NCBI RefSeq assembly: GCF_002797325.1
Contig: NZ_KZ454938.1
Span: forward strand, 2,740,267-2,804,266
Length of the DNA stretch: 64,000 nucleotides
Reading direction: 5' to 3'
DNA from: Bacillus sp. FJAT-45037
GTDB lineage: Bacteria > Bacillota > Bacilli > Bacillales > Bacillaceae_D
Part shown: piece by piece, positions 1 through 64,000 of the stretch
Layout: each line of letters begins with the position of its first letter
Numbering within the stretch: position 1 is the first letter of the stretch
Position numbers and translations under genes: made by a program
The notes under the pieces: model-generated
Seen by the model: only the letters and a program-made list of their open reading frames with translations
Databases searched by the model: none
Told to the model about the DNA's origin: nothing

Positions 1-103
1 TTTGCGCGGAAATAGGCTGAGTTTGCGCGAAAACAGCTCTTGTTCGCGCGGAAATGACGTCGATATGCGCGCAAACGTCCTCTATTCGCGCAAAACCGAC
101 TCC
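1..103 (+). repeat. 21-bp-period GCGCG array 1 (5 units)
   Basis: Five units of exactly 21 bases each start with TTTGCGCGGAAA or a close variant (TTTGCGCGAAA, TTCGCGCGGAAA, TATGCGCGCAAA, TTCGCGCAAAA) followed by about nine variable bases. The window edge cuts off whatever precedes it. The array lies in the non-coding stretch upstream of the HTH gene at 312. It is one of eleven copies in the window. Function unknown. Confidence 0.85.
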
Positions 104-311
104 TAGGATCTACCCAAAAGCCTATCTTCATCTCAAAAACGGTCATTTTGCCTAAACCGCACTTCCTGACCCTCTCATTTTCCCTCTTTCACCTGGTCAA
201 ACGATCAAAACGATGCTCTCTGACCCTCTCATTCTCGCTTTTTACCGAGATGCCGATCTTTCTCGGCTGTTTTACTATACAGCTATCAAATGAATTGAGG
301 AGGAAATGGTT

Positions 312-1127
312 ATGAGACCTGGTTTGATTGAACAATTTACTCATTTAAAGAGGTTTTCAACGTTGGAGGAATTTAATCGGGCGGTGAAGATGCACATCCA
401 GCTGCACGGGGATGCATTCACTCGTGCAGAACGCGTGGCGTTTGATCGGTTGATGAGATTTAGTGTGAAGCATCTTGGCTTATGCAATGCGCGGATTGGG
501 GTGATGGTGAAGGCGACGCATGATGAGAAGGTGGGGATTTCACGTTCGACGTTTATGCGGATGTTGAAAAAAGCGCAGACTTTGGGGATCATCACGATCT
601 CTCACACGATTCGTAAGCAAGGTGGATACTCTCATAGCGTTTATGTCGTGCTGCCCTTCGGTACACTGCAAGAGGAAAAATTGAAACAACGCCAAAAGCT
701 GGACAACGCTGCTGCATCAAGCCTTTCACCCCAAGATTTCGACCCTAAAGCTATTAAACATAAAGCTAATAAAAACCATAAAGATCTTAGTCATACTAGT
801 AGCATCCCGTCAGATCATCCAAATATTCCTTCCCCCTTTGTCCAAGCGACGCGCCCGTTCCATTCGGTTGCGCCGAACTTCTGCCAACGACTTTGGTACA
901 GTGCGATGTCTGCCTATAAGCAATTAAATGTCCGAGAATCGATCGAGACATACCTCAAAGAAATCATCCAAGCTTTCAAAATAACAATGCAAAAATACAA
1001 AACCAACCAGATTGAAAAAAGCCTATTCCAATACTTCTACGGTACCGTCGCTGCGATGATTTCGGCCGAGAGACGGAGGCAGTATGAAGCGAAACACGGC
1101 TTTCCCACTTGGCTGAAAGAGATGTAA
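312..1127 (+). CDS. helix-turn-helix domain protein, function unknown
   Basis: This is a cytosolic protein of about 271 residues. The first half (about residues 40-120) reads as a winged-helix DNA-binding domain, with the segment VGISRSTFMRMLKKAQTLGI resembling a helix-turn-helix. The second half has a Ser/Pro/Lys-rich linker and a helical C-terminus. I chose the ATG at 312 because the GGAGG at 299-303 is 8 bases from it but only 2 from the upstream ATG at 306. It precedes comK on the same strand by 82 bases. The layout recalls phage and plasmid replication-type HTH proteins in Bacillaceae, but I do not recognise a specific family. Confidence 0.7.
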   Translation: MRPGLIEQFTHLKRFSTLEEFNRAVKMHIQLHGDAFTRAERVAFDRLMRFSVKHLGLCNARIGVMVKATHDEKVGISRSTFMRMLKKAQTLGIITISHTIRKQGGYSHSVYVVLPFGTLQEEKLKQRQKLDNAAASSLSPQDFDPKAIKHKANKNHKDLSHTSSIPSDHPNIPSPFVQATRPFHSVAPNFCQRLWYSAMSAYKQLNVRESIETYLKEIIQAFKITMQKYKTNQIEKSLFQYFYGTVAAMISAERRRQYEAKHGFPTWLKEM

Positions 1128-1209
1128 CAAGCAGCGATCTTGAACACGCAACATCGAAAAAACAAAAAAACCTCAACTACCCCATCCCCGATTAAGGAGC
1201 GACCTAATC

Positions 1210-1731
1210 ATGAAAAAAATAATCCACGAAACGTATGACATTAACCCGCACACGATTGCCCTCCTGCCTGCTTATCAACCTGATTGTGACACGATCGTCT
1301 TAGAGGGTCAGCAAACCATTTATGTACGCGAACCAGCTCTAACGATGATCAAGCGCGCGTGTATTGAAGGCGGCGCAACTTATGATGGGCGACGATTAGC
1401 TGTCGCTGAACTAACTAGAGCTCAAAATAAAGTACCGATCTCAGTCGACACAACGAACCAAATTTACGCGTTCCCGACTCATTCCCCGAGCAAACTCGAA
1501 TGCATCTGGATTTTCTACCACCATGTGAAATCCTTTGAAACCAATGTCGATCAACCTACAAAGACTATCGTACATTTTCACGAGACGAACTCTCTCATCG
1601 CCGATGTCTCGTACCCAACCTTCGAACGACAAATGCAGCGGACCGCTTATTGTATGGTGAAGCTTTCCTATCTAGCACCGACTAAGGGTGGGTTTACACC
1701 TTTATCTATGAACCGATATTCTTCCTTTTAA
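1210..1731 (+). CDS. comK: competence transcription factor ComK
   Basis: ComK is the master activator of DNA-uptake genes in Bacillus; it binds AT-rich K-boxes. The match is clearest in the centre, where PISVDTTNQIYAFPTHSPS corresponds to the B. subtilis stretch PIMVDPSNQIFLFPT, followed by a conserved W-x-(hydrophobic) and HVK. The C-terminal half also keeps the S-Y-x-(S/T)-F-E-x-Q-x-x-R-T-A pattern. At 173 residues it is shorter than the roughly 190-residue B. subtilis protein, and the shortfall is at the C-terminus. The ribosome site AAGGAG lies about 10 bases upstream of ATG. I saw no K-box (AAAA-N5-TTTT) in the 82-base gap upstream. Activity cannot be judged from sequence. Confidence 0.88.
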   Translation: MKKIIHETYDINPHTIALLPAYQPDCDTIVLEGQQTIYVREPALTMIKRACIEGGATYDGRRLAVAELTRAQNKVPISVDTTNQIYAFPTHSPSKLECIWIFYHHVKSFETNVDQPTKTIVHFHETNSLIADVSYPTFERQMQRTAYCMVKLSYLAPTKGGFTPLSMNRYSSF

Positions 1732-1837
1732 CTTAACTATTGAACAAGATTTCACTCCTCCCTTTTTTCCATTTTTTAATATATAATGAATGACATAAAT
1801 TAAAAATGTCAATAATTTTTAAATAAGGGGGCGTGTA

Positions 1838-3073
1838 TTGGTGACGTATGATAAATTAGATAAAGTTTTTTATAAAAGAGGAAATGATTTATATAAGGAT
1901 GAACTCGATAAGAGACTGCATAGTTATGGTAGTTATTTAACGAGCCTCTCGATCAATGGTTTCAGAAAAGGAAAGGTCATGAATGAGTTATTCCAGTTAT
2001 TTTACGTAAATATCCATCCTTTAATGTCTTTGAACAACAACGTGTTAATGAATAGCTCAAAGATTTCATCACTTATTGCGCGACTCCCTTCATTTGTTAT
2101 TGAACCCTATTTTCACAAACTGATTGTCAACGAAGCTCAGAGTACCAATGAGATCGAAGGAATTCGTAGTACGAAGAAACAATTAAAAGAAGTGTTAGGG
2201 GACGTCCTCAAATCTGAAAAGGATAGCAAGCACTTTAATGGGTTGATGAAAACATACTTATTTATTGGTCAGATTAAACCATTTAAGGAGCTATCAAGCT
2301 TTAGAGACCTTTATGACAATCTAGTATCCGATGAAATTGATAAAGAGAATGAACCGGACGGAGAATTATTTAGAAAAGGACACGTGGAAATTCATGATGG
2401 AACAAAGACCACCCATGTAGGTGTTCGTTCAGAGATCAAGATTTTGGAATCACTACATGCATTGGTTAATTTCCTTGACGATGAACAACACCCAGCGTTA
2501 TACCGTTATATGGTAGCCCATTACTATTATGAATACATCCACCCTTTCTATGATGGAAATGGCAGAACCGGACGTTTATTAGTATGCAGTTATTTATATA
2601 GGTATTTAGAGAGGTATTCAGCTATCACCTTCTCGTATGCAGTCAATAAAAACAAAACGAAGTATTACAAAGCACTTGAAGAAATTCCATCTCCGCTAAA
2701 TAAGGGAGAAATGACATTTTATTTAATTGACATGCTAGAGTTACTTGTCTCAGGGCAAGAAGGCATTATTGAAGATTTGGAGTCTAACTTGTCTAAAATG
2801 GAACGGATTAAAGGATTCTTTGAAGAAAAAAAGTGGCTAGAGCGCGGCGAAGAATCTGACGTATTAAGAATTATGACTTATCTCAGTATATTCGTCGATG
2901 AAAACGTGACGATTTCAGTCGCAGAACTGATGGATCTTTCTGCTAAATCAAGGTACAAAGTTAATCAAATTATGGATAACTTACAAGAAGATGGCTGTGT
3001 ATCATTAGTCAGTCAACGTCCGAAAGGGTATAAAGTAACCGATGCTTTTTTAGACGGTATATTAGTTTATTAA
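1838..3073 (+). CDS. Fic family protein (predicted AMP transferase) with C-terminal HTH
   Basis: Fic enzymes transfer AMP or a related group from a nucleotide to hydroxyls on target proteins. The full signature HPFYDGNGRTGR is at residues 235-246, including the catalytic His. The N-terminal region carries the inhibitory-helix motif [S/T]xxxE[G/N] as T-N-E-I-E-G at residues 103-108, as in class II Fic proteins with a built-in brake. The C-terminal roughly 70 residues look like a winged-helix DNA-binding domain. Length 411 is typical for chromosomal Fic-HTH proteins. The start is TTG at 1838 or GTG at 1841; GGGGG at 1827-1831 serves either. It stands alone, about 100 bases after comK. The target is unknown. 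Confidence 0.9.
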   Translation: MVTYDKLDKVFYKRGNDLYKDELDKRLHSYGSYLTSLSINGFRKGKVMNELFQLFYVNIHPLMSLNNNVLMNSSKISSLIARLPSFVIEPYFHKLIVNEAQSTNEIEGIRSTKKQLKEVLGDVLKSEKDSKHFNGLMKTYLFIGQIKPFKELSSFRDLYDNLVSDEIDKENEPDGELFRKGHVEIHDGTKTTHVGVRSEIKILESLHALVNFLDDEQHPALYRYMVAHYYYEYIHPFYDGNGRTGRLLVCSYLYRYLERYSAITFSYAVNKNKTKYYKALEEIPSPLNKGEMTFYLIDMLELLVSGQEGIIEDLESNLSKMERIKGFFEEKKWLERGEESDVLRIMTYLSIFVDENVTISVAELMDLSAKSRYKVNQIMDNLQEDGCVSLVSQRPKGYKVTDAFLDGILVY

Positions 3074-3187
3074 TCTGATGTTGTATCCGCCAATCGTTAC
3101 AAATAGTAGAAGTATCGCTATTAGCACCAGGCTAAATTGCGCTACTAAACTAAGTGCTTCATAGTTCTCCTCAACACCCAGCCCAAA
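3062..3187 (-). pseudogene. possible C-terminal remnant of a membrane protein
   Basis: On the minus strand an open frame of 41 codons, bounded upstream by TAG and lacking a start codon, encodes a hydrophobic segment (SLVAQFSLVLIAILLLFVTI) followed by a short tail and TAA. The stop overlaps the 3' end of the fic gene. The composition is typical of a single transmembrane helix. I read it as the leftover 3' end of a membrane-protein gene. A chance open frame is possible. Confidence 0.3.
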
Positions 3188-3306
3188 CTAAGGGAAGCCT
3201 TATAATCACTTGTCTAACTATTTTTACAAAAATAACTACCTCCTATAGAATAAACTACTATTTTAATGGTAAAATAGTCTTAGGTTTTTATGAGGGGGTT
3301 TTTGTC

Positions 3307-4608
3307 ATGTTTTGTCCCGACTGTGGCAGTGAATTGAAACAGCGATCTGCCCATTGTCCAAATTGTGGAAAAAAACGTCAAACAAGTAAATCAAAATCTA
3401 CAATATTACTAGCACTTTTTCTTGTTCTATCCATCGGTGGTGGTTTCGTTTGGTTTGATGGCCCAAAATCTCTTTTCAATCAACCATCAATCGATACGGT
3501 CCAACCTTTAGCGACACACGTGGAGAAGGCAGATGAATCTCGTACAGTCAACACGGAGCCTGCTGCTGTTGTTAAGGTCGAGCAGCCGAAAGAAGAAACG
3601 TTACGACAATTAACGGAAATTATTGCGGATGCACAAGAGAATGTTTTTACGATTCATACAACCTACAGTCAGGGTTCCGGATTTTTATATAACGAAAGCG
3701 GAATTGTCGTTACGAATGCACACGTTGTGGAAGGTTCTATTGATACATCAGTAAAAACGATGACTGGTTCTGAGCATGAAGGCAAGGTTATTGGTTACTC
3801 CAACGAAACAGATGTTGCCATTATTAAAGTTCCTGATTTCATAGGGCGAACTCCTTCTAAGATTGCTTACGAGGATTCGGCACTTATTGGTGAGCCAGTA
3901 ATTGCGTTAGGCAGTCCACTCGGTTTAGAAAATACGGCATCAATGGGCTATGTAACCGGAGTAAATCGTGATTTTGTGATCGATACTTTTGTGTATTCTA
4001 ACTTGTATCAGATCTCTGCACCGATCTCACCAGGGAGTAGCGGTGGCCCGTTACTAGCGCAAGACACAGAGGAAATTATTGCTATTAACTCTGCTAAAGA
4101 TACGAGAGATTCTGCCATTGGTTTTAGTATCCCTATTCACACCATACATTCGTTAATTGAAGGCTGGATCACACAACCGATGACAGAGGAAGAAGTTTAT
4201 TCACAATTCTACTATTCTGACGGCTTATATTTCTTTGATAATTTATGGGACTATTACGATGGTGGATTTTTTGATGGTGGAGACTATTCCTCGGACTCTT
4301 CTTACTTCGAGTATTGGGATTATGACTATGAATACTGGTATGACGATTATGAGTACGAAGACTACGAGTATATTGATGACTATGATTATGAAGAAGACTA
4401 TCACTACTTTGATGATTATGACTACGATGAGGATTATGAGTACTTCGATGACTATGACTATGAAGAGAACTATGAGTACTTTGATGACTACGACTATGAA
4501 ATAGACTATGAGTACTTTGATGACTATGATGATGAAGAGGATTGGGAAGTGGAAAGTTTTCAATCCGATGAGGAATTAGAAGAAACTGAAGATACCAGCA
4601 CTTATTAG
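3307..4608 (+). CDS. membrane-anchored HtrA-like serine protease with zinc ribbon and Tyr/Asp-rich tail
   Basis: A 433-residue protein with four parts. Residues 1-24 form a zinc ribbon (C3-x2-C6 and C17-x2-C20). Residues 31-50 form one transmembrane helix. Residues about 105-300 form a trypsin-like domain with His139 (TNAHVVEG), Asp169 (ETDVAIIKV) and Ser245 (PGSSGGPLL). Residues about 310-415 are a low-complexity tail of Tyr, Asp and Glu with a repeated (Y/F)-(E)-Y-F-D-D-Y-D-Y pattern. No PDZ domain is visible, unlike typical HtrA. I start at the ATG at 3307 because GAGGGGG precedes it and the zinc ribbon begins there; the upstream frame is not protein-like. The protease side is predicted outside the membrane. 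A terminator follows directly. Confidence 0.85.
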   Translation: MFCPDCGSELKQRSAHCPNCGKKRQTSKSKSTILLALFLVLSIGGGFVWFDGPKSLFNQPSIDTVQPLATHVEKADESRTVNTEPAAVVKVEQPKEETLRQLTEIIADAQENVFTIHTTYSQGSGFLYNESGIVVTNAHVVEGSIDTSVKTMTGSEHEGKVIGYSNETDVAIIKVPDFIGRTPSKIAYEDSALIGEPVIALGSPLGLENTASMGYVTGVNRDFVIDTFVYSNLYQISAPISPGSSGGPLLAQDTEEIIAINSAKDTRDSAIGFSIPIHTIHSLIEGWITQPMTEEEVYSQFYYSDGLYFFDNLWDYYDGGFFDGGDYSSDSSYFEYWDYDYEYWYDDYEYEDYEYIDDYDYEEDYHYFDDYDYDEDYEYFDDYDYEENYEYFDDYDYEIDYEYFDDYDDEEDWEVESFQSDEELEETEDTSTY

Positions 4609-4617
4609 AACAAAAAT

Positions 4618-4646
4618 GGCAGCCTTTTATGGTTGTCGTTTTTTTT
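4618..4646 (+). terminator. rho-independent terminator after the HtrA-like gene
   Basis: A 7-bp stem (GGCAGCC paired with GGTTGTC, with G-U pairs) and a 6-base loop are followed by eight T residues, 9 bases after the stop codon. Confidence 0.75.
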
Positions 4647-4906
4647 CAATTTATTAGTCCTCACTTTAGTATGAGTTCAACCAGCGGCGGAGTACGTTTA
4701 TAATTGAAATAAGCTTGACCTCCGTATTTATTGTAAAAACCGAGTATCATTACCAAATAATTGTAATTTAAATAGTCTTAATATACGCCCATTTTAAATA
4801 ATTACTGGAAATTTACCATAATTTATCATATTATTACTAAGGTAGGTAGTTTAAAAGAACTATTTTTAACTGACTCACACTATATTATAGATCTTAGGAG
4901 GGTGTA

Positions 4907-5106
4907 ATGAAAAAGTAGTTGTAATGTTTTTGTTGTATATGGTACTAGCAGGCTGTGGTCAGTTACATATCTGATATCACTGCAAAAGATCGAGTTTGTT
5001 TACATATGAAAGTCAAACGAGCGAATATTATCATTTTGAACAAGAGGGCAGAAGCGAAGGCTACCAAGTTATCCTAATTGTTGATGGTCTATTGTCGATC
5101 GATTAA
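4907..5106 (+). pseudogene. frameshifted small lipoprotein gene
   Basis: After a strong ribosome site (AGGAGGG at 4897-4902) an ATG opens MKK and then hits TAG. Shifting frame by one base restores a lipoprotein signal (VVVMFLLYMVLAGCGQ) with an LAGC lipobox. A further frame change gives a sensible tail, YESQTSEYYHFEQEGR followed by about 17 residues and TAA at 5104. Two frame disruptions in 200 bases show a dead gene, or sequencing errors. The family is not recognised. The flanking 4650-4900 and 5107-5163 stretches are AT-rich and hold nothing else I can support. Confidence 0.6.
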
Positions 5107-5163
5107 CCGTACTGAGTCATTGGTATGATGCTTGCAAATAATTATTTGAAAAGGGGTTATTAA

Positions 5164-5484
5164 ATGAATACATCATTAATAAAAACAGCACTATTAGGGA
5201 GTACTAGTAGCGGTAAACTTAATTCCTATCCAGTTCTAAAAGTAATCAATTTATTTTTTGTGTATTTATCGTTAGGGGTACTAGTAACTGGTTTGTTGAT
5301 TGCCCTTTACCAATTATTTACAGGATCTTTCTTCATGTTCATTCTTACTATTCTCGGAACTGGATTTACATGGGGTGTTATTAAATTACAAGCAGAAATT
5401 ATTCAGCTAGTTGTCGATATTGCTGATAACACTAGACGTTCTGCTGATATTATGGAAAAGCAGCATAAGGACATGTCTGCATAA
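5164..5484 (+). CDS. small two-helix membrane protein
   Basis: A 106-residue protein with two hydrophobic helices (about residues 30-50 and 55-75), followed by an amphipathic C-terminal helix ending in a charged tail (DIADNTRRSADIMEKQ). It faintly resembles DUF4282-type membrane proteins in its layout, but I cannot assign it. The AAAGGGG ribosome site is about 7 bases before ATG. No operon partner is visible, since the upstream lipoprotein is broken. The region after it (5485-6025) holds no convincing gene: two direct copies of AGTGACACTC, a CCTGACACAC motif related to the family-2 repeat, and array 2. Confidence 0.65.
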   Translation: MNTSLIKTALLGSTSSGKLNSYPVLKVINLFFVYLSLGVLVTGLLIALYQLFTGSFFMFILTILGTGFTWGVIKLQAEIIQLVVDIADNTRRSADIMEKQHKDMSA

Positions 5485-6025
5485 CTTTTAGGTTAGTGAC
5501 ACTCTTAAGTAGTGACACTCAATTTGCTCTTTCTGGAAATAGACACATCTACTCTCGTGAAGTCGGTTAAGGTTGGAGCCTGACACACTTATCTAATAAA
5601 ACCTCACCTCTACCCCTCTTTCCCTCAGTCTCTCTATGATTCTTTGAGCTTCTTCTCTAAACGCATAATGATATTTCGTGTGGTTCACACATGGCACCCA
5701 ACATAGATCCCTTAAGCAACAAATCACCCCTTTTATAGTACGTAAATTATTTATATAAGGATAAGGTAGTGATTATTCTTTTTAGTACGAAGCAGTGCCT
5801 TTCACTACCCGCGTTTTGCTCTGTGAAATAATCATTAAACAAGTCTCTTTGCACAGTGGGGGCGACAGAATTCAAACCACAGAACTCAATTACTCGCGCA
5901 GAAGCAGCTAGAGTCGTTTCAATGTTTAGATTGAAATAATTTAGATTAGGCGAAACAGGCAGCGGTGAGAGGTTCACTGCTTATTTTTTGGCAATTAATG
6001 GGTTAAAAGTTAGTTATTTGCGGCA

Positions 6026-6128
6026 TTTGCGCGGAAATGGGCCAAAGTTGCGCGAACACAGCTGCTGTTCGCGCATAAATGAGCTCGATCTGCGCGGAAA
6101 CGCTCTTCATTCGCGCGGAACCCGTCCG
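6026..6128 (+). repeat. 21-bp-period GCGCG array 2 (5 units)
   Basis: Five 21-base units start TTTGCGCGGAAA, GTTGCGCGAACA, TTCGCGCATAAA, TCTGCGCGGAAA and TTCGCGCGGAAC. Units 2 to 5 match array 1 position by position, including parts of the spacers (AACAGCT, GATNTGCGCG, CTCTTCA versus CTCTA), so whole arrays appear to be copied. It is downstream of the NERD gene on the opposite strand. Confidence 0.85.
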
Positions 6129-6143
6129 CAGAATGCCTCATCA

Positions 6144-6174
6144 AGAAAAAAAGACGTCTAATTCGACGTCTTTT
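6144..6174 (-). terminator. terminator of the NERD gene
   Basis: Perfect 10-bp stem AAAAGACGTC/GACGTCTTTT with a 6-base loop. On the minus strand it is followed by a T-rich run. It is about 100 bases past the stop of the minus-strand gene at 6277. Confidence 0.75.
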
Positions 6175-6276
6175 CCACATTCTCAGCTTAAATTACCTAT
6201 ATTTATAGAATCGACCAACATTTTTTAATCAAAATAACTGTGCTTAAGAGATCTGACGTAAGAAATGGTGATATTC

Positions 6277-6969
6277 TTACCTACCTGAAATCTTCCTTTG
6301 CACATCTTGCATATGTCTGACCTTTGTCGCTTGATCTGCTTTAGTAAAGGCCTTCAGCTTATAGTAGTACTGATTGATCTGAAAATTAGTCAGGACTGGA
6401 GCTGAGATTTGGCGTTCTGTGGATAGAACCTTAAGTAGTTCATTTCTTTTCATCACTTCTACACGAGGTGTTGTTACGTGAATGTTCTTTAACGTGCATC
6501 GTTTACTGAAGACAATATACGAATGAAGAAGATGATCTTCTACTTCGAGCGTTGATTGAATCGCATTAAGGTGAGCCGCATTTTGCCAGACCGGATTGAA
6601 AAAAGGATATTTTCTTTTGTTCGGTAGTGTCTGGGTCCAATTCTTTCTGCGCTCATCTCCAAAGATCCATCCACTATAATTCTTCGACTCTACGACATAG
6701 ATACCCGTTTCACAGATGAAAATCAGGTCAACTTCTGTTGTCGTACCGTCTTTTTTCTTTAAATAGACATTGGCTAGGATCTTCCGGTTTCCTCCTAGTT
6801 TCTCAAGATATGTATAAGTTACAAACTCCCCGTACGTCCCCTTGTCCGATACCGTTTGCCAAAAAGTATAGCCTGTCTCATCTTTATAGGTCGAAGCCTG
6901 ATACTTTAACCATTTCGGCAATACAAACAGACAAAGAAAAAGCAGAATTATTAAGATGAATGATAGCAC
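6277..6969 (-). CDS. NERD-domain (nuclease-related) membrane protein
   Basis: A 230-residue protein with one N-terminal transmembrane helix (residues 2-20) and a NERD domain (about 45-160). The predicted PD-(D/E)XK-like residues are present: Glu in KGTYGEFVTY, Asp in TEVDLIFI, and the E-x-K of VVESKNYSG. NERD domains occur in proteins predicted to act on DNA or RNA; the biological role is mostly unknown. The C-terminal 70 residues are helical and basic. It is transcribed alone. It is the first of three NERD proteins in the window and the only one with a membrane anchor and no C-terminal zinc ribbon. Confidence 0.85.
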   Translation of the reverse strand: MLSFILIILLFLCLFVLPKWLKYQASTYKDETGYTFWQTVSDKGTYGEFVTYTYLEKLGGNRKILANVYLKKKDGTTTEVDLIFICETGIYVVESKNYSGWIFGDERRKNWTQTLPNKRKYPFFNPVWQNAAHLNAIQSTLEVEDHLLHSYIVFSKRCTLKNIHVTTPRVEVMKRNELLKVLSTERQISAPVLTNFQINQYYYKLKAFTKADQATKVRHMQDVQRKISGR

Positions 6970-7040
6970 AAGAAACCTCCTGTAAATAATTAGTAGGTCT
7001 ATACTATCACATTAATTACATATTAAACCAGTTAATTTAC

Positions 7041-7082
7041 AAAAAAACCATCCTCCATCATCTTTAAAATGATGGAGGATGG
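7041..7082 (-). terminator. terminator of the sortase operon
   Basis: A perfect 14-bp stem, CCATCCTCCATCAT with ATGATGGAGGATGG, and a 7-base loop. On the minus strand it is followed by seven T residues, and it lies downstream of the sortase gene. Confidence 0.85.
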
Positions 7083-7201
7083 CTTTCGTATATGAAGTTC
7101 CTAAAATTAGATTAGTTGAACCAGTTTGCTTTTAAATAACTTGGTGCTTAGTTAAAGACTCAGCTAATCAACGCATGCATCTCTCGCTTTACCCTCTGTT
7201 C

Positions 7202-7846
7202 CTAATGTGCTACGGCTGTTTTTGTATCAATTAAATCTGCTTGGAGAACATACCGTTCTGGTGCCGCTCCGATAAAGTCAAAGGGATAGCAGGTTGACAC
7301 GGTGAGCATCGCTCGTGGTTTTGGAACGATAACTGTGCGGTCTTCCTTATCCACTACTCTCGTCCGCCTCACCTTGTACGTAAACTCACCAGCTCCTGTT
7401 CGCACAATGAGTAAATCACCCTTCTCTACTTCCCCTAGCTTTCGAAAGACTGTATCTCGATGCCCTGATAAGACTGAGTTGTTAGCTTCACCGGGTAAGA
7501 CACTGCCTTCGAAATGTCCAACACCCTTCTCCAATTCATCTTCGTGTGTCCCGTGGTAGATCGGGAGTGTCGCATTGAGTGTCGGGATGACCAATTCCCC
7601 CATGCTATCGCCTATTTCAGGTCGTAACGGATATTGGACATGAGAATATGACTCTTCTTGTTCTACTTCTAGATCTAATTCTTGTTCTTTGCTAATTTCT
7701 TCAGCCGGTTTTGAAACAACGACCTCTTGACTACTTTTATACAACCAATACCCTTTTACAAAATTATAAGCATTGGTTGTAGTAAACCATATCCCCCCTG
7801 CTAGCAAGACAAGTGATAGACATGTGATGACGATCCTTTTATTCAT
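7202..7846 (-). CDS. class D sortase
   Basis: A 214-residue membrane-anchored transpeptidase with an N-terminal transmembrane helix (about 5-22), an acidic linker (38-70) and a sortase barrel. The catalytic triad is complete: His129 in LSGHRDTV, Cys186 in LTVSTCYPF and Arg198 in APERYVL. Class D sortases of bacilli attach LPxTA-type proteins to the cell envelope. The gene directly upstream encodes a protein with exactly such a signal (LPDTA), 9 bases away in the same operon, so the pair is probably enzyme and dedicated substrate. A strong terminator lies 120 bases downstream. Confidence 0.93.
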   Translation of the reverse strand: MNKRIVITCLSLVLLAGGIWFTTTNAYNFVKGYWLYKSSQEVVVSKPAEEISKEQELDLEVEQEESYSHVQYPLRPEIGDSMGELVIPTLNATLPIYHGTHEDELEKGVGHFEGSVLPGEANNSVLSGHRDTVFRKLGEVEKGDLLIVRTGAGEFTYKVRRTRVVDKEDRTVIVPKPRAMLTVSTCYPFDFIGAAPERYVLQADLIDTKTAVAH

Positions 7847-7855
7847 GTTGACCTC

Positions 7856-9061
7856 CTACGAGCGAACAGCCTTTCTTCGACGAAACAAAAATGCTCCAGC
7901 TACTAACATCGTTACCCCTAGTAATGTATAGTTGCCGTAGTTCGTGGCCGTATCTGGTAGCCTTGCCCCTTTTTGTGTTTGCCCGACTTGTGTTTTAGGC
8001 TTTTCTTTCGCTTTCAAGTCAGACTTTGTCGCTGTTTCTGTCACCTTCTTCAAGTCACTTCCTGCTTCGTTAATGATTTCCGATCCAAACATATCTGCCG
8101 TCAACAATATATCTGCTAAGAAAGAGCCTTGCTTGTTATAGATTTCGATTAACAAGTCAAACCCGTTTGTTGTTGTCATTTTCATTAATGTCGACATGGA
8201 TATGGAATTCTTTTCGTCATCTTTCACTAAGAAGAATTGCACATCAAGTTCGAATAAATCTAGCATTTCTTTGAAAATAGAGAGTAACTCTGCAATCTGT
8301 TCCGCTGTAAGATTATCTAATGAATCAAACTCTTCAATTGCTATTAAGCGATCTGATAATTGAAGCAAACGATCGATAAATACATCTTCTTCCATATCTA
8401 ATGTTTCCAGATGTTCCAATAATCGATTAATCTCATCCTTAGTTAACCCAATTTCCGCGAAGACAGAGTTCAGTTCCTCTATTAAATCTTCTTCATTCCA
8501 TAAATCATCACCGTACATATACATGTAGACAGCCCAATCAAGGTCTTCAATATAGTCATAGTTGCTGATAGCATCTCCATTTTCATATAAAAATGCTTCA
8601 AACTCTTCTAATGATTCAAAACCATACTCATCAAGGAGTTCTTGCAAGTTAATGTCATTAATAATCGTACCTTCCCATCCACCCGATATGTAATAGTCCA
8701 CCCATTCGTCTAACTCTTCTACAAAGATCAGATACTCTCCATCAAGCACATCTTCTCCTTCTTCTATATCACCAAATTCCACTAAGAGTTCATTTAGTTC
8801 TTCTCTAGTTAACTCATATTTTTCCTGAATGCTTTGAACCGCTTCTTCTGATAAAGGAGTGCCTAACCACTTCACACTATCAAAATCTTCTAACGAGTAT
8901 CCTTTACTCTCTAGATAATGAAGGTAATCTTTCTTTTCCCATCCAATATCCCTTAAAAATTTGTTGAAATTCGGATCGCTTTCTTCCAGAGCCAATACAG
9001 AGATCGGTAACATAGTAAAAAGTAACGCTAGTGTTAGTAACACAGTAAGCAACTTTTTCAT
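7856..9061 (-). CDS. processed acidic surface protein with LPXTA sorting signal
   Basis: A 401-residue exported protein. Residues 1-24 form a signal peptide. Residues 25-330 are rich in Glu, Asp, Leu and Ile, and include repeated helical segments of the type L-x-E-L-x-x-x. The C-terminus has LPDTATNYG, a hydrophobic helix and the basic tail FRRRKAVRS, the standard wall-sorting layout with Ala in place of Gly. This matches the Bacillaceae family called 'processed acidic surface protein', which is regularly paired with a class D sortase. Its role is unknown. The high acidity fits an alkaliphile cell surface. A 10-bp inverted repeat (AAAATCTCTT/AAGAGATTTT, 9135-9165) lies upstream and may be regulatory. 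Confidence 0.85.
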   Translation of the reverse strand: MKKLLTVLLTLALLFTMLPISVLALEESDPNFNKFLRDIGWEKKDYLHYLESKGYSLEDFDSVKWLGTPLSEEAVQSIQEKYELTREELNELLVEFGDIEEGEDVLDGEYLIFVEELDEWVDYYISGGWEGTIINDINLQELLDEYGFESLEEFEAFLYENGDAISNYDYIEDLDWAVYMYMYGDDLWNEEDLIEELNSVFAEIGLTKDEINRLLEHLETLDMEEDVFIDRLLQLSDRLIAIEEFDSLDNLTAEQIAELLSIFKEMLDLFELDVQFFLVKDDEKNSISMSTLMKMTTTNGFDLLIEIYNKQGSFLADILLTADMFGSEIINEAGSDLKKVTETATKSDLKAKEKPKTQVGQTQKGARLPDTATNYGNYTLLGVTMLVAGAFLFRRRKAVRS

Positions 9062-9317
9062 CTTCCATCCTCCAAAACTTGTAAATTTAATTTTGATAGA
9101 TGTAGTATACTCCTGCGATGATAAAGTTAGCTATAAAATCTCTTCGACATAGCCTAAGAGATTTTCGACAATTTGAGAACATGTTAGTTTTCTTAATCAT
9201 GTACCTTTTTTCGGAGTTGATTTTCTACTCTCGGACATAGCATAGAACATGTAGAAATTCGGTTCCTATTTTAAAAAAGCATCAAATGAACGGAACCTTT
9301 TGATCCTTAGTAATACG

Positions 9318-9358
9318 AAAAAAGCCATATTTCTTCATCTATAAGATGAAGAAATATG
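9318..9358 (-). terminator. orphan terminator after an NlpC/P60 remnant
   Basis: A perfect 15-bp stem (CATATTTCTTCATCT/AGATGAAGAAATATG) with a 3-base loop, T-rich on the minus strand. It follows only a 27-codon gene fragment, so it appears to have outlived its gene. Confidence 0.75.
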
Positions 9359-9378
9359 ACTCTCTTTATAAGTTATAA

Positions 9379-9462
9379 TTAGTTAAAACGTTTCGCTCCC
9401 AAGTAGCGTGGTGCCCAATAGCTGTTATCCATGCTTAATAATGTTACACCAGTACTTATGTC
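9379..9462 (-). pseudogene. C-terminal fragment of an NlpC/P60 peptidoglycan hydrolase
   Basis: The minus-strand frame ending at TAA (9379) reads ISTGVTLLSMDNSYW followed by APRYLGAKRFN. The intact NlpC/P60 protein at 38376-39551 ends SSTGVAVTSMSNSYW followed by GARYLGAKRIH, so the relationship is unmistakable. Everything upstream of about 27 codons is gone; the catalytic Cys and His domains are missing. The fragment is followed by its own terminator and is about 50 bases from a diverged family-2 repeat. Confidence 0.8.
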
Positions 9463-9508
9463 GGGTGGCACTTGCATCTATAAATCTATTTTCTCTACTT
9501 TTATTACT

Positions 9509-9560
9509 GGTGCATGTCCTCCTTTCAAGAGAAACATTACCGCAGGTGGGTTGTAACCCA
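9509..9560. repeat. family-2 repeat, diverged copy
   Basis: GGTGCATGTCCTCC ... CATTACCGCAGGTGGGTTGTAACCC aligns along its whole length with the better copies (GGTGCCTGTCCCCC ... CATTAGCGCAGTGGGGGTCTGACCCC). It sits 56 bases past the 3' end of the thioesterase gene. The rest of 9463-9615 holds nothing I can name. Confidence 0.55.
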
Positions 9561-9615
9561 CTAGCCTACGTTTCCCACTGGTTACGATTAAATGATAGTA
9601 GTTGTTCTCCCTCCC

Positions 9616-10056
9616 CTATTCAACGGATATCGATAACCCTTCAAACTCCCTGATACGCTCTTTGATATCCTCTGGAATAGGCTTTGACTTTCCTGTTTGA
9701 AGATCAAAGCAAACTTGAACGGCTTCAGCTTGAATTAAGAGCTCATCCCCTCTTTTAATGGCAAACTCACAATTCATGCTCGAGGTTCCCATTTTAACGA
9801 CACGGCAATGAATATCAAGGAGATCATCTAGCCTGGCTGGGGAAAGGTAGTCCAGTGTCATCTTTCTTAAGACGAGATCAAAAATATTTTTCTCTGCTAA
9901 CTCGAGCCAGTTTGAACCAATAACCTCTCGATAATACTCTGTCACCGCGACATCAATGTAAGTTAGATAATGAGCATTAAAGACGATCTTTTGCCCGTCA
10001 ATCTCTGAATAACGAACTCGAATCTGATGCGAAAAATTAAATGGATTGATATGCAC
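9616..10056 (-). CDS. acyl-CoA thioesterase of the 4HBT (YbgC-like) hot-dog family
   Basis: A 146-residue single hot-dog domain. The signature RVRYSEIDGQKIVFNAHYLTY carries the conserved Asp and the N-x-x-Y of the 4-hydroxybenzoyl-CoA thioesterase type. These enzymes hydrolyse acyl-CoA thioesters as homotetramers; the natural substrate cannot be told from sequence. The start is GTG at 10056 after AGGAGAG. The promoter region contains a perfect 18-bp palindrome (10073-10090), so expression is probably controlled by a dimeric repressor. No neighbour is cotranscribed. Confidence 0.85.
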   Translation of the reverse strand: MHINPFNFSHQIRVRYSEIDGQKIVFNAHYLTYIDVAVTEYYREVIGSNWLELAEKNIFDLVLRKMTLDYLSPARLDDLLDIHCRVVKMGTSSMNCEFAIKRGDELLIQAEAVQVCFDLQTGKSKPIPEDIKERIREFEGLSISVE

Positions 10057-10072
10057 TCTCTCCTGTCCCTTT

Positions 10073-10090
10073 ATACTAACTAGTTAGTAT
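10073..10090. promoter_or_regulatory. perfect 18-bp palindromic operator
   Basis: ATACTAACTAGTTAGTAT is its own reverse complement and lies 17 bases upstream of the thioesterase start. The shape resembles TetR-family operators (for example AcrR/FadR-type sites), which often control acyl-CoA genes. The regulator is not encoded nearby. It also slightly resembles FapR sites, but the centre differs. Confidence 0.6.
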
Positions 10091-10284
10091 GTTTTATTTG
10101 AATTTATATGAAGATGTGTGAAACTCTTAAGAGGTCTTCTTGAGGTGGATGATGAGGTTTCTACTTTAATCCTAGCACCTTGTCATAAGATACGCAACGG
10201 AAAAACTGAAAATTCAGATATGAAGCAGAGTAGTTAAGGATAGGTGGAGAGAATTTTTAATACCCTGCTTCTCCTTGAATTTAT

Positions 10285-10800
10285 TTATTCCACATCCTTA
10301 ATGAAGCTCGGGAAATAGAGCGTTTGTTGTCGTGACTGTCCGAAGTTCTTGTATTCAATCTTAAGTTGCTCTAGATCATTTTGATCGTTTTGGTCGTGTA
10401 TTTCAACGCGAAAAACCAGCAGGAAGTGATCAATAATTTTGTAGTCCTTCACGGGGATGTATTCATCAGTATACCCCTCGCTCATGACGGTCTCCTCGTC
10501 GATTACACCGGTTACACCCATTTTATCTACCATTGAAGTAACCGATATGTGTACATCATCTTCATGTAGCTCGGTTCCGTCCGATCTTAGTAAAGTAACG
10601 TCGGTTAAGGTCGGGCTTCCGATTCCATTCCAATGGAGACCATAGCCAATATAGAACGGCAGCCTTTCCTCAACAATTTGTGCATCCTCAGTGAGATAAG
10701 AGGTAGAGTCCATCACAAATTCCCCTTTAGAGAGGATAAAGGTAAACAGCATAACGATTAGTGCCATTGCACCTCCGACTATAAGGAACCACTTTTTCAT
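10285..10800 (-). CDS. membrane-anchored protein of unknown function
   Basis: A 171-residue protein with one N-terminal helix (about residues 5-24) that can be an uncleaved signal anchor, and a predicted extracytoplasmic beta-rich domain of about 145 residues. No conserved catalytic motif is evident and I do not recognise a family. Its ATG overlaps the stop of the upstream VanZ gene by four bases (ATGA), so the two are translationally coupled and probably function together at the membrane. The gap to the thioesterase (10091-10284) holds nothing I can support. Confidence 0.7.
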   Translation of the reverse strand: MKKWFLIVGGAMALIVMLFTFILSKGEFVMDSTSYLTEDAQIVEERLPFYIGYGLHWNGIGSPTLTDVTLLRSDGTELHEDDVHISVTSMVDKMGVTGVIDEETVMSEGYTDEYIPVKDYKIIDHFLLVFRVEIHDQNDQNDLEQLKIEYKNFGQSRQQTLYFPSFIKDVE

Positions 10801-11276
10801 TTATTCACCTCCCTTAGTTGCTGCTGTAGCCTTTTTCTCTTTATGGTTTTGGCGATCAGATACAACGCAATTCCGACACTAGCCCCCGCACTATCAATCA
10901 ACACATCGGTTACTTCTCCACTTCGACCTGAAATAAATAACTGGTGAACCTCATCTGAGATCGCATAAAGCACACAAATGGTTAGAGCCAATAACACTCG
11001 GCGATACCCATTGAGGCGACCACCTCTTAAGGCATGGATCACTAGCAGCCCTAAGATGAAATAAGCAAAGAAATGCGCCCCTTTTCGGATGAAGAAATGG
11101 AATGTATCGAGATGCTGTTGAATGGTTGGAAAGATAATTTCAACAACTGCCACGATCGACTCCATGACCCCACCGCTTAACGCCGACGACTCTGCTGCCG
11201 GTTGGTGTGACAAATAAAAGATCAGCGCCATCCAAAGAAGGACACTCACCCACGACCATCTATGTTTAACAAGCAT
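10797..11276 (-). CDS. VanZ family membrane protein
   Basis: A protein of about 159 residues with four transmembrane segments and typical VanZ landmarks: LIFYLSHQPA near the start, FIRKGAHFFAYFILG in the middle, and SDEVHQLFISGRSGEVTDVLID before the last helix. VanZ-like proteins are linked to low-level teicoplanin resistance in enterococci, but most family members have no known role. I chose ATG at 11276, ten bases from GGAG; a TTG at 11285 is too close. It is the first gene of a two-gene operon. The 11286-11554 stretch upstream contains only a partial family-2-like sequence (GGCAGGCAC ... at 11382). Confidence 0.85.
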   Translation of the reverse strand: MLVKHRWSWVSVLLWMALIFYLSHQPAAESSALSGGVMESIVAVVEIIFPTIQQHLDTFHFFIRKGAHFFAYFILGLLVIHALRGGRLNGYRRVLLALTICVLYAISDEVHQLFISGRSGEVTDVLIDSAGASVGIALYLIAKTIKRKRLQQQLREVNK

Positions 11277-11554
11277 AATGTACAATCTCCTTCAATTCTT
11301 CGACTCTATTAAAATACCATCATTCTGCCAAAATGACTATCCTCCGAGGCCTCATTTTGACGTTTTGCTAAGATGCGTGGCAGGCACGGTGGGATTCGAT
11401 GCACCTACCACATTATGTATGCGTCTCCCCGATTATGAGCCGATTTCATCGGAATATCATGCTGATTTGATAGAATCTCCCTTTTCAACTACTGGTGCGA
11501 CGTACGTTTTTATATATATTTGTAGCGTTTGCTATAAAATTGACGATTTCACGT

Positions 11555-11579
11555 GAAAAAAGCCATCCAAAAGACGGCT
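11555..11579 (-). terminator. terminator of the AEC transporter gene
   Basis: A 7-bp stem (AGCCGTC/GATGGCT on the minus strand) with a 5-base loop and six T residues, 16 bases after the stop at 11595. Confidence 0.7.
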
Positions 11580-11594
11580 CAGGGTACTAACAAA

Positions 11595-12491
11595 CTAACC
11601 TAAAATTGCGAGTAACAATGTGATTGTAAGAATACTAACTAATGTAGTTATTAAGGTAATACTTGAAACTAGTTTTGGCTCTGAATTGAATTGTACTGCA
11701 TAGATTACAATAGTAGCGGCTGATGGCATAGCAGCTGACACTATCAATACCTTTGCGAGCAATGGGTCTATCGGCAGTAAGCTGACAATAATGAAAGCTA
11801 TAATCGGCGAGAGTATTAACCGTACTACTACTCCATATGTAATGTGTCCCCAACTAAAATTATCCCATTTAATATGAGCTAATTGCATTCCTAAAATCAC
11901 CATAACGGTAGGGACTGTAGCTTCTGCAATAATATCTACTGTTAAAAAAAGATTGTTTGGTATTTCCCAGTTTAACGGTTTGAGGAGTAATGCAACTATG
12001 ACCGCATAAGTTGCTGGCATTGCCAATACTGATTTTATGGCAACTTTAATTCCAGCCTTCCCTTTAGCTGCATAATAAACGCCAAAAAAGTTCATAATGA
12101 TTGCTTGTAGGACTAGAAAAGAAACCGAATAAGCGAATCCCATATTACCGTATGCAAAAAGAATTATTGGTGCCCCGTAATTTCCTGAATTCATAAAGGC
12201 AGTTGATAAAATCAAGCCATTCTCAATAGATTGTGGAAACTTCTTTAGTTTAGCGTATATTTTATTAATGATAATAATAGAAGTTAATAGAATCGCTGAA
12301 AATACTACCATATATAAATATTGCATATCTAATTCTGCTGTATAAAATGTTCTGAACACAAGGCATGGAGTCATTATATAAATAGCCACAGTTGAAATAG
12401 CCTTAATATCAATGCGTTTCCACTTCTGAACTCCATATCCAATCAAAAAAACAAGCAGTACAGGAAATACAACTTCTAAAAATATATTCAT
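11595..12491 (-). CDS. AEC (auxin efflux carrier) family transporter
   Basis: A 298-residue polytopic membrane protein with about ten hydrophobic helices in two halves. The family hallmarks are present: an N-terminal GYGVQKWKRID segment, LSTAFMNSGNYGAPI in the fourth to fifth helix, and VSAAMPSAATIVIYAVQF near the end. Bacterial AEC proteins export organic anions such as malate or other small acids. Substrate cannot be inferred here. Transcribed alone. Upstream of it (12492-13271) lies a cluster of gene fragments. Confidence 0.85.
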   Translation of the reverse strand: MNIFLEVVFPVLLVFLIGYGVQKWKRIDIKAISTVAIYIMTPCLVFRTFYTAELDMQYLYMVVFSAILLTSIIIINKIYAKLKKFPQSIENGLILSTAFMNSGNYGAPIILFAYGNMGFAYSVSFLVLQAIIMNFFGVYYAAKGKAGIKVAIKSVLAMPATYAVIVALLLKPLNWEIPNNLFLTVDIIAEATVPTVMVILGMQLAHIKWDNFSWGHITYGVVVRLILSPIIAFIIVSLLPIDPLLAKVLIVSAAMPSAATIVIYAVQFNSEPKLVSSITLITTLVSILTITLLLAILG

Positions 12492-12562
12492 ATCTAAGAA
12501 CCACTTTTCTTATGAATTAAGCTTCCCACCAGTAACATTTCTAACTTAGTTCATTTCCAAAA

Positions 12563-12766
12563 TCATTTTAATCTAGACATAGATTCCTCACACTCTACAT
12601 TTCTAATTTCAGAACGATAGATACAAAGATCTTTTATAGCGGAAATACCGGTTTTATTGGTAGTGTGGTCAATCGATACAGTAAGTGCTGTTTGATGTAA
12701 ATCAAAATTTTTCTGAACCATAAGATCAAGTTCTAACTCCTCGGCACGTTCTTTCGTAATTGGACA
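12563..12766 (-). pseudogene. gene fragment of unknown family (67 codons, no start)
   Basis: An open minus-strand frame of 67 codons ending TGA reads like real protein: CPITKERAEELELDLMVQ, then NFDLHQTALTVSIDHTTNK and a Lys/Glu-rich end. It has no start codon of its own and joins out of frame to the GlpX remnant just upstream. It could be the distal part of another gene brought together by deletion. The family is not recognised. Confidence 0.45.
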
Positions 12767-12770
12767 ACCG

Positions 12771-12953
12771 ATCTTGAATCATGACCGTTACTTCTCTGAC
12801 GCCTTTTCCAATAGCTTTGGTCACCTTTTTCATATTATACGAAAGCGTATCATTGAAGTCGATACATCCCTTCGCTTTTGGCCCTACTGCTATCTTTATC
12901 ATATACATATCTGGAGCATGAAGCAGCTTCCAACGCGGGACACATGCTGCAAC
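12771..12953 (-). pseudogene. glpX: internal fragment of class II fructose-1,6-bisphosphatase GlpX
   Basis: The frame reads HAPDMYMIKIAVGPKAKG, then CIDFNDTLSYNMKKVTKAIG and EVTVMIQDR. E. coli GlpX has NAPDMYMEKLIVGPGAKG, TIDLNLPLADNLRNVAAALG and LTVTILAKPR in the same order. Only about 60 of roughly 330 residues remain, without start or metal-site domains, so this is a decayed gluconeogenesis gene rather than a functional one. Confidence 0.75.
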
Positions 12954-12987
12954 AGTAAGAGAATGTCTTTTATGGTAAATAAACTCA

Positions 12988-13116
12988 CTAGTTTGCCATT
13001 AAATAATGAACAGATCGAATTTTTTCTACTCCGTCTAATCCTTCGATTACTGCTTTCACTGTGTCTAAGCAATTACCACAGCTCATTTTCTCCACTTGCA
13101 AGGTTACAGTTTGCAT
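12988..13116 (-). pseudogene. truncated CopZ-like metal chaperone gene
   Basis: From ATG at 13116 the frame reads MQTVTLQVEKMSCGNCLDTV and VKAVIEGLDGVEKI, then diverges and stops at 42 residues. The intact CopZ at 39943-40152 reads MSELTIQIEKMSCGNCLETV and KTALEELDGV, so the first 30 residues are homologous and the second half of the fold is lost. The CxxC metal site survives, but the domain cannot fold fully. Between the GlpX and CopZ remnants lies unassigned sequence. Confidence 0.7.
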
Positions 13117-13141
13117 GAAATCGATCTCACTCAACGGACCT

Positions 13142-13219
13142 TCACTTCATTGATCTACTATAGTAGCCATAGCCAACAAAGTCTTTCTCAACTATTCCAT
13201 AATATGCTTCTTTGGTATT
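13142..13219 (-). pseudogene. C-terminal coding remnant next to a family-2 repeat
   Basis: Minus-strand codons read NTKEAYYGIVEKDFVGYGYY plus SRSMK and a stop. A second, more decayed copy of the same tail (YGMIEKDFAC-stop-DYYSK) lies at 22582-22632, also next to a family-2 repeat. The parent protein is not recognised. Two related tails in the same relation to the repeat argue that this is old coding sequence and not chance. Confidence 0.5.
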
Positions 13220-13230
13220 AAAAAATCTAT

Positions 13231-13280
13231 CACCTGCCCCCCCGATTTAGTACAGCATTAGCGCAGTGGGGTTAGACACT
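13231..13280. repeat. family-2 repeat
   Basis: CACCTGCCCCCCCG ... TACAGCATTAGCGCAGTGGGGTTAGACAC is near-identical to the copy at 22639. Its right end supplies the last bases and the TAA stop of the diguanylate cyclase gene. Confidence 0.75.
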
Positions 13281-14216
13281 GATACTAATTGATTTTTTAA
13301 ACTGTTTATTTTCATACATTCGTTTATCAGCTTCATTAAACAGCTTTTCCATTTTCCCTAATGAATGTTCAGTAAACGAAAAACCAATAGATATATTTAT
13401 TGGAGTATGGTTATCTTCATTATACTTAATGATTTCTCCCCCTAATTTTTGGTAGGTCTGCTGTGCTGTAACTTTATCAAGATCAGCTAATATGATTGCA
13501 AATTCATCTCCACCAATTCTTGCAACCGTTTGCTTATAGCCCGAAAAATTCTTCAAGAAGGTAGCGGTATTTAAGATTAGTTCATCGCCTTTTTTATGAC
13601 CATAGTTATCGTTCATATATTTAAGATCATCTAAGTCACAAACTATAATGGCTATAGGCTTGTTTATGTTAAGATCATACCTATTTATTATTTTCTCAAA
13701 GTAGTATCGATTGTAAATACCTGTTAGAGCATCATGGGTACTTCGATACTCTAGTTCTTGTTGAAGTTTTACTTTTTCATCTATATTACGCATTATCCCC
13801 TGAACAGCTTTCACTTCACCGTTTTGGTAGATTGGGGTAGCATATTCCTCAAACCAGCAGTATGTCCCTTTATCGTTCTTCCAACGTTGAATAACTGTCT
13901 GGCTATAATCAAGTTCTCCATTTACTTTACTCTCTAAAATTTTATAATCATCTGGGTGGATCAATTCAAAAGGTGTGCTAGGATTTCGGTAGGACTTAGC
14001 TACTATTCCTTTTCCTAGATAATGTTCAATCGACGGACTAAGGTAGAGGAACTTACTTGTTGGCTTTAATTCGTAGTAATAGATAATGTCTTTTGAGCTT
14101 TCTACCAATTCTAAATATCGTTTCGCTGCAATTCTTGTTTGTTTCCACTTATCCAATAAAATAAATTTAAACGAGATTATCGAGGTTGCGATAAATAATA
14201 AAATAACCCACTTCAT
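13272..14216 (-). CDS. PAS-GGDEF diguanylate cyclase
   Basis: A 314-residue protein with one N-terminal transmembrane helix (1-19), a PAS domain (about 35-150, with PFELIHPDDYKIL) and a GGDEF domain (about 155-310). The active-site motif is intact (RIGGDEFAII), so synthesis of cyclic di-GMP from two GTP is likely. The upstream RxxD inhibitory site is absent (the preceding residues are YKQTVA), so product feedback through that site is not expected. The stop codon lies inside a family-2 repeat, so the last few residues (SISV) are repeat-encoded. The gene stands alone. A promoter is expected in 14217-14280, and I cannot pick one with confidence. Confidence 0.9.
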   Translation of the reverse strand: MKWVILLFIATSIISFKFILLDKWKQTRIAAKRYLELVESSKDIIYYYELKPTSKFLYLSPSIEHYLGKGIVAKSYRNPSTPFELIHPDDYKILESKVNGELDYSQTVIQRWKNDKGTYCWFEEYATPIYQNGEVKAVQGIMRNIDEKVKLQQELEYRSTHDALTGIYNRYYFEKIINRYDLNINKPIAIIVCDLDDLKYMNDNYGHKKGDELILNTATFLKNFSGYKQTVARIGGDEFAIILADLDKVTAQQTYQKLGGEIIKYNEDNHTPINISIGFSFTEHSLGKMEKLFNEADKRMYENKQFKKSISISV

Positions 14217-14408
14217 ATGGACACCCCTCTAAAAGTAATAGAGCTTTCAAACTATTATAACATTTTAAGAAGCAACCTACACTTGAAAAAATGTATCTTT
14301 TTGCCTGTTTTTTATCCTATATACCTGTAGATGATCCTCATACACCCATGAATAATTCTCATCTTATTAGGCATTCTAGAAAGGATTAAAATAAAGGGTG
14401 GGTGACTT

Positions 14409-15266
14409 ATGTATTTTTACAGAGAAGATTTAATTAATATGATTGTACCGGATAAGCCAGATCCTCATGCTGCAAAGGTTCTACAAGAAGCACTTGGAGG
14501 TCAATTTGGTGAGATGAGAACGCTGATGCAGTTCTCTTTTCAAAGTGCCAACTTCAGAGGCAAGGCAAAACAATATCGCGATCTTATTCGAGGGGTGTTT
14601 TTAGAAGAACTAAGTCATGTTGAACTCGTTCAATCGACGATTAATCAGCTCTTAAATGAATCTGGTGGTGATCAACCGGGTAACCAGGCAGCTGATGGGG
14701 CTCCATTAGATGACGTCATTCAAGCTGGCGCCAATCCCCATCATTACATCATGGGAGCCAAGTCTTCACTGCCCGAGGATGCAGGTGGAAACCCTTGGAA
14801 TGGATCATGGGTATATGACCATGGAAATCTTGTCGCCAATCTCCTAAATAATGTGGTGCTTGAGTCTACTGGTGTTCTTCAAAAGTCAAGAATTTACGAA
14901 ATGAGCGACAATAAAACACTGAGAGAAACTATTGCTTTCTTAATCGTACGAGATAATGCCCATCAGAACGCGTTTGCTAAAGCATTAGAAACACTAGGTG
15001 TCGATTGGGGGAAATTATTTCCGATTCCCAATTATGACCTAAACAAATATCCCGAATGCCGTAAGTATGTGGATATGGGCTTCCATAACGCACAGTTCAA
15101 CTTCCGCTTGGATGATACTCGTATGGGAGAGATATTCCAAGGAACCACGCCAAGCAGAAATGGCGGAGAGTTAACCGTCACAGCCCCACCAAAAGGATAT
15201 CCAGTCCCCGAAATGCCTGATATGCCAAATGAGCATGCCCCAGGAATGAGCGACCTTAACAATTAG
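14409..15266 (+). CDS. manganese (non-haem) catalase
   Basis: A 285-residue dimanganese catalase that disproportionates hydrogen peroxide. The four-helix metal site is visible: Glu35 in GQFGEMRTLMQ, Glu67 and His70 in FLEELSHVE, a second Glu in NNVVLESTGV, and His in RDNAHQNAF. Length and the proline-rich C-terminal arm match Mn-catalases of bacilli (YjqC/YdbD type). GGGTGG is the likely ribosome site 7-10 bases before ATG. It stands alone and ends at a strong terminator. The 14217-14408 region contains its promoter and no other gene. Confidence 0.92.
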   Translation: MYFYREDLINMIVPDKPDPHAAKVLQEALGGQFGEMRTLMQFSFQSANFRGKAKQYRDLIRGVFLEELSHVELVQSTINQLLNESGGDQPGNQAADGAPLDDVIQAGANPHHYIMGAKSSLPEDAGGNPWNGSWVYDHGNLVANLLNNVVLESTGVLQKSRIYEMSDNKTLRETIAFLIVRDNAHQNAFAKALETLGVDWGKLFPIPNYDLNKYPECRKYVDMGFHNAQFNFRLDDTRMGEIFQGTTPSRNGGELTVTAPPKGYPVPEMPDMPNEHAPGMSDLNN

Positions 15267-15288
15267 GAGTTTGTTATTACCGTGCCGT

Positions 15289-15332
15289 CCCCCGAGAGTT
15301 AGAATAGAAATCTAACTTTCGGGGGTGTTTTT
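15289..15332 (+). terminator. terminator of the manganese catalase gene
   Basis: A 15-bp stem, CCCCCGAGAGTTAGA paired with TCTAACTTTCGGGGG (one G-U pair), a 7-base loop and a T-rich tail. Confidence 0.85.
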
Positions 15333-15433
15333 ATGGCCAAATGTAGTGAAATATGTCGATTCCCTCTACATACTCGTGATGCAGAGTTAAACTTCTAACT
15401 CGCGCCACACGCGTTTTCCATTTTCTTGAAGCA

Positions 15434-15515
15434 CTTGCGCGGAAATGGCCATAATTTGCGCGAAAATAGCTGCCGTTTGCGCGAAAATGACCGTGATCTG
15501 CGCGAAAACCTCTAT
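15434..15515 (+). repeat. 21-bp-period GCGCG array 3 (4 units)
   Basis: Four 21-base units: CTTGCGCGGAAA, TTTGCGCGAAAA, TTTGCGCGAAAA and TCTGCGCGAAAA. The leader TTTTCCATTTTCTTGAAGC resembles that of the other arrays. It lies between the catalase and a minus-strand gene remnant. Confidence 0.85.
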
Positions 15516-15583
15516 GTGCAGTCACCCGCTACCCTATAACAGTGCAATTCTCCATAACAGTAAAGCCTGATCCCCAAAAAACC

Positions 15584-15618
15584 AACAAAAAGAGCCAATC
15601 ACAGCACGGATTGGCTCT
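15584..15618 (-). terminator. orphan terminator after a permease-like remnant
   Basis: A perfect 10-bp stem AGAGCCAATC/GATTGGCTCT followed on the minus strand by a T-rich run. It sits just past the stop of the 31-codon fragment at 15632. Confidence 0.7.
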
Positions 15619-15631
15619 TCTGTTAACGTAT

Positions 15632-15727
15632 TTATTTATCACCGAGAAATGATAACCCGTCTATAAAGAATCGACTAAAGAAAATATAGATAATCAGTAC
15701 TGTTAATGTGAAAACCATCGGATATGT
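15632..15727 (-). pseudogene. C-terminal fragment of a membrane permease-like protein
   Basis: The frame reads TYPMVFTLTVLIIYIFFSRF then FIDGLSFLGDK and TAA. A hydrophobic helix followed by (F/Y)F-x-(K/D)-G-L is typical of the last helix of MalG-type ABC sugar permeases, which makes that the best guess. It directly abuts a family-2 repeat at 15729 and is followed by its terminator, so only the 3' end of the old gene remains. Confidence 0.45.
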
Positions 15728-15728
15728 C

Positions 15729-15780
15729 GGTCCCTGTCCCCCGTTTAAAAGAAGTATTAACGAAGAAGGGGGCTGACACG
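15729..15780. repeat. family-2 repeat
   Basis: GGTCCCTGTCCCCCG ... AGTATTAACGAAGAAGGGGGCTGACAC has the same length and ends as the other copies. It lies about 50 bases past the 3' end of the DUF1028 gene. Confidence 0.65.
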
Positions 15781-15826
15781 GATACTCATATATGAAGACC
15801 TAAGATTGGCCGCACTGACAGGCACC

Positions 15827-16711
15827 TCATCTAGCAGCTTTCCCTTTCATAAACCGTAACACAGCGATATCTATTTTGTTATCCTCTCGATATTTGTCAT
15901 CGAAGTTTTCCTGTAAGTGGAAGGTTTTTAATGCTTCCTTTAATTCAATTGGATTATCTGTCGTCTCGAGCAATCCTAGTTTCTGTAAGGCTTCTTCCAC
16001 TTCAACGATGATTTCTCCTTCGATATCTACCAGTGCGGAGGCATCAGTTTTAGCTAAATACAGCATATGTAAGTCGTAAAGTCTTTTCAGTTCCTCAATC
16101 GGTTCTGGATGATCGTCCACCCTTAAGTCAAATTGTCGATCATTAAATCCACCATAACCACCCTTTTCCTTTACCACATAAAGGGCTGCAGATTGTCTTC
16201 CACGGGAATCTCCCCCTGCCTTTTCCCCTGCGTCAAGGGCCGCTACCAACCGTTCCGCTAAAGTCCCCTCCGCAGATTCAAACGTTTCTACCAATGCTTG
16301 AACCGTCGCTTCACTCACAAGAATATTTCCTTGAGCGGAGCAGTTTTTTCCGTATTGATGGCCAGCCCAGTCAAAGCATTCTTTCCCTGTAAAAGCAGCG
16401 ACACGGCCCTTGGCATCCATGACAGCAAATTGTCGTAACTCTCTGCCTTCGTCATTTTCTAAAAGAATTTCCACTACCTTTTCCGGATCATAACCTTCCT
16501 CTAGTAGCTGTAATCCCCTTGGACCAAAGCTTGTATTCGCCCATGACTGCGTGGCAATTGCCCCAACATTTGCCTTAGCCCATGGGACAACAGCACCTAC
16601 AGCTAAAAACTTCGACTGAACGGCAATACCTAATTCTCCTGTTTCAGGGTCACAGGCCACAATGGAATAGGTAGCCACAAGATTATCTTCCGTCATTTCT
16701 GATTTATTCAT
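15827..16711 (-). CDS. DUF1028 family protein (Ntn-hydrolase-like)
   Basis: A 294-residue cytosolic protein. The DUF1028 domain (about residues 10-220) has typical blocks: TYSIVACDPETGELGIAVQS, AVVPWAKANVGAIATQSWAN, and GDSRGRQSAAL, with a C-terminal extension of about 70 residues. The domain is thought to share the Ntn-hydrolase fold, but no activity is established for this family. The ribosome site GAGGAG is 8 bases from ATG. It is flanked by family-2 repeats on both sides (15729 and 16740), so it is an isolated gene in a rearranged stretch. Confidence 0.85.
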   Translation of the reverse strand: MNKSEMTEDNLVATYSIVACDPETGELGIAVQSKFLAVGAVVPWAKANVGAIATQSWANTSFGPRGLQLLEEGYDPEKVVEILLENDEGRELRQFAVMDAKGRVAAFTGKECFDWAGHQYGKNCSAQGNILVSEATVQALVETFESAEGTLAERLVAALDAGEKAGGDSRGRQSAALYVVKEKGGYGGFNDRQFDLRVDDHPEPIEELKRLYDLHMLYLAKTDASALVDIEGEIIVEVEEALQKLGLLETTDNPIELKEALKTFHLQENFDDKYREDNKIDIAVLRFMKGKAAR

Positions 16712-16739
16712 CGTAACAACTCCTCGTTATATTTATACT

Positions 16740-16791
16740 GGTGCCTGTCCCCCGTTCACATAAAGCATTAGCGCAATGGGAGTCTGACGCC
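16740..16791. repeat. family-2 repeat
   Basis: GGTGCCTGTCCCCCG ... AAAGCATTAGCGCAATGGGAGTCTGACGCC. It lies just upstream of the DUF1028 start and truncates a small open frame (16768-16878). Confidence 0.7.
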
Positions 16792-16878
16792 ATAGCCTAG
16801 TAGACCATCCAATAACTGTTCTATTTCCATCTTACCATATTCGGTAAAAGTGAGGTACTTTCCTACTAGTTTCAACAC
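16768..16878 (-). pseudogene. 5' gene fragment ending inside a family-2 repeat
   Basis: Behind a clear GGAGG, GTG at 16878 opens a 36-codon frame: MLKLVGKYLTFTEYGK, then MEIEQLLDGLLGYG. The last six residues (VRLPLR) and the stop are encoded by the repeat. A good ribosome site with a protein-like start that runs into a repeat suggests the repeat joined to the front of a gene and the rest was lost. The family is not recognised. Confidence 0.4.
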
Positions 16879-16922
16879 AATACCTCCAAGCTGACACTAA
16901 ATAAAACATTATATAACCTAAC

Positions 16923-16956
16923 CCAGTCATACTTAGCATGACTGGATTTTACTTTT
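16923..16956 (+). terminator. hairpin with T-rich tail
   Basis: A perfect 8-bp stem CCAGTCAT/ATGACTGG and 7-base loop, followed on the plus strand by ATTTTACTTTT. No plus-strand gene precedes it, so it may be an orphan or act as a leader hairpin for the minus strand. Confidence 0.45.
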
Positions 16957-17029
16957 CATCCCTTTTTGTATAGATGACTAATTTTTTGGAAATCCAATCT
17001 CAAACGACGGAAGTCCAGACGCCTACAAC

Positions 17030-17079
17030 GGTGCCAGTCCCCCACTCCATTAAAGCGTTTATCCAACAGGGGACTGGTA
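17030..17079. repeat. family-2 repeat (most palindromic copy)
   Basis: GGTGCCAGTCCCCC ... GGGGACTGGTAC forms 12 bp of nearly perfect inverted repeat around AAAGCGTTTATCC. It begins 9 bases past the end of the truncated ComM gene. Confidence 0.6.
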
Positions 17080-17087
17080 CTGCTCAT

Positions 17088-17709
17088 TTATTTCGCACTA
17101 CTACTTACACTACTATTATCCTTACTTCCTTCTCGCCTCAAGGTCATTGCTTCCCAAATGGATTCATCGGTGATGTGATCACTTCCGGCTAAATCAGAGA
17201 TCGTTCGGACGATGCGGATGACTTTAAGCTGGACTCGGTTGCTCCACTGTTGTTTTGTTGCGAGTTGCGTTAGCATCTTTTGTTGCGCGCGAGTGAGCGG
17301 ACTCGTTCTTTGCAGTAGTTCATACGGCACTTTCGCATTGCTCACTTCTCTTTGATAGCGTTCATGTTGTTTGCATCTTGCCACCTTCACTCGGGCTACT
17401 ATATCAGTTGAGGTCTCAATGCTTTTTTCTTCCTTATCAAGGTTCACAGGAGTCAATGTAAGGAGGAGATCCATTCGATCAAGCACCGGTCCGGATACAC
17501 GGTTGCGATAAGCTTGGATTTGTTTCAATGAGCAGGAGCAGTAACGTTGGTGAGAGCCGAAATAGCCACACGGACAAGGATTCATTGCGCCGATCATAAT
17601 AAGGGATGAGGGATAAGTGACTGTGGAGTGCACGCGACTGATTGTCACCCGCTCATTTTCAAGCGGTTGTCTGAGCATCTCCGTGGAGCTGAATAGATAA
17701 AAATTTAAA
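17088..17709 (-). pseudogene. 5'-truncated ComM/YifB (Mg-chelatase-like ATPase)
   Basis: ComM/YifB proteins are about 500-residue AAA+ ATPases, and in some species they are hexameric helicases for DNA integration in transformation. Here only the C-terminal part remains, beginning around SSTEMLRQPLENERVTISR. It keeps MIGAMNPCPCGYFG, the Cys-rich HQRYCSCS and the VSGPVLDRMDLL arginine-finger region. Walker A and Walker B segments are missing. Upstream codons are AT-rich and unrelated to the family, marking a deletion junction near 17705. The C-terminus looks complete and is followed by a family-2 repeat. Confidence 0.85.
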
Positions 17710-17955
17710 AATATAGATTGAAGGTTATAAACCCTTCTACAATATAGCACTTCAACTTTGAACCCAACCAACTTGCATACTTAGGACTCTCATTTTCATT
17801 TATGTAAATTAAAAAATACCCACCACGTATTGTGATGAGCATTAGTTTAGGACCACTATTTTATTAAATACCTTTATTTTAATTTATAGCTGATAGATAA
17901 ACACAAATAGTAAAATTGTCGAGAATCCTATAATTGATCAACGTAGTTCAATTTT

Positions 17956-19359
17956 CACTAGTGTTGCATAAATAATGATTGAAAATTCAGTCTTTGTTTT
18001 TCTTCCCGTTTGAGCCAAAAAAGCTAGTACCCAAGCAAAGGTGGCTCTGTCCATTTGGAAAAATATTTACAATTAAACGCGAGTGACGACGACATGACTT
18101 GGTTTAAGGGACGGTTTTCCCTTTGATCTTTCGTTCCCAATAATGCGCTGATTTCCACAAAAGTGCCCGCAAGTACCTGGTGATCTGCAAGAGTGTTTTC
18201 TTACTATTTGTTTTGAGTTGAATCAGCACGTTCAAGCTAAAGGCAATGAGTGCAATGAATACTTGATTCTCGATAGCCTCTTCACTTTGACCATAGAATT
18301 TCTTGACCCTAAGGTGTTGTTTGATCCACTTAAAGAACAATTCAATCGCCCAGCGTGATCGATACATCTCTGAAATTTCTTCTGCGCTCACATCAAATCG
18401 GTTCGTGATCAGTTTTAGTTCATTGCCTTTTGAATCGGCAACCTTCAAGAGACGAAAGACGTTTTCTGCCCGATTTTGAGTGGTTCCAATCAAGACCATT
18501 TGATCCGTGTGTACATTGGTTTCAGGCGGTAGTTCGAATTCATCAACCACATGTACAACGGCATTTTTACGTAGTCTAGAGAGGAAAAAATACCCCTCAT
18601 CTGTCATTCGATCAAACCGTTCATAATCGAGATAACCGCGATCAAACACATACATGCATTCTTTGTCATCCACCATCACTTCTAGTTAGTTACGGTCATG
18701 TTCTTTAGCTGGTGTCAGCACAGCCTTTTCTGGATAAGAAGATCCTTCTTTCATGAATACAAGGCGTAAATGTAGCTTTACTCCTGCCTTCGTTTGGCGG
18801 AATTTCGCCCATTTATGATTGGTCAGGTTCAACGGAAGTGTACTTGAGTCAATCACCTTTAATGGCATACTCCGTTTCTTTCCCGTGGTTTGATCCTGAA
18901 TTTGAGTGACTAAATCAAGGAACAACCTATGAAAAATCTCTGGGTTCATCCCATTTAACCGTCTTGATAACTGAGAGACACTGATAGACTCTAAGTTAAC
19001 CCCACCTTGAAGGTCCTCTTCGAGAAGAAAATCAACCAAGGCATGTAAACTTTCAACTTCTTCAAGCTGTGCGTACAGCAACAATTTCAGAAAAGATTCT
19101 GTCGTTAATTTCTTTGTATAATAATCTAAATGTAACGTTTTCACTAGTTCTTCAAATAATCGAAGATTTATTGGTGAAAACCATTGTCCAAATGAAGTTT
19201 TTCGTGTAATCTTGTCCATGAGTTGGTCCTTTATTTTTGGATTTGGACAGGTTACCACCTAACAAATCCATTATAAAGGACTTTTTCTTTGCTTAAAACG
19301 AAATAACCGAAGATTTTGAGTCTTTTTAATATTGTGAACTAATTAATGCAACACTAGTG
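17956..19359 (-). mobile_element. IS4-family-like insertion sequence (1404 bp), inactive
   Basis: The element is bounded by inverted ends (CACTAGTGTTGCATAAAT on the left; CACTAGTGTTGCATTAAT read inward from the right) and by a perfect 9-bp target duplication, TTCAATTTT at 17947-17955 and 19360-19368. It carries one transposase gene broken by a stop codon. The insertion lies at the extreme 3' end of the membrane-protein gene on its right. IS4-type elements in bacilli with this size and duplication are known; the exact name would need a search. The 17772-17946 flank holds no gene. Confidence 0.88.
18104..19258 (-). pseudogene. IS4-family transposase split by a nonsense codon
   Basis: Two open frames (18686-19258 and 18104-18679) are in the same reading frame and separated only by TAA at 18686-18688 plus two codons, so one base change (for example CAA to TAA) inactivated a roughly 384-residue transposase. 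The DDE residues are visible: Asp in KVIDSSTLPL, Asp in VFDRGYLDYERF, and Glu in the YRSRWAIELFFKW (YREK-like) motif. Without readthrough the N-terminal piece lacks the last two catalytic residues. An intact copy elsewhere could still mobilise it. Confidence 0.88.
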
Positions 19360-19790
19360 TTCAATTTTATAATATCCTCTTTTGTCTTCCCCATATACCT
19401 TATAAAATGTATCCCCCAAGATATAGCTTTTAACAGGGATATAAAAAGTAAAGAAAAAGAAAAAAGCCAAAGGGGTTGGTCAATATTGTTTATATATATT
19501 CCACCAGATAAAATAGTTAAGGTTTCAATAAATTTCGTGAAAATACCGATATGAAACAGTTTAAAATACTTTAAATTAGCAAAATGTACCCCGCTCAAAA
19601 CAATCACTATAATAAAGAAAAAAATCGCAATTCCCCATATATGAAACCAATTAATAATACTATCTACCCAAGCAGTACCAAACAGACTAGTTATTCCAAA
19701 AAACAACAAAAATAAATATACCAGAGCTAAAAGGCCACCAAAAAAAGCTGTTGTAATCGTTAATATTTTCATAATAGTTACTTCCCCCAA
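19326..19790 (-). CDS. four-helix membrane protein, C-terminus altered by IS insertion
   Basis: A protein of about 148-154 residues with four predicted transmembrane helices and no recognised family. The start is ATG at 19790 or, more likely, the internal ATG that begins MKILTITTAF. The IS element entered six codons before the original end: removing it and one target copy restores KEDIIKLNYVDQL and TAG (17928-17930), whereas the present gene ends KEDIIKLNTSVALISSQY inside the IS. The protein core is untouched. It starts one base after the stop of the CoiA-like gene, so the two form an operon. Confidence 0.75.
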   Translation of the reverse strand: MGEVTIMKILTITTAFFGGLLALVYLFLLFFGITSLFGTAWVDSIINWFHIWGIAIFFFIIVIVLSGVHFANLKYFKLFHIGIFTKFIETLTILSGGIYINNIDQPLWLFSFSLLFISLLKAISWGIHFIRYMGKTKEDIIKLNTSVALISSQY

Positions 19791-19791
19791 A

Positions 19792-21414
19792 TTATTCTTG
19801 AATGATTAGTTCAATCTTTTTCTTTAATTCTGTTTTTACCGTTTTCTCATAAAACTCAAAGAAGTGTTTAATTGTATACTTGACAAGCTTATCATTTTGA
19901 TTGAAAGTAATGCCTTCACTTTTCATTTGACTGATAATCTTCTGTAACGAAATAATGAGAGTATCAACTGATTGATTTTCATTTATCCACTTCAAGATGA
20001 CCATCCGCCAAGCCTTGTTGTCACCATTGATATAGAGTTCACCTATAATAGGTTGAGATAACAGCAAGTCTCGAACCTTTTCTTTTTTCTTTTTATCTAT
20101 GCTATCTCCCGTTTTCTCATAGTTAGTTACTGAAGGGTTTTCTTGATAGGTGTAATTGCTATACTGGGAGTTCCTTCGTGACCGTTGGTTCCAGTATTCA
20201 GGATGCACTTCAATAGGTCTTAACGCTGCTCTTCTAGCCCTTTCCTTCATTTCTCTTTCAACTTGTTCGTCCTCCAGGTCTTTAACCTGCTGTCTTATCT
20301 TTTGCATTTCTGCTACTTCGGCCTTTAATCGAACCCTTTGCTTTTCGTTCTCTTGCTTGATCCTTTCTTCCTCTGCTCGAATTCTTTCCTCCTCTTCTCT
20401 CACCCACTGTTGTTCTAACTCCAACTTTTGTTTCCTTTCAATTAGTGCTTTTAAGAATTCAGTTCTCCTATCATCCTCATTCTCTTTTGAAAGTACAAAA
20501 TGGTTGTGATCAGCATTCATCGCTAATGCTTGAGCCAATGGAATTTTAGAGGATGACAGTTTATAAAAAGTAATATTCCGATCATGTTGTGCTGTTGGTA
20601 TGAAGCGAAAGATCGTGCATAGCCTATTAAATACATCTACATAAGCTATATTTCTGGTATTAAACTCTTTCATAGTAGCCCCTGTATCTTTTATGAAAAA
20701 GTCTAATAATTCACCTTGCACATTTTCGTCAAGAAATGTATCCCACTGGTAATCTTCTTGTTCTTTAACAGTTACATAAGTTTCTGCAGTAAGTAAGGTT
20801 CCTTTATTCGTCTCTTTTAAAAAGGAAAGCCAACTATAGTCTACAAATGAAAAGAATTTAAAGCCTTCTTCTTTATAAGTTTTCATTCTTTTAGACAAAT
20901 GACGAGCGTAGTTGCCTGAAGTTAATCCTTGGTCAATTGCCGTAAAATAATCAATTGCCCAGCGTTCATCAGAATCGGGAAACTTTATAATAAAATCCGG
21001 TATAAACGAGAGCTTCTTTTTGTAATGATAACCTCTCTCGATCTCCACATTGTAGGGCTTCAGCTCTCCTACCAAAATTTCACGAAAAATAGTTAGACCG
21101 ACATTTTTCTTCGATTTATCCTCTAATTTGGAAACATGTTTTTCATAAGTCCTTGTGTTTTCAGAGTAAGAGCATTCGCTCTCGTCATTATGCCGAAAAT
21201 AAAAAGGTCTGCCTTCATCTTTAGTTAAATTCATATTAACTGGCTTACTACAGCATAAGCAGGTAAATGCACTCTTCCTTGAAAAAACACGATAGTTATC
21301 TTCGAACCAACGTTTAACTTCAGAACGTGTTAAATTTTTTTGTTCTAGTTCTCTTCTTTTCATTTCAATGTTAAAGACTGAATTATGTAGGTGGGCCGAA
21401 TCCAAGCAACACAC
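19792..21414 (-). CDS. CoiA-like protein (zinc finger, nuclease-like core, coiled coil)
   Basis: A 540-residue protein. Residues about 45-90 carry the CoiA-type Cys/His cluster: CLCCSKP, then GRPFYFRHND and ECSY. Residues about 125-160 (FIPDFIIKFPDS, then WAIDYFTA) resemble the Asp...(E/D)-x-x core of the CoiA nuclease-like domain. Residues about 320-400 are a strongly charged coiled coil, and the C-terminal 100 residues are helical. CoiA proteins act in natural competence, but this one is much longer than the typical 330-400 residues and has a membrane-protein partner. A GTG start at 21414 sits close to AAGGG; an internal ATG (residue 18) is an alternative. Assignment rests on motifs only. 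Confidence 0.6.
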   Translation of the reverse strand: MCCLDSAHLHNSVFNIEMKRRELEQKNLTRSEVKRWFEDNYRVFSRKSAFTCLCCSKPVNMNLTKDEGRPFYFRHNDESECSYSENTRTYEKHVSKLEDKSKKNVGLTIFREILVGELKPYNVEIERGYHYKKKLSFIPDFIIKFPDSDERWAIDYFTAIDQGLTSGNYARHLSKRMKTYKEEGFKFFSFVDYSWLSFLKETNKGTLLTAETYVTVKEQEDYQWDTFLDENVQGELLDFFIKDTGATMKEFNTRNIAYVDVFNRLCTIFRFIPTAQHDRNITFYKLSSSKIPLAQALAMNADHNHFVLSKENEDDRRTEFLKALIERKQKLELEQQWVREEEERIRAEEERIKQENEKQRVRLKAEVAEMQKIRQQVKDLEDEQVEREMKERARRAALRPIEVHPEYWNQRSRRNSQYSNYTYQENPSVTNYEKTGDSIDKKKKEKVRDLLLSQPIIGELYINGDNKAWRMVILKWINENQSVDTLIISLQKIISQMKSEGITFNQNDKLVKYTIKHFFEFYEKTVKTELKKKIELIIQE

Positions 21415-21503
21415 ATCCCTTCTACTTTAATAGTTTCCGAGACTATTATATCATTTAATAAGTATTATTTTACCATATATTCATTTATACCAATGCTTTA
21501 TAA

Positions 21504-21547
21504 CTGTGCCTGACACTCGTAGAAAGAGTTAATGATTAACATAGTCC
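21504..21547. repeat. partial family-2-like repeat
   Basis: GTGCCTGACACTCG ... AGTTAATGATTAACATAGTCCC keeps the outer motif and spacing loosely. It lies between divergent genes. Confidence 0.3.
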
Positions 21548-21607
21548 CACGACAAATTTTTCATCTTCAATTATGATAGTAATAAATGAAATAATTGAAG
21601 GAGTTAT

Positions 21608-22480
21608 ATGAATAGATATCTAGTAAGCTTGATTATCATTCTAGTTGCTTTACTTTCCGTCCCGCATGAGGCAGATGCTAGAGGTTCGATCATTGATGTG
21701 TTTTTAGATGGCAAGAAGCTTCATTTTACAAATAATCCTGTAATTGAAAACGGGACAACTCTAGTCGAAATACGCTCCATCTTTACTGCACTAGACATGA
21801 ACTTAAAGTACGATTCAACGACTAAAACCATTGCAGGGGAAAATGAGGACATCTCATTATTTCTTCAGCTTAACAATCGTTATGCGTACGTTAACTTTCA
21901 TAAACATGCACTCACTCGTCCTGCCTACGCAACAAACGGTCGAACCATCGTGCCTCTTCGCTTTATTAGTGAAGCAACTGGAGCGAATGTGAAGTGGGAG
22001 CAAGCAACGAACTCTATTTATATCAATACCGAAAATGCTACAAGGAATATTCCATCATCTAAGTATAAGGTTACAGGGGATATTCTTAACATGAATTTCA
22101 CAGAAGTAGAGATCTTCCTATTGACCAATGAAGAACGTCATCGCCAAGGTGTTGCCCCTTTCCGACTTGATGTGAACATGAGTCAAGTGGCTCGCATAAA
22201 GTCAAAAGACATGCACGATCAGCAATATTTTAGCCACACCTCTCCAACGCACGGTTCACCGTTTGAGATGATGAGAAATCATGGTATAACTTACTATTCT
22301 CGCATGGGCGAAAATATTGCAGCAGGACAACACTCTGCACAACATGTCACCACATCTTGGATTAACAGCCCAGGTCATCACCACAACATGATCTCAACAA
22401 CCTTTGATAGCATCGGCATCGGATATCATCAAGGTTCGAGAGGGTATAACCGATACTATACGCAAATGTTTGGCGGATAA
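21608..22480 (+). CDS. secreted CAP-domain protein with copper-amine-oxidase-N stalk
   Basis: A 290-residue exported protein. Residues 1-24 are a signal peptide. Residues about 30-145 match the copper amine oxidase N-terminal-like stalk domain (VFLDGKKLHF, then NNPVIENGTTLVEIRSIF and GRTIVPLRFISEATGANVKW). Residues about 165-290 form a CAP/SCP domain (LTNEERHRQGVAPFRLD, then HTSPTHGSPFEMM, GENIAAGQ and WINSPGHHHNMI), with the conserved His and Glu residues. Similar two-domain proteins are found at the surface of bacilli; the CAP domain's function in bacteria is not settled. It stands alone. The ribosome site is GAAGGAG. A hairpin lies just downstream. Confidence 0.9.
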   Translation: MNRYLVSLIIILVALLSVPHEADARGSIIDVFLDGKKLHFTNNPVIENGTTLVEIRSIFTALDMNLKYDSTTKTIAGENEDISLFLQLNNRYAYVNFHKHALTRPAYATNGRTIVPLRFISEATGANVKWEQATNSIYINTENATRNIPSSKYKVTGDILNMNFTEVEIFLLTNEERHRQGVAPFRLDVNMSQVARIKSKDMHDQQYFSHTSPTHGSPFEMMRNHGITYYSRMGENIAAGQHSAQHVTTSWINSPGHHHNMISTTFDSIGIGYHQGSRGYNRYYTQMFGG

Positions 22481-22538
22481 GTGCCTTCGACCACTCTCAA
22501 ATTAAACGAATCACCGTACTAAAGTGACCAAATATAAA

Positions 22539-22575
22539 AATACTCCCGCTGAGCAATCTTACTCAGCGGGTATTC
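22539..22575. terminator. bidirectional hairpin between convergent genes
   Basis: CCGCTGAG/CTCAGCGG with outer AATAC/GTATT pairing and a 2-base bulge, T-rich on both sides. It separates the CAP gene from the minus-strand amidohydrolase. Confidence 0.65.
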
Positions 22576-22581
22576 TCTCAT

Positions 22582-22632
22582 TTATTTACTATAGTAATCT
22601 TAGCAAGCAAAGTCCTTCTCAATCATTCCATA
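22582..22632 (-). pseudogene. decayed second copy of the IEKDF tail
   Basis: Minus-strand codons read YGMIEKDFAC, stop, DYYSK, stop. They align codon by codon with YGIVEKDFVGYGYYSR at 13142-13219. It lies between a hairpin and a family-2 repeat and overlaps the last codons of the amidohydrolase frame. Confidence 0.45.
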
Positions 22633-23545
22633 ATCCATCACCTGTCCCCCGTTTAAGTACAGCATTAGCGCAGTGGGGTCTGACACCCGTACCTATTAAC
22701 TCTATAAAATTCTTCCCTAGAATAAATTCCTTATGTTCTTGAGGAATGTCTAAAGAATCAATCCAACTCTTTTTATCCGAGTAATCGTACTCATTAAACT
22801 TTTTCATCCCATATGGTCCATCGCAACCAAACAATACTTTTCGATATCCAAGTGCCTGAACTACATTTCTTACGATAGAAGGGGTAAGGTAATCACTTGA
22901 TGTGTCCACGTAGACATTGGGTTTTTCCTTTGCATATTGCCACAGGCTTTTCCAAAAAGGAACTCCTGCATGAGCATAAATAACTTTGAGGTTGGGATAT
23001 TTGTCAGGTAAGTATTTGTAGGATTCTGGTTCTGAAGATAGATGAATAATCATTGGGATGTCTCTGTTTTGGCATAAGGCTCCAATGGAATCAAGTTCTT
23101 TAATACTATACTTATGCATAAATGGATGGGCTTTTACTCCAATAAAACCAGGTAGGTTAAGGTATGTCTCTAACGTCTCCACAGATTCTGGAATAGTTGG
23201 GTTAACGGCAGCCCAGCCCAGAAAACGATCAGGATAGCGTTTTATAGCATTTGCTACAATGTCATTATCTGGCTCGGTAAAAATCTTATAACTTCCATTG
23301 ACTTTAAAGTAACCATCTTTAACTAATCCGTCATAAATCTTAAGACCTATTTTGGGGAACTTCATGATTAAAAAGCGGAATAAGCGGTGTAGGTTATCCT
23401 GGTATGTACTTTCTTTTTCATACATGGTTTCATTAAAGGGTGGAATTAATGCGGTTTTCTCAACATTGTTTTTATCCATCTCTTCAATCATTTTTTCTAG
23501 CTCTAACATCGTTTCATCAACATGGAAATGGCAATCAATAATCAT
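22619..23545 (-). CDS. amidohydrolase family protein (COG2159-like)
   Basis: A protein of about 308 residues with a TIM-barrel metal-dependent hydrolase pattern: the HxH pair in IIDCHFHVDE, Lys in FIGVKAHP, His in IIHLSSEPE, His in VIYAHAGV, and Asp in LFGCDGPYG. Substrate unknown; relatives include decarboxylases and hydrolases of aromatic acids. I start at ATG 23545 because the HxH motif follows at once and an AAAGGATGG lies upstream. The last roughly 19 residues (from VRPHCANAVLKRGTG) are encoded by a family-2 repeat, so the natural C-terminus was replaced after ILGKNFIELIG. The core domain appears complete. Confidence 0.8.
   Translation of the reverse strand: MIIDCHFHVDETMLELEKMIEEMDKNNVEKTALIPPFNETMYEKESTYQDNLHRLFRFLIMKFPKIGLKIYDGLVKDGYFKVNGSYKIFTEPDNDIVANAIKRYPDRFLGWAAVNPTIPESVETLETYLNLPGFIGVKAHPFMHKYSIKELDSIGALCQNRDIPMIIHLSSEPESYKYLPDKYPNLKVIYAHAGVPFWKSLWQYAKEKPNVYVDTSSDYLTPSIVRNVVQALGYRKVLFGCDGPYGMKKFNEYDYSDKKSWIDSLDIPQEHKEFILGKNFIELIGTGVRPHCANAVLKRGTGDGLWND
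22639..22688. repeat. family-2 repeat (near-consensus copy)
   Basis: CACCTGTCCCCCG ... TACAGCATTAGCGCAGTGGGGTCTGACACC. It is almost identical to copies at 13231 and 27517. It encodes the C-terminal tail of the amidohydrolase. Confidence 0.8.
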
Positions 23546-23727
23546 TTGTAATTTCAGCCATCCTTTCTTATTAAGATTAAAAGCTGAAAATTGAATATAT
23601 AGAATCATATGAACGTTATCACATTCCTATTCAAGTTACCACAAACCGGATTAGGGTTAATTAAAAAATTGTCATTAGTTTGACGCACCGTACAACAATG
23701 TTATTCAATAGAAAATGATATTGCACA

Positions 23728-23766
23728 CTGCACCACTTTTGTGAGCGCAGTAGCGGTCTGACACCC
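23728..23766. repeat. partial family-2 repeat
   Basis: CTGCACCACTTTTGTGAGCGCAGTAGCGGTCTGACACC keeps the right half (GCGCAGT ... GGTCTGACACC). The region 23609-23878 holds this, a terminator at 23793, and a short GGCACC-containing piece at 23866; no gene. Confidence 0.45.
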
Positions 23767-23792
23767 ATACCGGCATATCTCTGACGGAAAAC

Positions 23793-23822
23793 GAGCAGCT
23801 GTCTTTTCATCGACAGCTGCTC
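23793..23822 (-). terminator. terminator of the aldehyde dehydrogenase operon
   Basis: A perfect 11-bp stem GAGCAGCTGTC/GACAGCTGCTC with an 8-base loop, about 55 bases past the DUF779 stop. T-richness on the minus side is modest (GTTTTCC). Confidence 0.6.
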
Positions 23823-23878
23823 TGATTTGGTACTATGTGCGAAATTAAGATTTTTCTGGGAGCGACAGGCACCGCATG

Positions 23879-24202
23879 TTATATGCGTGTGCTTCTCACG
23901 ATAAACGATTTGTTTTCTGTGCTTTCTAGAGAAAACGAGTTCCCCATGCCTTCTTCGACGTCGATGACGATTCGAAAGTGCTCCCAATATGAGAGGTTCG
24001 AGGTGTGCATATAATATGGAACTTCGAGCACTTCTCCTATTAGGTGATCTTGGTCCCCGCAGTAAAAGTCCTCTGCAGGCATGCAGATGGGCGATGTCCC
24101 ATCACAACATCCTTCTGAGTGCATGAACACGAGTTTTCCGTGCGTATCTTTCAATGTGCGAATGAGGGCTTGGGCGGCTTCTGTCGTCGTTACCTTTTCC
24201 AT
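23879..24202 (-). CDS. DUF779 family protein
   Basis: A 107-residue protein with Cys-rich motif HSEGCCDGTSPIC and a second pattern (FYCGDQDHLIGEV). DUF779 proteins regularly sit next to aldehyde dehydrogenases, as here, and the conserved cysteines suggest metal or redox binding, but no function is established. I start at ATG 24202, one base after the dehydrogenase stop; the longer frame overlapping the dehydrogenase has no support. The two genes are almost certainly translationally coupled. Confidence 0.85.
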   Translation of the reverse strand: MEKVTTTEAAQALIRTLKDTHGKLVFMHSEGCCDGTSPICMPAEDFYCGDQDHLIGEVLEVPYYMHTSNLSYWEHFRIVIDVEEGMGNSFSLESTENKSFIVRSTRI

Positions 24203-24203
24203 T

Positions 24204-25724
24204 TTAAAAGAATCCCATTGATCCTTTGCTGTATCCAACTAGAATACATTTTGTTTGTTGATATTGTGACAGCATCATCGAATGGTTTTCTCGGCCAATA
24301 CCAGATTGCTTGTAACCACCGAATGCCGCGTGCGCTGGGTATTGGTGATAAGTATTTGTCCACACTCGACCCGCTTCGATCGCGCGTCCTGCTCTGTATG
24401 CAAGCTCTCCGTTACGTGACCAAACACCTGCTCCTAAGCCGTATTGCGTGTCGTTTGCAATTTGAATTGCCTCATCAAAATCTTTAAACGTTGTCACCGA
24501 AATGACCGGACCAAAGATCTCCTCTTGGAAAATACGCATCTTATTGTTCCCTTTATACATCGTCGGAGCAACATAGTAACCCTCTGCTAAGTCTCCTTCT
24601 AACTTATTTTGATGGCCACCGATTAATAGTTCAGCACCCTCTTCTTTTGCAATATCAAAGTAAGATAGAATTTTATCTAGCTGTTGACTAGAAGCTTGCG
24701 CACCCATCATCGTATCCGTGTCTAATGGATTGCCGATTTTGATTGCTTTCACACGCTCGGTAACTTTCTCCATGAATTTATCGTAAATCGACTCGTGAAC
24801 AAGCGCTCGTGACGGACATGTACATACTTCGCCTGAGTTTAAGGCAAACAGAACGAACCCTTCAATCGCTTTGTCTAAATACCCATCATCTGCATCCATC
24901 ACATCTGGGAAGAAGATATTTGGCGACTTTCCACCAAGCTCTAACGTTACAGGAATGATATTTTCTGTTGCATATTGCATGATCGAACGTCCTACCGCTG
25001 TTGAACCGGTAAACGCAATTTTAGCGATGCGCGGATTTTTTGCAAGTGGTTTACCAACTTCTAGGCCTGTTCCTTGTACAATGTTTAAGACGCCATTTGG
25101 TAGTAGATCCTGAATCAGTTCCATTAAGACACAAATAGATGCAGGCGTTTGCTCAGCTGGCTTTAATATGACACAGTTCCCCGCCGCTAGTGCCGGTGCA
25201 ATCTTCCACGTAGCCATAAGAATAGGGAAGTTCCAAGGAATGATTTGACCAACGACACCTAGTGGCTCGTGGTGGTGATAAGCGACCGTGTCTTCATTAA
25301 TCTCACTGATGCCGCCTTCTTGCGCACGAATCGTACCTGCAAAGTAGCGGAAGTGATCCACAGCTAAGGGCAAGTCAGCATTTAGCGTCTCACGCACAGC
25401 TTTTCCGTTGTCCCAAGTTTCAGCCACCGCAAGCATTTCAAGATTCTCTTCAATACGGTCAGCAATTTTATTTAAGATTTGTGCACGGTAGGAAACAGGC
25501 GTCTTTCCCCAAGCATCTTTCGCTGCGTGTGCCGCATCTAGTGTAAGCTCAACATCTTCTGCTGATGAGCGTGGTACCTTTGTAAATACTTGACCATTGA
25601 CTGGCGAAATAATGTCTAAATACTGCCCCTTTACCGGTGCTACCCACTCGCCCCCGATGAAATTTTCATACTTCTCTTTGAATTGAACGATTGAATTATC
25701 TGTGTTTGGATTTTGATAAATCAT
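24204..25724 (-). CDS. NAD(P)-dependent aldehyde dehydrogenase
   Basis: A 506-residue enzyme of the ALDH superfamily that oxidises aldehydes to acids. Key residues are in place: the general base Glu in [12 protein letters not shown], the nucleophile Cys in [11 protein letters not shown], the NAD-binding FTGSTAVGR, and Asn in IIPWNFP. The closest known group by context and sequence is the AldB/ExaC type acetaldehyde dehydrogenases, which occur with DUF779. The operon has a catabolite-control (cre) match about 90 bases upstream of the start, so glucose repression is likely. The role is probably growth on alcohols or detoxification of aldehydes. Confidence 0.92.
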
Positions 25725-25814
25725 GTATACTCCCCCTAGATAAATTAGTTAGGTATCAAAATATGCATGAAGAAACCTGCATCCACCACTGTATGGAACA
25801 ACGGCGTCACCGTT

Positions 25815-25828
25815 TGTTAGCGCTTACA
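25815..25828 (-). promoter_or_regulatory. cre site upstream of the aldehyde dehydrogenase operon
   Basis: TGTTAGCGCTTACA fits the CcpA consensus TGWNANCGNTNWCA at all fixed positions. It lies 91 bases upstream of the dehydrogenase start. Confidence 0.7.
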
Positions 25829-25973
25829 TTTTAGTTTTCTATAAATATAAGCACCTAAACAATAGTACCCTCCACACGATCCTATATATAAATATTCGAC
25901 ACCATTTACGTAATCCCTTCTTTTTCTTGTTTCTTTTGTCAGAAAATTCACCGAAATGATTCGACACGTTTCA

Positions 25974-26000
25974 GGGGGGTCTGACACCCGACACATAGAT
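25974..26000. repeat. partial family-2 repeat end
   Basis: CAGGGGGGTCTGACACCCGACACA carries only the right end of the repeat. The region 25829-26072 otherwise holds promoter sequence for the zinc-ribbon gene and no other gene that I see. Confidence 0.4.
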
Positions 26001-26072
26001 ATGGAATAATACGGTACTCAAATGGTATTATTGTTACAATCTATTAACCTAATTGAGATGAGTGATATCTAA

Positions 26073-26231
26073 ATGAAAGAATGCCCTAGATGCAAGACTG
26101 TGATGCATGAAGATGCGGCTGAAGAGTTGGTTGTAGAGGACCATGAGGTTTTACTAGATGGCTTTCTAGCCTGGGTGTGTTCGGGTTGTTCCTATTTTGA
26201 AAAGATAGAAAAGGGGAATCAAGATGCTTAA
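26073..26231 (+). CDS. 52-residue zinc-ribbon protein
   Basis: A short gene opening MKECPRCKTVMHEDA and ending YFEKIEKGNQDA. Two C-x2-C pairs (C4/C7 and C36/C39) frame an acidic, hydrophobic middle, the layout of a small zinc ribbon. Its last 8 bases overlap the start of the Mrr-type nuclease gene, so the two are cotranslated and may form a complex or toxin-regulator-like pair. The ribosome site is weak (GAGATGAG). Not recognised as a named family. Confidence 0.7.
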   Translation: MKECPRCKTVMHEDAAEELVVEDHEVLLDGFLAWVCSGCSYFEKIEKGNQDA

Positions 26232-27498
26232 AGAACAGTTTGTGAACGGTGAGATTATTGCCAAGAGAGACGAGGTCACTTATTTATTCAGTTATGGGGA
26301 TGACCAAGCGAGGATCCTTCACTTAGACGCTAAAGTCATGGGTGCGCCGATGCATGTAGAGGCCTTTTTGAAAATGGGGTACTGGGAGCCGTATGAAGGT
26401 GGTGTCGATCCTGCACAGCTTCTTCCGTCCTTAAGAATGGAGTCAGAAACTGGTGTGCTAGCTACTACGGAAGAGAATGAAAGAGTAGAAGCGCAATGCT
26501 TTGTCTTTAGGCAGTCAACTAGTCATAAAAAAGAGCTGTACAAAGAGATCGAAAAAGGACGCTTGAGACAAGGTTGGGGGTTTGCGGAAGGTCTATCGCT
26601 TCTTAATGGAAGAGACACGTTTATTGACAACTTTAAGCAAGCCTCCTCACATTGGGATGCAACAAGGCTATGGGCGACGTTAAGTAGGATGCTTCAAATA
26701 AAGCCCGGAGATATCATGATTATTCCAAAGCAGCCAGACCATCACCATTTTGTTATTATGCAGGCAAAGTTGCGTGAGGACGGGGTAAGTTGTTATGAAT
26801 TTGCCGACCCATTACAATCGACAGACGATTATCGCCACATTATTCATATTGATAAAGCGAGTATTCAAGTGGTTCATTACGAGGCACTCTATCCTTCCAT
26901 TATTAAGCGTCTGTTGAAGTCGATTGCTTACTCAAGTCCTGTGAACGTCGTCAGGCGTAAGGAATTTAACGAGGCTATTCATACGTTGCTAGAGTCAGCA
27001 ACCACATCTAAAGAACTTGAAGAAGCCCATCCTCTTCAGATAAAGATGAAGGAGGTTGAGAAAAAGTTGCATCAAGAGTGGGTAGCAGAAGCAAGAAATC
27101 TGCCCCCAAGTGATTTTGAAAAAGTAGTGAAGATATTTATGGAAGCGAACGGTTTCGAAACCGAGCGAGCGAACCACTATGATCGCCTTGGTGGTGATAT
27201 TGATCTCATTTGTAAAAAAGAAGTTCCGCTCCATACACCGTTTGAGCCAAGTAAAATGGAATTAATTTATTATATTCAAGTGAAAAAGCATAAAGGCAAG
27301 ACGGATGAGACGGGTGTGAAACAGTTGAATCAGATGGTTGACCATTTACTTGTGGAGAGTGGACAAAACGTGCAGAAGATTCTTATCTCCCTTGCTGATG
27401 ACTTCTCCGATACGTGTAAACAATTAGCAGACGAGAGTAATGTTCTATTAATTGACGGGCTAGCGTTTGCTGAGATGTATGTTAAGAGTGAGGCGTGA
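26224..27498 (+). CDS. Mrr-like restriction endonuclease-fold protein
   Basis: A 424-residue protein. Residues about 300-420 form a PD-(D/E)XK domain of the Mrr/type IV type: FEKVVKIFMEANGFETERAN, then YDRLGGDIDLI (Asp325 or Asp327), and YIQVKKHKGKTDETGVKQL (Gln352-x-Lys354). The first 300 residues are of unrecognised fold, and such variable N-terminal domains often recognise the target. Mrr-type enzymes cut modified DNA in other bacteria; here this is inference. The ribosome site AAAGGGG is inside the zinc-ribbon gene. A family-2 repeat starts 18 bases past the stop. Confidence 0.8.
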   Translation: MLKEQFVNGEIIAKRDEVTYLFSYGDDQARILHLDAKVMGAPMHVEAFLKMGYWEPYEGGVDPAQLLPSLRMESETGVLATTEENERVEAQCFVFRQSTSHKKELYKEIEKGRLRQGWGFAEGLSLLNGRDTFIDNFKQASSHWDATRLWATLSRMLQIKPGDIMIIPKQPDHHHFVIMQAKLREDGVSCYEFADPLQSTDDYRHIIHIDKASIQVVHYEALYPSIIKRLLKSIAYSSPVNVVRRKEFNEAIHTLLESATTSKELEEAHPLQIKMKEVEKKLHQEWVAEARNLPPSDFEKVVKIFMEANGFETERANHYDRLGGDIDLICKKEVPLHTPFEPSKMELIYYIQVKKHKGKTDETGVKQLNQMVDHLLVESGQNVQKILISLADDFSDTCKQLADESNVLLIDGLAFAEMYVKSEA

Positions 27499-27516
27499 TA
27501 GCAGTCACCTTAGGCC

Positions 27517-27569
27517 GGTGCCTGTCCCCCGTTTAACTACAGCATTAGCGCAGTGGGGGTCTGACCCCA
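27517..27569. repeat. family-2 repeat (consensus copy)
   Basis: GGTGCCTGTCCCCCG ... TACAGCATTAGCGCAGTGGGGGTCTGACCCC, the best-preserved copy. The inner CATTAGCGCAGTG block is shared with most copies. Confidence 0.8.
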
Positions 27570-27614
27570 AAAGCAAAAGCACAAAAGCAAGATGATGAAG
27601 AAGTAGAGGAATGA
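27570..27614 (+). pseudogene. possible 3' gene remnant
   Basis: Immediately after the repeat, codons read KAKAQKQDDEEVEE and stop, followed within 6 bases by a strong hairpin. It looks like the last codons of a lost gene with its terminator. The piece is short, so chance cannot be excluded. Confidence 0.3.
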
Positions 27615-27619
27615 ATGAT

Positions 27620-27653
27620 AGAAGAGCATTGAGGGAATCCTCAATGCTCTTCT
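27620..27653. terminator. hairpin between convergent genes
   Basis: A perfect 15-bp stem AGAAGAGCATTGAGG/CCTCAATGCTCTTCT with a 4-base loop. It lies between the plus-strand nuclease and the minus-strand amylase. The flanking T tracts are weak. Confidence 0.65.
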
Positions 27654-27698
27654 ATGTTTAAATCGATGTAAAAGAAGCGCGCCGCAGCGCACTCCTTC

Positions 27699-30389
27699 TT
27701 ATTTTTTGCCTTTTTTATCACTCGGATGGAGAACCGTTACATTTTGCGGATTCTCAGGATCAAAGACAAATTCAAACTTTCCTCCTCGATCAGGTGTGAA
27801 AGATAGTTCTTCTGTCGGTATGGCTTGATTCAACACGTAATGGAATCGGACCGTTTGTTTATTTTTCAAATGAATACCCTTTGAATACCATATTTTACGG
27901 TCTTCATCATACGTTAATTCGATATTTTCTGATCCTAGCGTTAAACTCACTTGCTCAATTTCTAGCTCTTCTATTACAAGGTACGCAGCAAAGGCATTCG
28001 CTTCGATAGTTAACTCGTTACTTTTTATTCTTTCACCAGTTGTCATATCTTCAAGCGTTAGCACTTCGTTTAGCTCAAGTGTCGTTTCTTCTCCTTTATT
28101 GACAGCGATGATTAAGCGCTCTGTGTCGTTTCCGCGTTCAAATACAAGAGCATCTCTTGTGGTTGCATGCTCCTTGAAATACCCGTCTCTTAGAGCGGAG
28201 TGATTTTTTCGAAGGTCGATTATGTCTTTGTAGTGAGCAAGTAAATCTTGGTCTTGTTTCTCTTGGTCCCATATCATTGGCTCACGGTACCAACGATCTT
28301 TCCAATCTGTGTACTCATTATGGTTCGCGCTCTGAGAAAGACCTACTTCTGTACCGTAATAAATAACTGGTGATCCCGGGAGCATAAACTGTGTAAAGGA
28401 AGCTAATTTCAAACGATTTGTTTGATTTCCTGCCTCATATAGAAACCGCGGTAGATCATGATTATCTAAGAAAGTGGTCATGATATATTCAGGATGATAC
28501 GCCGCTTGATTTTCATTTAGATATCGTACAATTGATTGCATCGAACCGTTAAAGGCAAAGGTTCCTTTAAACGTGTCGTGGAATCCAAAGTCTAGCGACC
28601 CATCTAGTTTCCCAGCATACGATGAAATCTTGTCACGATTATCCCAAACCTCACCAAATACATAAACATCTGGATCAATCGATTTCACTTTATCACGGAA
28701 ATCAACCCAAAAGCTGTAACTAGGACCTTTTGCATAATCTAAGCGTAAGCCGTCAAAATCTAATTCCTCTAACCAAAACGGAACAACCTCATTTAACATA
28801 TAATCTCGGGCCATCTCATTGTCATTGTTAAACTGCGGAAGTTCGCCAATACCGTAAAAGGTCTCGTATGTGCCATCTTCGTTAAAGTTATACCAATTAT
28901 AATACGGGCTATCTGCTCCTCGCTCTACTGCATCTTGGAAGAACGGATGCTGATCTGATGTATGGTTAGGCACGAAATCATAGATCACTTTCATATCACG
29001 TGCGTGTGCTTTTGTGATTAGTTCTTTCATTGTTTCTAATGTACCAAAATTGCGGTCGATTTCTTTGAAGTCTGCTGGGTGGTAGCCGTGTGAATAAGGC
29101 CCTTCGAACACTGGTGATAACCAAAGTGTGTCCACACCTAAGTCTTCTAAGTAATCAAGTTCGTCAATGACCCCTTCAAGGTCGCCGCCCATCCAGTCTT
29201 TTAATCCTTCTTCAAGTGGAAGAGACGAATCCACATCATAGTTATTGTCTGGATTGCCGTCTTTAAAACGATCGACGAAGATGTGGTAGATGATCGCATC
29301 CTTTGCCCAGTCTGGTGTGCGGAATTGATCGACATAATAAGCAAATTCGGTTGCTTCTTCAGCAGTTTGGCTGTTTGTATCGGCAAATTGCGAAGCTTCG
29401 CCATCTGCATCCCATACATCTAGCTTGTATTTTACTGGTGTTTCGTTTGCTTGAGCCGGAATGACGCCTGTGAGCGTGGATGTGTATAATCCGTTTTGCT
29501 CGGTTGTGTCAGTGACCGTCATCGCTGTGAAGTCACCATTTGTGGCGTTACCACGAAGGCCTTCAGGTGATGTTCCGTCTGTCGTGTAGTAAATACCGCC
29601 ATCGGTAATCGGCCCGTAATGTTCAACGGTCGTTGTGATCGTTACTGCGTCTTCACTACTTGGAATATATGGCTCATGGTTAAAGTTATGTGATACTGAC
29701 TTCGCAACAGGAATGCCTATCCACTCAGTGACGGTATCATTCGTTGTGTTACCTTCTGCTGTAAAGGTTGCTGTGCGGTGTTGATCGATCACTTCAGCAA
29801 ATTTTGAATCGCCGAGGCCATAGCGGTACTCGAGCGTCTCCCCTGCATCGCCAGCAAGTTCAACTTGCCACGTGCCGTCCTCTGTCTGAGTCATTGGTGT
29901 AACCGCGTAATTAAATTGATTTAACGTCGAAGCAACTGTTGGTGTCACCCAACCAGGTGTTGCTTCTGGCAAAGTTAGGTTCAATGTAACACTACCTGTA
30001 AAGTCGGTTGTATCGAGACGTACATCGACTTGACGTTCGTTGCTAGGATTAAAATAGAAGAAGTAATTTCCCGACTGTGGTGGAGTAAACGATAGATTCG
30101 CTCCGCCCATCCATTGATCGTTCATGACAAACTTGTATTCTACTTTCGTTCCCCCATCTAATGGGATCGCATCGCTCACCCAACGACTTTCTTCCTCATT
30201 GTACGTGAGAGGATTGTTGTTCGTTGACCAATCAAGTGCAGATGCATCGCCACGTAAGACAACCGTGTCATACGTCTTGTCTGCGGATTGTGCACTAACT
30301 TGCGCTGATTGTGCAAACGGTTGCATAAATAGCGAAAATAATAGAACAACCGCCATAAAGAAAGGAAAAAGCTTCATCTTACTCTGCAT
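27699..30389 (-). CDS. secreted alpha-amylase family (GH13) enzyme with accessory domains
   Basis: An 896-residue exported glycosidase. Residues 1-33 are a signal peptide. Residues about 38-350 contain two or three beta-sandwich carbohydrate-binding/Ig-like modules. The GH13 barrel (about 360-740) has all four signatures: DFVPNH (near 470), GLRLDYAK with the nucleophile Asp (near 548), GEVWD with the acid Glu (near 580) and FLDNHD (near 643). A small beta domain and a further sandwich domain end the protein. The barrel resembles cyclomaltodextrinase/neopullulanase-like amylases acting on starch or maltodextrins. AAGGAGG is 9 bases before ATG. A cre site lies 44 bases upstream of the start, so CcpA repression by glucose is expected. 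Confidence 0.92.
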   Translation of the reverse strand: MQSKMKLFPFFMAVVLLFSLFMQPFAQSAQVSAQSADKTYDTVVLRGDASALDWSTNNNPLTYNEEESRWVSDAIPLDGGTKVEYKFVMNDQWMGGANLSFTPPQSGNYFFYFNPSNERQVDVRLDTTDFTGSVTLNLTLPEATPGWVTPTVASTLNQFNYAVTPMTQTEDGTWQVELAGDAGETLEYRYGLGDSKFAEVIDQHRTATFTAEGNTTNDTVTEWIGIPVAKSVSHNFNHEPYIPSSEDAVTITTTVEHYGPITDGGIYYTTDGTSPEGLRGNATNGDFTAMTVTDTTEQNGLYTSTLTGVIPAQANETPVKYKLDVWDADGEASQFADTNSQTAEEATEFAYYVDQFRTPDWAKDAIIYHIFVDRFKDGNPDNNYDVDSSLPLEEGLKDWMGGDLEGVIDELDYLEDLGVDTLWLSPVFEGPYSHGYHPADFKEIDRNFGTLETMKELITKAHARDMKVIYDFVPNHTSDQHPFFQDAVERGADSPYYNWYNFNEDGTYETFYGIGELPQFNNDNEMARDYMLNEVVPFWLEELDFDGLRLDYAKGPSYSFWVDFRDKVKSIDPDVYVFGEVWDNRDKISSYAGKLDGSLDFGFHDTFKGTFAFNGSMQSIVRYLNENQAAYHPEYIMTTFLDNHDLPRFLYEAGNQTNRLKLASFTQFMLPGSPVIYYGTEVGLSQSANHNEYTDWKDRWYREPMIWDQEKQDQDLLAHYKDIIDLRKNHSALRDGYFKEHATTRDALVFERGNDTERLIIAVNKGEETTLELNEVLTLEDMTTGERIKSNELTIEANAFAAYLVIEELEIEQVSLTLGSENIELTYDEDRKIWYSKGIHLKNKQTVRFHYVLNQAIPTEELSFTPDRGGKFEFVFDPENPQNVTVLHPSDKKGKK

Positions 30390-30432
30390 AGGGTGGGGCC
30401 TCCTTGAAATTGTTTTTTTCTGTAAACACTTT

Positions 30433-30446
30433 TGATAGCGTTTACA
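30433..30446 (-). promoter_or_regulatory. cre site upstream of the amylase gene
   Basis: TGATAGCGTTTACA fits the CcpA consensus TGWNANCGNTNWCA and lies 44 bases upstream of the amylase start. An additional TGTAAACA at 30421 lies next to it. Confidence 0.75.
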
Positions 30447-30596
30447 TATTCAAGTTAATAGTAATCTATATATTGTTTGAAAGTCTAGTAATTTTCAGAT
30501 AATTCTAGAAAATAGGTAGAAAGTTGGTGCAAACGATTGCTTTGTTCCCGGGCTAGGGAGGTGGTTCGGGGATGGCGTTTCCAATTTATTGCAGCA

Positions 30597-30612
30597 TTTG
30601 CGCGGAAATGCG
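30597..30612 (+). repeat. 21-bp-period array 4, left part (split by IS)
   Basis: The first unit TTTGCGCGGAAATGCG is preceded by the family leader TTTCCAATTTATTGCAGCA and is interrupted by the IS256-type element. The remaining four and a half units continue at 32023. Confidence 0.85.
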
Positions 30613-30691
30613 AGTCAAGTCCTTAATCCTGTGTAAATTAGGATTCAATGTTTCAGCTATTGCTGATGATCATGGTTTAGGTTTGTTTTTA

Positions 30692-30731
30692 TTTTTTGGG
30701 AGCGAGGGGTACCCCTCGCTCCCAAAAAATT
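30692..30731. other. 40-bp perfect palindrome in the IS256-type element
   Basis: ATTTTTTGGGAGCGAGGGGT followed by its exact reverse complement. It starts 11 bases past the transposase stop. A hairpin formed by either strand would have a GC-rich stem flanked by A/T pairs, so it could stop transcription entering from either side. Confidence 0.85.
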
Positions 30732-30741
30732 TCGCTTCGCA

Positions 30742-31932
30742 CTACATGGATGATTCACTGGGAAAATAAAATTTACGTCCACCGCAATCTAACGTTTTTT
30801 CGTAATCCATGAGTACCGCACCAATCAGTCGAAAAGCTGATTGATTGTTAGGGAAGATTCGTATCACTCGTTCTCTTCTTCTAATTTCTGAGTTTAAACG
30901 TTCTAAGTTGTTGGTTGTTCGTATCTTAATTCGAGCTTCGGCCGGTTCATCCAAGAATTGAATGGCATCTTCAAAGCCTTCATCTAATGTGTTAATGGCC
31001 TTCTCATAGGCTTTTTGAAGTTCATATGTTTGAATAAACTCGTTTTTAAGTGTTCTTGCGGCTTCCGGATTAGGCGCATCAAAGATGCTCTTCACCATTT
31101 CTCTTGCATCATATGACCCTTTCTTTGGCATACACTGAAAGATATTGCGCTTAAAGTGGACTGTGCAGCGTTGCCAACTCGTGCCAATAAAAGATTCTGT
31201 GATGGCACTTTTCAGTCCAGAATGGGCATCAGAAATCAGTAGACGAGGCGATTGAAGGCCTCTTGATTTTAGATAGTCAAAAAAGCACATCCATGCTTCT
31301 TTACTCTCTGCGTGATTGACACGTAAACCAATGATTTCTCTTTTATGATCTTGGTTTACCCCCACTGCGATATAGACGGCCTTAGATACTACTTTATTGT
31401 GCTCTCTCACCTTAATATACATGGCATCTACGTAGACATATTTATAGTAGGTGATGTTCAAAGGGCGGTCAGCCCATTCCTTTACGAGAGGGTCTAACTT
31501 AGCTGTGAGGCTAGAGACAAACGACTTAGAAACGGTTTCTCCGCAAAGCTGTTCTACGATCTTAGTCACCTTACGGGTAGACACCCCGTTCACGACCATT
31601 TCTAACATAGAGAGGACCAGTGATTGGTCTGCTCGTTGATATTTTTCAAACAAACTAGTAGAGAACTCCCCACTTCGAGTACGGGGAACTTTAAGCTGTA
31701 GTTTGCCGATCGAAACCGTATAATCTCTTTCATAGTAACCGTTACGGTAATCCTTACGATCATCTACCCTTTGATAGAAATCAGACTCCATATACTCGTC
31801 GCGCTCTTTTTCCATAAATTCATTTAAGACTAAAACAAGAGAAGACTTTACAACAGCCTCTAATCCAGAATTCATAACCTCATCTTTTAAATTTTCCATA
31901 TCTAGGGTAAACTTAATTTGAGCCATCATCAA
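30742..31932 (-). CDS. IS256 family transposase
   Basis: A 396-residue Mutator-type DDE transposase, apparently intact. Asp in YKYVYVDAMYIKV, Asp in RLLISDAHSGLKSAI and Glu in RTTNNLERLNSEIRRRERV are the catalytic residues; the CTVHFKRNIF motif between them is typical. Length equals that of other IS256 transposases. The ribosome site is AAAGGAG upstream of an M-M-M start. No frameshift or stop is seen, so the element may be active. Confidence 0.93.
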   Translation of the reverse strand: MMMAQIKFTLDMENLKDEVMNSGLEAVVKSSLVLVLNEFMEKERDEYMESDFYQRVDDRKDYRNGYYERDYTVSIGKLQLKVPRTRSGEFSTSLFEKYQRADQSLVLSMLEMVVNGVSTRKVTKIVEQLCGETVSKSFVSSLTAKLDPLVKEWADRPLNITYYKYVYVDAMYIKVREHNKVVSKAVYIAVGVNQDHKREIIGLRVNHAESKEAWMCFFDYLKSRGLQSPRLLISDAHSGLKSAITESFIGTSWQRCTVHFKRNIFQCMPKKGSYDAREMVKSIFDAPNPEAARTLKNEFIQTYELQKAYEKAINTLDEGFEDAIQFLDEPAEARIKIRTTNNLERLNSEIRRRERVIRIFPNNQSAFRLIGAVLMDYEKTLDCGGRKFYFPSESSM

Positions 31933-32022
31933 TTTCTCCTTTCAATATTTTCGTCGCTGAAAACATTGTTGCCAGAAATTGATGTGGCTTATTCTTTTTT
32001 ACACAATTATATGGACTCTATC

Positions 32023-32118
32023 GAAATGCGGTGGATTCGCGCGGAAACATGTGCTTTGTGCGCGGAAATGAGTGGGATTTGCGCGGAAACGAGGTGAATT
32101 CGCGCGAAACCGCTCCCT
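32023..32118 (+). repeat. 21-bp-period array 4, right part
   Basis: After the target duplication, units continue with TTCGCGCGGAAA, TGTGCGCGGAAA, TTTGCGCGGAAA and TTCGCGCGAAAC. Unit 4 (TTTGCGCGGAAACGAGGTGA) matches unit 4 of array 5 (TTTGCGCGGAAACGAGGAGA). Confidence 0.85.
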
Positions 32119-32146
32119 GGGCAGCGATTTGACCTGGCTTTTCATC

Positions 32147-32178
32147 AAAAAAAGCAGCGACCAAGGGCTGGTGGCTGC
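32147..32178 (-). terminator. terminator of the galU-ugd operon
   Basis: Stem GCAGC-ACC/GGT-GCTGC with one internal mismatch and a 7-base loop, followed on the minus strand by seven T residues, 28 bases past the ugd stop. Confidence 0.7.
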
Positions 32179-32205
32179 ATGATTTCAAGAAAATTGATCA
32201 TTTCT

Positions 32206-33516
32206 TCATGTATAGGCATGGATGATGTCATTTCTACCGATCGAATAATAGGTTAGTGTCGATTGTTTGACCTCATCTAACGAGTAACAATTGCGCCCGT
32301 CGAATAGGACAGGGTTTTTCATCAGCTTGCAGTAGACGTCTACGGGTGTATCGACGATTTCGTCCCATTCGGTCACGAGCAAGCAGGCATCGGCTTGGTC
32401 GATCGCTTCTGTAACAGAGTTAGCGTATTCTACGGTCGGCGACAAAATACGTTTTGCTTGTGATTGGGCGACAGGGTCGTAGGCGACGACATGAGCACCC
32501 GATTCTAGTAATTCATCAATAATGACAAGAGAGGCTGCTTCTCGCATATCATCGGTATTTGGTTTAAAGGAGAGGCCTAATACCGCAACGCGCAGACCAA
32601 TGAGTGAACCGAAATGAGCTTTGGCCATGGCGACGAGACGATGGCGCTGGGTGTTGTTCACTTCAATGACTGATTTTAATAGTTTAAAATCATGCGTCAC
32701 GTCTCCTGCAATTTGGACGAGGGCTTTTGTATCTTTTGGAAAGCAAGATCCACCGTATCCGATGCCGGCGCGGAGAAAAGAGCGACCAATTCGCTGATCC
32801 ATCCCCATTCCACTCGCGACATCGTCGACATTTGCCCCTAATTCATCACATAAGTTAGCAATCTCATTTATGAAACTTATTTTTGTTGCTAGAAAAGCAT
32901 TGGCTCCATATTTGATAAGTTCAGCACTACGGCGGTCGGTGAGAAAAATCGGTCGTTCAAATGGTTCGTAGATCGATCTGACTAGTTCAGAGGAGTGGGC
33001 ATCTTGTGCACCGATAACGATTCGGTCGGCTTGAAACGTATCGGATAACGCTTGACCTTCTCTTAGGAATTCTGGTACAGAGACGACATGGATCGAGTGT
33101 AGAGATATGGTATTCATCATCGTTTCGAGACATTCATTTGTTCCAACGGGCACCGTGCTTTTGATTACTACAACGGTCGAGTGGCGAATTTCTTCTGCTA
33201 CGGTGCGGCATGCGGCTTCTATATAAGAGAGATCGGCTGAACCGTCCTTCCGCTCTGGTGTCCCAACAGCGATGAAGATGACATCCGCTTCGGCGAAAGC
33301 TTGTGTAGGAACGGTCGTAAAGGCCAAACGATTCGCTTCGATGTTGCGAATTAGATAGCTTTCAAGGCCTGGCTCATAGATGGGCGTGTTCCCTTGGCGT
33401 AGCTTTGCTACCTTTATTTCATCTACATCAAGACAAATGACCTCATGGCCAACTTCTGCGAATGCAATACCTGTCACAAGACCAACATACCCTGTACCAA
33501 CCACCGTGATGTTCAT
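32206..33516 (-). CDS. ugd: UDP-glucose 6-dehydrogenase
   Basis: A 436-residue NAD-dependent enzyme that oxidises UDP-glucose to UDP-glucuronate for polysaccharide or teichuronic acid synthesis. The N-terminal Rossmann motif is VVGTGYVGLVTGIAFAEVG. The catalytic Cys is in GIGYGGSCFPKDTKAL, and EFLREG (residues about 143-148) and SFKPNTDDMREA are further family marks. Length is as expected for the TuaD/Ugd group. Its start overlaps the uridylyltransferase stop by four bases, so the two steps UTP + Glc-1-P to UDP-Glc to UDP-GlcA are coupled. No polymer synthesis genes follow. Confidence 0.94.
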   Translation of the reverse strand: MNITVVGTGYVGLVTGIAFAEVGHEVICLDVDEIKVAKLRQGNTPIYEPGLESYLIRNIEANRLAFTTVPTQAFAEADVIFIAVGTPERKDGSADLSYIEAACRTVAEEIRHSTVVVIKSTVPVGTNECLETMMNTISLHSIHVVSVPEFLREGQALSDTFQADRIVIGAQDAHSSELVRSIYEPFERPIFLTDRRSAELIKYGANAFLATKISFINEIANLCDELGANVDDVASGMGMDQRIGRSFLRAGIGYGGSCFPKDTKALVQIAGDVTHDFKLLKSVIEVNNTQRHRLVAMAKAHFGSLIGLRVAVLGLSFKPNTDDMREAASLVIIDELLESGAHVVAYDPVAQSQAKRILSPTVEYANSVTEAIDQADACLLVTEWDEIVDTPVDVYCKLMKNPVLFDGRNCYSLDEVKQSTLTYYSIGRNDIIHAYT

Positions 33517-34406
33517 CCTCTCACAGCACCCTCTCTCGTAACAGAATCAATGTATGCCAATAAGTCCTCGCGCAAATCCTCACGTTCAAGAGCAAAATCA
33601 ATCGTTGCTTTTAAATACCCTAACTTATCACCGACATCGTACCTCTTCCCGCTAAACTCGTAAGCAAGAACGGCTTGATGTTTGTTTAACTCTCGGATCG
33701 CATCGGTTAGCTGGATCTCTCCTCCTGAACCGGGTTTGATTTGCTCTAAGATCGGGAAAATTTCGGGCCTTAGGATATACCGACCTTGGATCGCAAATCG
33801 AGAGGGTGCGTCATAGACTGGCGGCTTTTCTACAAGATCATGGAGAGGGTACAAGCCGGGCTCCAGTGCTGTCGTTGTCGGCTCAATAATCCCGTATTTT
33901 GAGACTTCTTCTTGGGCCACTTTTTGCACGCCAAGAACCGAACATGGGTATCGTTCATAGATATTCATTAATTGACCAAGACATGGTTTGTCACTACGTA
34001 CAATGTCGTCACCAAGCAACACAGCAAACGGCTCATCTCCAATGAAGCTTTTTGCACACAGAACAGCATGCCCGAGTCCTAGTGGCTCTTTTTGTCTTAT
34101 GTAATGGATGTTGGAGAGCTTAGAGATCTGTTGAATCTGCTCTAATACGTCCCACTTTTCTCGTTTCGCTAACGTTTCTTCAAGCTCATACGACTTATCA
34201 AAGTGATCCTCAATCGCGCGTTTGCCACGTCCGGTGACAATAATAATGTCTTCAATTCCTGATGCAACGGCTTCTTCAACAATAAATTGAATCGTCGGCT
34301 TATCAACAATCGGGAGCATTTCTTTCGGCTGAGCTTTCGTTGCTGGCAAAAATCGTGTACCTAGACCTGCTGCTGGAATAATCGCTTTACGAACTTTCAT
34401 CCACAC
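33513..34406 (-). CDS. galU: UTP-glucose-1-phosphate uridylyltransferase
   Basis: A 297-residue nucleotidyltransferase making UDP-glucose. Signatures: IPAAGLGTRFLPATKAQPKE near the N-terminus (nucleotide binding), PLGLGHAVLCAK, VLLGDDIV (metal-binding Asp), GIIEP and KPGSGGEIQLTDAI. It matches the GtaB/GalU family in length and motif order. First gene of a two-gene operon with ugd. The 34407-34526 region upstream contains its promoter and the leader of array 5. Confidence 0.94.
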   Translation of the reverse strand: MWMKVRKAIIPAAGLGTRFLPATKAQPKEMLPIVDKPTIQFIVEEAVASGIEDIIIVTGRGKRAIEDHFDKSYELEETLAKREKWDVLEQIQQISKLSNIHYIRQKEPLGLGHAVLCAKSFIGDEPFAVLLGDDIVRSDKPCLGQLMNIYERYPCSVLGVQKVAQEEVSKYGIIEPTTTALEPGLYPLHDLVEKPPVYDAPSRFAIQGRYILRPEIFPILEQIKPGSGGEIQLTDAIRELNKHQAVLAYEFSGKRYDVGDKLGYLKATIDFALEREDLREDLLAYIDSVTREGAVRG

Positions 34407-34526
34407 GCCTCCTGGTCAACATCTATTTTTTAATGGTACTTTCAATCTGATTATATCAAGATTAAATGTAAGTATTCGTTGAGATTTTGTAAAGGGAGGG
34501 GATGGTATTTCCAAATTATTGAAGCG

Positions 34527-34626
34527 TTTGCGCGAAAATGTGGTCGATTCGCGCGGAAACCGGTACTTTATGCGCGGAAGCTTGTTTAATTTGCGCGGAA
34601 ACGAGGAGATTTCGCGCGGAAGTGCC
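34527..34626 (+). repeat. 21-bp-period GCGCG array 5 (5 units)
   Basis: Units TTTGCGCGAAAA, TTCGCGCGGAAA, TATGCGCGGAAG, TTTGCGCGGAAA and TTCGCGCGGAAG at exact 21-base spacing. The leader TTTCCAAATTATTGAAGCG precedes it. It lies between the promoters of galU and the terminator of the pro-peptide gene. Confidence 0.88.
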
Positions 34627-34660
34627 TCCTCTCTCCTATTTCTAACTGAAAAAAATAAAA

Positions 34661-34682
34661 AATCCTCTTAGAAAAGAGGATT
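34661..34682 (-). terminator. terminator of the pro-peptide gene
   Basis: A perfect 9-bp stem AATCCTCTT/AAGAGGATT with a 4-base loop; on the minus strand it is followed by a long T-rich run. It starts 14 bases past the pro-peptide stop. Confidence 0.8.
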
Positions 34683-34695
34683 TCTTATTGAATGC

Positions 34696-34812
34696 TTATC
34701 CGTGTACGTATTCAGGGGGGCCATTCGGTGTAAAAACATCACTAGAATATGCTGAAACTGGTGTAGCGAGTAGAAAAGTTAAGACCAATCCACATATAAT
34801 AATTTTTTTCAA
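34696..34812 (-). CDS. 38-residue secreted pro-peptide, candidate quorum-sensing signal
   Basis: A short gene with an excellent ribosome site (AAAGGAGG, 9 bases before a TTG start) and its own promoter and terminator. It encodes MKKIIICGLVLTFLLATPVS as a signal peptide (predicted cut after A21), then YSSDVFTPNGPPEYVHG. It is divergent from a PlcR-like TPR regulator 173 bases away. PapR, NprX and Phr peptides have the same plan: an export signal, then a short tail whose last 5-10 residues are the signal. By analogy the active form would be near PPEYVHG. It has no similarity I recognise to known signals, so the role is inference from size, export and neighbour. Confidence 0.75.
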   Translation of the reverse strand: MKKIIICGLVLTFLLATPVSAYSSDVFTPNGPPEYVHG

Positions 34813-34852
34813 AATATTCTACCTCCTTTTGCGTTTAAATTATTTATAGCAT

Positions 34853-34880
34853 ATTATATAGATCCATGCATTACTTGAAA
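34853..34880 (-). promoter_or_regulatory. likely sigma-A promoter of the pro-peptide gene
   Basis: On the minus strand TTTCAA (34880-34875) and TATAAT (34858-34853) are separated by 16 bases, 41 bases before the TTG start. Confidence 0.55.
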
Positions 34881-34942
34881 TAGAGATTCTGTGGTAGTCT
34901 CATCATGATTACTAGGTTAAAAGTCTCATTTCCATACAAAAG

Positions 34943-34958
34943 TATGAACATATGAATA
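34943..34958. promoter_or_regulatory. PlcR-box-like sequence in the divergent intergenic region
   Basis: TATGAACATATGAATA differs at one fixed position from the Bacillus cereus PlcR box TATGNANNNNTNCATA (AATA instead of CATA). It lies 28 bases upstream of the regulator start. It may be the site of autoregulation, but AT-rich DNA gives such matches by chance. Confidence 0.4.
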
Positions 34959-34985
34959 CATCTCATTTTTTTGGAGGGTTGATTG

Positions 34986-35867
34986 ATGGATTATTCAATA
35001 GGTGAACGTATTAAAGACTTAAGGGAACATTTAAAGATGTCTCAAAAAGATCTGTGTAAAAACATTTGTACTCAAGGGCTAATCAGTAGAATAGAACGCA
35101 GTACGACCATTCCAACTGCTCCATTACTCCATCAATTAGCTTTGCGACTCGGTGTCGATCTAAATTATTTTTTTGATGACATATCTCGTAACGGGATCAA
35201 CTATGTTCAAGAAGTGAAGCTAACGATTAACAAACTCATTCATTCCCATGACTATCATGAAATCATGAAAATCGTTCAACTCGAAAAGAAAAATCCACTA
35301 TTTCGAGAGTCGCACCTTCAACAGTACTTACTTTGGAGAGAAGGCATCTGTATCTATCATTTAGAAAAGGATAGTGAAAAAGCTCTTTCTTTTTTAGATA
35401 AAGCATTACAAGTGAGACCCGGTACTAACCATACATTAACTGAAATAGAAGTAGATATATTAGCTTCTAAAGCCATTGTCTTCAGTAAGATAAACGATCT
35501 TGGACAAGCCGCTGCCATCTACGAACACATTTTTCGTAAAATCGGCTCATTCCCAAACTTTAAAAACAAACGATTGCTCATCCGTGTTCTTTATAATGCT
35601 AGCCGCAATGCTTTTGATAGACAAAACTACAAGGAATCCCTTTCTTATGCAGACAAAGCTTTAAATATTTGCATAGAAGAAGAGCATCTTTATTTACTAG
35701 GGAATCTATTTTACTTAAAAGGATGCACGTTGTTTCGTCATGACCGAACACAAAAAGCAACTAGTTTAAAGTTATTACATCATGCATGGCAAATCTATCA
35801 ATTAAACCCTATACCTGTTCTGATAAATAGTTTAGAAGAAGAAATCGCCTATGTAAGGACCTCTTAA
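34986..35867 (+). CDS. PlcR-like HTH-TPR transcriptional regulator (RRNPP family)
   Basis: A 293-residue protein with an N-terminal HTH_3 domain (residues 5-62) and a C-terminal array of tetratricopeptide-like helices (about 75-285). It aligns along its length with B. cereus PlcR: QKDLCKNICTQGLISRIE with QKQLSENICHQSEVSRIE, LQQYLLWREG with FQQFLQWQYY, and LYNASRNAFDRQNYKESLSY with RYNHAKALYLDSRYEESLYQ. RRNPP regulators bind re-imported signal peptides through the TPR groove and then switch DNA binding. The start is ATG 34986, 8 bases after GGAGG. It is divergent from a secreted pro-peptide gene and upstream of two subtilisin genes, which fits a density-controlled protease switch. Confidence 0.88.
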   Translation: MDYSIGERIKDLREHLKMSQKDLCKNICTQGLISRIERSTTIPTAPLLHQLALRLGVDLNYFFDDISRNGINYVQEVKLTINKLIHSHDYHEIMKIVQLEKKNPLFRESHLQQYLLWREGICIYHLEKDSEKALSFLDKALQVRPGTNHTLTEIEVDILASKAIVFSKINDLGQAAAIYEHIFRKIGSFPNFKNKRLLIRVLYNASRNAFDRQNYKESLSYADKALNICIEEEHLYLLGNLFYLKGCTLFRHDRTQKATSLKLLHHAWQIYQLNPIPVLINSLEEEIAYVRTS

Positions 35868-35913
35868 TACTATAGTTAAATATTGTATATGAACAAGTTA
35901 ATATCACTATGTA

Positions 35914-35959
35914 AATAAAGAAGGTAACGAACGATTGATGGTTCGTTATCTTCTTTATT
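35914..35959. terminator. hairpin terminator after the regulator
   Basis: A 19-bp stem, AATAAAGAAGGTAACGAAC with GTTCGTTATCTTCTTTATT (one G-U), and an 8-base loop. It separates the regulator from the first subtilisin, which must have its own promoter in 35960-36040. Confidence 0.8.
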
Positions 35960-36050
35960 GTGTAAGCTTGTCCATTTTCAAGGTTAGAATATTCTGTCTA
36001 TTAATCCTACAATGTGAGTGTAGTACTACTATATTCGAGGGGGTTGTTAT

Positions 36051-37151
36051 ATGAAGGGTATGAAGGTTACTGGTTTGTTGCTTGGTCTTGTGTTGGCGGT
36101 TGTGTTTGTGTTCTCTACTTTATCAGTGAGTGCGAATGGTAAAGGTGTGGAGCGCGTTGAGTATTTGATTGGGTTCCATGAAAAAGCGAATAAAGATGAG
36201 GTCAATCAAGCAGGCGGAGAAGTGGTTCATGAGTTTACATACATGCCTGTGCTTCAAGTGAAAATTCCTGAGCGAGCGGCTAAAGCTCTTGAAAACAATC
36301 CGAATATCGCATTTGTTGAAAAGAATGAAGAGGTAACTGCTACTCAAACGGTACCATGGGGAATCACTCATATTAAAGCTCCGACTGTTCATAGCTGGGG
36401 CAATCGTGGGGGCGGCGTGAAAGTAGCTATCCTTGATACAGGTGTCGCGAATCATCCTGACTTACAAATTTCTGGTGGGGCAAGCTTTATTGGCTCTGAA
36501 CCATCTTATCAAGATTTAAATGGGCACGGTACGCATGTTGCTGGTACAGTTGCGGCGTTAAACAATAGTTATGGTGTGCTTGGTGTGGCTCCTTCTTCAA
36601 GTATTTATGCGGTCAAAGTGTTAGATCGTAACGGTGGTGGTTCTCACGCGAGTATCGCTCAAGGCATTGAGTGGTCGATTAGCAATGGGATGGACATTGT
36701 GAACATGAGTTTAGGTGGGCCTACGGGTTCGAATACGCTAAAGCAAGCTGTCGATAATGCGTACAATCTTGGCGTTTTACTAGTCGCTGCTTCTGGGAAC
36801 ACAGGAACAGCTGGCATTCAATTCCCAGCTCGCTACAACACGGTCATGGCTGTAGGCGCGGTTGATTCACGCAATCGTCTAGCTTCATTCTCCACTTTCG
36901 GAAATGAACAAGAAATTGTCGCTCCAGGCGTCAACGTACAAAGTACGCATTTATCAAATGGTTATGTGTCTCTAAACGGAACATCGATGGCTAGCCCACA
37001 CGTCGCTGGTGCTGCTGCTCTTGTGAAGAGTGAGTACCCTTGGGCAACGAATGCTCAAATCAGACAACGATTAAATGACACAACGACTCCTCTTGGCAAC
37101 GCGTATTACTTTGGAAACGGTCTTGTCGACGCATCTAGAGCGGCTTATTAA
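36051..37151 (+). CDS. aprE: extracellular alkaline subtilisin
   Basis: A 366-residue preproprotease. Signal peptide 1-29; pro-region about 30-97 with the inhibitor I9 fold; mature enzyme about 269 residues starting near QTVPWGITHIKAP. The triad is Asp129 (VAILDTGV), His159 (NGHGTHVAGT) and Ser312 (NGTSMASPHVAG), with the oxyanion Asn250. The mature length and IKAPTVHSWGNRG start are those of high-alkaline subtilisins (Savinase type), shorter than the 274-275 of neutral subtilisins. GAGGGGG is 7 bases before ATG. A second subtilisin follows after 43 bases without a terminator. Regulation by the nearby PlcR-like system is plausible but not shown. Confidence 0.95.
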   Translation: MKGMKVTGLLLGLVLAVVFVFSTLSVSANGKGVERVEYLIGFHEKANKDEVNQAGGEVVHEFTYMPVLQVKIPERAAKALENNPNIAFVEKNEEVTATQTVPWGITHIKAPTVHSWGNRGGGVKVAILDTGVANHPDLQISGGASFIGSEPSYQDLNGHGTHVAGTVAALNNSYGVLGVAPSSSIYAVKVLDRNGGGSHASIAQGIEWSISNGMDIVNMSLGGPTGSNTLKQAVDNAYNLGVLLVAASGNTGTAGIQFPARYNTVMAVGAVDSRNRLASFSTFGNEQEIVAPGVNVQSTHLSNGYVSLNGTSMASPHVAGAAALVKSEYPWATNAQIRQRLNDTTTPLGNAYYFGNGLVDASRAAY

Positions 37152-37194
37152 TCAAGTCTAGTAATCTACTTTTATAGAAGAGGAGTGAGTTACA

Positions 37195-38331
37195 TTGAAA
37201 AGAATAGTTGTCTCTTGGTTAATCATGGCTCTCATCTTAATTCCGTCGATCGCCTTTGCTTACGACGGGAACGGGAAAGAGCAACGTTCGGACTACCTCG
37301 TAATGTTCGATGGTCCTGCAAACAAAGGATTATTTAAAGCCTTTGGTGTTCAAGATCAGGATATTATTCATGAGTATGATCTACTTGATGTGGTACAGCT
37401 GAATTTAACGACAAATCAAGCTACGGCTCTCAAAAATCACCCTCAGATTAAGTTTGTCGAGGAAAATGCCGAAGTATCCGCTTATGGACAAGCTGTTCCA
37501 TGGGGTGTACCTCATGTGCAAGGAACAGCAGGACATGACTTAGGTTTTACAGGGAATGGTGTGAAAGTAGCGATTTTAGACACGGGGATTGACAATACTC
37601 ATGAAGATTTAGCGGCAAATGTAAAAGGCGGGCATTCTGTATTTACTGATGCGGCTAACCTTGACCCTTTTTATGACGAAGATGGTCATGGTACGCATGT
37701 TGCTGGAACGGTAGCAGCGATCAATAACGACTTAGGCGTTCTTGGTGTGGCTCATCAAGCCGATCTTTATGCGGTAAAAGTATTAAATAATAGCGGAAGT
37801 GGCTCGTATGCTGGGATTGCAGCAGGCATTGAGTGGGCAATTCAAAACGACATGGATATTGTAAATATGAGCTTAGGTGGCTCTCAAAGCTCTGCAATTT
37901 TAAAAGAGTTTTGTGATCTTGCATATGCAGAAGGTCTTCTAGTCGTTGCGGCGGCAGGTAATGAAGGGAACCGAGGTGGCAATAACGACACCGTCGGCTA
38001 CCCTGCAAAATACGATTCCGTCATCGCCGTAGCAGCTGTTGATCAAAACAATAATCGTCCGACTTTTTCTAGTACAGGACCAGCAGTTGAATTGGCGGCC
38101 CCAGGTGCAAACATTTTAAGCACAACTCCAAATAACAGATATGCTGCTTATAATGGAACATCTATGGCCTCCCCTCACGTTGCTGGAGTTGCAGCACAAA
38201 TTTTAGAGGCTAAACCAACCTTATCAAATGTAGAAGTGCGAGAACTTCTTCGACTTTCTGCAAAGGATTTAGGTAACAGTAGACAGTTCGGATACGGCTT
38301 AGTTCAGACAGTCGACGCAATTCAATATTAA
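37195..38331 (+). CDS. second extracellular subtilisin-like protease
   Basis: A 378-residue preproprotease. Signal peptide 1-22; I9-type pro-region about 30-98; mature part from near AVPWGVPHVQ. Triad: Asp129 (VAILDTGI), His165 (DGHGTHVAGT) and Ser323 (NGTSMASPHVAG), with Asn256. Compared with the preceding protease, it has an insert near VFTDAANLDPFYDEDG and a free Cys240, so the two are old duplicates or separate acquisitions. The start is TTG behind GAGGAGTGAG. Same operon as the first subtilisin. The product is probably secreted and processed by itself. Confidence 0.93.
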   Translation: MKRIVVSWLIMALILIPSIAFAYDGNGKEQRSDYLVMFDGPANKGLFKAFGVQDQDIIHEYDLLDVVQLNLTTNQATALKNHPQIKFVEENAEVSAYGQAVPWGVPHVQGTAGHDLGFTGNGVKVAILDTGIDNTHEDLAANVKGGHSVFTDAANLDPFYDEDGHGTHVAGTVAAINNDLGVLGVAHQADLYAVKVLNNSGSGSYAGIAAGIEWAIQNDMDIVNMSLGGSQSSAILKEFCDLAYAEGLLVVAAAGNEGNRGGNNDTVGYPAKYDSVIAVAAVDQNNNRPTFSSTGPAVELAAPGANILSTTPNNRYAAYNGTSMASPHVAGVAAQILEAKPTLSNVEVRELLRLSAKDLGNSRQFGYGLVQTVDAIQY

Positions 38332-38340
38332 AAAAAGAAA

Positions 38341-38377
38341 AGGCGACGCCCAAAAATTGGGTGGTCGCCTCTTTTTT
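38341..38377. terminator. bidirectional terminator
   Basis: Stem AGGCGAC ... GTCGCCT with an inner CCCAA/TTGGG helix, followed by six T residues on the plus strand and a T-rich run on the minus strand. It serves the subtilisin operon and the convergent NlpC/P60 gene. Confidence 0.85.
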
Positions 38378-39551
38378 AATGAATTCGTTTCGCGCCTAAA
38401 TATCGTGCACCCCAGTAGCTGTTGCTCATGCTTGTGACTGCAACACCTGTTGATGAGCCACTGTGGATGAATTGATTGTTTCCGATGTAGATCCCGTTAT
38501 GAGATGGGCCTCCGCTAACTGTTGCGAAGAAGACGATATCTCCAACGCTTGGTGCACCTACCGTTGTGCCTGAGCTCCATTGTTGGGCAACCGTGCGTGG
38601 AACGGAGATGCCGTTGTCGCTGAATACACGTTGGATAAAGCCGCTGCAGTCAAAACCAGCTGTTGTTGTTCCACCGTAACGATACGGTGTGCCGATGTAG
38701 CGGTTTGCACTTGCAACAAGACTTGAAGCTAGTCCACTTGTTGATGACGAGCTGATCGTTTGCTCTCCTTGATCCGAAGATTTCGCGCTAGATCCGTTCA
38801 TCTGAAGAAGCGTCTGAGCACCAGCAATTCCGTCAACTTGTAAGCCATTGACCGCTTGGAAACGACGTACTGATTCCGTTGTGATCGCTCCATAGTATCC
38901 TGTTGAGTTGCTTGTGAAATAGCCTAGTTGGCGTAAACGATCTTGCATTGTTTTCACTTCAGCACTTTGCATGCCTTCACGTAATGTTGTTGATGTTGGC
39001 GCTGCGCTTGATGCTGTTGTTGTTGACCCATTTGCAAGGGCTGCGAATGTTTGTGGGCCGGCAATTCCGTCTGCCGTTAAGCCTCTCGCAGATTGGAAGC
39101 TACGAACCGCACTCGCTGTTAACGGACCAAACACACCATCGACTGTAGAGCTGAAATGTCCATGCGTACGCAGTTGCTGTTGGAGCGATGTGACTGCACT
39201 TCCTCTTGATCCTGTGCGTAGTGTCGATGAAGCTTGTACGGGCGCAGCTGTTGCTTGTCCACCGCTTGCTTGCATCGCTGCAAATGTTTGTGGACCCGCA
39301 ATCCCGTCTACTGTTAATCCGTGTGCTGCTTGGAACTTACGAACCGCTTCTTCTGTGATCGAGCCGTAGTAACCTGTTGCGCGATCAAACGTAAAGTATC
39401 CTTTTGATTGAAGTGCCTCTTGTAGTTCAATCACATCTCCGTGGTTCATTCCTACACGTAACGTTTGATCCCCTAATGCTGCCTCTGTCCATTGTGGTGC
39501 TGCAAGGAAAAGTCCTGCTGCAACAACTGAAGTCATAATTACTTTTTTCAT
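38376..39551 (-). CDS. peptidoglycan hydrolase: three PG-binding domains plus NlpC/P60
   Basis: A 391-residue secreted cell-wall enzyme. Signal peptide 1-24. Three peptidoglycan_binding_1 repeats (about 30-95, 110-175, 190-255), each with a G-x-x-G-x-x-V-x-x-L-Q pattern and an (V/A)DGIAG(P/A)QT end. A Ser/Thr-rich linker follows, then the NlpC/P60 endopeptidase domain (about 275-391) with catalytic Cys in TTAGFDCSGFIQRVF and His in SGGPSHNGIYIGNN. It cuts D-Glu-diaminopimelate bonds by family analogy. A truncated relative lies at 9379-9462. Confidence 0.93.
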   Translation of the reverse strand: MKKVIMTSVVAAGLFLAAPQWTEAALGDQTLRVGMNHGDVIELQEALQSKGYFTFDRATGYYGSITEEAVRKFQAAHGLTVDGIAGPQTFAAMQASGGQATAAPVQASSTLRTGSRGSAVTSLQQQLRTHGHFSSTVDGVFGPLTASAVRSFQSARGLTADGIAGPQTFAALANGSTTTASSAAPTSTTLREGMQSAEVKTMQDRLRQLGYFTSNSTGYYGAITTESVRRFQAVNGLQVDGIAGAQTLLQMNGSSAKSSDQGEQTISSSSTSGLASSLVASANRYIGTPYRYGGTTTAGFDCSGFIQRVFSDNGISVPRTVAQQWSSGTTVGAPSVGDIVFFATVSGGPSHNGIYIGNNQFIHSGSSTGVAVTSMSNSYWGARYLGAKRIH

Positions 39552-39816
39552 TCTATGTCTTCCTCCTGTATCGTTTCCGTAAGTTTTGTATTATATGATC
39601 GTTTCTCAGTTTTACATAGCTTTATAGATCTCAATAGATTACTAGATTGTTTTTGAGATTTGCTCACTTATAGTAGCAAACTTTTCCACGTTTCGACGGA
39701 ATGTTACAAAACTGTAATCAAAGATAGGACTAAAAACATGAAGAATATGGGAGTTTATACTTAGGAGGAAGAGGGAATAGCGTGTTAAGTGAAGTATTTT
39801 CTAATATTCGGGTGTA

Positions 39817-39895
39817 TTTGCGCGAATAATGGGAATTTTCGCGCGGAAGTCTGTGCGTTTCGCGCGGAAGTGTATCAAGTTTGCGCGAAAGCCTC
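39817..39895 (+). repeat. 21-bp-period GCGCG array 6 (4 units)
   Basis: Units TTTGCGCGAATA, TTCGCGCGGAAG, TTCGCGCGGAAG and TTTGCGCGAAAG at 21-base spacing, with a diverged leader (TTTTCTAATATTCGGGTGTA). It lies between the NlpC/P60 promoter region and the copZ terminator. The region 39552-39816 otherwise holds the NlpC/P60 promoter and no gene. Confidence 0.82.
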
Positions 39896-39907
39896 TTTTT
39901 TGGCACG

Positions 39908-39936
39908 AAAAAGCCCCGAAGCAGCTGCTCCAGGGC
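39908..39936 (-). terminator. terminator of copZ
   Basis: Minus-strand stem GCCCTGGAGCA/TGCTTCGGGGC with a short loop, followed by TTTTT, 7 bases past the copZ stop. Confidence 0.75.
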
Positions 39937-39942
39937 CAAATT

Positions 39943-40152
39943 TTAACCTAAAACGACGTAACCTTTATCCTCAACGGCTATGGCCATCTTATTTTTATCC
40001 ACTTTTGCTGGATCATATTCAACGGTTGCGGTTTTGTCATTCAAATGGACGTCAGCGTGGATGACACCGTCCAATTCCTCTAAGGCCGTCTTTACCGTTT
40101 CAAGGCAATTGCCGCAACTCATTTTTTCAATTTGAATCGTTAGCTCGCTCAT
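39943..40152 (-). CDS. copZ: copper chaperone CopZ
   Basis: A 69-residue heavy-metal-associated domain with the metal site MSCGNC at residues 11-16 and the usual end KVDKNKMAIAVEDKGYVV. It carries Cu(I) to export ATPases in the cytosol. I chose ATG at 40152, 6 bases after GAGGAGG; the longer frame upstream is not part of the fold. No copA or csoR lies next to it here. A truncated relative is at 12988-13116. Confidence 0.92.
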   Translation of the reverse strand: MSELTIQIEKMSCGNCLETVKTALEELDGVIHADVHLNDKTATVEYDPAKVDKNKMAIAVEDKGYVVLG

Positions 40153-40308
40153 GTTGGACCTCCTCACCGTTGTATTGCCAGTAATTCCTGCATTAATTCT
40201 TAGTATATCCAAGAAATAAATCTTCTATAAAGTGTCACAACTACTCTAAATGTTGATATGAAATGCCATCTATAATAAAGAGATGTTTAAAAAGGCGGTG
40301 TACGTGCA

Positions 40309-41106
40309 TTGTTAGATTATACTATTCATCAACGAGATCGTAATTTGGAGGATGTTGTGTTGGTTCACGGTTTTGGTGGGACTTCGAAGATCTTCCGTTT
40401 ACAAATGAAATCATATATGGAACACTTTAACGTGATCACGATTGAGTTACCTGGCCACGGCGAATCGCCTGACATCGATGCTTATGATGAGGCTTTTACT
40501 TGGAAGCTTGTAACAGATGAAGTCGAAAAAACATTGGACAAGATTGGCATAAAGAAAGCTCATTTTGTTGGAGTGTCTCTTGGAACGATTATTATTCATC
40601 AACTGATGCAGCAAGCGCCTGAGCGTGTAAAAAGCACGGTGATGGCAGGATGTGTAACAAAATTTACTTTTTCTGCAAAAATACTCTTGAATATAGGCAA
40701 ACTAATTAAACCATTTACGCCTCACTTATGGATCTATAAGCTATTTGCTCAGATCATGATGCCTAAGGAAAATCATAAAAAATCACGTGACATTTTCATT
40801 CGTGAAGCCGTAAAGATGAAACGTAAAAATTTCATGGGGTACTACAATGCCGTTCAGAAAGTTGAAATGGCTTACGAATATGTGCAAGACTATGCGGCAC
40901 ACGTAAAAAAGCTTTATGTGTCTGGGAGTGAGGATCACTTTTTCATCGAGGCTTTAAAAGAAGATATCGAAAGCGACCCTAATGCCCAAATGGTGACGTT
41001 TGAGAAATGCGGTCACCTATGTAATATAGAAAGATCTCGTAATTTTAATGAAGTGTCAGTGAATTTCCTACTTGAGCAAGTCGAAAGAATCAGAAAGATT
41101 TCATAA
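40309..41106 (+). CDS. alpha/beta hydrolase
   Basis: A 265-residue cytosolic hydrolase. The oxyanion segment LVHGFGGTSKIF, the nucleophile elbow GVSLGTII, the acidic residue in YVSGSEDHFF and the catalytic His in FEKCGHLCNIE are all present, so it is probably active. Substrate is unknown. Start TTG at 40309 behind AAAGGCGG. It is cotranscribed with an NAD-dependent SDR 30 bases downstream, and the pair may act on one lipid-like or ester substrate. Confidence 0.85.
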   Translation: MLDYTIHQRDRNLEDVVLVHGFGGTSKIFRLQMKSYMEHFNVITIELPGHGESPDIDAYDEAFTWKLVTDEVEKTLDKIGIKKAHFVGVSLGTIIIHQLMQQAPERVKSTVMAGCVTKFTFSAKILLNIGKLIKPFTPHLWIYKLFAQIMMPKENHKKSRDIFIREAVKMKRKNFMGYYNAVQKVEMAYEYVQDYAAHVKKLYVSGSEDHFFIEALKEDIESDPNAQMVTFEKCGHLCNIERSRNFNEVSVNFLLEQVERIRKIS

Positions 41107-41136
41107 AAAGCAGCAAGAAGATGGAGTGATACGACT

Positions 41137-42198
41137 ATGAATATATTCTTAACCGGTTCGACAGGCTTTCTTGGTGGTCGTTTGATTAAAAACCTCGTCC
41201 ATCAACAGCCAAATACGCTGTATGTTTTAGTTCGTGATCTCGAGAAGGGCGAGCAATTAAAGGCGACCTTTTCAAAAGAGGAACAAGAAAGCATTCATTT
41301 GCTAGTTGGTGATATTACCAAGGTGGATTGTGGATTGTCTCAGGCGGATGTATCGAAGCTCACTGGAGTCGTTGATGTGTTTTATCACTTGGCTGCTTTG
41401 GTGAAATTTGATCTGGATTTGCGCGATGATTTATTTGCGATCAATTATGACGGCACAAAGCATGCCCTAAATCTTGCACAACAAACTGGCGCGAAAAAGT
41501 TTCTTTATGTTAGTACGGCATACACAGTCGGCAAGCGCTCGGTTGGTGTTGAAGAGTTGTATGATCCTCAGGCTTCGTACAACAATCCGTATGAGGAAAG
41601 CAAAGTAAAGTCAGAACACCTCGTCTTCTCGTATGCCGATCAGATGGATGTTTCGATTTTACGCCCATCGATCATCGTTGGTGACTCCAAAACCGGTGAG
41701 GCCGATTCAATGTTTACATTGTACGGGTTCATGCGCGCGCTCGAAATTTTCCAGCGCAAAATCAATCGGAGCGAAGACGGACGAGTTGGGACGTATCGAC
41801 TTGTAGCGAATAAAGAAGGAACGTCGAATCTAGTCCCTGTTGATTATGTGGCTGATATCTTAAGCTTAGCGGCAACGAGAGCCGAAGCGGGGAAAATTTA
41901 TAATGTGACCAACCCTGTCGCACCGAAAAATATCGACCTTCTCAATATGTTGAAAAGCGCATTGAAATTCGACAATTTATCGGTCGTCGATGATGCGACC
42001 GACTACCACTTGTCTCCGATTGAAACGCGATTAAATACTATGGTCGACGTATTTAACGTCTACTTATCAGGTGCGATTCAATTTGAAGATAAAAATACGC
42101 AGGCGTTGATCGCCGGTTCATCGGTTAAGCATTTAGCAATGTCAGCTGAGACGGTGCAAATGATCATGAATGTATATATGAAGCAGCCAGTTAGATGA
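41137..42198 (+). CDS. extended SDR (NAD-dependent epimerase/thioester-reductase-like)
   Basis: A 353-residue Rossmann-fold enzyme. NAD(P)-binding motif FLTGSTGFLGGRLIKNL at the N-terminus. The active-site triad is Ser/Thr in LYVSTAYTVG and Tyr-x3-Lys in NPYEESKVKSEHLV. The pattern (TG-STGFLG, then VYHLAALV-like and RPSIIVGDS) is that of NAD_binding_4 reductases and related epimerases. Second gene of an operon with the alpha/beta hydrolase. Substrate not predictable. Confidence 0.85.
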   Translation: MNIFLTGSTGFLGGRLIKNLVHQQPNTLYVLVRDLEKGEQLKATFSKEEQESIHLLVGDITKVDCGLSQADVSKLTGVVDVFYHLAALVKFDLDLRDDLFAINYDGTKHALNLAQQTGAKKFLYVSTAYTVGKRSVGVEELYDPQASYNNPYEESKVKSEHLVFSYADQMDVSILRPSIIVGDSKTGEADSMFTLYGFMRALEIFQRKINRSEDGRVGTYRLVANKEGTSNLVPVDYVADILSLAATRAEAGKIYNVTNPVAPKNIDLLNMLKSALKFDNLSVVDDATDYHLSPIETRLNTMVDVFNVYLSGAIQFEDKNTQALIAGSSVKHLAMSAETVQMIMNVYMKQPVR

Positions 42199-42205
42199 AG
42201 AGTGT

Positions 42206-42235
42206 CCTCCGCATATGTTGTGTGGAGGGTTTTTT
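42206..42235 (+). terminator. terminator of the hydrolase-SDR operon
   Basis: Stem CCTCCGCA/TGTGGAGG (one G-U) with a 7-base loop and a run of six T residues, 8 bases past the stop. Confidence 0.8.
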
Positions 42236-42295
42236 GTGTGGGATTGCTGGACGTGGGGTCGGTACGGTCATTTGAATTTCCAGTTTTTTGCTGCA

Positions 42296-42396
42296 TTTGC
42301 GCGGAAATCGAGTCAGTTCGCGCGAAAGTGTGATCGATTTGCGCGGAACAGTAACTTATTTGCGCGAAAACATGACCAATTCGCGCGGTAACGATT
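42296..42396 (+). repeat. 21-bp-period GCGCG array 7 (5 units)
   Basis: Units TTTGCGCGGAAA, TTCGCGCGAAAG, TTTGCGCGGAAC, TTTGCGCGAAAA and TTCGCGCGGTAA. The leader TTTCCAGTTTTTTGCTGCA precedes it. Its final unit (TTCGCGCGGTAACGATT) is shared with array 8, so the two are close relatives. Confidence 0.88.
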
Positions 42397-42420
42397 GAAC
42401 AAGTCAAATCAACTAAAAAA

Positions 42421-42460
42421 AGCCGTTCTTCCTCTCGCATCGGTGCGGGGAAGGACGGCT
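42421..42460. terminator. bidirectional terminator
   Basis: A 12-bp stem, AGCCGTTCTTCC with GGAAGGACGGCT (one G-T pair), T-rich on both flanks. It lies downstream of the large minus-strand nucleotidase gene. Confidence 0.8.
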
Positions 42461-42523
42461 CTTCTTTTTAAAAGTTGAACTTCTAGCTTGTTTTTGAAGT
42501 TATTCAGCTGTTTGAGCTGTTTT

Positions 42524-45500
42524 TCACTTCATTTTTATTTCGCTTAGATGTCTTGCGGCTTCGAAACTGTGATGTTGCTTATCACGATTGCCTGTAACGA
42601 TAATTTCTTGTCCTAAATGACTCGGATTAGAGATCAGTCCGTATGACGAACGCTCTTTTCCTTTTAGGTCGACAAGAATCATCTTGCTACGGTCTGTTTC
42701 ATCCGGCGAATCGGCCACAAGCAGGTTATGGTCATTGTAGAAGCCTTTACCAATAGCTACATGATTACGTGAACGTACATTTCCGACAACATAGCCTTTG
42801 AATGTGAACTCACCTTTAGCTGCAATTGCGTCGGCTATTGTGTGAAATTCCTCTTCTGGTTCTGGTGTTGGTTCTGGATCTACTGGTTCGATTGGTTCTG
42901 GATCTGGTGTTGGTTCTGGGTCTACTGGATCTACCGGTTCGACTGGTTCCGGTTGCTCTTCACTAATAATGAACTCGAAACCGGTTGGTCGTTGTAATCC
43001 TGATCGTGTAAAGTACGTTGTTAGATCTCCAGTAACCTCTATTTGCTTACCGAGATTTTCTGGATTGTCCGCTAGATTTAGTGCTGTGCGGATCGCGTTA
43101 TTTGGAAGTTGGACAGGAAGCACTTTGCTCATTTCGCGCTCATTCGGGTCATCTGCTAGCATCAGATTTGTCGCTACAAAATTCCCTTCAAAGTTACCCG
43201 TCATTGTTCCTACTATAAATCCGCGTACTGTTGCAGTTCCTTCATTATTCGCGATCGCTTCAGCAACCGTTAAATAATCTTTTGGCACGTGTACCTCTTC
43301 ATCAAACTCGACAACATCATCTACAAAACGAGGTTTCAGTTGTGGTGTTCCTCTGAATTGGCTGGAAGCACCTGTGACTGTCACAACATCGCCTTCATTG
43401 AATACAAATGTGTCATACGTAACGCCTGTGCGATTATCGATTCGTACAACTACTTTTTCTCCGTCTTTGACTGCATCGAATTCGACCGTTCCAAAGTTTT
43501 GTTCTCTAATGTTTTCAATCGTTACTCCTTGTAACTGGATCAGTTGACCTTCGTTTTCAGGACCTACTTGATTGGTTGTGACCACTTTAGCAGCTGGCAC
43601 GTCTGTTGTTCCTATTTTTTCAAGGTTTGATAGATTGGTTACTTGAAGTTCTCCATTAAAGTCGCCAAGTGTTCCTTTAATCTTAACTTCGTCGCCCATT
43701 TCTACGTCATATGTGTTTTGGAAAACATAGATACCAGCTGTGTCATCTTGAAGATAGAAGCCTTTTTGGCCCCATGCGCCTGGTGTTGACGTCACAATGC
43801 CTTGTGTTTCGACAAGTGCGTCTTTATCAGCTGTGCGTACTTCTGCGATGCTAAGTTCTAACACTTCTGGATCTGTCACTTCCACCTCAGACGGATCTGG
43901 GTAGTTAGCAGGATCTGCATACGCGTATGCAGTTGGTGCTTGCATTCCTGGTGTTTGGAAATATGTTTCTAAGCTTCCTGTGATCGTTACAAATGTTCCT
44001 AAGTTATCAGGGTTGTTCACAAGATTAAGTCCGTTTCGAACAGCTGTACCGTTACCTAGTTGGACTGGTAGCATCTTGGCACGATCTGTTTCTTCTGGGT
44101 GATCTGCAAGTAACAAGTTAGATGGAGCATGTCCGTCTTCGCCTTGGATTACTTGATTTGAATTGATCGAACCGACGATGTATCCGCGCACCTCTTTTGT
44201 TCCGGTATTATTAGCAATAGCTTGTCCGACTGTGATCGTGTTATCGTTCGTATCTGGAATCTCAACTCCGTCAATACGGATACGATCGCCTTCGTTGTAG
44301 TCGACCGGGCTATCTTGATTTTGGATGTATTCAATCGTTGCTTTCCATACCGATGTTGCAGATGTATCAATGACACGGTCGCCTAAATTATAGAATCCAC
44401 GTCCGTGCATGAAATCATTGTAAGCCACCGTATACGTTTGAGCCGGGTCTAGTTCTGAACCGTCTGCTAGTAAAATCGTTGCATCGTCAAACCCGCCACT
44501 ACTTTTCGGGTATAACGTGTATTCGATACCTGATGCTTGGAGATCAACCATTCCGTGATGGTTCGATTGAGAAAGAATCACTTCTTTAATTCTCGCTCCT
44601 GTTGTTTCTACCTTCACTACTTGATTATCAAACTGATCAAGTGCTTCAATTTGCTTATCTGTGATTGATCCAGCAGGAATTTGTCCACCCACAGATGATC
44701 CGTTCAATAATGCGATATCACTGTCTGTCTTCGTGCGAATTGCATCTGTATAAAGATTTCCAATACCTACATCAGCTAACTCTTTATTTGCTGAGTATAA
44801 ACCACGTTCTGTTGATCCAATCACGTCACCTGCAGCTGGAGCAGTAGGATCGACGCTGATCTGGATGCGCCCTTCAGTGCGATAATCAATGTCTTGACCG
44901 TTTGCTGTAAGCTTTTTAGCAAACTCGATCATTGCATCCGTCATTAGTGAACTTTCGGCTTCAAGCTCTACCGCATCTTCCGTATTAAAACGATAGCCAC
45001 CGCCACCTGTTCCGATGTAATCCGGTACAGCTAGTTTAAATGTTTGATCTAAATCAAGAGGTGTTCCATCAGGATGTGTTAAATTCATTTCTACTAAATG
45101 GTTCGTTAGATTTGTAACAATCTCATAGTGAATGCCAGAGATTTGTAGATCGATTTGGTTTCGTCGGTTGTAGGAATGTGTTAAAACTTCTTTGATTTCA
45201 TGACCTGTCATTTCAAAGATCATAATTTCATTTGCGAATGGTTCAACCGTATAAATGTCGCGTTTAGTAATGGGGCCGGTCGCAATGTTATCACGGATAC
45301 CACCATTATTTGTGATCGCAGCATCGGCGTTCGTGTAATCACGAATGGCATCTGTCCAGAAGTTCCCTAGGGGAGCATCTTGGTTATAGCGGCCATTACG
45401 AGTTAGACCTGTTTGAGTAAAGCCAATTTCATTATTTAGCCATTGCATTTTATCTTCATAGTAATCGATGACATCTTGTACTTCTTGGTCAATGTCTGTT

Positions 45501-46369
45501 AATTGTGATACTCGTTGCAAAGAGCCATTTACATTGGTTACTTGTTTTGAATCTGGATCTAATGTCATGTGTACTTTTCCGACGTTATCAAGGTTCGCTC
45601 CTGCTTGAACGATCGGAGTACCGTTGACAACATCAGGTGTAATTAACGTTGTATGAGTATGTGCACCAATAATCAGGTCAAAATAATCGACATCTCGTGC
45701 CAATTGTTGAGCAGCCGGGTGACCGATATGTGTGAGGGCAATAACAACATCTGATTTTTCTTCTAAAATGTCTTTGTACTCACGAGCAACTTTTGCATAG
45801 TCACTTTCAAATTCTAACCCTACGATACCTGTAGGAGATGTAGAAGGTGGTGCTTCTGTGATCGCAAGCACACCCACTTTTACGCCATCAAGCTCAAAGA
45901 TTTGGTAAGGTGCTGTTTGTTGAATAGGAATCGTGGAGTCGACCACTTTCATATTCGCCGCAAGCCACGGAAAGTTTGACTCTTCCATACGTTGTGCGAA
46001 TGCTGCTTGACCGTAGTCAAACTCATGGTTACCAATAACCATCGCATCAACACCAACTAAATTCAATACTTCGATTAGTGGTTTGCCGTATTGTAAGTCA
46101 ACAACAGGATCGCCGCTAAAAATGTCTCCTGCGTCTAAATACAAAGAACGATCGACTTTTGCTCTCTCACTTTTTATGTAAGCAGAAGCCTTTCCGAACC
46201 CTTGATACGAAGAGTGAATATCATTCGTGTAGAGGATGCTAAGCTCTAGCTCATTGTTGCTAGATTCAGCAGAAACACTAATAAGACCAGGGGCAAAAGA
46301 AGAAGTGATAATGAGAACACTTAAGAAGAGAATGATGCTTTTCTTTAATATAGTAAATTTAAAATTCAA
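42524..46369 (-). CDS. secreted multidomain 5'-nucleotidase / cyclic-nucleotide phosphodiesterase
   Basis: A 1281-residue exported protein. Signal peptide 1-34; metallophosphoesterase domain about 40-270 (LYTNDIHSSY, then LDAGDIFSGDP, IGNHEFDYG and IIGAHTHT); 5'-nucleotidase C-terminal domain about 300-500; a second C-terminal-type domain about 510-690. Then come OB-fold-like repeats: three DUF6359-type units (TVGQAIANN, TVAEAIANN, TIADAIAAK) and a DNA-binding-like OB region in the middle, with a Pro/Glu/Asp linker before the last. The plan partly resembles B. subtilis YhcR, but there is no LPxT sorting signal, so it is probably released. A Pho-box-like promoter upstream points to phosphate scavenging from extracellular nucleotides or nucleic acids. 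Confidence 0.9.
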   Translation of the reverse strand: MNFKFTILKKSIILFLSVLIITSSFAPGLISVSAESSNNELELSILYTNDIHSSYQGFGKASAYIKSERAKVDRSLYLDAGDIFSGDPVVDLQYGKPLIEVLNLVGVDAMVIGNHEFDYGQAAFAQRMEESNFPWLAANMKVVDSTIPIQQTAPYQIFELDGVKVGVLAITEAPPSTSPTGIVGLEFESDYAKVAREYKDILEEKSDVVIALTHIGHPAAQQLARDVDYFDLIIGAHTHTTLITPDVVNGTPIVQAGANLDNVGKVHMTLDPDSKQVTNVNGSLQRVSQLTDIDQEVQDVIDYYEDKMQWLNNEIGFTQTGLTRNGRYNQDAPLGNFWTDAIRDYTNADAAITNNGGIRDNIATGPITKRDIYTVEPFANEIMIFEMTGHEIKEVLTHSYNRRNQIDLQISGIHYEIVTNLTNHLVEMNLTHPDGTPLDLDQTFKLAVPDYIGTGGGGYRFNTEDAVELEAESSLMTDAMIEFAKKLTANGQDIDYRTEGRIQISVDPTAPAAGDVIGSTERGLYSANKELADVGIGNLYTDAIRTKTDSDIALLNGSSVGGQIPAGSITDKQIEALDQFDNQVVKVETTGARIKEVILSQSNHHGMVDLQASGIEYTLYPKSSGGFDDATILLADGSELDPAQTYTVAYNDFMHGRGFYNLGDRVIDTSATSVWKATIEYIQNQDSPVDYNEGDRIRIDGVEIPDTNDNTITVGQAIANNTGTKEVRGYIVGSINSNQVIQGEDGHAPSNLLLADHPEETDRAKMLPVQLGNGTAVRNGLNLVNNPDNLGTFVTITGSLETYFQTPGMQAPTAYAYADPANYPDPSEVEVTDPEVLELSIAEVRTADKDALVETQGIVTSTPGAWGQKGFYLQDDTAGIYVFQNTYDVEMGDEVKIKGTLGDFNGELQVTNLSNLEKIGTTDVPAAKVVTTNQVGPENEGQLIQLQGVTIENIREQNFGTVEFDAVKDGEKVVVRIDNRTGVTYDTFVFNEGDVVTVTGASSQFRGTPQLKPRFVDDVVEFDEEVHVPKDYLTVAEAIANNEGTATVRGFIVGTMTGNFEGNFVATNLMLADDPNEREMSKVLPVQLPNNAIRTALNLADNPENLGKQIEVTGDLTTYFTRSGLQRPTGFEFIISEEQPEPVEPVDPVDPEPTPDPEPIEPVDPEPTPEPEEEFHTIADAIAAKGEFTFKGYVVGNVRSRNHVAIGKGFYNDHNLLVADSPDETDRSKMILVDLKGKERSSYGLISNPSHLGQEIIVTGNRDKQHHSFEAARHLSEIKMK

Positions 46370-46500
46370 CGTTTTAACCTCCTAATAGTATGTTACAGCA
46401 CGCGCCAAACGGTCGAAGCAACCTCACCTCCTGAATTTCAACTGACTTATTTCTACCTTGTAATCTTAGCAGTAAAATTAGTTTTTTTTACTAAATTGAA

Positions 46501-46528
46501 TGTAAAAGTTTGGTTAATAGATTGTTAA
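46501..46528 (-). promoter_or_regulatory. Pho-box-like direct repeats upstream of the nucleotidase
   Basis: On the minus strand TTAACA-N5-TTAACC-N5-TTTACA gives three TTAACA-like hexamers at exact 11-base spacing, the arrangement that PhoP binds in Bacillus. It lies about 130 bases upstream of the start. Confidence 0.6.
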
Positions 46529-46710
46529 TATGAATATTTACAATTTTTAATCTATCTATCGGCGCGTGACTATAGTCTTAATTAAGAGAGTGTAGATGAA
46601 TATCAGTTTATGTCGAATGGATTTTTCGTATGAAGTTTTACTAAACAGGACTATAGTAGTTACTTGCGAGAAGTGACTGAATTTGTTTTAGTTACCATTT
46701 TTTTGCTGCG

Positions 46711-46811
46711 TTTGCGCGGAAACCGAGCTAGTTTGCGCGAAAGTATGATAGATTCGCGCGGAACCGCAACGTATTCGCGCGAAAACACCACCATTTCGCG
46801 CGGTAACGATT
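46711..46811 (+). repeat. 21-bp-period GCGCG array 8 (5 units)
   Basis: Units TTTGCGCGGAAA, TTTGCGCGAAAG, TTCGCGCGGAAC, TTCGCGCGAAAA and TTCGCGCGGTAA. It lies between the nucleotidase promoter and the 3' end of the NERD gene. It is the last array in plus orientation. The 46529-46710 stretch holds no gene. Confidence 0.88.
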
Positions 46812-46830
46812 CTTCTTCTTAGAATCGAGG

Positions 46831-47829
46831 TCATCTTTCGTCTAATTTTTGTATCATTTCTGCTAATTGATCAACATCTAGTTCATATGTCGTTCGTTTT
46901 CCGTATCCTTTATTGTCTACATGAAGGTTTTTCAGTATTCTCCGTGCTAAATCTTTGTCTATTTGTAAAAAATGTCGAGTTGCTTTGTTTGTGATCATCG
47001 TTTGAATGAGGTGGGCATAGTCAATGAGGCTCTCGAGATGAGCGCTTCGCGAACGGTAATAACAGTGGGAACAGACCCATTTTCCATGAAGTCGGGTCAT
47101 AGGGATGGCGTGGCAAGATGGGCAGTGCACACCTTTAATCAAATCACTCTCTGTAAGTTGATAATAGTCAAATGGATCAAAGGAGGCTGGCGTATGTTTT
47201 TTGGTGAGGAGACGGGTTAATTTCCGAATTGTTTTCTGGCATAACAGAGGGGTACGGTGGGTTTTGGTGAAGTGCTCGATCCGGTTTGTGAGGTTGGTGT
47301 CGCGTGTGATAAAGGTGCGAATGTGGCGAGCGGACTCTGAGAAAGTAATGCGGCTTGAGGAATTGGCGACGACGACCAGTGTCTCAATTGGGACTTCGGG
47401 ATAGTTGTGCTGCGCGAGAAAGGTGCGGAGTTGTTTCGCTTGGTGCTTTACTTGAGTAATCGGGTCGGGGAAAATGTCCTCCGCATCAGCGGTCTGGCGG
47501 ATCAACTGTTGAAATTCCGGCTCAAACGTTAGAGTGCCAAACAGATTCTTTACTTCAACCAGCAGGATGTAGGTTGGTGTGAGGATGAGCGTGTCGATTT
47601 GAAAAAAGTACTCCCCACTTTTGAGCCTGAGATCATGAAGAATGGTGTACTCCTTTTTCGGCAAAAAGCTTAAATGGTAGTCAAGAGCCACTTCTCCTTT
47701 GTATCCGGCCTTTCGTTTAGCTACATCTGCTTCAATCTGCGTTCTTTTCGTATGATGCGAAGAGATTCTGCGCATCATAGCTTCTAATTTTGAGATCGTG
47801 ACGGGGTACGTTCGTGGTTTAGCGATCAT
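46831..47829 (-). CDS. NERD-domain protein with C-terminal zinc ribbon
   Basis: A 332-residue cytosolic protein. The NERD domain (about 35-150) keeps the nuclease-like residues: Glu in AGYKGEVALDYH, Asp in FQIDTLIL and E-x-K in LLVEVKNLF. A zinc ribbon follows (CPSCHAIPMTRLHGKWVCSH, two C-x2-C pairs), then a helical tail. It is a full-length paralogue of the 299-residue protein at 52500, which has lost these residues. The zinc ribbon suggests nucleic-acid binding. It is transcribed alone. Confidence 0.87.
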   Translation of the reverse strand: MIAKPRTYPVTISKLEAMMRRISSHHTKRTQIEADVAKRKAGYKGEVALDYHLSFLPKKEYTILHDLRLKSGEYFFQIDTLILTPTYILLVEVKNLFGTLTFEPEFQQLIRQTADAEDIFPDPITQVKHQAKQLRTFLAQHNYPEVPIETLVVVANSSSRITFSESARHIRTFITRDTNLTNRIEHFTKTHRTPLLCQKTIRKLTRLLTKKHTPASFDPFDYYQLTESDLIKGVHCPSCHAIPMTRLHGKWVCSHCYYRSRSAHLESLIDYAHLIQTMITNKATRHFLQIDKDLARRILKNLHVDNKGYGKRTTYELDVDQLAEMIQKLDER

Positions 47830-47895
47830 AAGGTCCTCCTTACATCGGTTTTCAAGTCATCATTCGAGATTGTTCGTCGATTTTCCTTCGCTCCT

Positions 47896-47996
47896 GTTCA
47901 CTTTCGCGCAACTTTTTTGTCGATTCGAGCGAAATGATTAGGTTTCCGCGCGAGATACTTCTCTTTTCGCGCGAACCTACGTCATTTTCGCGCAAA
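47896..47996 (-). repeat. 21-bp-period GCGCG array 9 (5 units, reversed)
   Basis: On the minus strand: TTTGCGCGAAAA, TTCGCGCGAAAA, CTCGCGCGGAAA, TTCGCTCGAATC and GTTGCGCGAAAG at 21-base spacing, after the leader TTTTCCATTATTTTACTGCA. It is in the opposite orientation to arrays 1-8. Units 2 and 3 match those of array 10 (TTCGCGCGAAAAGAG, CTCGCGCGGAAACC). Confidence 0.85.
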
Positions 47997-48032
47997 TGCA
48001 GTAAAATAATGGAAAATCAATCCCAACCTTCT

Positions 48033-48734
48033 CTACTCCCCATACAACCGACTCTCTAAATCTCCTCGCACAAAACCGAGCCGACCGTCTTCACAGTCTT
48101 TCAACAACTGTTCTTTTCGGAGCTTAGTGAGTGTACGATTTATCGTTTCGCGCGTTGTTCCGATCATTTTTGCTAGCTGCTGATTCGTGTAGGCAGATAG
48201 GATCATCGTGACGCCGCTCGGCAGCTCGCGACCGTTTGTATCTCCTAAGCGGATGAGTAACTTAATAATTTGTTCGTACGTATTATTGACGATTTGTGCT
48301 TCGAGACGGTCTTGGAGGTCGACAATTTTTGCGCCTAATACGTTGAACACTTGGATGCATAACTCTGGGTTGTTTCGTAACACTTGCTCAAATCCTCGAA
48401 TCGGAATCACAACTAGTTCCGCTTGCTCGAGCGCTTGTGAGTAGGCGGGGTATGAACCTTTTCGGAAGAACCCAACATGAGGAAACATCTCACCCTCTTT
48501 TAAAATCGCCACAATTTGCTCGCGTCCGCGGTGATCCATCTTATAAATCTTGATGCGGCCACTATAAATGAAATAAACGTTCTCGATCGGCTCGCCTTGC
48601 ATGAAAATATGATTATTTTTTGTCCACTGGCGATTGATCGATATCTCAACGATTTGATTTAGCGCCTGCTCATCAATCTTTTTAAATAAAGGAAAATGAG
48701 TTAACAGTTCTTTGATGGTCGCTGGATTCAACAT
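48033..48734 (-). CDS. Crp/Fnr family transcriptional regulator
   Basis: A 233-residue regulator with an N-terminal cyclic-nucleotide-binding-like beta roll (about 15-130) and a C-terminal winged helix (about 150-220, TNQQLAKMIGTTRETINRTLTKL). It lacks the Cys cluster expected for an oxygen-sensing Fnr with an iron-sulphur centre, so the signal is unknown. It is divergent from the flavohaemoglobin gene, and a pair of overlapping palindromes lies between them, so it probably controls hmp and itself in response to low oxygen or nitric oxide. Confidence 0.88.
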   Translation of the reverse strand: MLNPATIKELLTHFPLFKKIDEQALNQIVEISINRQWTKNNHIFMQGEPIENVYFIYSGRIKIYKMDHRGREQIVAILKEGEMFPHVGFFRKGSYPAYSQALEQAELVVIPIRGFEQVLRNNPELCIQVFNVLGAKIVDLQDRLEAQIVNNTYEQIIKLLIRLGDTNGRELPSGVTMILSAYTNQQLAKMIGTTRETINRTLTKLRKEQLLKDCEDGRLGFVRGDLESRLYGE

Positions 48735-48760
48735 GCGAATTCCTCCTTCATAAATTAGTC

Positions 48761-48783
48761 ACATCATTAGTGATGTAGATCAC
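48761..48783. promoter_or_regulatory. overlapping palindromes between the Crp-type gene and hmp
   Basis: ACATCA-TTAG-TGATGT (48761-48776) and GTGAT-GTAG-ATCAC (48770-48783) overlap by 7 bases. Both have the half-site style of Crp/Fnr operators. They lie 27-49 bases from the regulator start. Confidence 0.6.
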
Positions 48784-48850
48784 ACCCCTAAATTCTTCCC
48801 CTCTTTATACTAATAAGTGTATAAATCACATAGGCAAAGGGGAGAGTTTT

Positions 48851-50089
48851 ATGTTATCAAAAGAAACCATTTCCATTATAAAGTCTACTGTTCCGGTATT
48901 GGAAGTTCACGGTGTGACGATCACGAGTCGTTTTTATCAGAGGTTGTTTGAGAAGCACCCTGAGTTGTTAAATATGTTTAACCATGCAAATCAAAAGAAA
49001 GGTCGCCAGCAAACGGCATTAGCAAACTCGATTCTCGCTGCTGCGGTGCATATTGATCAGCTCGAGTCCATACTACCTGTCGTCAAGCAAATCGGTCATA
49101 AACATCGCAGTTTAGGCGTGAAGCCGGAGCATTATCCGATTGTCGGCGAGACGTTGCTTGAGGCGATTAAAGAGGTGCTTGGAGAGGCGGCAACCGATGA
49201 GATTTTACAAGCATGGGGTGAGGCGTACGGCGTGATCGCTGATGTGTGTATCGGTGTCGAGAATGAAATGTATAAAGAAGCGGCCTCACAAGTTGGCGGT
49301 TGGTCTGACTTTAAAGAATTTGTCGTAGCAAAAAAAGTGAGGGAGAGTGATGTCATTACCTCGTTTTATTTACAACCTTGGGACGGAGGAACGATCGCCG
49401 ATTACCAAGCCGGCCAATATATTACGATTAAAATACAACCTGAAGGCCATGAACACACGCATCTTCGTCAATACAGCTTATCTGATGCCCCGGGAAATGA
49501 TTACTACCGGATTAGTGTTAAACGCGAAGTAGATGGGGTTGTTTCCAATCAACTTCATGACCAATATAAAGTCGGTGACAAAGTAGAAGTGAGCGCCCCA
49601 GCTGGAGACTTTGTGCTAGATACGACGCAAACCGAGCCAGTTGTGCTCATTAGCGGAGGGGTTGGCGTCACACCGATGATGAGCATGCTTAAGACGATTG
49701 TACGAGAGCAACCTGAACGTGAGGTGATCTTCATTCATGCCGCGCAAAACGGTTCAGTGCAAGCATTTAGAAAAGACGTCGAGGAAATCGCAGCAACTTC
49801 TGCTCATGTTCGTAATTATTTTTGTTACGCGGAGCCGACAAAAGCTGACATCAACCTTGGTGCGTTTCATTATGATGGGCTAATTGAGCTTGATTGGCTG
49901 CGTGACGTGTTGGAAAATATCGATTCTGACGCTGACTATTATTTCTGTGGACCTGTTCCTTTCATGAAAGTGATTAATCAGTATCTAAAAAAGCTCGGTG
50001 TTGAAGCGGAGCGTATCTATTATGAGTTTTTCGGCCCCGCAGGTAATTTGACAGCCGAATTAGAGGATGAAATTACGACGAAATCTTGA
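48851..50089 (+). CDS. hmp: flavohaemoprotein (nitric oxide dioxygenase)
   Basis: A 412-residue three-domain enzyme: globin (1-140, with the haem-binding His in KQIGHKHRSLG and the distal Tyr/Gln region FYQRLF), FAD-binding domain (about 155-260, RQYSLSDAPG) and NAD-binding domain (about 265-405, LISGGVGVTPMMSML, then YYFCGPVPFM). It converts nitric oxide and oxygen to nitrate using NAD(P)H, protecting against nitrosative stress. Length is normal. AAAGGGGAG precedes ATG. Divergent from a Crp/Fnr-type regulator with palindromes between. Confidence 0.95.
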   Translation: MLSKETISIIKSTVPVLEVHGVTITSRFYQRLFEKHPELLNMFNHANQKKGRQQTALANSILAAAVHIDQLESILPVVKQIGHKHRSLGVKPEHYPIVGETLLEAIKEVLGEAATDEILQAWGEAYGVIADVCIGVENEMYKEAASQVGGWSDFKEFVVAKKVRESDVITSFYLQPWDGGTIADYQAGQYITIKIQPEGHEHTHLRQYSLSDAPGNDYYRISVKREVDGVVSNQLHDQYKVGDKVEVSAPAGDFVLDTTQTEPVVLISGGVGVTPMMSMLKTIVREQPEREVIFIHAAQNGSVQAFRKDVEEIAATSAHVRNYFCYAEPTKADINLGAFHYDGLIELDWLRDVLENIDSDADYYFCGPVPFMKVINQYLKKLGVEAERIYYEFFGPAGNLTAELEDEITTKS

Positions 50090-50094
50090 TGAGA

Positions 50095-50194
50095 GGCGTT
50101 TCCGCGCATATAAGGTAAGAAATCGCGCAAAATGATTCGGTTTCCGCGCGAGACTCTCCTCTTTTCGCGCGAATCAACGCCATTTCCGCGCAAA
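50095..50194 (-). repeat. 21-bp-period GCGCG array 10 (5 units, reversed)
   Basis: On the minus strand: TTTGCGCGGAAA, TTCGCGCGAAAA, CTCGCGCGGAAA, TTTGCGCGATTT and TATGCGCGGAAA. It starts 5 bases after the hmp stop and precedes the hmp terminator, so it is part of the hmp transcript, in antisense orientation. Confidence 0.87.
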
Positions 50195-50243
50195 TGCAGC
50201 AAATATATGGAAATAACTCACCTCTAGACATCTCTAACAAAAA

Positions 50244-50275
50244 GAAGACACCAAACTAACTTGGTGTCTTCTTCT
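50244..50275 (+). terminator. terminator of hmp
   Basis: A perfect 11-bp stem GAAGACACCAA/TTGGTGTCTTC with a 6-base loop and a TTCTTGT tail. Confidence 0.8.
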
Positions 50276-50284
50276 TGTAAATGT

Positions 50285-50413
50285 ACCTCGCCGACTCGAG
50301 GATGGGAGGGTATGACTGAAGTCTGTTGAAAAAAATCTTTTCTCCAGTTCATTCAGGACATAAGTCGGCAATCTGTTGATCACGCAACAGATTGGGTTCT
50401 AATCGGTCGAGGT
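50285..50413 (+). ncRNA. possible structured non-coding RNA
   Basis: Three helices nest and stack: ACCTCG (50285-50290) with CGAGGT (50408-50413); directly adjoining CCGACT (50291-50296) with AGTCGG (50363-50368); then directly CAATCTGTTG (50369-50378) with CAACAGATTG (50385-50394). The contiguous stacking gives a three-way-junction shape. A further hairpin (GGATTACCAA/TTGGTCATCC) follows at about 50432-50455. No gene follows on the plus strand for 700 bases, so it is not an obvious leader. It matches no riboswitch or small RNA that I recognise. The strand is uncertain. The stretch 50456-50615 holds nothing I can name. Confidence 0.4.
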
Positions 50414-50615
50414 GAGGAAGGAAAAAGAGTGGGATTACCAAGGAGTTGGTCATCCGTGAATATTAAAGCAATATCCTATTCGACAATACCTACTTTTTTC
50501 CTGCAAAAAAAATAAGAAATATTGCTCTTTTTTGTTAGAAAAAGTGATATTGTTTATATTTTTGTCACATTTTCAAATGAATACCAAACGTTCGTTCTCA
50601 TTCCTAGGATGAATT

Positions 50616-50987
50616 CTATTCTACTGTAAGATCAAGCTTTAATTGATCCCCTTGTACAACTTGAATATTGACGATTTTTTCTTCGTGAGTGGCCTTTATT
50701 TCCTCAGCAAATTTCTCTGCCAACTGCTCGATTCTGTCTTCTTCGACAGATTCTTCTACCATCAATGAACCGACAGCCGTATCACCGTCGATAAATACCT
50801 GTGCCCCGCGCACGCCTTCTTCTTGCTCAATCCCTGCTGTCATTGATGTGCCGTGCTCAACATACTCCGTGCTATCTACTTCCTCGACTCTTGGCTCTTC
50901 TTCCGTAGCTATTTCTTCAGTTTCAGAATCAGAACAGCCTGCTAGAATCAAGCCTCCTGCAACGATTGCTATCCATAATTTCTTCAT
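50616..50987 (-). CDS. small lipoprotein, YhcN/YlaJ-like
   Basis: A 123-residue lipoprotein: MKKLWIAIVAGGLILAGCSD has a clear LAGC lipobox, so Cys18 is lipidated. An acidic linker (to about residue 45) is followed by a domain with VFIDGDTAVGSLMV and a Lys/Glu-rich helix, which resembles YhcN/YlaJ sporulation lipoproteins in layout. Similarity is modest, so the family call is tentative. I start at ATG 50987, behind AGGAGG; the longer frame adds 15 unrelated residues. Transcribed alone. Confidence 0.7.
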   Translation of the reverse strand: MKKLWIAIVAGGLILAGCSDSETEEIATEEEPRVEEVDSTEYVEHGTSMTAGIEQEEGVRGAQVFIDGDTAVGSLMVEESVEEDRIEQLAEKFAEEIKATHEEKIVNIQVVQGDQLKLDLTVE

Positions 50988-51177
50988 GTCTAAACGACCT
51001 CCTGTGATTGCTCTTTCTATTTTACTATACATTTTCTTGTTACGTTAGAGGGAAAAGTTAAATCGGATTGTTTGTAACTATCAAAAGATATATAAATAAA
51101 TCCTAATAAATATGGATTTAATTAGGAGTTTCCTTTAGAATAGGTAATAACTACTAAAATTAGTTAGGGTGATATAT

Positions 51178-51345
51178 ATGAAAAAAGACCATTTATTACT
51201 AGAAATAGAAGAAAAACGTCAAGAAATGTATACATCAGCCCTACAATTTGGAATTGAATCTAAAAAAGTGCTTTCGTGTAGCGAAGAGCTCGATTCCCTC
51301 ATTGCGATGTATCAACAACTAAAGAAACGTACGTCAGTACATTAA
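51178..51345 (+). CDS. Spo0E-like aspartyl-phosphate phosphatase
   Basis: A 55-residue protein, MKKDHLLLEIEEKRQEMYTS then about 14 residues and SCSEELDSLIAMYQQLKK. The S-x-x-L-D-x-L-I motif of Spo0E/YnzD proteins is exact, in the expected two-helix hairpin. Such proteins remove phosphate from phosphorylated Spo0A and delay sporulation. TTAGGGTG precedes ATG. It is followed by its own terminator. It is small and easily missed in annotation. Confidence 0.88.
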   Translation: MKKDHLLLEIEEKRQEMYTSALQFGIESKKVLSCSEELDSLIAMYQQLKKRTSVH

Positions 51346-51386
51346 AATAACCCCCTCACCTAAAAGGCGAGAGGGTTATTTTTTAT
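51346..51386. terminator. terminator of the Spo0E-like gene
   Basis: Stem AATAACCC-CTC/GAGGGTTATT with one bulged base, then a T-rich run. It also lies 28 bases from the convergent lipoprotein stop. Confidence 0.75.
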
Positions 51387-51414
51387 TTAAGAATTAACAT
51401 TGAATAATAAAAAA

Positions 51415-51660
51415 TTATTCAGCGTCTTCTTCTTCCATGTCCATTTCTTCATCCATGTCATCGTCCATTGCTGGCTCTTCTTCCATGTCGTCTTCATACA
51501 TGTCATCGTCCATTGCTGGCTCTTCTTCTACTGGAGCTTCATCCATTGCTGGATCTTCTACTGGCTCACCTTCCATTGGCTCGTCTGCAGGCTCTCCACA
51601 TGCTGCTAATACACTTAAAGATAATACAGCTGCTGCTGTTGTCATCATAAACTTTTTCAT
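51415..51660 (-). CDS. very acidic small lipoprotein
   Basis: An 81-residue protein with a signal peptide and lipobox (SLSVLAACGEP, Cys at residue 21). The mature part of about 60 residues is almost only Glu, Asp, Met, Pro and Ala, with a duplicated EEEPAMDDDM. Predicted charge is strongly negative. Acidic lipoproteins of this kind are common in alkaliphilic bacilli, where they may help to hold protons or cations near the membrane; that is inference. The GGGGGT before ATG is the ribosome site. The 51661-51938 region holds its promoter and no gene. Confidence 0.75.
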   Translation of the reverse strand: MKKFMMTTAAAVLSLSVLAACGEPADEPMEGEPVEDPAMDEAPVEEEPAMDDDMYEDDMEEEPAMDDDMDEEMDMEEEDAE

Positions 51661-51938
51661 TGATAGTACCCCCTAGTTATTTATATGACTAACTTAAATT
51701 GGTTTGTGAGTACGTGACTCATCATGCCTTGCTGTTAGTCTGTGTACATCCTACCAAGGTTATTCATCAACGTCTATGGACTTCGGGTATTTTTGGTAAT
51801 ATCTAGATATCTTCACAAGGTCTCACATAATTGACCATAAATGCGTCGCAAGCTAAAAGTGACGAAAACCCACTCGCAGCAACAGGTTCACCGGTTTAAC
51901 CCCATTCCAACTTTCTACCTTACCAACCTTCTCACCTT

Positions 51939-52373
51939 TTAAGCATTTTTCAAGGCAAACATAATATCTGTCTCGACAGCGACTTCTCCGTTAACGGTTG
52001 CGATGGCATGTCCTTTGCCAATTGGACCTTTTAGGCGAGTGATTTCGACTTCAAGCTTTAATTGATCACCTGGAACAACTTGGCGCTTGAACCTACAGTT
52101 ATCAATGCCAGCAAAAAAGGCAAGCTTGCCGCGGTTTTCTTCTTTCTTTAACATCGCAACGGCTCCGACTTGTGCGAGAGCTTCGATAATTAAGACACCA
52201 GGCATGACGGGGTAGTCTGGAAAGTGTCCATTAAAATATTCTTCGTTTGCTGTGACGTTTTTTATTCCAACAGCACGCTCTCCTTCCGTGATCTCCTCAA
52301 TGCGGTCGATGAGAAGAAATGGGTAGCGATGCGGGATAATTTCTTTGATTTCTTGAATGGTTAATTGGCTCAT
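51939..52373 (-). CDS. fabZ: 3-hydroxyacyl-ACP dehydratase FabZ
   Basis: A 144-residue hot-dog enzyme that dehydrates beta-hydroxyacyl-ACP in fatty-acid synthesis. The active-site His is in [20 protein letters not shown], and the N-terminal [11 protein letters not shown] is invariant in the family. Length is typical. In B. subtilis fabZ (ywpB) also lies next to flhP. Here a NERD-like gene is inserted between them. Transcribed in the same direction as the flagellar-shape block. Confidence 0.95.
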
Positions 52374-52499
52374 GGGTAATCTTCCTTTCAGTGGTTTGTT
52401 TTGGTTGATTTTATTATAGCATAAGGGGAGTTTCAGTGTGTCGCGGGCGTTATAGAAGCGAATTTGGTGCGAGGGGAAGATTACCCGATGAGCAGGTTA

Positions 52500-53399
52500 T
52501 TACGCGCGTTTGATTGGATTTTGCCGTGTTAGGACGACATTTAGGTTATAGGTCGAGCCGTTGTATGTGCCTGTTTGAGCTGCGTTAATCCTATCGATGA
52601 TTCGTTTCGTGGTGAATCGTGAAGAAAGATGGAGGAACTGTCTGAGCTCTTTATTCGTGATCGTCTCATTTATGAGTAGGCCGTAATCTCGAATGGCTGT
52701 CATATGGGCTTGATGTGAAATGAATCCGCATTGAGGGCATTGCCATCGTCCATGTAAGCGAGTCATTGGATAGGAGCTGCATGAGGGGCAGGAGACACCT
52801 GTCGTAAGATCCTCCGAGTCAATCTTATATTGATCCAAAATGGTTCGTGTATCTGGTGTGTGGTGATCGATGAACCATTGTTTAAGAATTTGGCATTGAT
52901 GAGCAGATAATTGGCGTTTTTCGTAGTGATGCTGGAGAGTTTCAATGTACGGGGAAACCTCTGAGATTAAGATGCTTTGATCACAATGGTCTTGTTTTGT
53001 ATTGGCAACAAGGATCGTTGTCATTGGAATGTGCGAGAGATGAAGCTGCTTTAGCCATTTTTTGAGTAACGTTTCTCGAAACAAAAAGAACAGTCGCGAT
53101 TGATCGGCTTGTTGATTTTTCAGATCAATCAGAAGAAGGAATTGGCTTGAAATCATTAGCGTATCAATGTGGAAAGCTTGGTTATCTATAGTTAGGTCGA
53201 TGTTATGAAGAACATGGCAGCGAGTGCTTACAAAGGGGGTTAATATGCGCGAAAGTTGGCGCCATGTTTTATGTTTTGATTGAAGTATTCTATAATCGGC
53301 CTCTACTTTTGACCGCTTCGGATGATTAATTGGAAGCCGGTTTTTAAGCGCTTCTAACCTTTCTATAGTGTAGGGGATGTTGCGGGGAATTGAACACAT
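52500..53399 (-). CDS. degenerate NERD-type protein with zinc ribbon
   Basis: A 299-residue paralogue of the protein at 46831-47829. It keeps the N-terminal TIERLEALKNRLP (compare TISKLEAMMRRIS), the D of FHIDTLMIS, the zinc ribbon (CPSCSSYPMTRLHGRWQCPQ) and the helical tail. It has lost the nuclease-like residues: the G-E of GYKGEVA is replaced by KTWRQLSR, and V-E-V-K by I-D-L-K. It is probably a non-catalytic nucleic-acid-binding relative, or a decaying copy. It sits between fabZ and the conserved flagellar block, so it is an insertion relative to the B. subtilis order. Confidence 0.75.
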   Translation of the reverse strand: MCSIPRNIPYTIERLEALKNRLPINHPKRSKVEADYRILQSKHKTWRQLSRILTPFVSTRCHVLHNIDLTIDNQAFHIDTLMISSQFLLLIDLKNQQADQSRLFFLFRETLLKKWLKQLHLSHIPMTTILVANTKQDHCDQSILISEVSPYIETLQHHYEKRQLSAHQCQILKQWFIDHHTPDTRTILDQYKIDSEDLTTGVSCPSCSSYPMTRLHGRWQCPQCGFISHQAHMTAIRDYGLLINETITNKELRQFLHLSSRFTTKRIIDRINAAQTGTYNGSTYNLNVVLTRQNPIKRA

Positions 53400-53530
53400 G
53401 AGGGTACCTCCTAAGGGATGGATGTTAGCCTAGGTAGACTACGGTGTAAGACTTTCGACAGCATTTTTGCGATTCCTTTTGTTTTTTAAAGTTTTTTTGG
53501 GCTTTTCGTCGTGAATGTGCGAATGATGAC

Positions 53531-53562
53531 AAAAAAAGCCACCAAGTATGATGACTTGATGG
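53531..53562 (-). terminator. terminator of the mbl-flhO-flhP block
   Basis: Minus-strand stem CCATCAAG/CTTGGTGG with an 8-base loop, followed by CTTTTTTT. It starts directly at the EpuA stop. Confidence 0.8.
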
Positions 53563-53880
53563 TTATTCGTTTCCTTGCATGATATCTAGAATGTGGTACC
53601 AAGTCTCTGTCTTCAGAGCATCTTTAGGGTCTCCGTCTCCAATAACCCCGTATCCCATAATGATTCCAAGTAGAAGACTTCCACCGACAAGAACGGTCAC
53701 AACGATGAGGCGAAGCCAAATCGGAATGAGTCGAATACGCTCTTTCTTCGCTCGTTTTTTACGGAGGCCAAAACGCGTTTTTTTCGGCACCTCTTCCTCG
53801 CTTGCAGCTATTTCAATTGTCTGCTCGTCAGAAGTTGCGACTGGTTCAGTTGAGGTAGGTTGTCTCTCTTGGTTTGTCAT
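53563..53880 (-). CDS. EpuA-like small membrane protein
   Basis: A 105-residue protein: an acidic N-terminal 30 residues, a basic stretch (RFGLRKKRAKKER), one transmembrane helix (about 55-80), and the signature GYGVIGDGDPKDALKTETWYH. This is the EpuA family, often annotated as 'DNA-directed RNA polymerase subunit beta' in bacilli, a name with no support for such a short membrane protein. It follows flhP by 21 bases and ends the block. Confidence 0.8.
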   Translation of the reverse strand: MTNQERQPTSTEPVATSDEQTIEIAASEEEVPKKTRFGLRKKRAKKERIRLIPIWLRLIVVTVLVGGSLLLGIIMGYGVIGDGDPKDALKTETWYHILDIMQGNE

Positions 53881-53901
53881 TTTCTTCTCCTCGTTTGCAC
53901 G

Positions 53902-54747
53902 TTAGCGGCGGATTCCGTTTACGAGTCCGTTCATCTCATCTGCCATTGAAATGGCACGTGCATTGAATTGATAATGTCGTTGGGTATTCATTAACTCGCT
54001 CATTTCTTTCGCGATATCAACATTTGATCCTTCAATTGCTGATTGGATTAACCTTCCTTCATTTCCCGGTACTTGCTCAAATACGTCCTCGTCCACTAAA
54101 CCGAGAGCAGCAAGGTCGTCAGGGAAACGGAAATTCGTGTCACCTAACGCTTCAAGAACTTGTGGCTTCAGGACTCGAATTAAATTAATTTGGCCGAGTT
54201 CCTCAGTTGTACCATCGTTCAAGGTCGCTTGAAGATCTCCATTTGAAGATAACGTCAGATCTGTGAAGTTCATCGGTAAGCTAAATCGCTGCCCATTGCC
54301 ATCTAACAAATAGTTTCCACTTGAATTCACAATCGTTAAAGATTGTGGATTTGCAGGGTCCTCACTTAAGTAGAACGCACCATCTCGTGTTAAGTATGAC
54401 GTTTCCACTCCACCTTCAGTCGTACCAATCTCAAAAAAATGGTCCCGCTCAGCAATCGCGAAGTCGAGCTGTCGACCGGTTTCAATAATCGACCCTTGAT
54501 CAAGCCTAATCGCCGTCTGAGCAATCTTTGCCCCTGCACCGACTCGAATGCCATTTGGTGTCATCCGCCCAGTTTCGTACCTTGTGTCCGTTTGATTGTT
54601 GACTTGTCGGAACAAAAGGTCTGAGAATGTCGATTCGCGTCTCTTGTACCCTGTGGTATTGGTGTTTGAGATATTATGAGCTAATGTATCTAATTTCTTT
54701 TGCAATTGTCCCATCGTAACAGAAGCTGAAATCATTGATAAATTCAT
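53902..54747 (-). CDS. flhP: flagellar hook-basal body rod-type protein FlhP
   Basis: A 281-residue FlgG/FlgF-like protein. The N-terminal rod motif reads ASVTMGQLQKKLDTLAHNIS with NTNTTGYKRRE, and the C-terminal motif reads EGSNVDIAKEMSELMNTQRHY, both typical of axial flagellar proteins. In B. subtilis flhO and flhP encode distal rod proteins needed for hook completion. Neighbours flhO and mbl are in the conserved order. Spacing to flhO is 21 bases. Confidence 0.93.
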   Translation of the reverse strand: MNLSMISASVTMGQLQKKLDTLAHNISNTNTTGYKRRESTFSDLLFRQVNNQTDTRYETGRMTPNGIRVGAGAKIAQTAIRLDQGSIIETGRQLDFAIAERDHFFEIGTTEGGVETSYLTRDGAFYLSEDPANPQSLTIVNSSGNYLLDGNGQRFSLPMNFTDLTLSSNGDLQATLNDGTTEELGQINLIRVLKPQVLEALGDTNFRFPDDLAALGLVDEDVFEQVPGNEGRLIQSAIEGSNVDIAKEMSELMNTQRHYQFNARAISMADEMNGLVNGIRR

Positions 54748-54768
54748 CAGACATTCCCCCTTTTTCGC

Positions 54769-55593
54769 TTATCCAATTCGTCCGACTTCATTTACCGCTT
54801 TGTCTAAACTTTGATCATAGGCTTGGAGGATACGTTGATTGGCTTCAAATGAACGATAGGCATTCATCATCTCCGTCATCGTTTGCGATGCATCAACATT
54901 TGAACGTTCAATGAATCCTTGCTTAAGTTGATAGTTAATCTGATCGTTTCCAATTGCTGTTGGCAAGTCTCCCTCTTCTGTAAAGCGCAACAAACCATCG
55001 CCCTCTTTAACTAAAAGCATAGGATCATCAGCATAAGCAACGTTCAATTGTCCTAGAAGCGCGCCTTCAGCCGATGTCATCATCCCATCTTGATCGATCG
55101 TGAAGTTCTCATTTCCGACTTGCAAAGCGCCACCATCTGTTCCGAGTACATAATGACCTTCTGATGTCGTTAAGAACCCTTGTCCATCGACGGTAAAGTT
55201 GCCGTTTCTTGAATAGTGAACCTCCGCACCTTCTCCTGCTTGAACGGTATAAAATAACGCACCAGGTCTTCCTGATTCGGTCTCAGGTAGAATCCCTTGT
55301 AACAGAGCAATGTCTGTGCTATTGCCGGTTTCATTGATATCGCCTTGACGGAAGTTTGGCATACGTTCTTGCAAGTAAACGCCTGTTGAGAGTTCACCGA
55401 TATATGGCGCAGATGCACCTGGATGTGTATTAGTATCCATTGCTTTTAAGAGCATGTTAGGAAATGCGCGCATGGATGCTTGGTCGGCTTTGTAGCCTGG
55501 AGTGTTCGCATTGGCTAGGTTATTGGTCAGCATTTCTTGACGCTGCTGCTGGGCAATCATCCCTGCTGCTGCGCCGTACAATCCTCTAAGCAT
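54769..55593 (-). CDS. flhO: flagellar hook-basal body rod-type protein FlhO
   Basis: A 274-residue axial flagellar protein. It starts MLRGLYGAAAGMIAQQQRQE, has NNLANANTPGYKADQASMRA for the N-terminal rod motif, and ends IERSNVDASQTMTEMMNAYR with NQRILQAYD. It is the partner of FlhP. The gene follows mbl by 89 bases on the same strand; a separate promoter is possible. Confidence 0.93.
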   Translation of the reverse strand: MLRGLYGAAAGMIAQQQRQEMLTNNLANANTPGYKADQASMRAFPNMLLKAMDTNTHPGASAPYIGELSTGVYLQERMPNFRQGDINETGNSTDIALLQGILPETESGRPGALFYTVQAGEGAEVHYSRNGNFTVDGQGFLTTSEGHYVLGTDGGALQVGNENFTIDQDGMMTSAEGALLGQLNVAYADDPMLLVKEGDGLLRFTEEGDLPTAIGNDQINYQLKQGFIERSNVDASQTMTEMMNAYRSFEANQRILQAYDQSLDKAVNEVGRIG

Positions 55594-55682
55594 CGTGTTC
55601 CTCCTCTAATAATCTATTCCTATGAAAACATGTGGTAAGGGAATATCCCTCTACCACATGTATCGGTTGATCTATACGTAAA

Positions 55683-56684
55683 TTAAATCTTTATTTTTTT
55701 TTGGATTTTATTGAGGTTCTCAAGCAAAATGCCTGTTCCTCTGGCAACACAGTGCATTGGCTCGTCCGCGACGAGTACAGGTAACTTCAACTCTTCTGCA
55801 AGAAGTTGGTCAATGCCGTGAAGCAATGCGCCTCCACCCGTTAAAATGACACCGCGGTCAATAATGTCCGCTGATAGCTCGGGAGGTGTTTGCTCTAGCA
55901 CTTGTTTGGCAGCTTGTACAATATAGGAAACTGATTCAAGTAACGCCTCTTCTATTTCCTTTGAGTGTACCGTAATTGTCTTAGGAAGTCCACTGACCAT
56001 ATCGCGTCCGCGAATGTCCATTTCCTCTTGACGCCCGCCTGGAAATACTGTTGCGACTTGCATCTTAATGGCCTCAGCTGTACGTTCTCCAATAAGAAGT
56101 TTATACCTCTTTTTGATGTAATTTAAGATGTCAGAATCGAATCTGTCACCAGCTACTTTGATGGAAGAGGCGGTGACGATATCACCCATTGAAAGAACAG
56201 CAACATCCGTTGTTCCACCGCCTATGTCTACGACCATGTTCCCGCTCGGTTGGAAGATATCCATTCCAGCTCCAATTGCAGCAACTTTCGGTTCCTCTTC
56301 CAAATACACATTTTTCCCGCCACTTTTCTCAGCTGCTTCACGGATCGCCTTCTGCTCGACAGAAGTGATATTCGTTGGGCAACAAATAAGGATGCGTGGC
56401 TTTGAAAACATGCTTTTGACATTAATCTTGTCAAGAAAATGCTTGAGCATCGATTCTGTCATTTCAAAGTTCGCGATGACGCCGTCTTTCATCGGGCGCA
56501 TGGCAACAATATTTCCTGGTGTGCGTCCAACCATACGGAACGCTTCTTCTCCGACAGCAAGCACTCGTTTTGATTGCGTATCAACTGCTACAACAGAAGG
56601 TTCATCTAATACAATTCCACTACCTTTAACATAAATCAAGACGTTCGCCGTACCTAGATCAATTCCAATATCTCTACCAAACAT
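55683..56684 (-). CDS. mbl: MreB-like cell-shape protein Mbl
   Basis: A 333-residue bacterial actin that directs lateral wall synthesis in the elongation machinery. Phosphate-1 motif DIGIDLGTANVLIY, the phosphate-2 motif MVVDIGGGTTDVAVLS, and the adenosine motif VILTGGGALLHGID are complete. MFGRDIGIDLG at the start and the position between spoIIID and flhO identify Mbl rather than MreB or MreBH. Length matches the B. subtilis protein. Confidence 0.96.
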   Translation of the reverse strand: MFGRDIGIDLGTANVLIYVKGSGIVLDEPSVVAVDTQSKRVLAVGEEAFRMVGRTPGNIVAMRPMKDGVIANFEMTESMLKHFLDKINVKSMFSKPRILICCPTNITSVEQKAIREAAEKSGGKNVYLEEEPKVAAIGAGMDIFQPSGNMVVDIGGGTTDVAVLSMGDIVTASSIKVAGDRFDSDILNYIKKRYKLLIGERTAEAIKMQVATVFPGGRQEEMDIRGRDMVSGLPKTITVHSKEIEEALLESVSYIVQAAKQVLEQTPPELSADIIDRGVILTGGGALLHGIDQLLAEELKLPVLVADEPMHCVARGTGILLENLNKIQKKIKI

Positions 56685-56794
56685 GATTCTTTTTCCTCCC
56701 TGTTTATCCGAACATGATCGTATCTACTGATTACGATATACCTAATTGTAAATTTTATCATAGTTTGCTCGAACAGGGATAATATTTGTAAAAA

Positions 56795-57082
56795 TTATTG
56801 TCGAGTTTTTACAATTTGTTGCACGGGTTCTTCTTGATTCTTTTTGTATTTCACTTTTGTTGCTTCTCCGCCACGCAAGTGACGAATCGACTTGTGGTAT
56901 TCTAATATTTCTTTGACTTCATTTGCGAGCTCTGGGTTGATTTCTGGCAAGCGTTCCGTTAAGTCTTTATGAACGGTACTTTTTGATACGCCGAACTCCT
57001 TTGCAATGGTTCGCACCGTTTTCCTGGTCTCGACGATATACTTACCAATCTTGATCGTTCGCTCTTTGATGTAATCGTGCAC
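56795..57082 (-). CDS. spoIIID: sporulation transcription regulator SpoIIID
   Basis: A 95-residue mother-cell regulator of sporulation. The B. subtilis sequence is matched almost throughout: HDYIKERTIKIGKYIVET, KTVRTIAKEFGVSKSTVHKD (helix-turn-helix), LTERLPEINPELANEVKEIL and KSIRHLRGGEATK. I place the start at GTG 57082, 8 bases after GGGAGG, equal to the known protein; the longer frame upstream is not conserved. The last 15 residues are divergent. It is expected to be read by sigma-E polymerase. The 57083-57286 region upstream holds its promoter and no gene. Confidence 0.96.
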   Translation of the reverse strand: MHDYIKERTIKIGKYIVETRKTVRTIAKEFGVSKSTVHKDLTERLPEINPELANEVKEILEYHKSIRHLRGGEATKVKYKKNQEEPVQQIVKTRQ

Positions 57083-57286
57083 ACGTCTCGCCTCCCTAAA
57101 TCTGTGTTGGTGATTGGTACAGTTTATTAGAGAGAATAGGGAGATATACCACATTTTCAACGGGACGAGGCCAATTTTCAGACTTTTTTTGCATATTTGG
57201 GGAATTGAGTTGGAAAGTTGATAAGCGGAAGAGTACATCTGGGTTGGAAAGGTTCTACCCATTCCACCCTTTTCAACTTTCCACCC

Positions 57287-57949
57287 TTAAAACACCACAC
57301 CCTTCGTAGAAGAGCTTCCGATCTCTAATAGATCGGCTAGTGTGGTCTTTCCTCGATCTTCTAAGTGCCGCATTAACTCACAGAATAAATGAGCGGTCGT
57401 TAAGGCATCACCGAGTGCTTGATGCCGTTCATAAATGAGGGTGCCAAATTGAAGGGCATAGACTTCAAGATCGCGCATATCCCTTGATGGGTTTAAATAG
57501 CCAATAAAGTCGAGCGTGTCGACAAATAAAGGTGGCTCGAAGGCATATTCATTTCGATGCAACTCCTTTTTCACAACCAACATATCGAAGCTGACGTAAT
57601 GACCGACCCATAGATTGCATCCGGTCGCTTCATTAAATTGAAAGAAACGATTCAAAGCCTCTAGGGACTTCGGTGCTTGTTCGACCATTTCCGGGGAAAT
57701 ATTCGTTAAGTCGGTGATTTTTGTAGGAATGTCGCGTTCTGGATTGACGTACGTTTGAAATGTTTGTTCTTGCACTTCAAGATTCGACACACTGACTGCA
57801 GCAATTTCAATCATTCGGTCCGATCTATTAATGGCAAAACCCGTTGTCTCGGTATCAAAGACAGTGAATGTCAGATCTCGAATCGATGTATTCAACGGAA
57901 TGTCTGATTGCAAACTATAATCTAGCTTCTGTTTCTTCCAAAACACCAT
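57287..57949 (-). CDS. DEDDh 3'-5' exonuclease (DnaQ/PolC-epsilon type)
   Basis: A 220-residue exonuclease domain protein. Exo I is TVFDTETTGF, Exo II GHYVSFDM, and Exo III ERHQALGDALTTAHLF with the His that names the DEDDh group. It is similar to stand-alone epsilon-like exonucleases next to DUF294/CBS proteins in many bacteria. It begins 22 bases after the DUF294 gene ends, so it is in the same operon as the acetate symporter. The combination is recurrent, but its logic is unknown. Confidence 0.92.
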   Translation of the reverse strand: MVFWKKQKLDYSLQSDIPLNTSIRDLTFTVFDTETTGFAINRSDRMIEIAAVSVSNLEVQEQTFQTYVNPERDIPTKITDLTNISPEMVEQAPKSLEALNRFFQFNEATGCNLWVGHYVSFDMLVVKKELHRNEYAFEPPLFVDTLDFIGYLNPSRDMRDLEVYALQFGTLIYERHQALGDALTTAHLFCELMRHLEDRGKTTLADLLEIGSSSTKGVVF

Positions 57950-57970
57950 CTCTCTCTCCCCCTTCTTTCC

Positions 57971-59893
57971 TTAGTACATTCCAAAGGCTCCGAGTGCTTG
58001 GTGTTGCAAGCTTCGAATCGTCTTCAAGGCAATGATGAGCTCTTCTTTGTCTTTCGTTCGTAAATGAGCAAAATACACTTTGCTCGTGCGCTCTGAGTCT
58101 GACTTATAACTTGACCATGCTTGATCGACGCGAATGGATAAAACGACCTCATAGGCAAAACGAATCTCATCAGCCACTCTCTCTTCAAAGACACCTTTGT
58201 CCGTCAGCTTATCGAGTCGTTCGAGCGGGGTTCCGACATAGATGCCGTGATGAGCAGATAATAGTTGTAAGCAATGATGTAGTGGAAATAAGGCATGCAT
58301 CTTCAGATCAATGGATTCCCGCTTCATCCGGAATAACGCTCGGATCGGGTGATCGAGTGTCGGCACAGGCGAATCTTTTTCTTGTTCTGCCATTCGGTAC
58401 AAGAAAATTTTCGATTTTGTCAGCTTTTCGTCTACTAATTGCACGAATTCATCATGTAATTGTGCGTCCCCGTATAGTTGACGGTAGGATAAGAAATTAT
58501 GTCCGAGAAGGATGTTGTCGTTGGTCGCCCGTAAGCTCCATGTTCGAAGTCTCTCCTCCCATGTTCTCATTGAGCCGCGCCAATTTTTCTCGCTCGCCAT
58601 CATCAGGCCTTGGCAGCGCTTGTAGCCTGCTTGTTCAAGGTGTTGGACAATCTCACGACCTAGCTCAGCAAAATAGCCCTCAACTTCTTCTCGCTTCTCT
58701 TCTGCACAATTAGCGTATACGAGAAAATGATCTTGGTCCGTTAACATAAATTGTTCTGCTCGCCCTCCACTGCCCATCATGTACCAGCTAAACGCAACAG
58801 GTGGAACGCCTAATCCGCGGGTCTCTAGCGCACGAACGGCGAGCTCCACCGCATGGCGCACGAGGCGGTCGTAAAGTTTGGTGATAACTTTTAATAGGTG
58901 AGTGGTTGGGATGCGGTCTTGGATTAAGTTGCTTAGCACTTCATAGATCGCGGGCTTCATTTTCTCAATCGTTTCAAAGGTTGATTCTTCAATGGTATGG
59001 AGGATTTCCATTGTTCCTCGGTTTTTTTTACGTAGTAAATCAGATAAAGTGATCATTCCGACGACGCGCCCACGTCTCATGACGGGTAAGTGCTTAATCC
59101 CGTTCATTAGAAAACTTGACATTGCTTCATAATAATAGGCATCATCGGCGATAATAAATGGGTTGGCGGTCATCACTTCTTTTGCGACGGTCCCTGGCCC
59201 TCCTCCTTTTGCGACGACTCGGGATACGAGATCTTTTTCTGTAATAATGCCAATAAGCTGATCACCATCATTGACAACGACAACGGAGCTTGTTTTTTTA
59301 TCGACCATCGTCATTGCGACATCCTGAATGTCCTCGTCTTGGTCGACAATGACGACTGGGTCACTCATAAGATCTTGGATGCGACGGATAAACGGCTCAC
59401 TTTCGCCAAAATGACTCGCTTGTTTTACTTGCTCGGCGAGGGATTGATAAATATCGCGTAGGCGAATAGAAGCTTGTTTTAGCATAAAATCACGCACGTT
59501 GCCATCGTGCATGCGAGCTTCGATAACGGGATAGGGAATGTGAAGACAAGTGGCCGCTTCGACCGCTCGGACTTCGACTGCATATTGTTCGGGATTTTCA
59601 CTTTGTTCTCCTAAAAAATCAGCTAAGCTAGAGAACCCGATCATGTCCCCTTGTTGAAGAACTTCTAATACCTCTGGTTGGTCTTCATGACTGACAAAAA
59701 CCTCTGCCATCCCTTTAAGGATGAGCAGAAGGCCTTCGCGAGGTGTTTTTGAATAGAGGACTTTCGCTGATTTGTCGTAGTGCTTGAATTGGCACGTTTC
59801 TAACAGCCCCCGCAATTCATCGGCTGTGGTGCCGATGAATAACGGATGAGCCTCGATTTGTTGTAGATATTGATTATCGACCTGATGATTCAT
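57971..59893 (-). CDS. cNMP-binding/CBS/DUF294 nucleotidyltransferase-like signal protein
   Basis: A 640-residue protein: a cyclic-nucleotide-binding-type domain (about 15-130), two CBS domains (about 175-300, VVIVDQDEDIQDVAMTMVD and VMTANPFIIADDAYYYEAMS), a DUF294 nucleotidyltransferase-like domain (about 310-450, MMGSGGRAEQFMLTDQDHFL, as in GlnD-type enzymes) and a DUF294_C domain. Such proteins sit with sodium:solute symporters and are thought to sense adenine nucleotides and adjust transport or acetate use. I start at ATG 59893, 9 bases after GGAGAGG and inside the symporter 3' end by 20 bases; the longer frame overlaps 83 bases. Confidence 0.9.
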   Translation of the reverse strand: MNHQVDNQYLQQIEAHPLFIGTTADELRGLLETCQFKHYDKSAKVLYSKTPREGLLLILKGMAEVFVSHEDQPEVLEVLQQGDMIGFSSLADFLGEQSENPEQYAVEVRAVEAATCLHIPYPVIEARMHDGNVRDFMLKQASIRLRDIYQSLAEQVKQASHFGESEPFIRRIQDLMSDPVVIVDQDEDIQDVAMTMVDKKTSSVVVVNDGDQLIGIITEKDLVSRVVAKGGGPGTVAKEVMTANPFIIADDAYYYEAMSSFLMNGIKHLPVMRRGRVVGMITLSDLLRKKNRGTMEILHTIEESTFETIEKMKPAIYEVLSNLIQDRIPTTHLLKVITKLYDRLVRHAVELAVRALETRGLGVPPVAFSWYMMGSGGRAEQFMLTDQDHFLVYANCAEEKREEVEGYFAELGREIVQHLEQAGYKRCQGLMMASEKNWRGSMRTWEERLRTWSLRATNDNILLGHNFLSYRQLYGDAQLHDEFVQLVDEKLTKSKIFLYRMAEQEKDSPVPTLDHPIRALFRMKRESIDLKMHALFPLHHCLQLLSAHHGIYVGTPLERLDKLTDKGVFEERVADEIRFAYEVVLSIRVDQAWSSYKSDSERTSKVYFAHLRTKDKEELIIALKTIRSLQHQALGAFGMY

Positions 59894-61535
59894 CCATCCA
59901 TACCTCTCCGTCTTTGTAAGACATTTGTTCAGGGTAGCGAAGATCAACGACTTCATCTTGTAGCTTTTGCGACGGAGCTGCCGTCATTTTCGATACAAGA
60001 ATCGTGACGATAAAGTTAATTGGAACCCCGATTATGCCTGCACCTGTATCTTGGATGCCAAAGATGGTGATGCCATTGCGTGCTAGGAGAATGTACGTTA
60101 ATGTGACCGATAAACCGACAAGCATACCGGCAATTGCCCCTTTTGCATTCGCTCGTTTCCACCATACTCCGAGTAAGAGGACTGGGAAGAAGGTTCCGCC
60201 AGCAAGCGCAAATGCCCAGGCAACAATTTGAGTAATAACGCCTGGTGGGTTGAGTGCTACGACACCCGCTACAATTGTTGCGAGAATAATGGCCCAACGC
60301 CCTGCGGCTAAACGCTTCTTATCACTAGCGCCAGGGTTGACCAAACGATAGTAAATATCATGAGCAAATGAAGATGAGATTGTAATTAATAATCCACCGG
60401 CTGTTGATAAGGCTGCAGCCATCGCACCAGCGGCAACAAGGCCAATAACGAAGACCCCGAGATTGGCGATTTCTGGTGTCGCCATGACGACAATGTCATT
60501 GGAGATAATGATTTCTTCCCATTGTAAGATTCCGTCGCCATTTTGATCGGCTACTTGTAACAATCCCGTGTTAACCCATGTTGTCGTCCATGCAGGTAAC
60601 TCATCGATCGGTTGCCCTGCTACACGTGTCATTAAAATGAAGCGAGAAAAGGCTGCATAAGCGGGTGCTGATAAGTAAAGTAGTGCGATAAAGACAAGCG
60701 CCCATGCCCCGCTCCAACGTGCTGCTTTCATTGTTGTCACTGTGTAGAAGCGGACGATAACGTGAGGTAGAGCCGCTGTACCAACCATTAATGTAAACAT
60801 AAGCGCAATAAATTGAGATTTGTCACTTTCGGCAAATGGAGCGAAATACTCAGAGACACCAAGCTCTCGGTCAAGTTCACCTAGTTGTGTGACAATGTTT
60901 CCATATGTAAGCCATGGTAAAGGATTTGCTGTCACTTGAAGAGACATGAAAACAATCGGAATGATATAGGCAATAATTAAAATGATGTACTGGGCCACTT
61001 GAGTCCATGTGATCCCCTTCATTCCACCAAGTGACGCATAGATGGCAATAACGACAACCCCAATCATCGTGCCGTACATCGCTGGAATATTTAAGATACG
61101 TCCAATAACAACCCCGGAACCAGCTAATTGTCCAATGATGTAGGTGAAACTAATGATAATCGTCGCAATCGCTGCGATCAGTCGGGCTGCATTACTATCA
61201 AAACGGTCACCGATAAATTCTGGAACTGTATAGCGACCATATTTACGAAGCTGTGGTGCTAGTAAGAATGTTAAGAATAAGTAACCGCCAGTCCAACCCA
61301 TGATATAAGCAAGACCGTCATAGCCAAGGATCATGACCGTACCAGCCATACCAATAAAGGAGGCAGCACTCATCCAGTCTCCACCAATCGCCATCCCGTT
61401 CCAAAATGGTGGAACGCCTCGACTTGCTACGTAGAAATCAGACGTTACTTTCGCGCGGTTATAAACCGAAATTCCAATATAAAGACCAAATGTCGCTAGA
61501 ATCATCACTAAGGATACAATCGTTTGTTGATCCAT
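59874..61535 (-). CDS. sodium:solute symporter, acetate-permease-like
   Basis: A 553-residue membrane protein of the SSS family with about 13 helices. Features: YNRAKVTSDFYVASRGVPPFWNGMAIGGDWMS near the N-terminus (the first transmembrane segment and linker), and an EF-hand-like DQNGDGILQWEE in a loop, a typical insert in the ActP-like subgroup. It is preceded by a DUF485 protein (56 bases upstream), the standard partner of acetate permeases, and followed by the DUF294 sensor. Substrate is most likely acetate or a related short acid, driven by sodium in an alkaliphile. Confidence 0.9.
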   Translation of the reverse strand: MDQQTIVSLVMILATFGLYIGISVYNRAKVTSDFYVASRGVPPFWNGMAIGGDWMSAASFIGMAGTVMILGYDGLAYIMGWTGGYLFLTFLLAPQLRKYGRYTVPEFIGDRFDSNAARLIAAIATIIISFTYIIGQLAGSGVVIGRILNIPAMYGTMIGVVVIAIYASLGGMKGITWTQVAQYIILIIAYIIPIVFMSLQVTANPLPWLTYGNIVTQLGELDRELGVSEYFAPFAESDKSQFIALMFTLMVGTAALPHVIVRFYTVTTMKAARWSGAWALVFIALLYLSAPAYAAFSRFILMTRVAGQPIDELPAWTTTWVNTGLLQVADQNGDGILQWEEIIISNDIVVMATPEIANLGVFVIGLVAAGAMAAALSTAGGLLITISSSFAHDIYYRLVNPGASDKKRLAAGRWAIILATIVAGVVALNPPGVITQIVAWAFALAGGTFFPVLLLGVWWKRANAKGAIAGMLVGLSVTLTYILLARNGITIFGIQDTGAGIIGVPINFIVTILVSKMTAAPSQKLQDEVVDLRYPEQMSYKDGEVWMDESSGR

Positions 61536-61591
61536 GTTTTCTCCCCCTCATTTTCTATATTTGTGAAGATAAACTCTGTAGGAAACACTCC

Positions 61592-61894
61592 CTAATGATC
61601 TAACACTTTCCCCGCACTAGCTCTTACATTTTCCTCTTCGTTAATACCGAATTTCTTATCAATCCGATCACTGATGATTGCGTTACCAAATAAAAGCAGA
61701 ACAAAGGTTACTACCGCTCCTTGCGCGCCCATATAGTAGTTGGCTGGCATCCCCATAATGTTGAAGTTGACAAAAAACTCTGCAAACGCTACGACTCCAA
61801 ACGAGACGAGCCCCCCAATAACTAAGCAAATAATGACCAATGTTGTTCTAGCCCGAAAATACGCATCCGCAACTTTTTTATCAATTTTTTTCAA
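61592..61894 (-). CDS. DUF485 membrane protein
   Basis: A 100-residue protein with two transmembrane helices (about 15-40 and 55-80), in the DUF485 pattern: YFRARTTLVIICLVIGGLVS and ANYYMGAQGAVVTFVLLLFG. DUF485 proteins accompany acetate permeases (YjcH beside ActP in E. coli), as here. First gene of the symporter operon. The ribosome site is GGGAGG. The 61895-61993 gap holds its promoter. Confidence 0.88.
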   Translation of the reverse strand: MKKIDKKVADAYFRARTTLVIICLVIGGLVSFGVVAFAEFFVNFNIMGMPANYYMGAQGAVVTFVLLLFGNAIISDRIDKKFGINEEENVRASAGKVLDH

Positions 61895-61993
61895 ACGTGT
61901 CGCCTCCCTTTTTTAATTCGTGTGAGTAAACATGTTTCAGATCATTTCTTGCTGTTCATGGATGGGCATCGCCTCCTTATCAGATGAGTTTGT

Positions 61994-62284
61994 TTACGCG
62001 TGGTGTGAGAGTTTCTGCTTATGTGGTGTCATGAAGTGATGGCAATTTGTGCAGTGTCTAGGAGGTGTTTTCTTTTTAGCAACTCGTAGGTTCATCCACG
62101 CAACAATGGGGATACTAGCTAGAAAGATTGGATGAACAACGAAAGTTAAGATCAATGCGGTGAGTAATGGTAAAGCACTAAGAAGAAAGAAATATTGACC
62201 TAGTTGAATAGGTTTAAGCGTTTCTTGATGACATTTTGGGCATTGGAATAGGGGCTCGGTCATTGTTTTTGTTTGCTTTTTCAT
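61994..62284 (-). CDS. small zinc-ribbon membrane protein
   Basis: A 96-residue protein. C-x2-C at residues 14-17 (FQCPKCHQE) and a second pair near the C-terminus (HCTNCHHF) flank two transmembrane helices (about 29-65). The two pairs could form one zinc ribbon on the cytosolic side. Family not recognised. It lies 6 bases after the end of a 58-residue membrane gene and is likely cotranscribed with it. Confidence 0.7.
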   Translation of the reverse strand: MKKQTKTMTEPLFQCPKCHQETLKPIQLGQYFFLLSALPLLTALILTFVVHPIFLASIPIVAWMNLRVAKKKTPPRHCTNCHHFMTPHKQKLSHHA

Positions 62285-62290
62285 GCCCTA

Positions 62291-62467
62291 CTACCTCAGT
62301 TCAAAAATAAAGCGCACGGTATCGAAAAATCCTAACGGCACCATCGCTATTTGAATGACAAAATAGACAAGGATGGCTGCAAACGGGACCGATAGCATTA
62401 AAGGCTTTTTCATTTTAAAAGCAAAAATGATCGACAATACGGTAATTGCAAGAAACACATACAGCAT
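62291..62467 (-). CDS. 58-residue membrane protein
   Basis: A small gene beginning MLYVFLAITVLSIIFAFKMK and ending FFDTVRFIFELR. Two hydrophobic helices are predicted. AAAGGAGG is an excellent ribosome site, 6 bases before ATG. It forms an operon with the 96-residue zinc-ribbon membrane protein. Not recognised as a named family. Too short for many gene finders. Confidence 0.7.
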   Translation of the reverse strand: MLYVFLAITVLSIIFAFKMKKPLMLSVPFAAILVYFVIQIAMVPLGFFDTVRFIFELR

Positions 62468-62738
62468 ACTAGCCCTCCTTTAATTCTGTTCATTGTATTC
62501 AACTTACATTTGATTCAGACCGGTTAGTCAGTCTTATTTACAGTAGTACAGATGAACCAGGTAATATGTAAGCGTTATCATAGTTGTCGTTAGGAACGAG
62601 GAACACCTGCTGTGGTTTTCCACGTTGTTCCATAACAGTCTTAACATAGGTAGTATTATTTCAAATATTCAGAATTAAGTCAAGCTGTTAAATGATAAAT
62701 AATGGCACTTTTTTGTTTGGGTGTCGGAGGTCAGAGTT

Positions 62739-62847
62739 TCGCGATTGGGTTTCGCGCAACTTTTTTTGGTTTCCGCGCGAACTACTAGGCTCAGTTCCGC
62801 GCTTATCGTGCTAGCTTTCGCGCAAACTGAACGGATTTTCGCGCAAA
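62739..62847 (-). repeat. 21-bp-period GCGCG array 11 (5 units, reversed)
   Basis: On the minus strand: TTTGCGCGAAAA, TTTGCGCGAAAG, TAAGCGCGGAAC, then a unit with two extra bases (TAGTTCGCGCGGAAA) and GTTGCGCGAAAC. Leader TTTCCATATTATTGAAGAG. It lies just past the spoIIQ terminator. The rest of 62468-62738 is AT-rich and holds no gene. Confidence 0.85.
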
Positions 62848-62873
62848 CTCTTCAATAATATGGAAATACACAT

Positions 62874-62905
62874 CAAAAAACGACCCTCGCAGCAGCGAGA
62901 GTCGT
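62874..62905 (-). terminator. terminator of spoIIQ
   Basis: An 11-bp stem, ACGACTCTCGC/GCGAGGGTCGT on the minus strand with one mismatched pair, followed by six T residues. Confidence 0.8.
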
Positions 62906-62918
62906 CATCTTTATTCAT

Positions 62919-63794
62919 TTATCCGATTGTGTTTGCTTCTTCGCCTGATTCACCAGCACCGTCTTCTTCATCTGGTGCGTCTGTTTCATCTTCGTCTCCA
63001 AGTGCATCAGCATCTTCATCTGCTGGCTCAGTGCCTTCAGCTGGTGCTTCTTCTTCTGAGCTAGCTGTTTCTTGTTGCTTTTTCACCGCATCACCGATTG
63101 AGTCAATTGGTTGCTCGAAGACATCGTTGGGATTAACAGCCACTCCGTCTTGTTGGATCGCAAAGTGAACATGTACGCCTGCTTCTTGATTGTATAAGTT
63201 ACGGGCTGCTTGTCCGATGATGTCGCCTTGTTTAACGACTTCACCTTCTTCTAATTCCACACCTTCTAAACTATGATAGTGTGTCACGATTCCATTGTCA
63301 TGACTAATTTCAACGACATATCCTAGAAGGGCATCTTTTTCTGATTTAACAACGGTTCCACTTAGAGCCGCAACTACATCAAAGTTTGCATTTTCAACGT
63401 GACCGTAATCAATTCCTTTATTTTGACGGTATTCGTTGTTGTAATAAACAAGAGCTTGTTCTTTTTCTTCTGCAGTTGCTTGTTCATCGAAATAATGAAC
63501 GACGATTTCAATACCTTCTTCTTCAGCTACGGGTTTCTTGATCATTTCATTGGCTGCTGTTACTTCGACGGCATCTTCACCATACATATCTTGTCCAGTA
63601 GGGTCGACTACTTCTACACCTTCATTTGGTGCAGTTGATTCATCTTCACCTTGAAAGAATAGGACGGCACTTAATACTCCAGCGGCTGCGACTAGATAAA
63701 CAGCAGGGATAATCCAACGCTTTTTTAGAAAGCTTTGTAGATCAAATGCTTTTTCCTCAGTTTTAGAAGAGCGTTTGTTTTCTTCTTCTCTCAT
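62919..63794 (-). CDS. spoIIQ: SpoIIQ-like M23 family sporulation protein
   Basis: A 291-residue protein: cytosolic N-terminus, one transmembrane helix (about 29-48), extracytoplasmic LytM domain (about 125-235) and an acidic low-complexity tail (about 240-291). In B. subtilis SpoIIQ, made in the forespore, binds SpoIIIAH from the mother cell and drives engulfment. The LytM domain keeps GVHVHFAIQQDGVAVNP, but the first metal-binding His of the H-x3-D motif is replaced (NKGID), as in the inactive B. subtilis protein, where it is also not His. The position near spoIIID-mbl supports the call. The acidic tail is longer than I expect for this protein. The 63795-64000 region holds the promoter and no gene. 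Confidence 0.9.
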   Translation of the reverse strand: MREEENKRSSKTEEKAFDLQSFLKKRWIIPAVYLVAAAGVLSAVLFFQGEDESTAPNEGVEVVDPTGQDMYGEDAVEVTAANEMIKKPVAEEEGIEIVVHYFDEQATAEEKEQALVYYNNEYRQNKGIDYGHVENANFDVVAALSGTVVKSEKDALLGYVVEISHDNGIVTHYHSLEGVELEEGEVVKQGDIIGQAARNLYNQEAGVHVHFAIQQDGVAVNPNDVFEQPIDSIGDAVKKQQETASSEEEAPAEGTEPADEDADALGDEDETDAPDEEDGAGESGEEANTIG

Positions 63795-64000
63795 TTCTCA
63801 TCACCTCAGCAACCAGTCTGAGCCGATTCATGAAATTATATACATTTATAATAAAATATTTTTTAGATTAGTTTTCGACAAAATTGATTTTGTTATGTAT
63901 AGATAATGAAAAAAGATGCGTGTATATCGCTCAATATAGAATAGAGGACTAGATAATAGCCCTCTTCTTGAAGATTAATCACAACAACTTCTATTGTATT

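Follow-up and report, generated by a model that had tools for sequence, protein, structure and literature searches.

A short gene that is divergent from a putative regulator, with two subtilisin genes behind the regulator, raises the question whether regulator and short gene product form a receptor-pheromone pair and whether such a pair controls the proteases. The window, i.e. the whole stretch of 64,000 nucleotides analysed here, apparently from an alkaliphilic relative of Bacillus, contains this arrangement (Table 1), for which the initial annotation had proposed a quorum-sensing pair of the PlcR/PapR type. Our analysis favours a PlcR/PapR-type quorum-sensing pair with protease output, to which we assign a probability of about 75%; the sequences suggest that the pair might count cells and switch on the neighbouring subtilisins.

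Table 1. Features of the cassette, in coordinates of the window.
Feature	Position	Strand	Remarks
Intrinsic terminator of the peptide gene	34654-34689	minus	16-pair stem, loop of 4, T-rich tail
Pro-peptide gene	34696-34812	minus	38 codons, signal sequence and tail
Probable extended -10 of the peptide promoter	34842-34853	minus	TATGCTATAAAT, by eye
Operator-like palindrome TATGAACATATGAATA	34943-34958		candidate; 130 nt before the start codon of the peptide gene
PlcR-like receptor	34986-35867	plus	293 aa, N-terminal HTH and TPR domain
Second operator-like palindrome TATGAACAAGTTAATA	35888-35903		candidate; 147 nt upstream of the first subtilisin
Subtilisin 1	36051-37151	plus	nearest solved structures of the Savinase/M-protease class
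Subtilisin 2	37195-38331	plus	BPN' class by nearest solved structures

The receptor matches the Pfam families RNPP_C (76.2 bits) and HTH_3 (39.3 bits), both above the cut-off. Its best match in the PDB is PlcR, with 6e-16 by phmmer and 4e-48 by a family profile covering positions 1-293, and the best fold matches of its AlphaFold2 model (pLDDT 92) are 2qfc, 3u3w and 4fsc, all PlcR. Profile and predicted fold both rank PlcR first, which bears out the earlier description of an HTH-TPR regulator similar to PlcR over its full length. The combination of HTH, TPR and RNPP_C, with PlcR as the closest solved structure along the whole chain, is that of the PlcR subfamily. A scan of genome contigs with the receptor as query found no relative. 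In collections of plasmids (42 records with a relative) and phages (6 records), all relatives stayed below 60% identity.

The opposing small open reading frame was confirmed together with its ribosome site (Shine-Dalgarno sequence AAAGGAGGT; MKKIIICGLVLTFLLATPVSAYSSDVFTPNGPPEYVHG); its start codon is TTG, not ATG. The product is predicted from sequence features to be exported, and its C-terminus, about PPEYVHG, is the predicted signal. The gene had also been credited with its own terminator and promoter. The former is one of two terminator-like sites found in 34600-36100 compared with 0.5 from shuffled sequences. The latter was not reported by a generic sigma-70 scan, and is supported by an extended -10 of the type TRTGnnATAA, which by eye is common to seven aligned ortholog peptide promoters; no good or recognisable -35 was seen by eye in these seven. 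As a separate observation, TGCGCGGAAA units form dispersed arrays with a spacing of 21 bp or multiples thereof at window positions 3-75, 15436-15508, 32038-32089, 34529-34601, 42298-42370 and 50099-50192, one of them just past the peptide terminator; matches with at most one mismatch number 32 in the window versus 4.4 expected.

Orthologous pairs were sought by searching the receptor in 41 genomes of the family (match at 1e-25 in 16) and in 397 genomes of the order (match at 1e-46 in 74). The nearest receptors (47-63% identity, n=7) are those of genomes G306, G403, G366 and G011, two of genome G181 (G181:C6 and G181:C46) and one of genome G126 (G126:C26). Seven distinct rows including the window's receptor form a set in the tree with a support of 100/99; G403, being more than 90% identical to G306, was left out of the tree and the distinct sets. 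The initial annotation had named as adverse signs a peptide gene that is absent or frameshifted in relatives and a tail that is unconstrained while the signal sequence is not. Instead, an intact, divergent pro-peptide gene stands beside the orthologous receptor in all eight loci, the window included, with a gap of 118-232 bp between the two genes, and the tail is the most conserved part of its product. Mean pairwise identities for the four closest distinct peptides are 0.26 in the signal sequence, 0.33 in the middle and 0.79 in the tail (last 7 residues), and for all seven distinct peptides 0.28, 0.35 and 0.62, respectively, with the G403 peptide again dropped as nearly identical to that of G306. 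The tails read PPEYVHG in the window, PPEYTHG in G306 and G403, PPRYTHG in G366, PPPDYVHG in G011, GPPYIHG in G181:C6, KPPYIHSD in G126 and KPGYVHSD in G181:C46.

A search of the 397 genomes with the 38-residue peptide alone returned, after itself, G306 (3e-5), G403 (1e-4) and G366 (6e-4), then an unrelated frame of G262 (0.003, fourth) and G181:C6 (0.013, fifth). Apart from the G262 frame, each of these matches is the divergent neighbour of an orthologous receptor, an agreement beyond chance. Co-occurrence of receptor and peptide, as suggested for verification in the initial annotation, was found in 8/8 loci, whereas the co-variation suggested along with it did not single out the tail. The plain correlation of receptor and peptide distances was dropped as a test because it is equal for the core (0.45) and the signal sequence (0.46) and is hence uninformative.

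The wider group of PlcR-like receptors comprises 113 loci (four listed places left out), of which 94 are distinct at 90% identity. An exported small open reading frame lies within 350 bp of 67 of these 94 receptors; the two zones of 350 bp that follow yield 13 and 11. For frames with a C-terminal core of the [LP]P-x-x-H type, the counts in the three successive zones are 56, 2 and 0, the core pattern having been chosen after the first loci were viewed. The PapR-like core L/P-P-x-x-H is common to the group. A residue beyond the His is present in 21 of the 56 peptides, predominantly within that portion of the tree to which the window belongs. These data bear on a rival explanation in which the small frame is spurious or encodes an unrelated secreted peptide, e.g. 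a bacteriocin, and the regulator answers to something else. It could draw on the 27 of 94 related receptors for which a strict filter finds no exported small frame within 350 bp; this filter also misses plausible peptides, e.g. at loci L015, L016, L041, L008 and L011. However, the retention of the gene in all eight orthologs with the tail as its most constrained part, and the frequency of core-bearing neighbours in the group, render this explanation extremely improbable.

The initial annotation had further emphasized that the arrangement differs from that of plcR-papR. While the divergent order indeed holds for all eight orthologs, it is not unusual, and the idea that it is peculiar to the window's locus was rejected: it is the commonest order among the 56 pairs (38 divergent, 10 convergent, 8 downstream and co-directional). 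A tree of 58 receptors, including the manually added L008 and L011 with their repeat peptides, shows 3 changes of arrangement compared with at least 15 in 200 shuffles. Variations on the pair were also observed. A second PlcR-like receptor on the window genome's own plasmid-like contig G000:C2 (124.5 kb; L002, 1069-2352) has a downstream pro-peptide with three tandem copies of a YNIPGHHS-type unit, and the OppA-like gene (454-aa frame) ca. 4 kb away possibly encodes a pheromone binder. At L008, L009 and L013, from the window's genus, subtilisin and PlcR-like receptor flank a gene that encodes DLPHAG five times in tandem, and at L086, L094 and L124 each receptor has two divergent pro-peptide genes, one encoding numerous tandem ELPPIHM units and the second just one ELPSIH.

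The group also allows peptide and receptor residues to be compared. A Lys at PlcR position 89 occurs in all four receptors whose peptide has a Glu before the His but only in 5 of the 52 others (Fisher 3.4e-4, kinship ignored), and position 89 is the most specific of the 57 columns in which these four receptors share a residue. Because the Glu before the His arose only about twice on the tree, this association is no more than suggestive. For acidic residues at position 237, no significant link emerged (p 0.12). PlcR residue 89 is a candidate determinant of peptide discrimination.

A PlcR-box-like palindrome of 16 bp is common to the divergent regions of the clade (consensus TATTAAYATRTTAATA). 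Its copy in the window ends 27 nt before the receptor ATG, deviates by one mismatch from TATGNANNNNTNCATA and corresponds to the near-match to the PlcR box previously noted between the two genes. With a matrix built without the window's own locus, the two best sites of the entire 64 kb are this divergent box (score 16.2) and the site between receptor and subtilisin (13.7), 0.1 of each being expected. Likewise, the two best sites of L125, L126, L127, L128 and L130 are the divergent box and a site between receptor and subtilisin, and in L129 and L131, where no subtilisin adjoins the receptor, the divergent box ranks first. The box of G306 (and G403) remains in the leave-one-out matrix through an identical box in G126. 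Strong extra sites outside the cassette were found in L127 (14.8) and L131 (17.3). The distance from the divergent box to the peptide start codon is 120-131 nt in 8/8 orthologs, whereas that to the called start of the receptor ranges from -18 to 86 nt.

A box also precedes the linked subtilisins in six of six cases, 109-173 nt upstream of the called start and with scores of 12.6-23.8 (matrix built solely on divergent sites, including that of the locus itself); the start of the G011 subtilisin is uncertain, and the distances for G306 and G403 are given 2 nt too long. Upstream regions of other mechanically called reading frames in the same loci (n=117) reach 10.3 in 5% of the cases and 14.9 at maximum. 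Of four unlinked subtilisins of receptor-bearing genomes, three have the palindrome at a distance of 150-195 nt, in one case as a weak site. The scores are 16.7 at 195 nt for the second of G126, 12.6 at 188 nt for the second of G011 and 9.7 at 150 nt for the first of G126, a value reached by 6% of the 117 controls. The second subtilisin of G181 has no convincing site (5.6 at 205 nt, reached by 13% of the controls). Nine control genes, consisting of three other S8 genes and six subtilisins from genomes without the ortholog, score at most 5.8 in eight cases; the exception is a subtilisin of G026, which has no orthologous receptor (10.2 at 188 nt). The weak and the unconvincing site before unlinked subtilisins, the G026 score and the extra sites of L127 and L131 weigh against the proposed output. 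This operator-like palindrome, shared by linked and unlinked genes, strengthens the initial guess that the subtilisins are targets, and they are very probably direct targets of the receptor. As a side observation, the box-poor second subtilisin of G181 is followed by another PlcR-like receptor (L165, 2381-3265; 326 bits with the family profile), as if control had changed hands.

The box itself departs from that of Bacillus cereus, in which G4, the symmetric partner of C13, was not replaceable when one half-site was mutated (PMC2464732). The window's two boxes each deviate in a single half-site (A in place of C at position 13); in the clade consensus both half-sites are changed, at G4 and C13, with T at position 4. 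The PlcR box TATGnAnnnnTnCATA as such was not found upstream of the proposed targets, the window's boxes having one mismatch each; the genome contains five exact PlcR boxes, none in the cassette. Exact PlcR boxes do precede the receptors of L051, L052 and L012, whose peptides end in LPFEH/LPYEH (3/94 versus 0.1 expected).

Subtilisin 2 starts 43 bp after subtilisin 1, and both are probably co-transcribed. Homologues of subtilisin 1 (72-78%) directly follow the receptor in G306, G403, G011 and G181:C46; subtilisin 2 occupies the same place in the order of G306 and G403, and a 58% homologue alone follows the receptor in G366. Altogether, a subtilisin is found directly after the receptor in six of eight loci, two in the window, G306 and G403 and one in G366, G011 and G181:C46. 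Since the seven genomes contain 7-14 S8 matches each, subtilisin neighbours are not expected by chance; shared descent presumably explains part of this adjacency. The pair might nonetheless be a genuine quorum-sensing system and the subtilisins passengers that synteny retains beside it, outside its control. In favour of this view one could adduce G181:C6 and G126:C26, the two orthologs without a subtilisin next to the receptor. We consider it very unlikely, as the palindrome reappears, similarly spaced, upstream of the linked subtilisins and of the unlinked ones of G011 and G126, and the cassette persists while its outer flanks differ between genera (G306 and G403, from one genus, share theirs).

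Across the genome, exact TATKAAYAWRTKAATA occurs four times in 3.37 Mb, twice in the cassette, once 213 nt upstream of a membrane-protein-like reading frame (by eye) and once between convergent frames. Allowing one mismatch, 22 matches were listed on both strands compared with 9 in the control (places inspected: L175, L178 and L180), and three mismatches to TATTAACATATTAATA gave no excess (128 versus 144). A broad regulon is not supported, although the excess at one mismatch leaves room for it; the predicted regulon is small, a few further targets being possible, and the protease output looks mainly local. In the wider group, a subtilisin lies within 1.5 kb of 13 of the 94 distinct receptors, and of 8 of the 87 outside the window's clade. 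Separately, larger HTH-TPR receptors or fragments that by eye are NprR-like adjoin subtilisins in 7 of 30 subtilisin loci examined (L138, L140, L142, L150, L153, L157 and L162), two of them having HTH and TPR but no RNPP_C by Pfam.

By analogy with PlcR-PapR, we propose the following scenario: The 38-residue pro-peptide would be exported by the Sec route and trimmed outside the cell, leaving as signal a short C-terminal piece that includes PPEYVHG. This signal would be imported by an oligopeptide permease (the genome has seven SBP_bac_5 genes) and then bind to the TPR groove of the receptor. Bound to the 16-bp palindrome ca. 130 nt upstream of the peptide start, the receptor dimer would exert positive feedback on the signal, and on the palindrome ca. 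150 nt upstream of the subtilisin start it would generate the output. Since the divergent box abuts or overlaps the 5' leader of the receptor gene, its occupation might also lower the synthesis of the receptor. The box keeps a constant spacing to the peptide gene, not to the receptor, and a similar one at the subtilisins, which suggests upstream activation of peptide gene and subtilisins alike.

The same pair might also work with the opposite sign, the receptor being a TprA-like repressor from which the imported peptide frees the subtilisins and the peptide gene. TprA is a repressor, and PlcR-family relatives can repress. A PlcR-family pair on opposite strands is known from TprA2/PhrA2 (PMC5436883), and an overlap or contact of the divergent box with the receptor leader would suit a repressor as well. 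However, in the window the end of the box is separated from the likely -10 (by eye) by 89 nt at the peptide gene and by 104 nt at the subtilisin, a poor position for steric repression, and the peptide promoters possess an extended -10 without a good -35. Promoters of this kind are often activated ones. We therefore regard repression as unlikely and favour activation by the peptide-bound receptor.

A further-reaching possibility is a self-reinforcing switch, in which the subtilisin would be both the output and the trimmer of the pro-peptide, so that protease, signal and receptor would make up one extracellular cassette with positive feedback and its own box specificity, and in which PlcR-like and NprR-like receptors would have been coupled repeatedly to subtilisins within the order. 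It is raised because of the cassette itself, the 8 of 87 other receptors near subtilisins and the precedents of AprE/Phr and NprB/PapR, and we put it forward only tentatively, with more doubt than confidence. Extracellular proteases including AprE have been postulated to mature Phr peptides (PMC11343458); the window's subtilisins might mature the pro-peptide in a similar way.

The locus represents a compact circuit of one receptor, one short peptide, one palindrome and two proteases. High-alkaline subtilisins are major industrial enzymes, and the subtilisin class is used in detergents. Titles and abstract openings of the publications screened mentioned neither a PlcR-like pair that governs subtilisins of alkaliphiles nor a density control of high-alkaline subtilisin genes in these organisms. 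Large-scale catalogues of RRNPP pairs, a PlcR cluster among them, exist (PMC10075063, PMC12700828, PMC9765709, PMC11343458), and the window's pair may be listed in their supplements or figures. The group as a whole, with dozens of receptor-peptide pairs of one core and clade-specific tails, should be useful for studying how receptors discriminate signals.

Three known systems invite comparison. NprR-NprX also comprises an HTH-TPR receptor tied to secreted protease control, a link predicted for the window too. NprR has a longer TPR domain and belongs to another subfamily, whereas the window's receptor matches RNPP_C and, along its entire chain, PlcR. Streptococcus pneumoniae has TprA/PhrA and TprA2/PhrA2; in the latter, a PlcR-family regulator and a small peptide gene occupy opposite strands, as in the window, but its signal is VDLGLAD and lanthionine-peptide genes adjoin it (PMC5436883), in place of the subtilisins and the P-P-x-Y-x-H-G tail found here.

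The closest relationship is that to PlcR-PapR of the B. cereus group, with which the window's pair shares the full-length receptor match and predicted fold, a 16-bp palindrome as operator (putative in the window) and an adjacent pro-peptide, exported by sequence features, with a constrained C-terminus as predicted signal. The PapR7 forms SDLPFEH and KDLPFEY (PMC10017872) share the L-P-x-x-H/Y core. Linkage to a protease gene is likewise common to both, nprB there and subtilisins here; NprB matures PapR, and nprB is often linked to plcR (PMC10017872). In contrast, papR lies downstream and co-directional, while the peptide gene is divergent throughout the window's clade. Relative to the PapR core L-P-F-E-F/Y/H, PPEYVHG keeps P and H but has P for L, an extra residue before the Tyr and a terminal G after the His. 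The PapR Glu contacts PlcR Lys89, Gln237 and Tyr275 (PMC6568020); the window's receptor lacks a Lys at the position of Lys89 (His88). The clade box has the half-site TATT instead of TATG, and the regulon, predicted to be small with perhaps a few further targets, would differ from the broad PlcR regulon with its secreted proteins. Compared with PlcR-PapR, the pair is a variant with an altered box, an extended tail and a probable, mainly local protease output.
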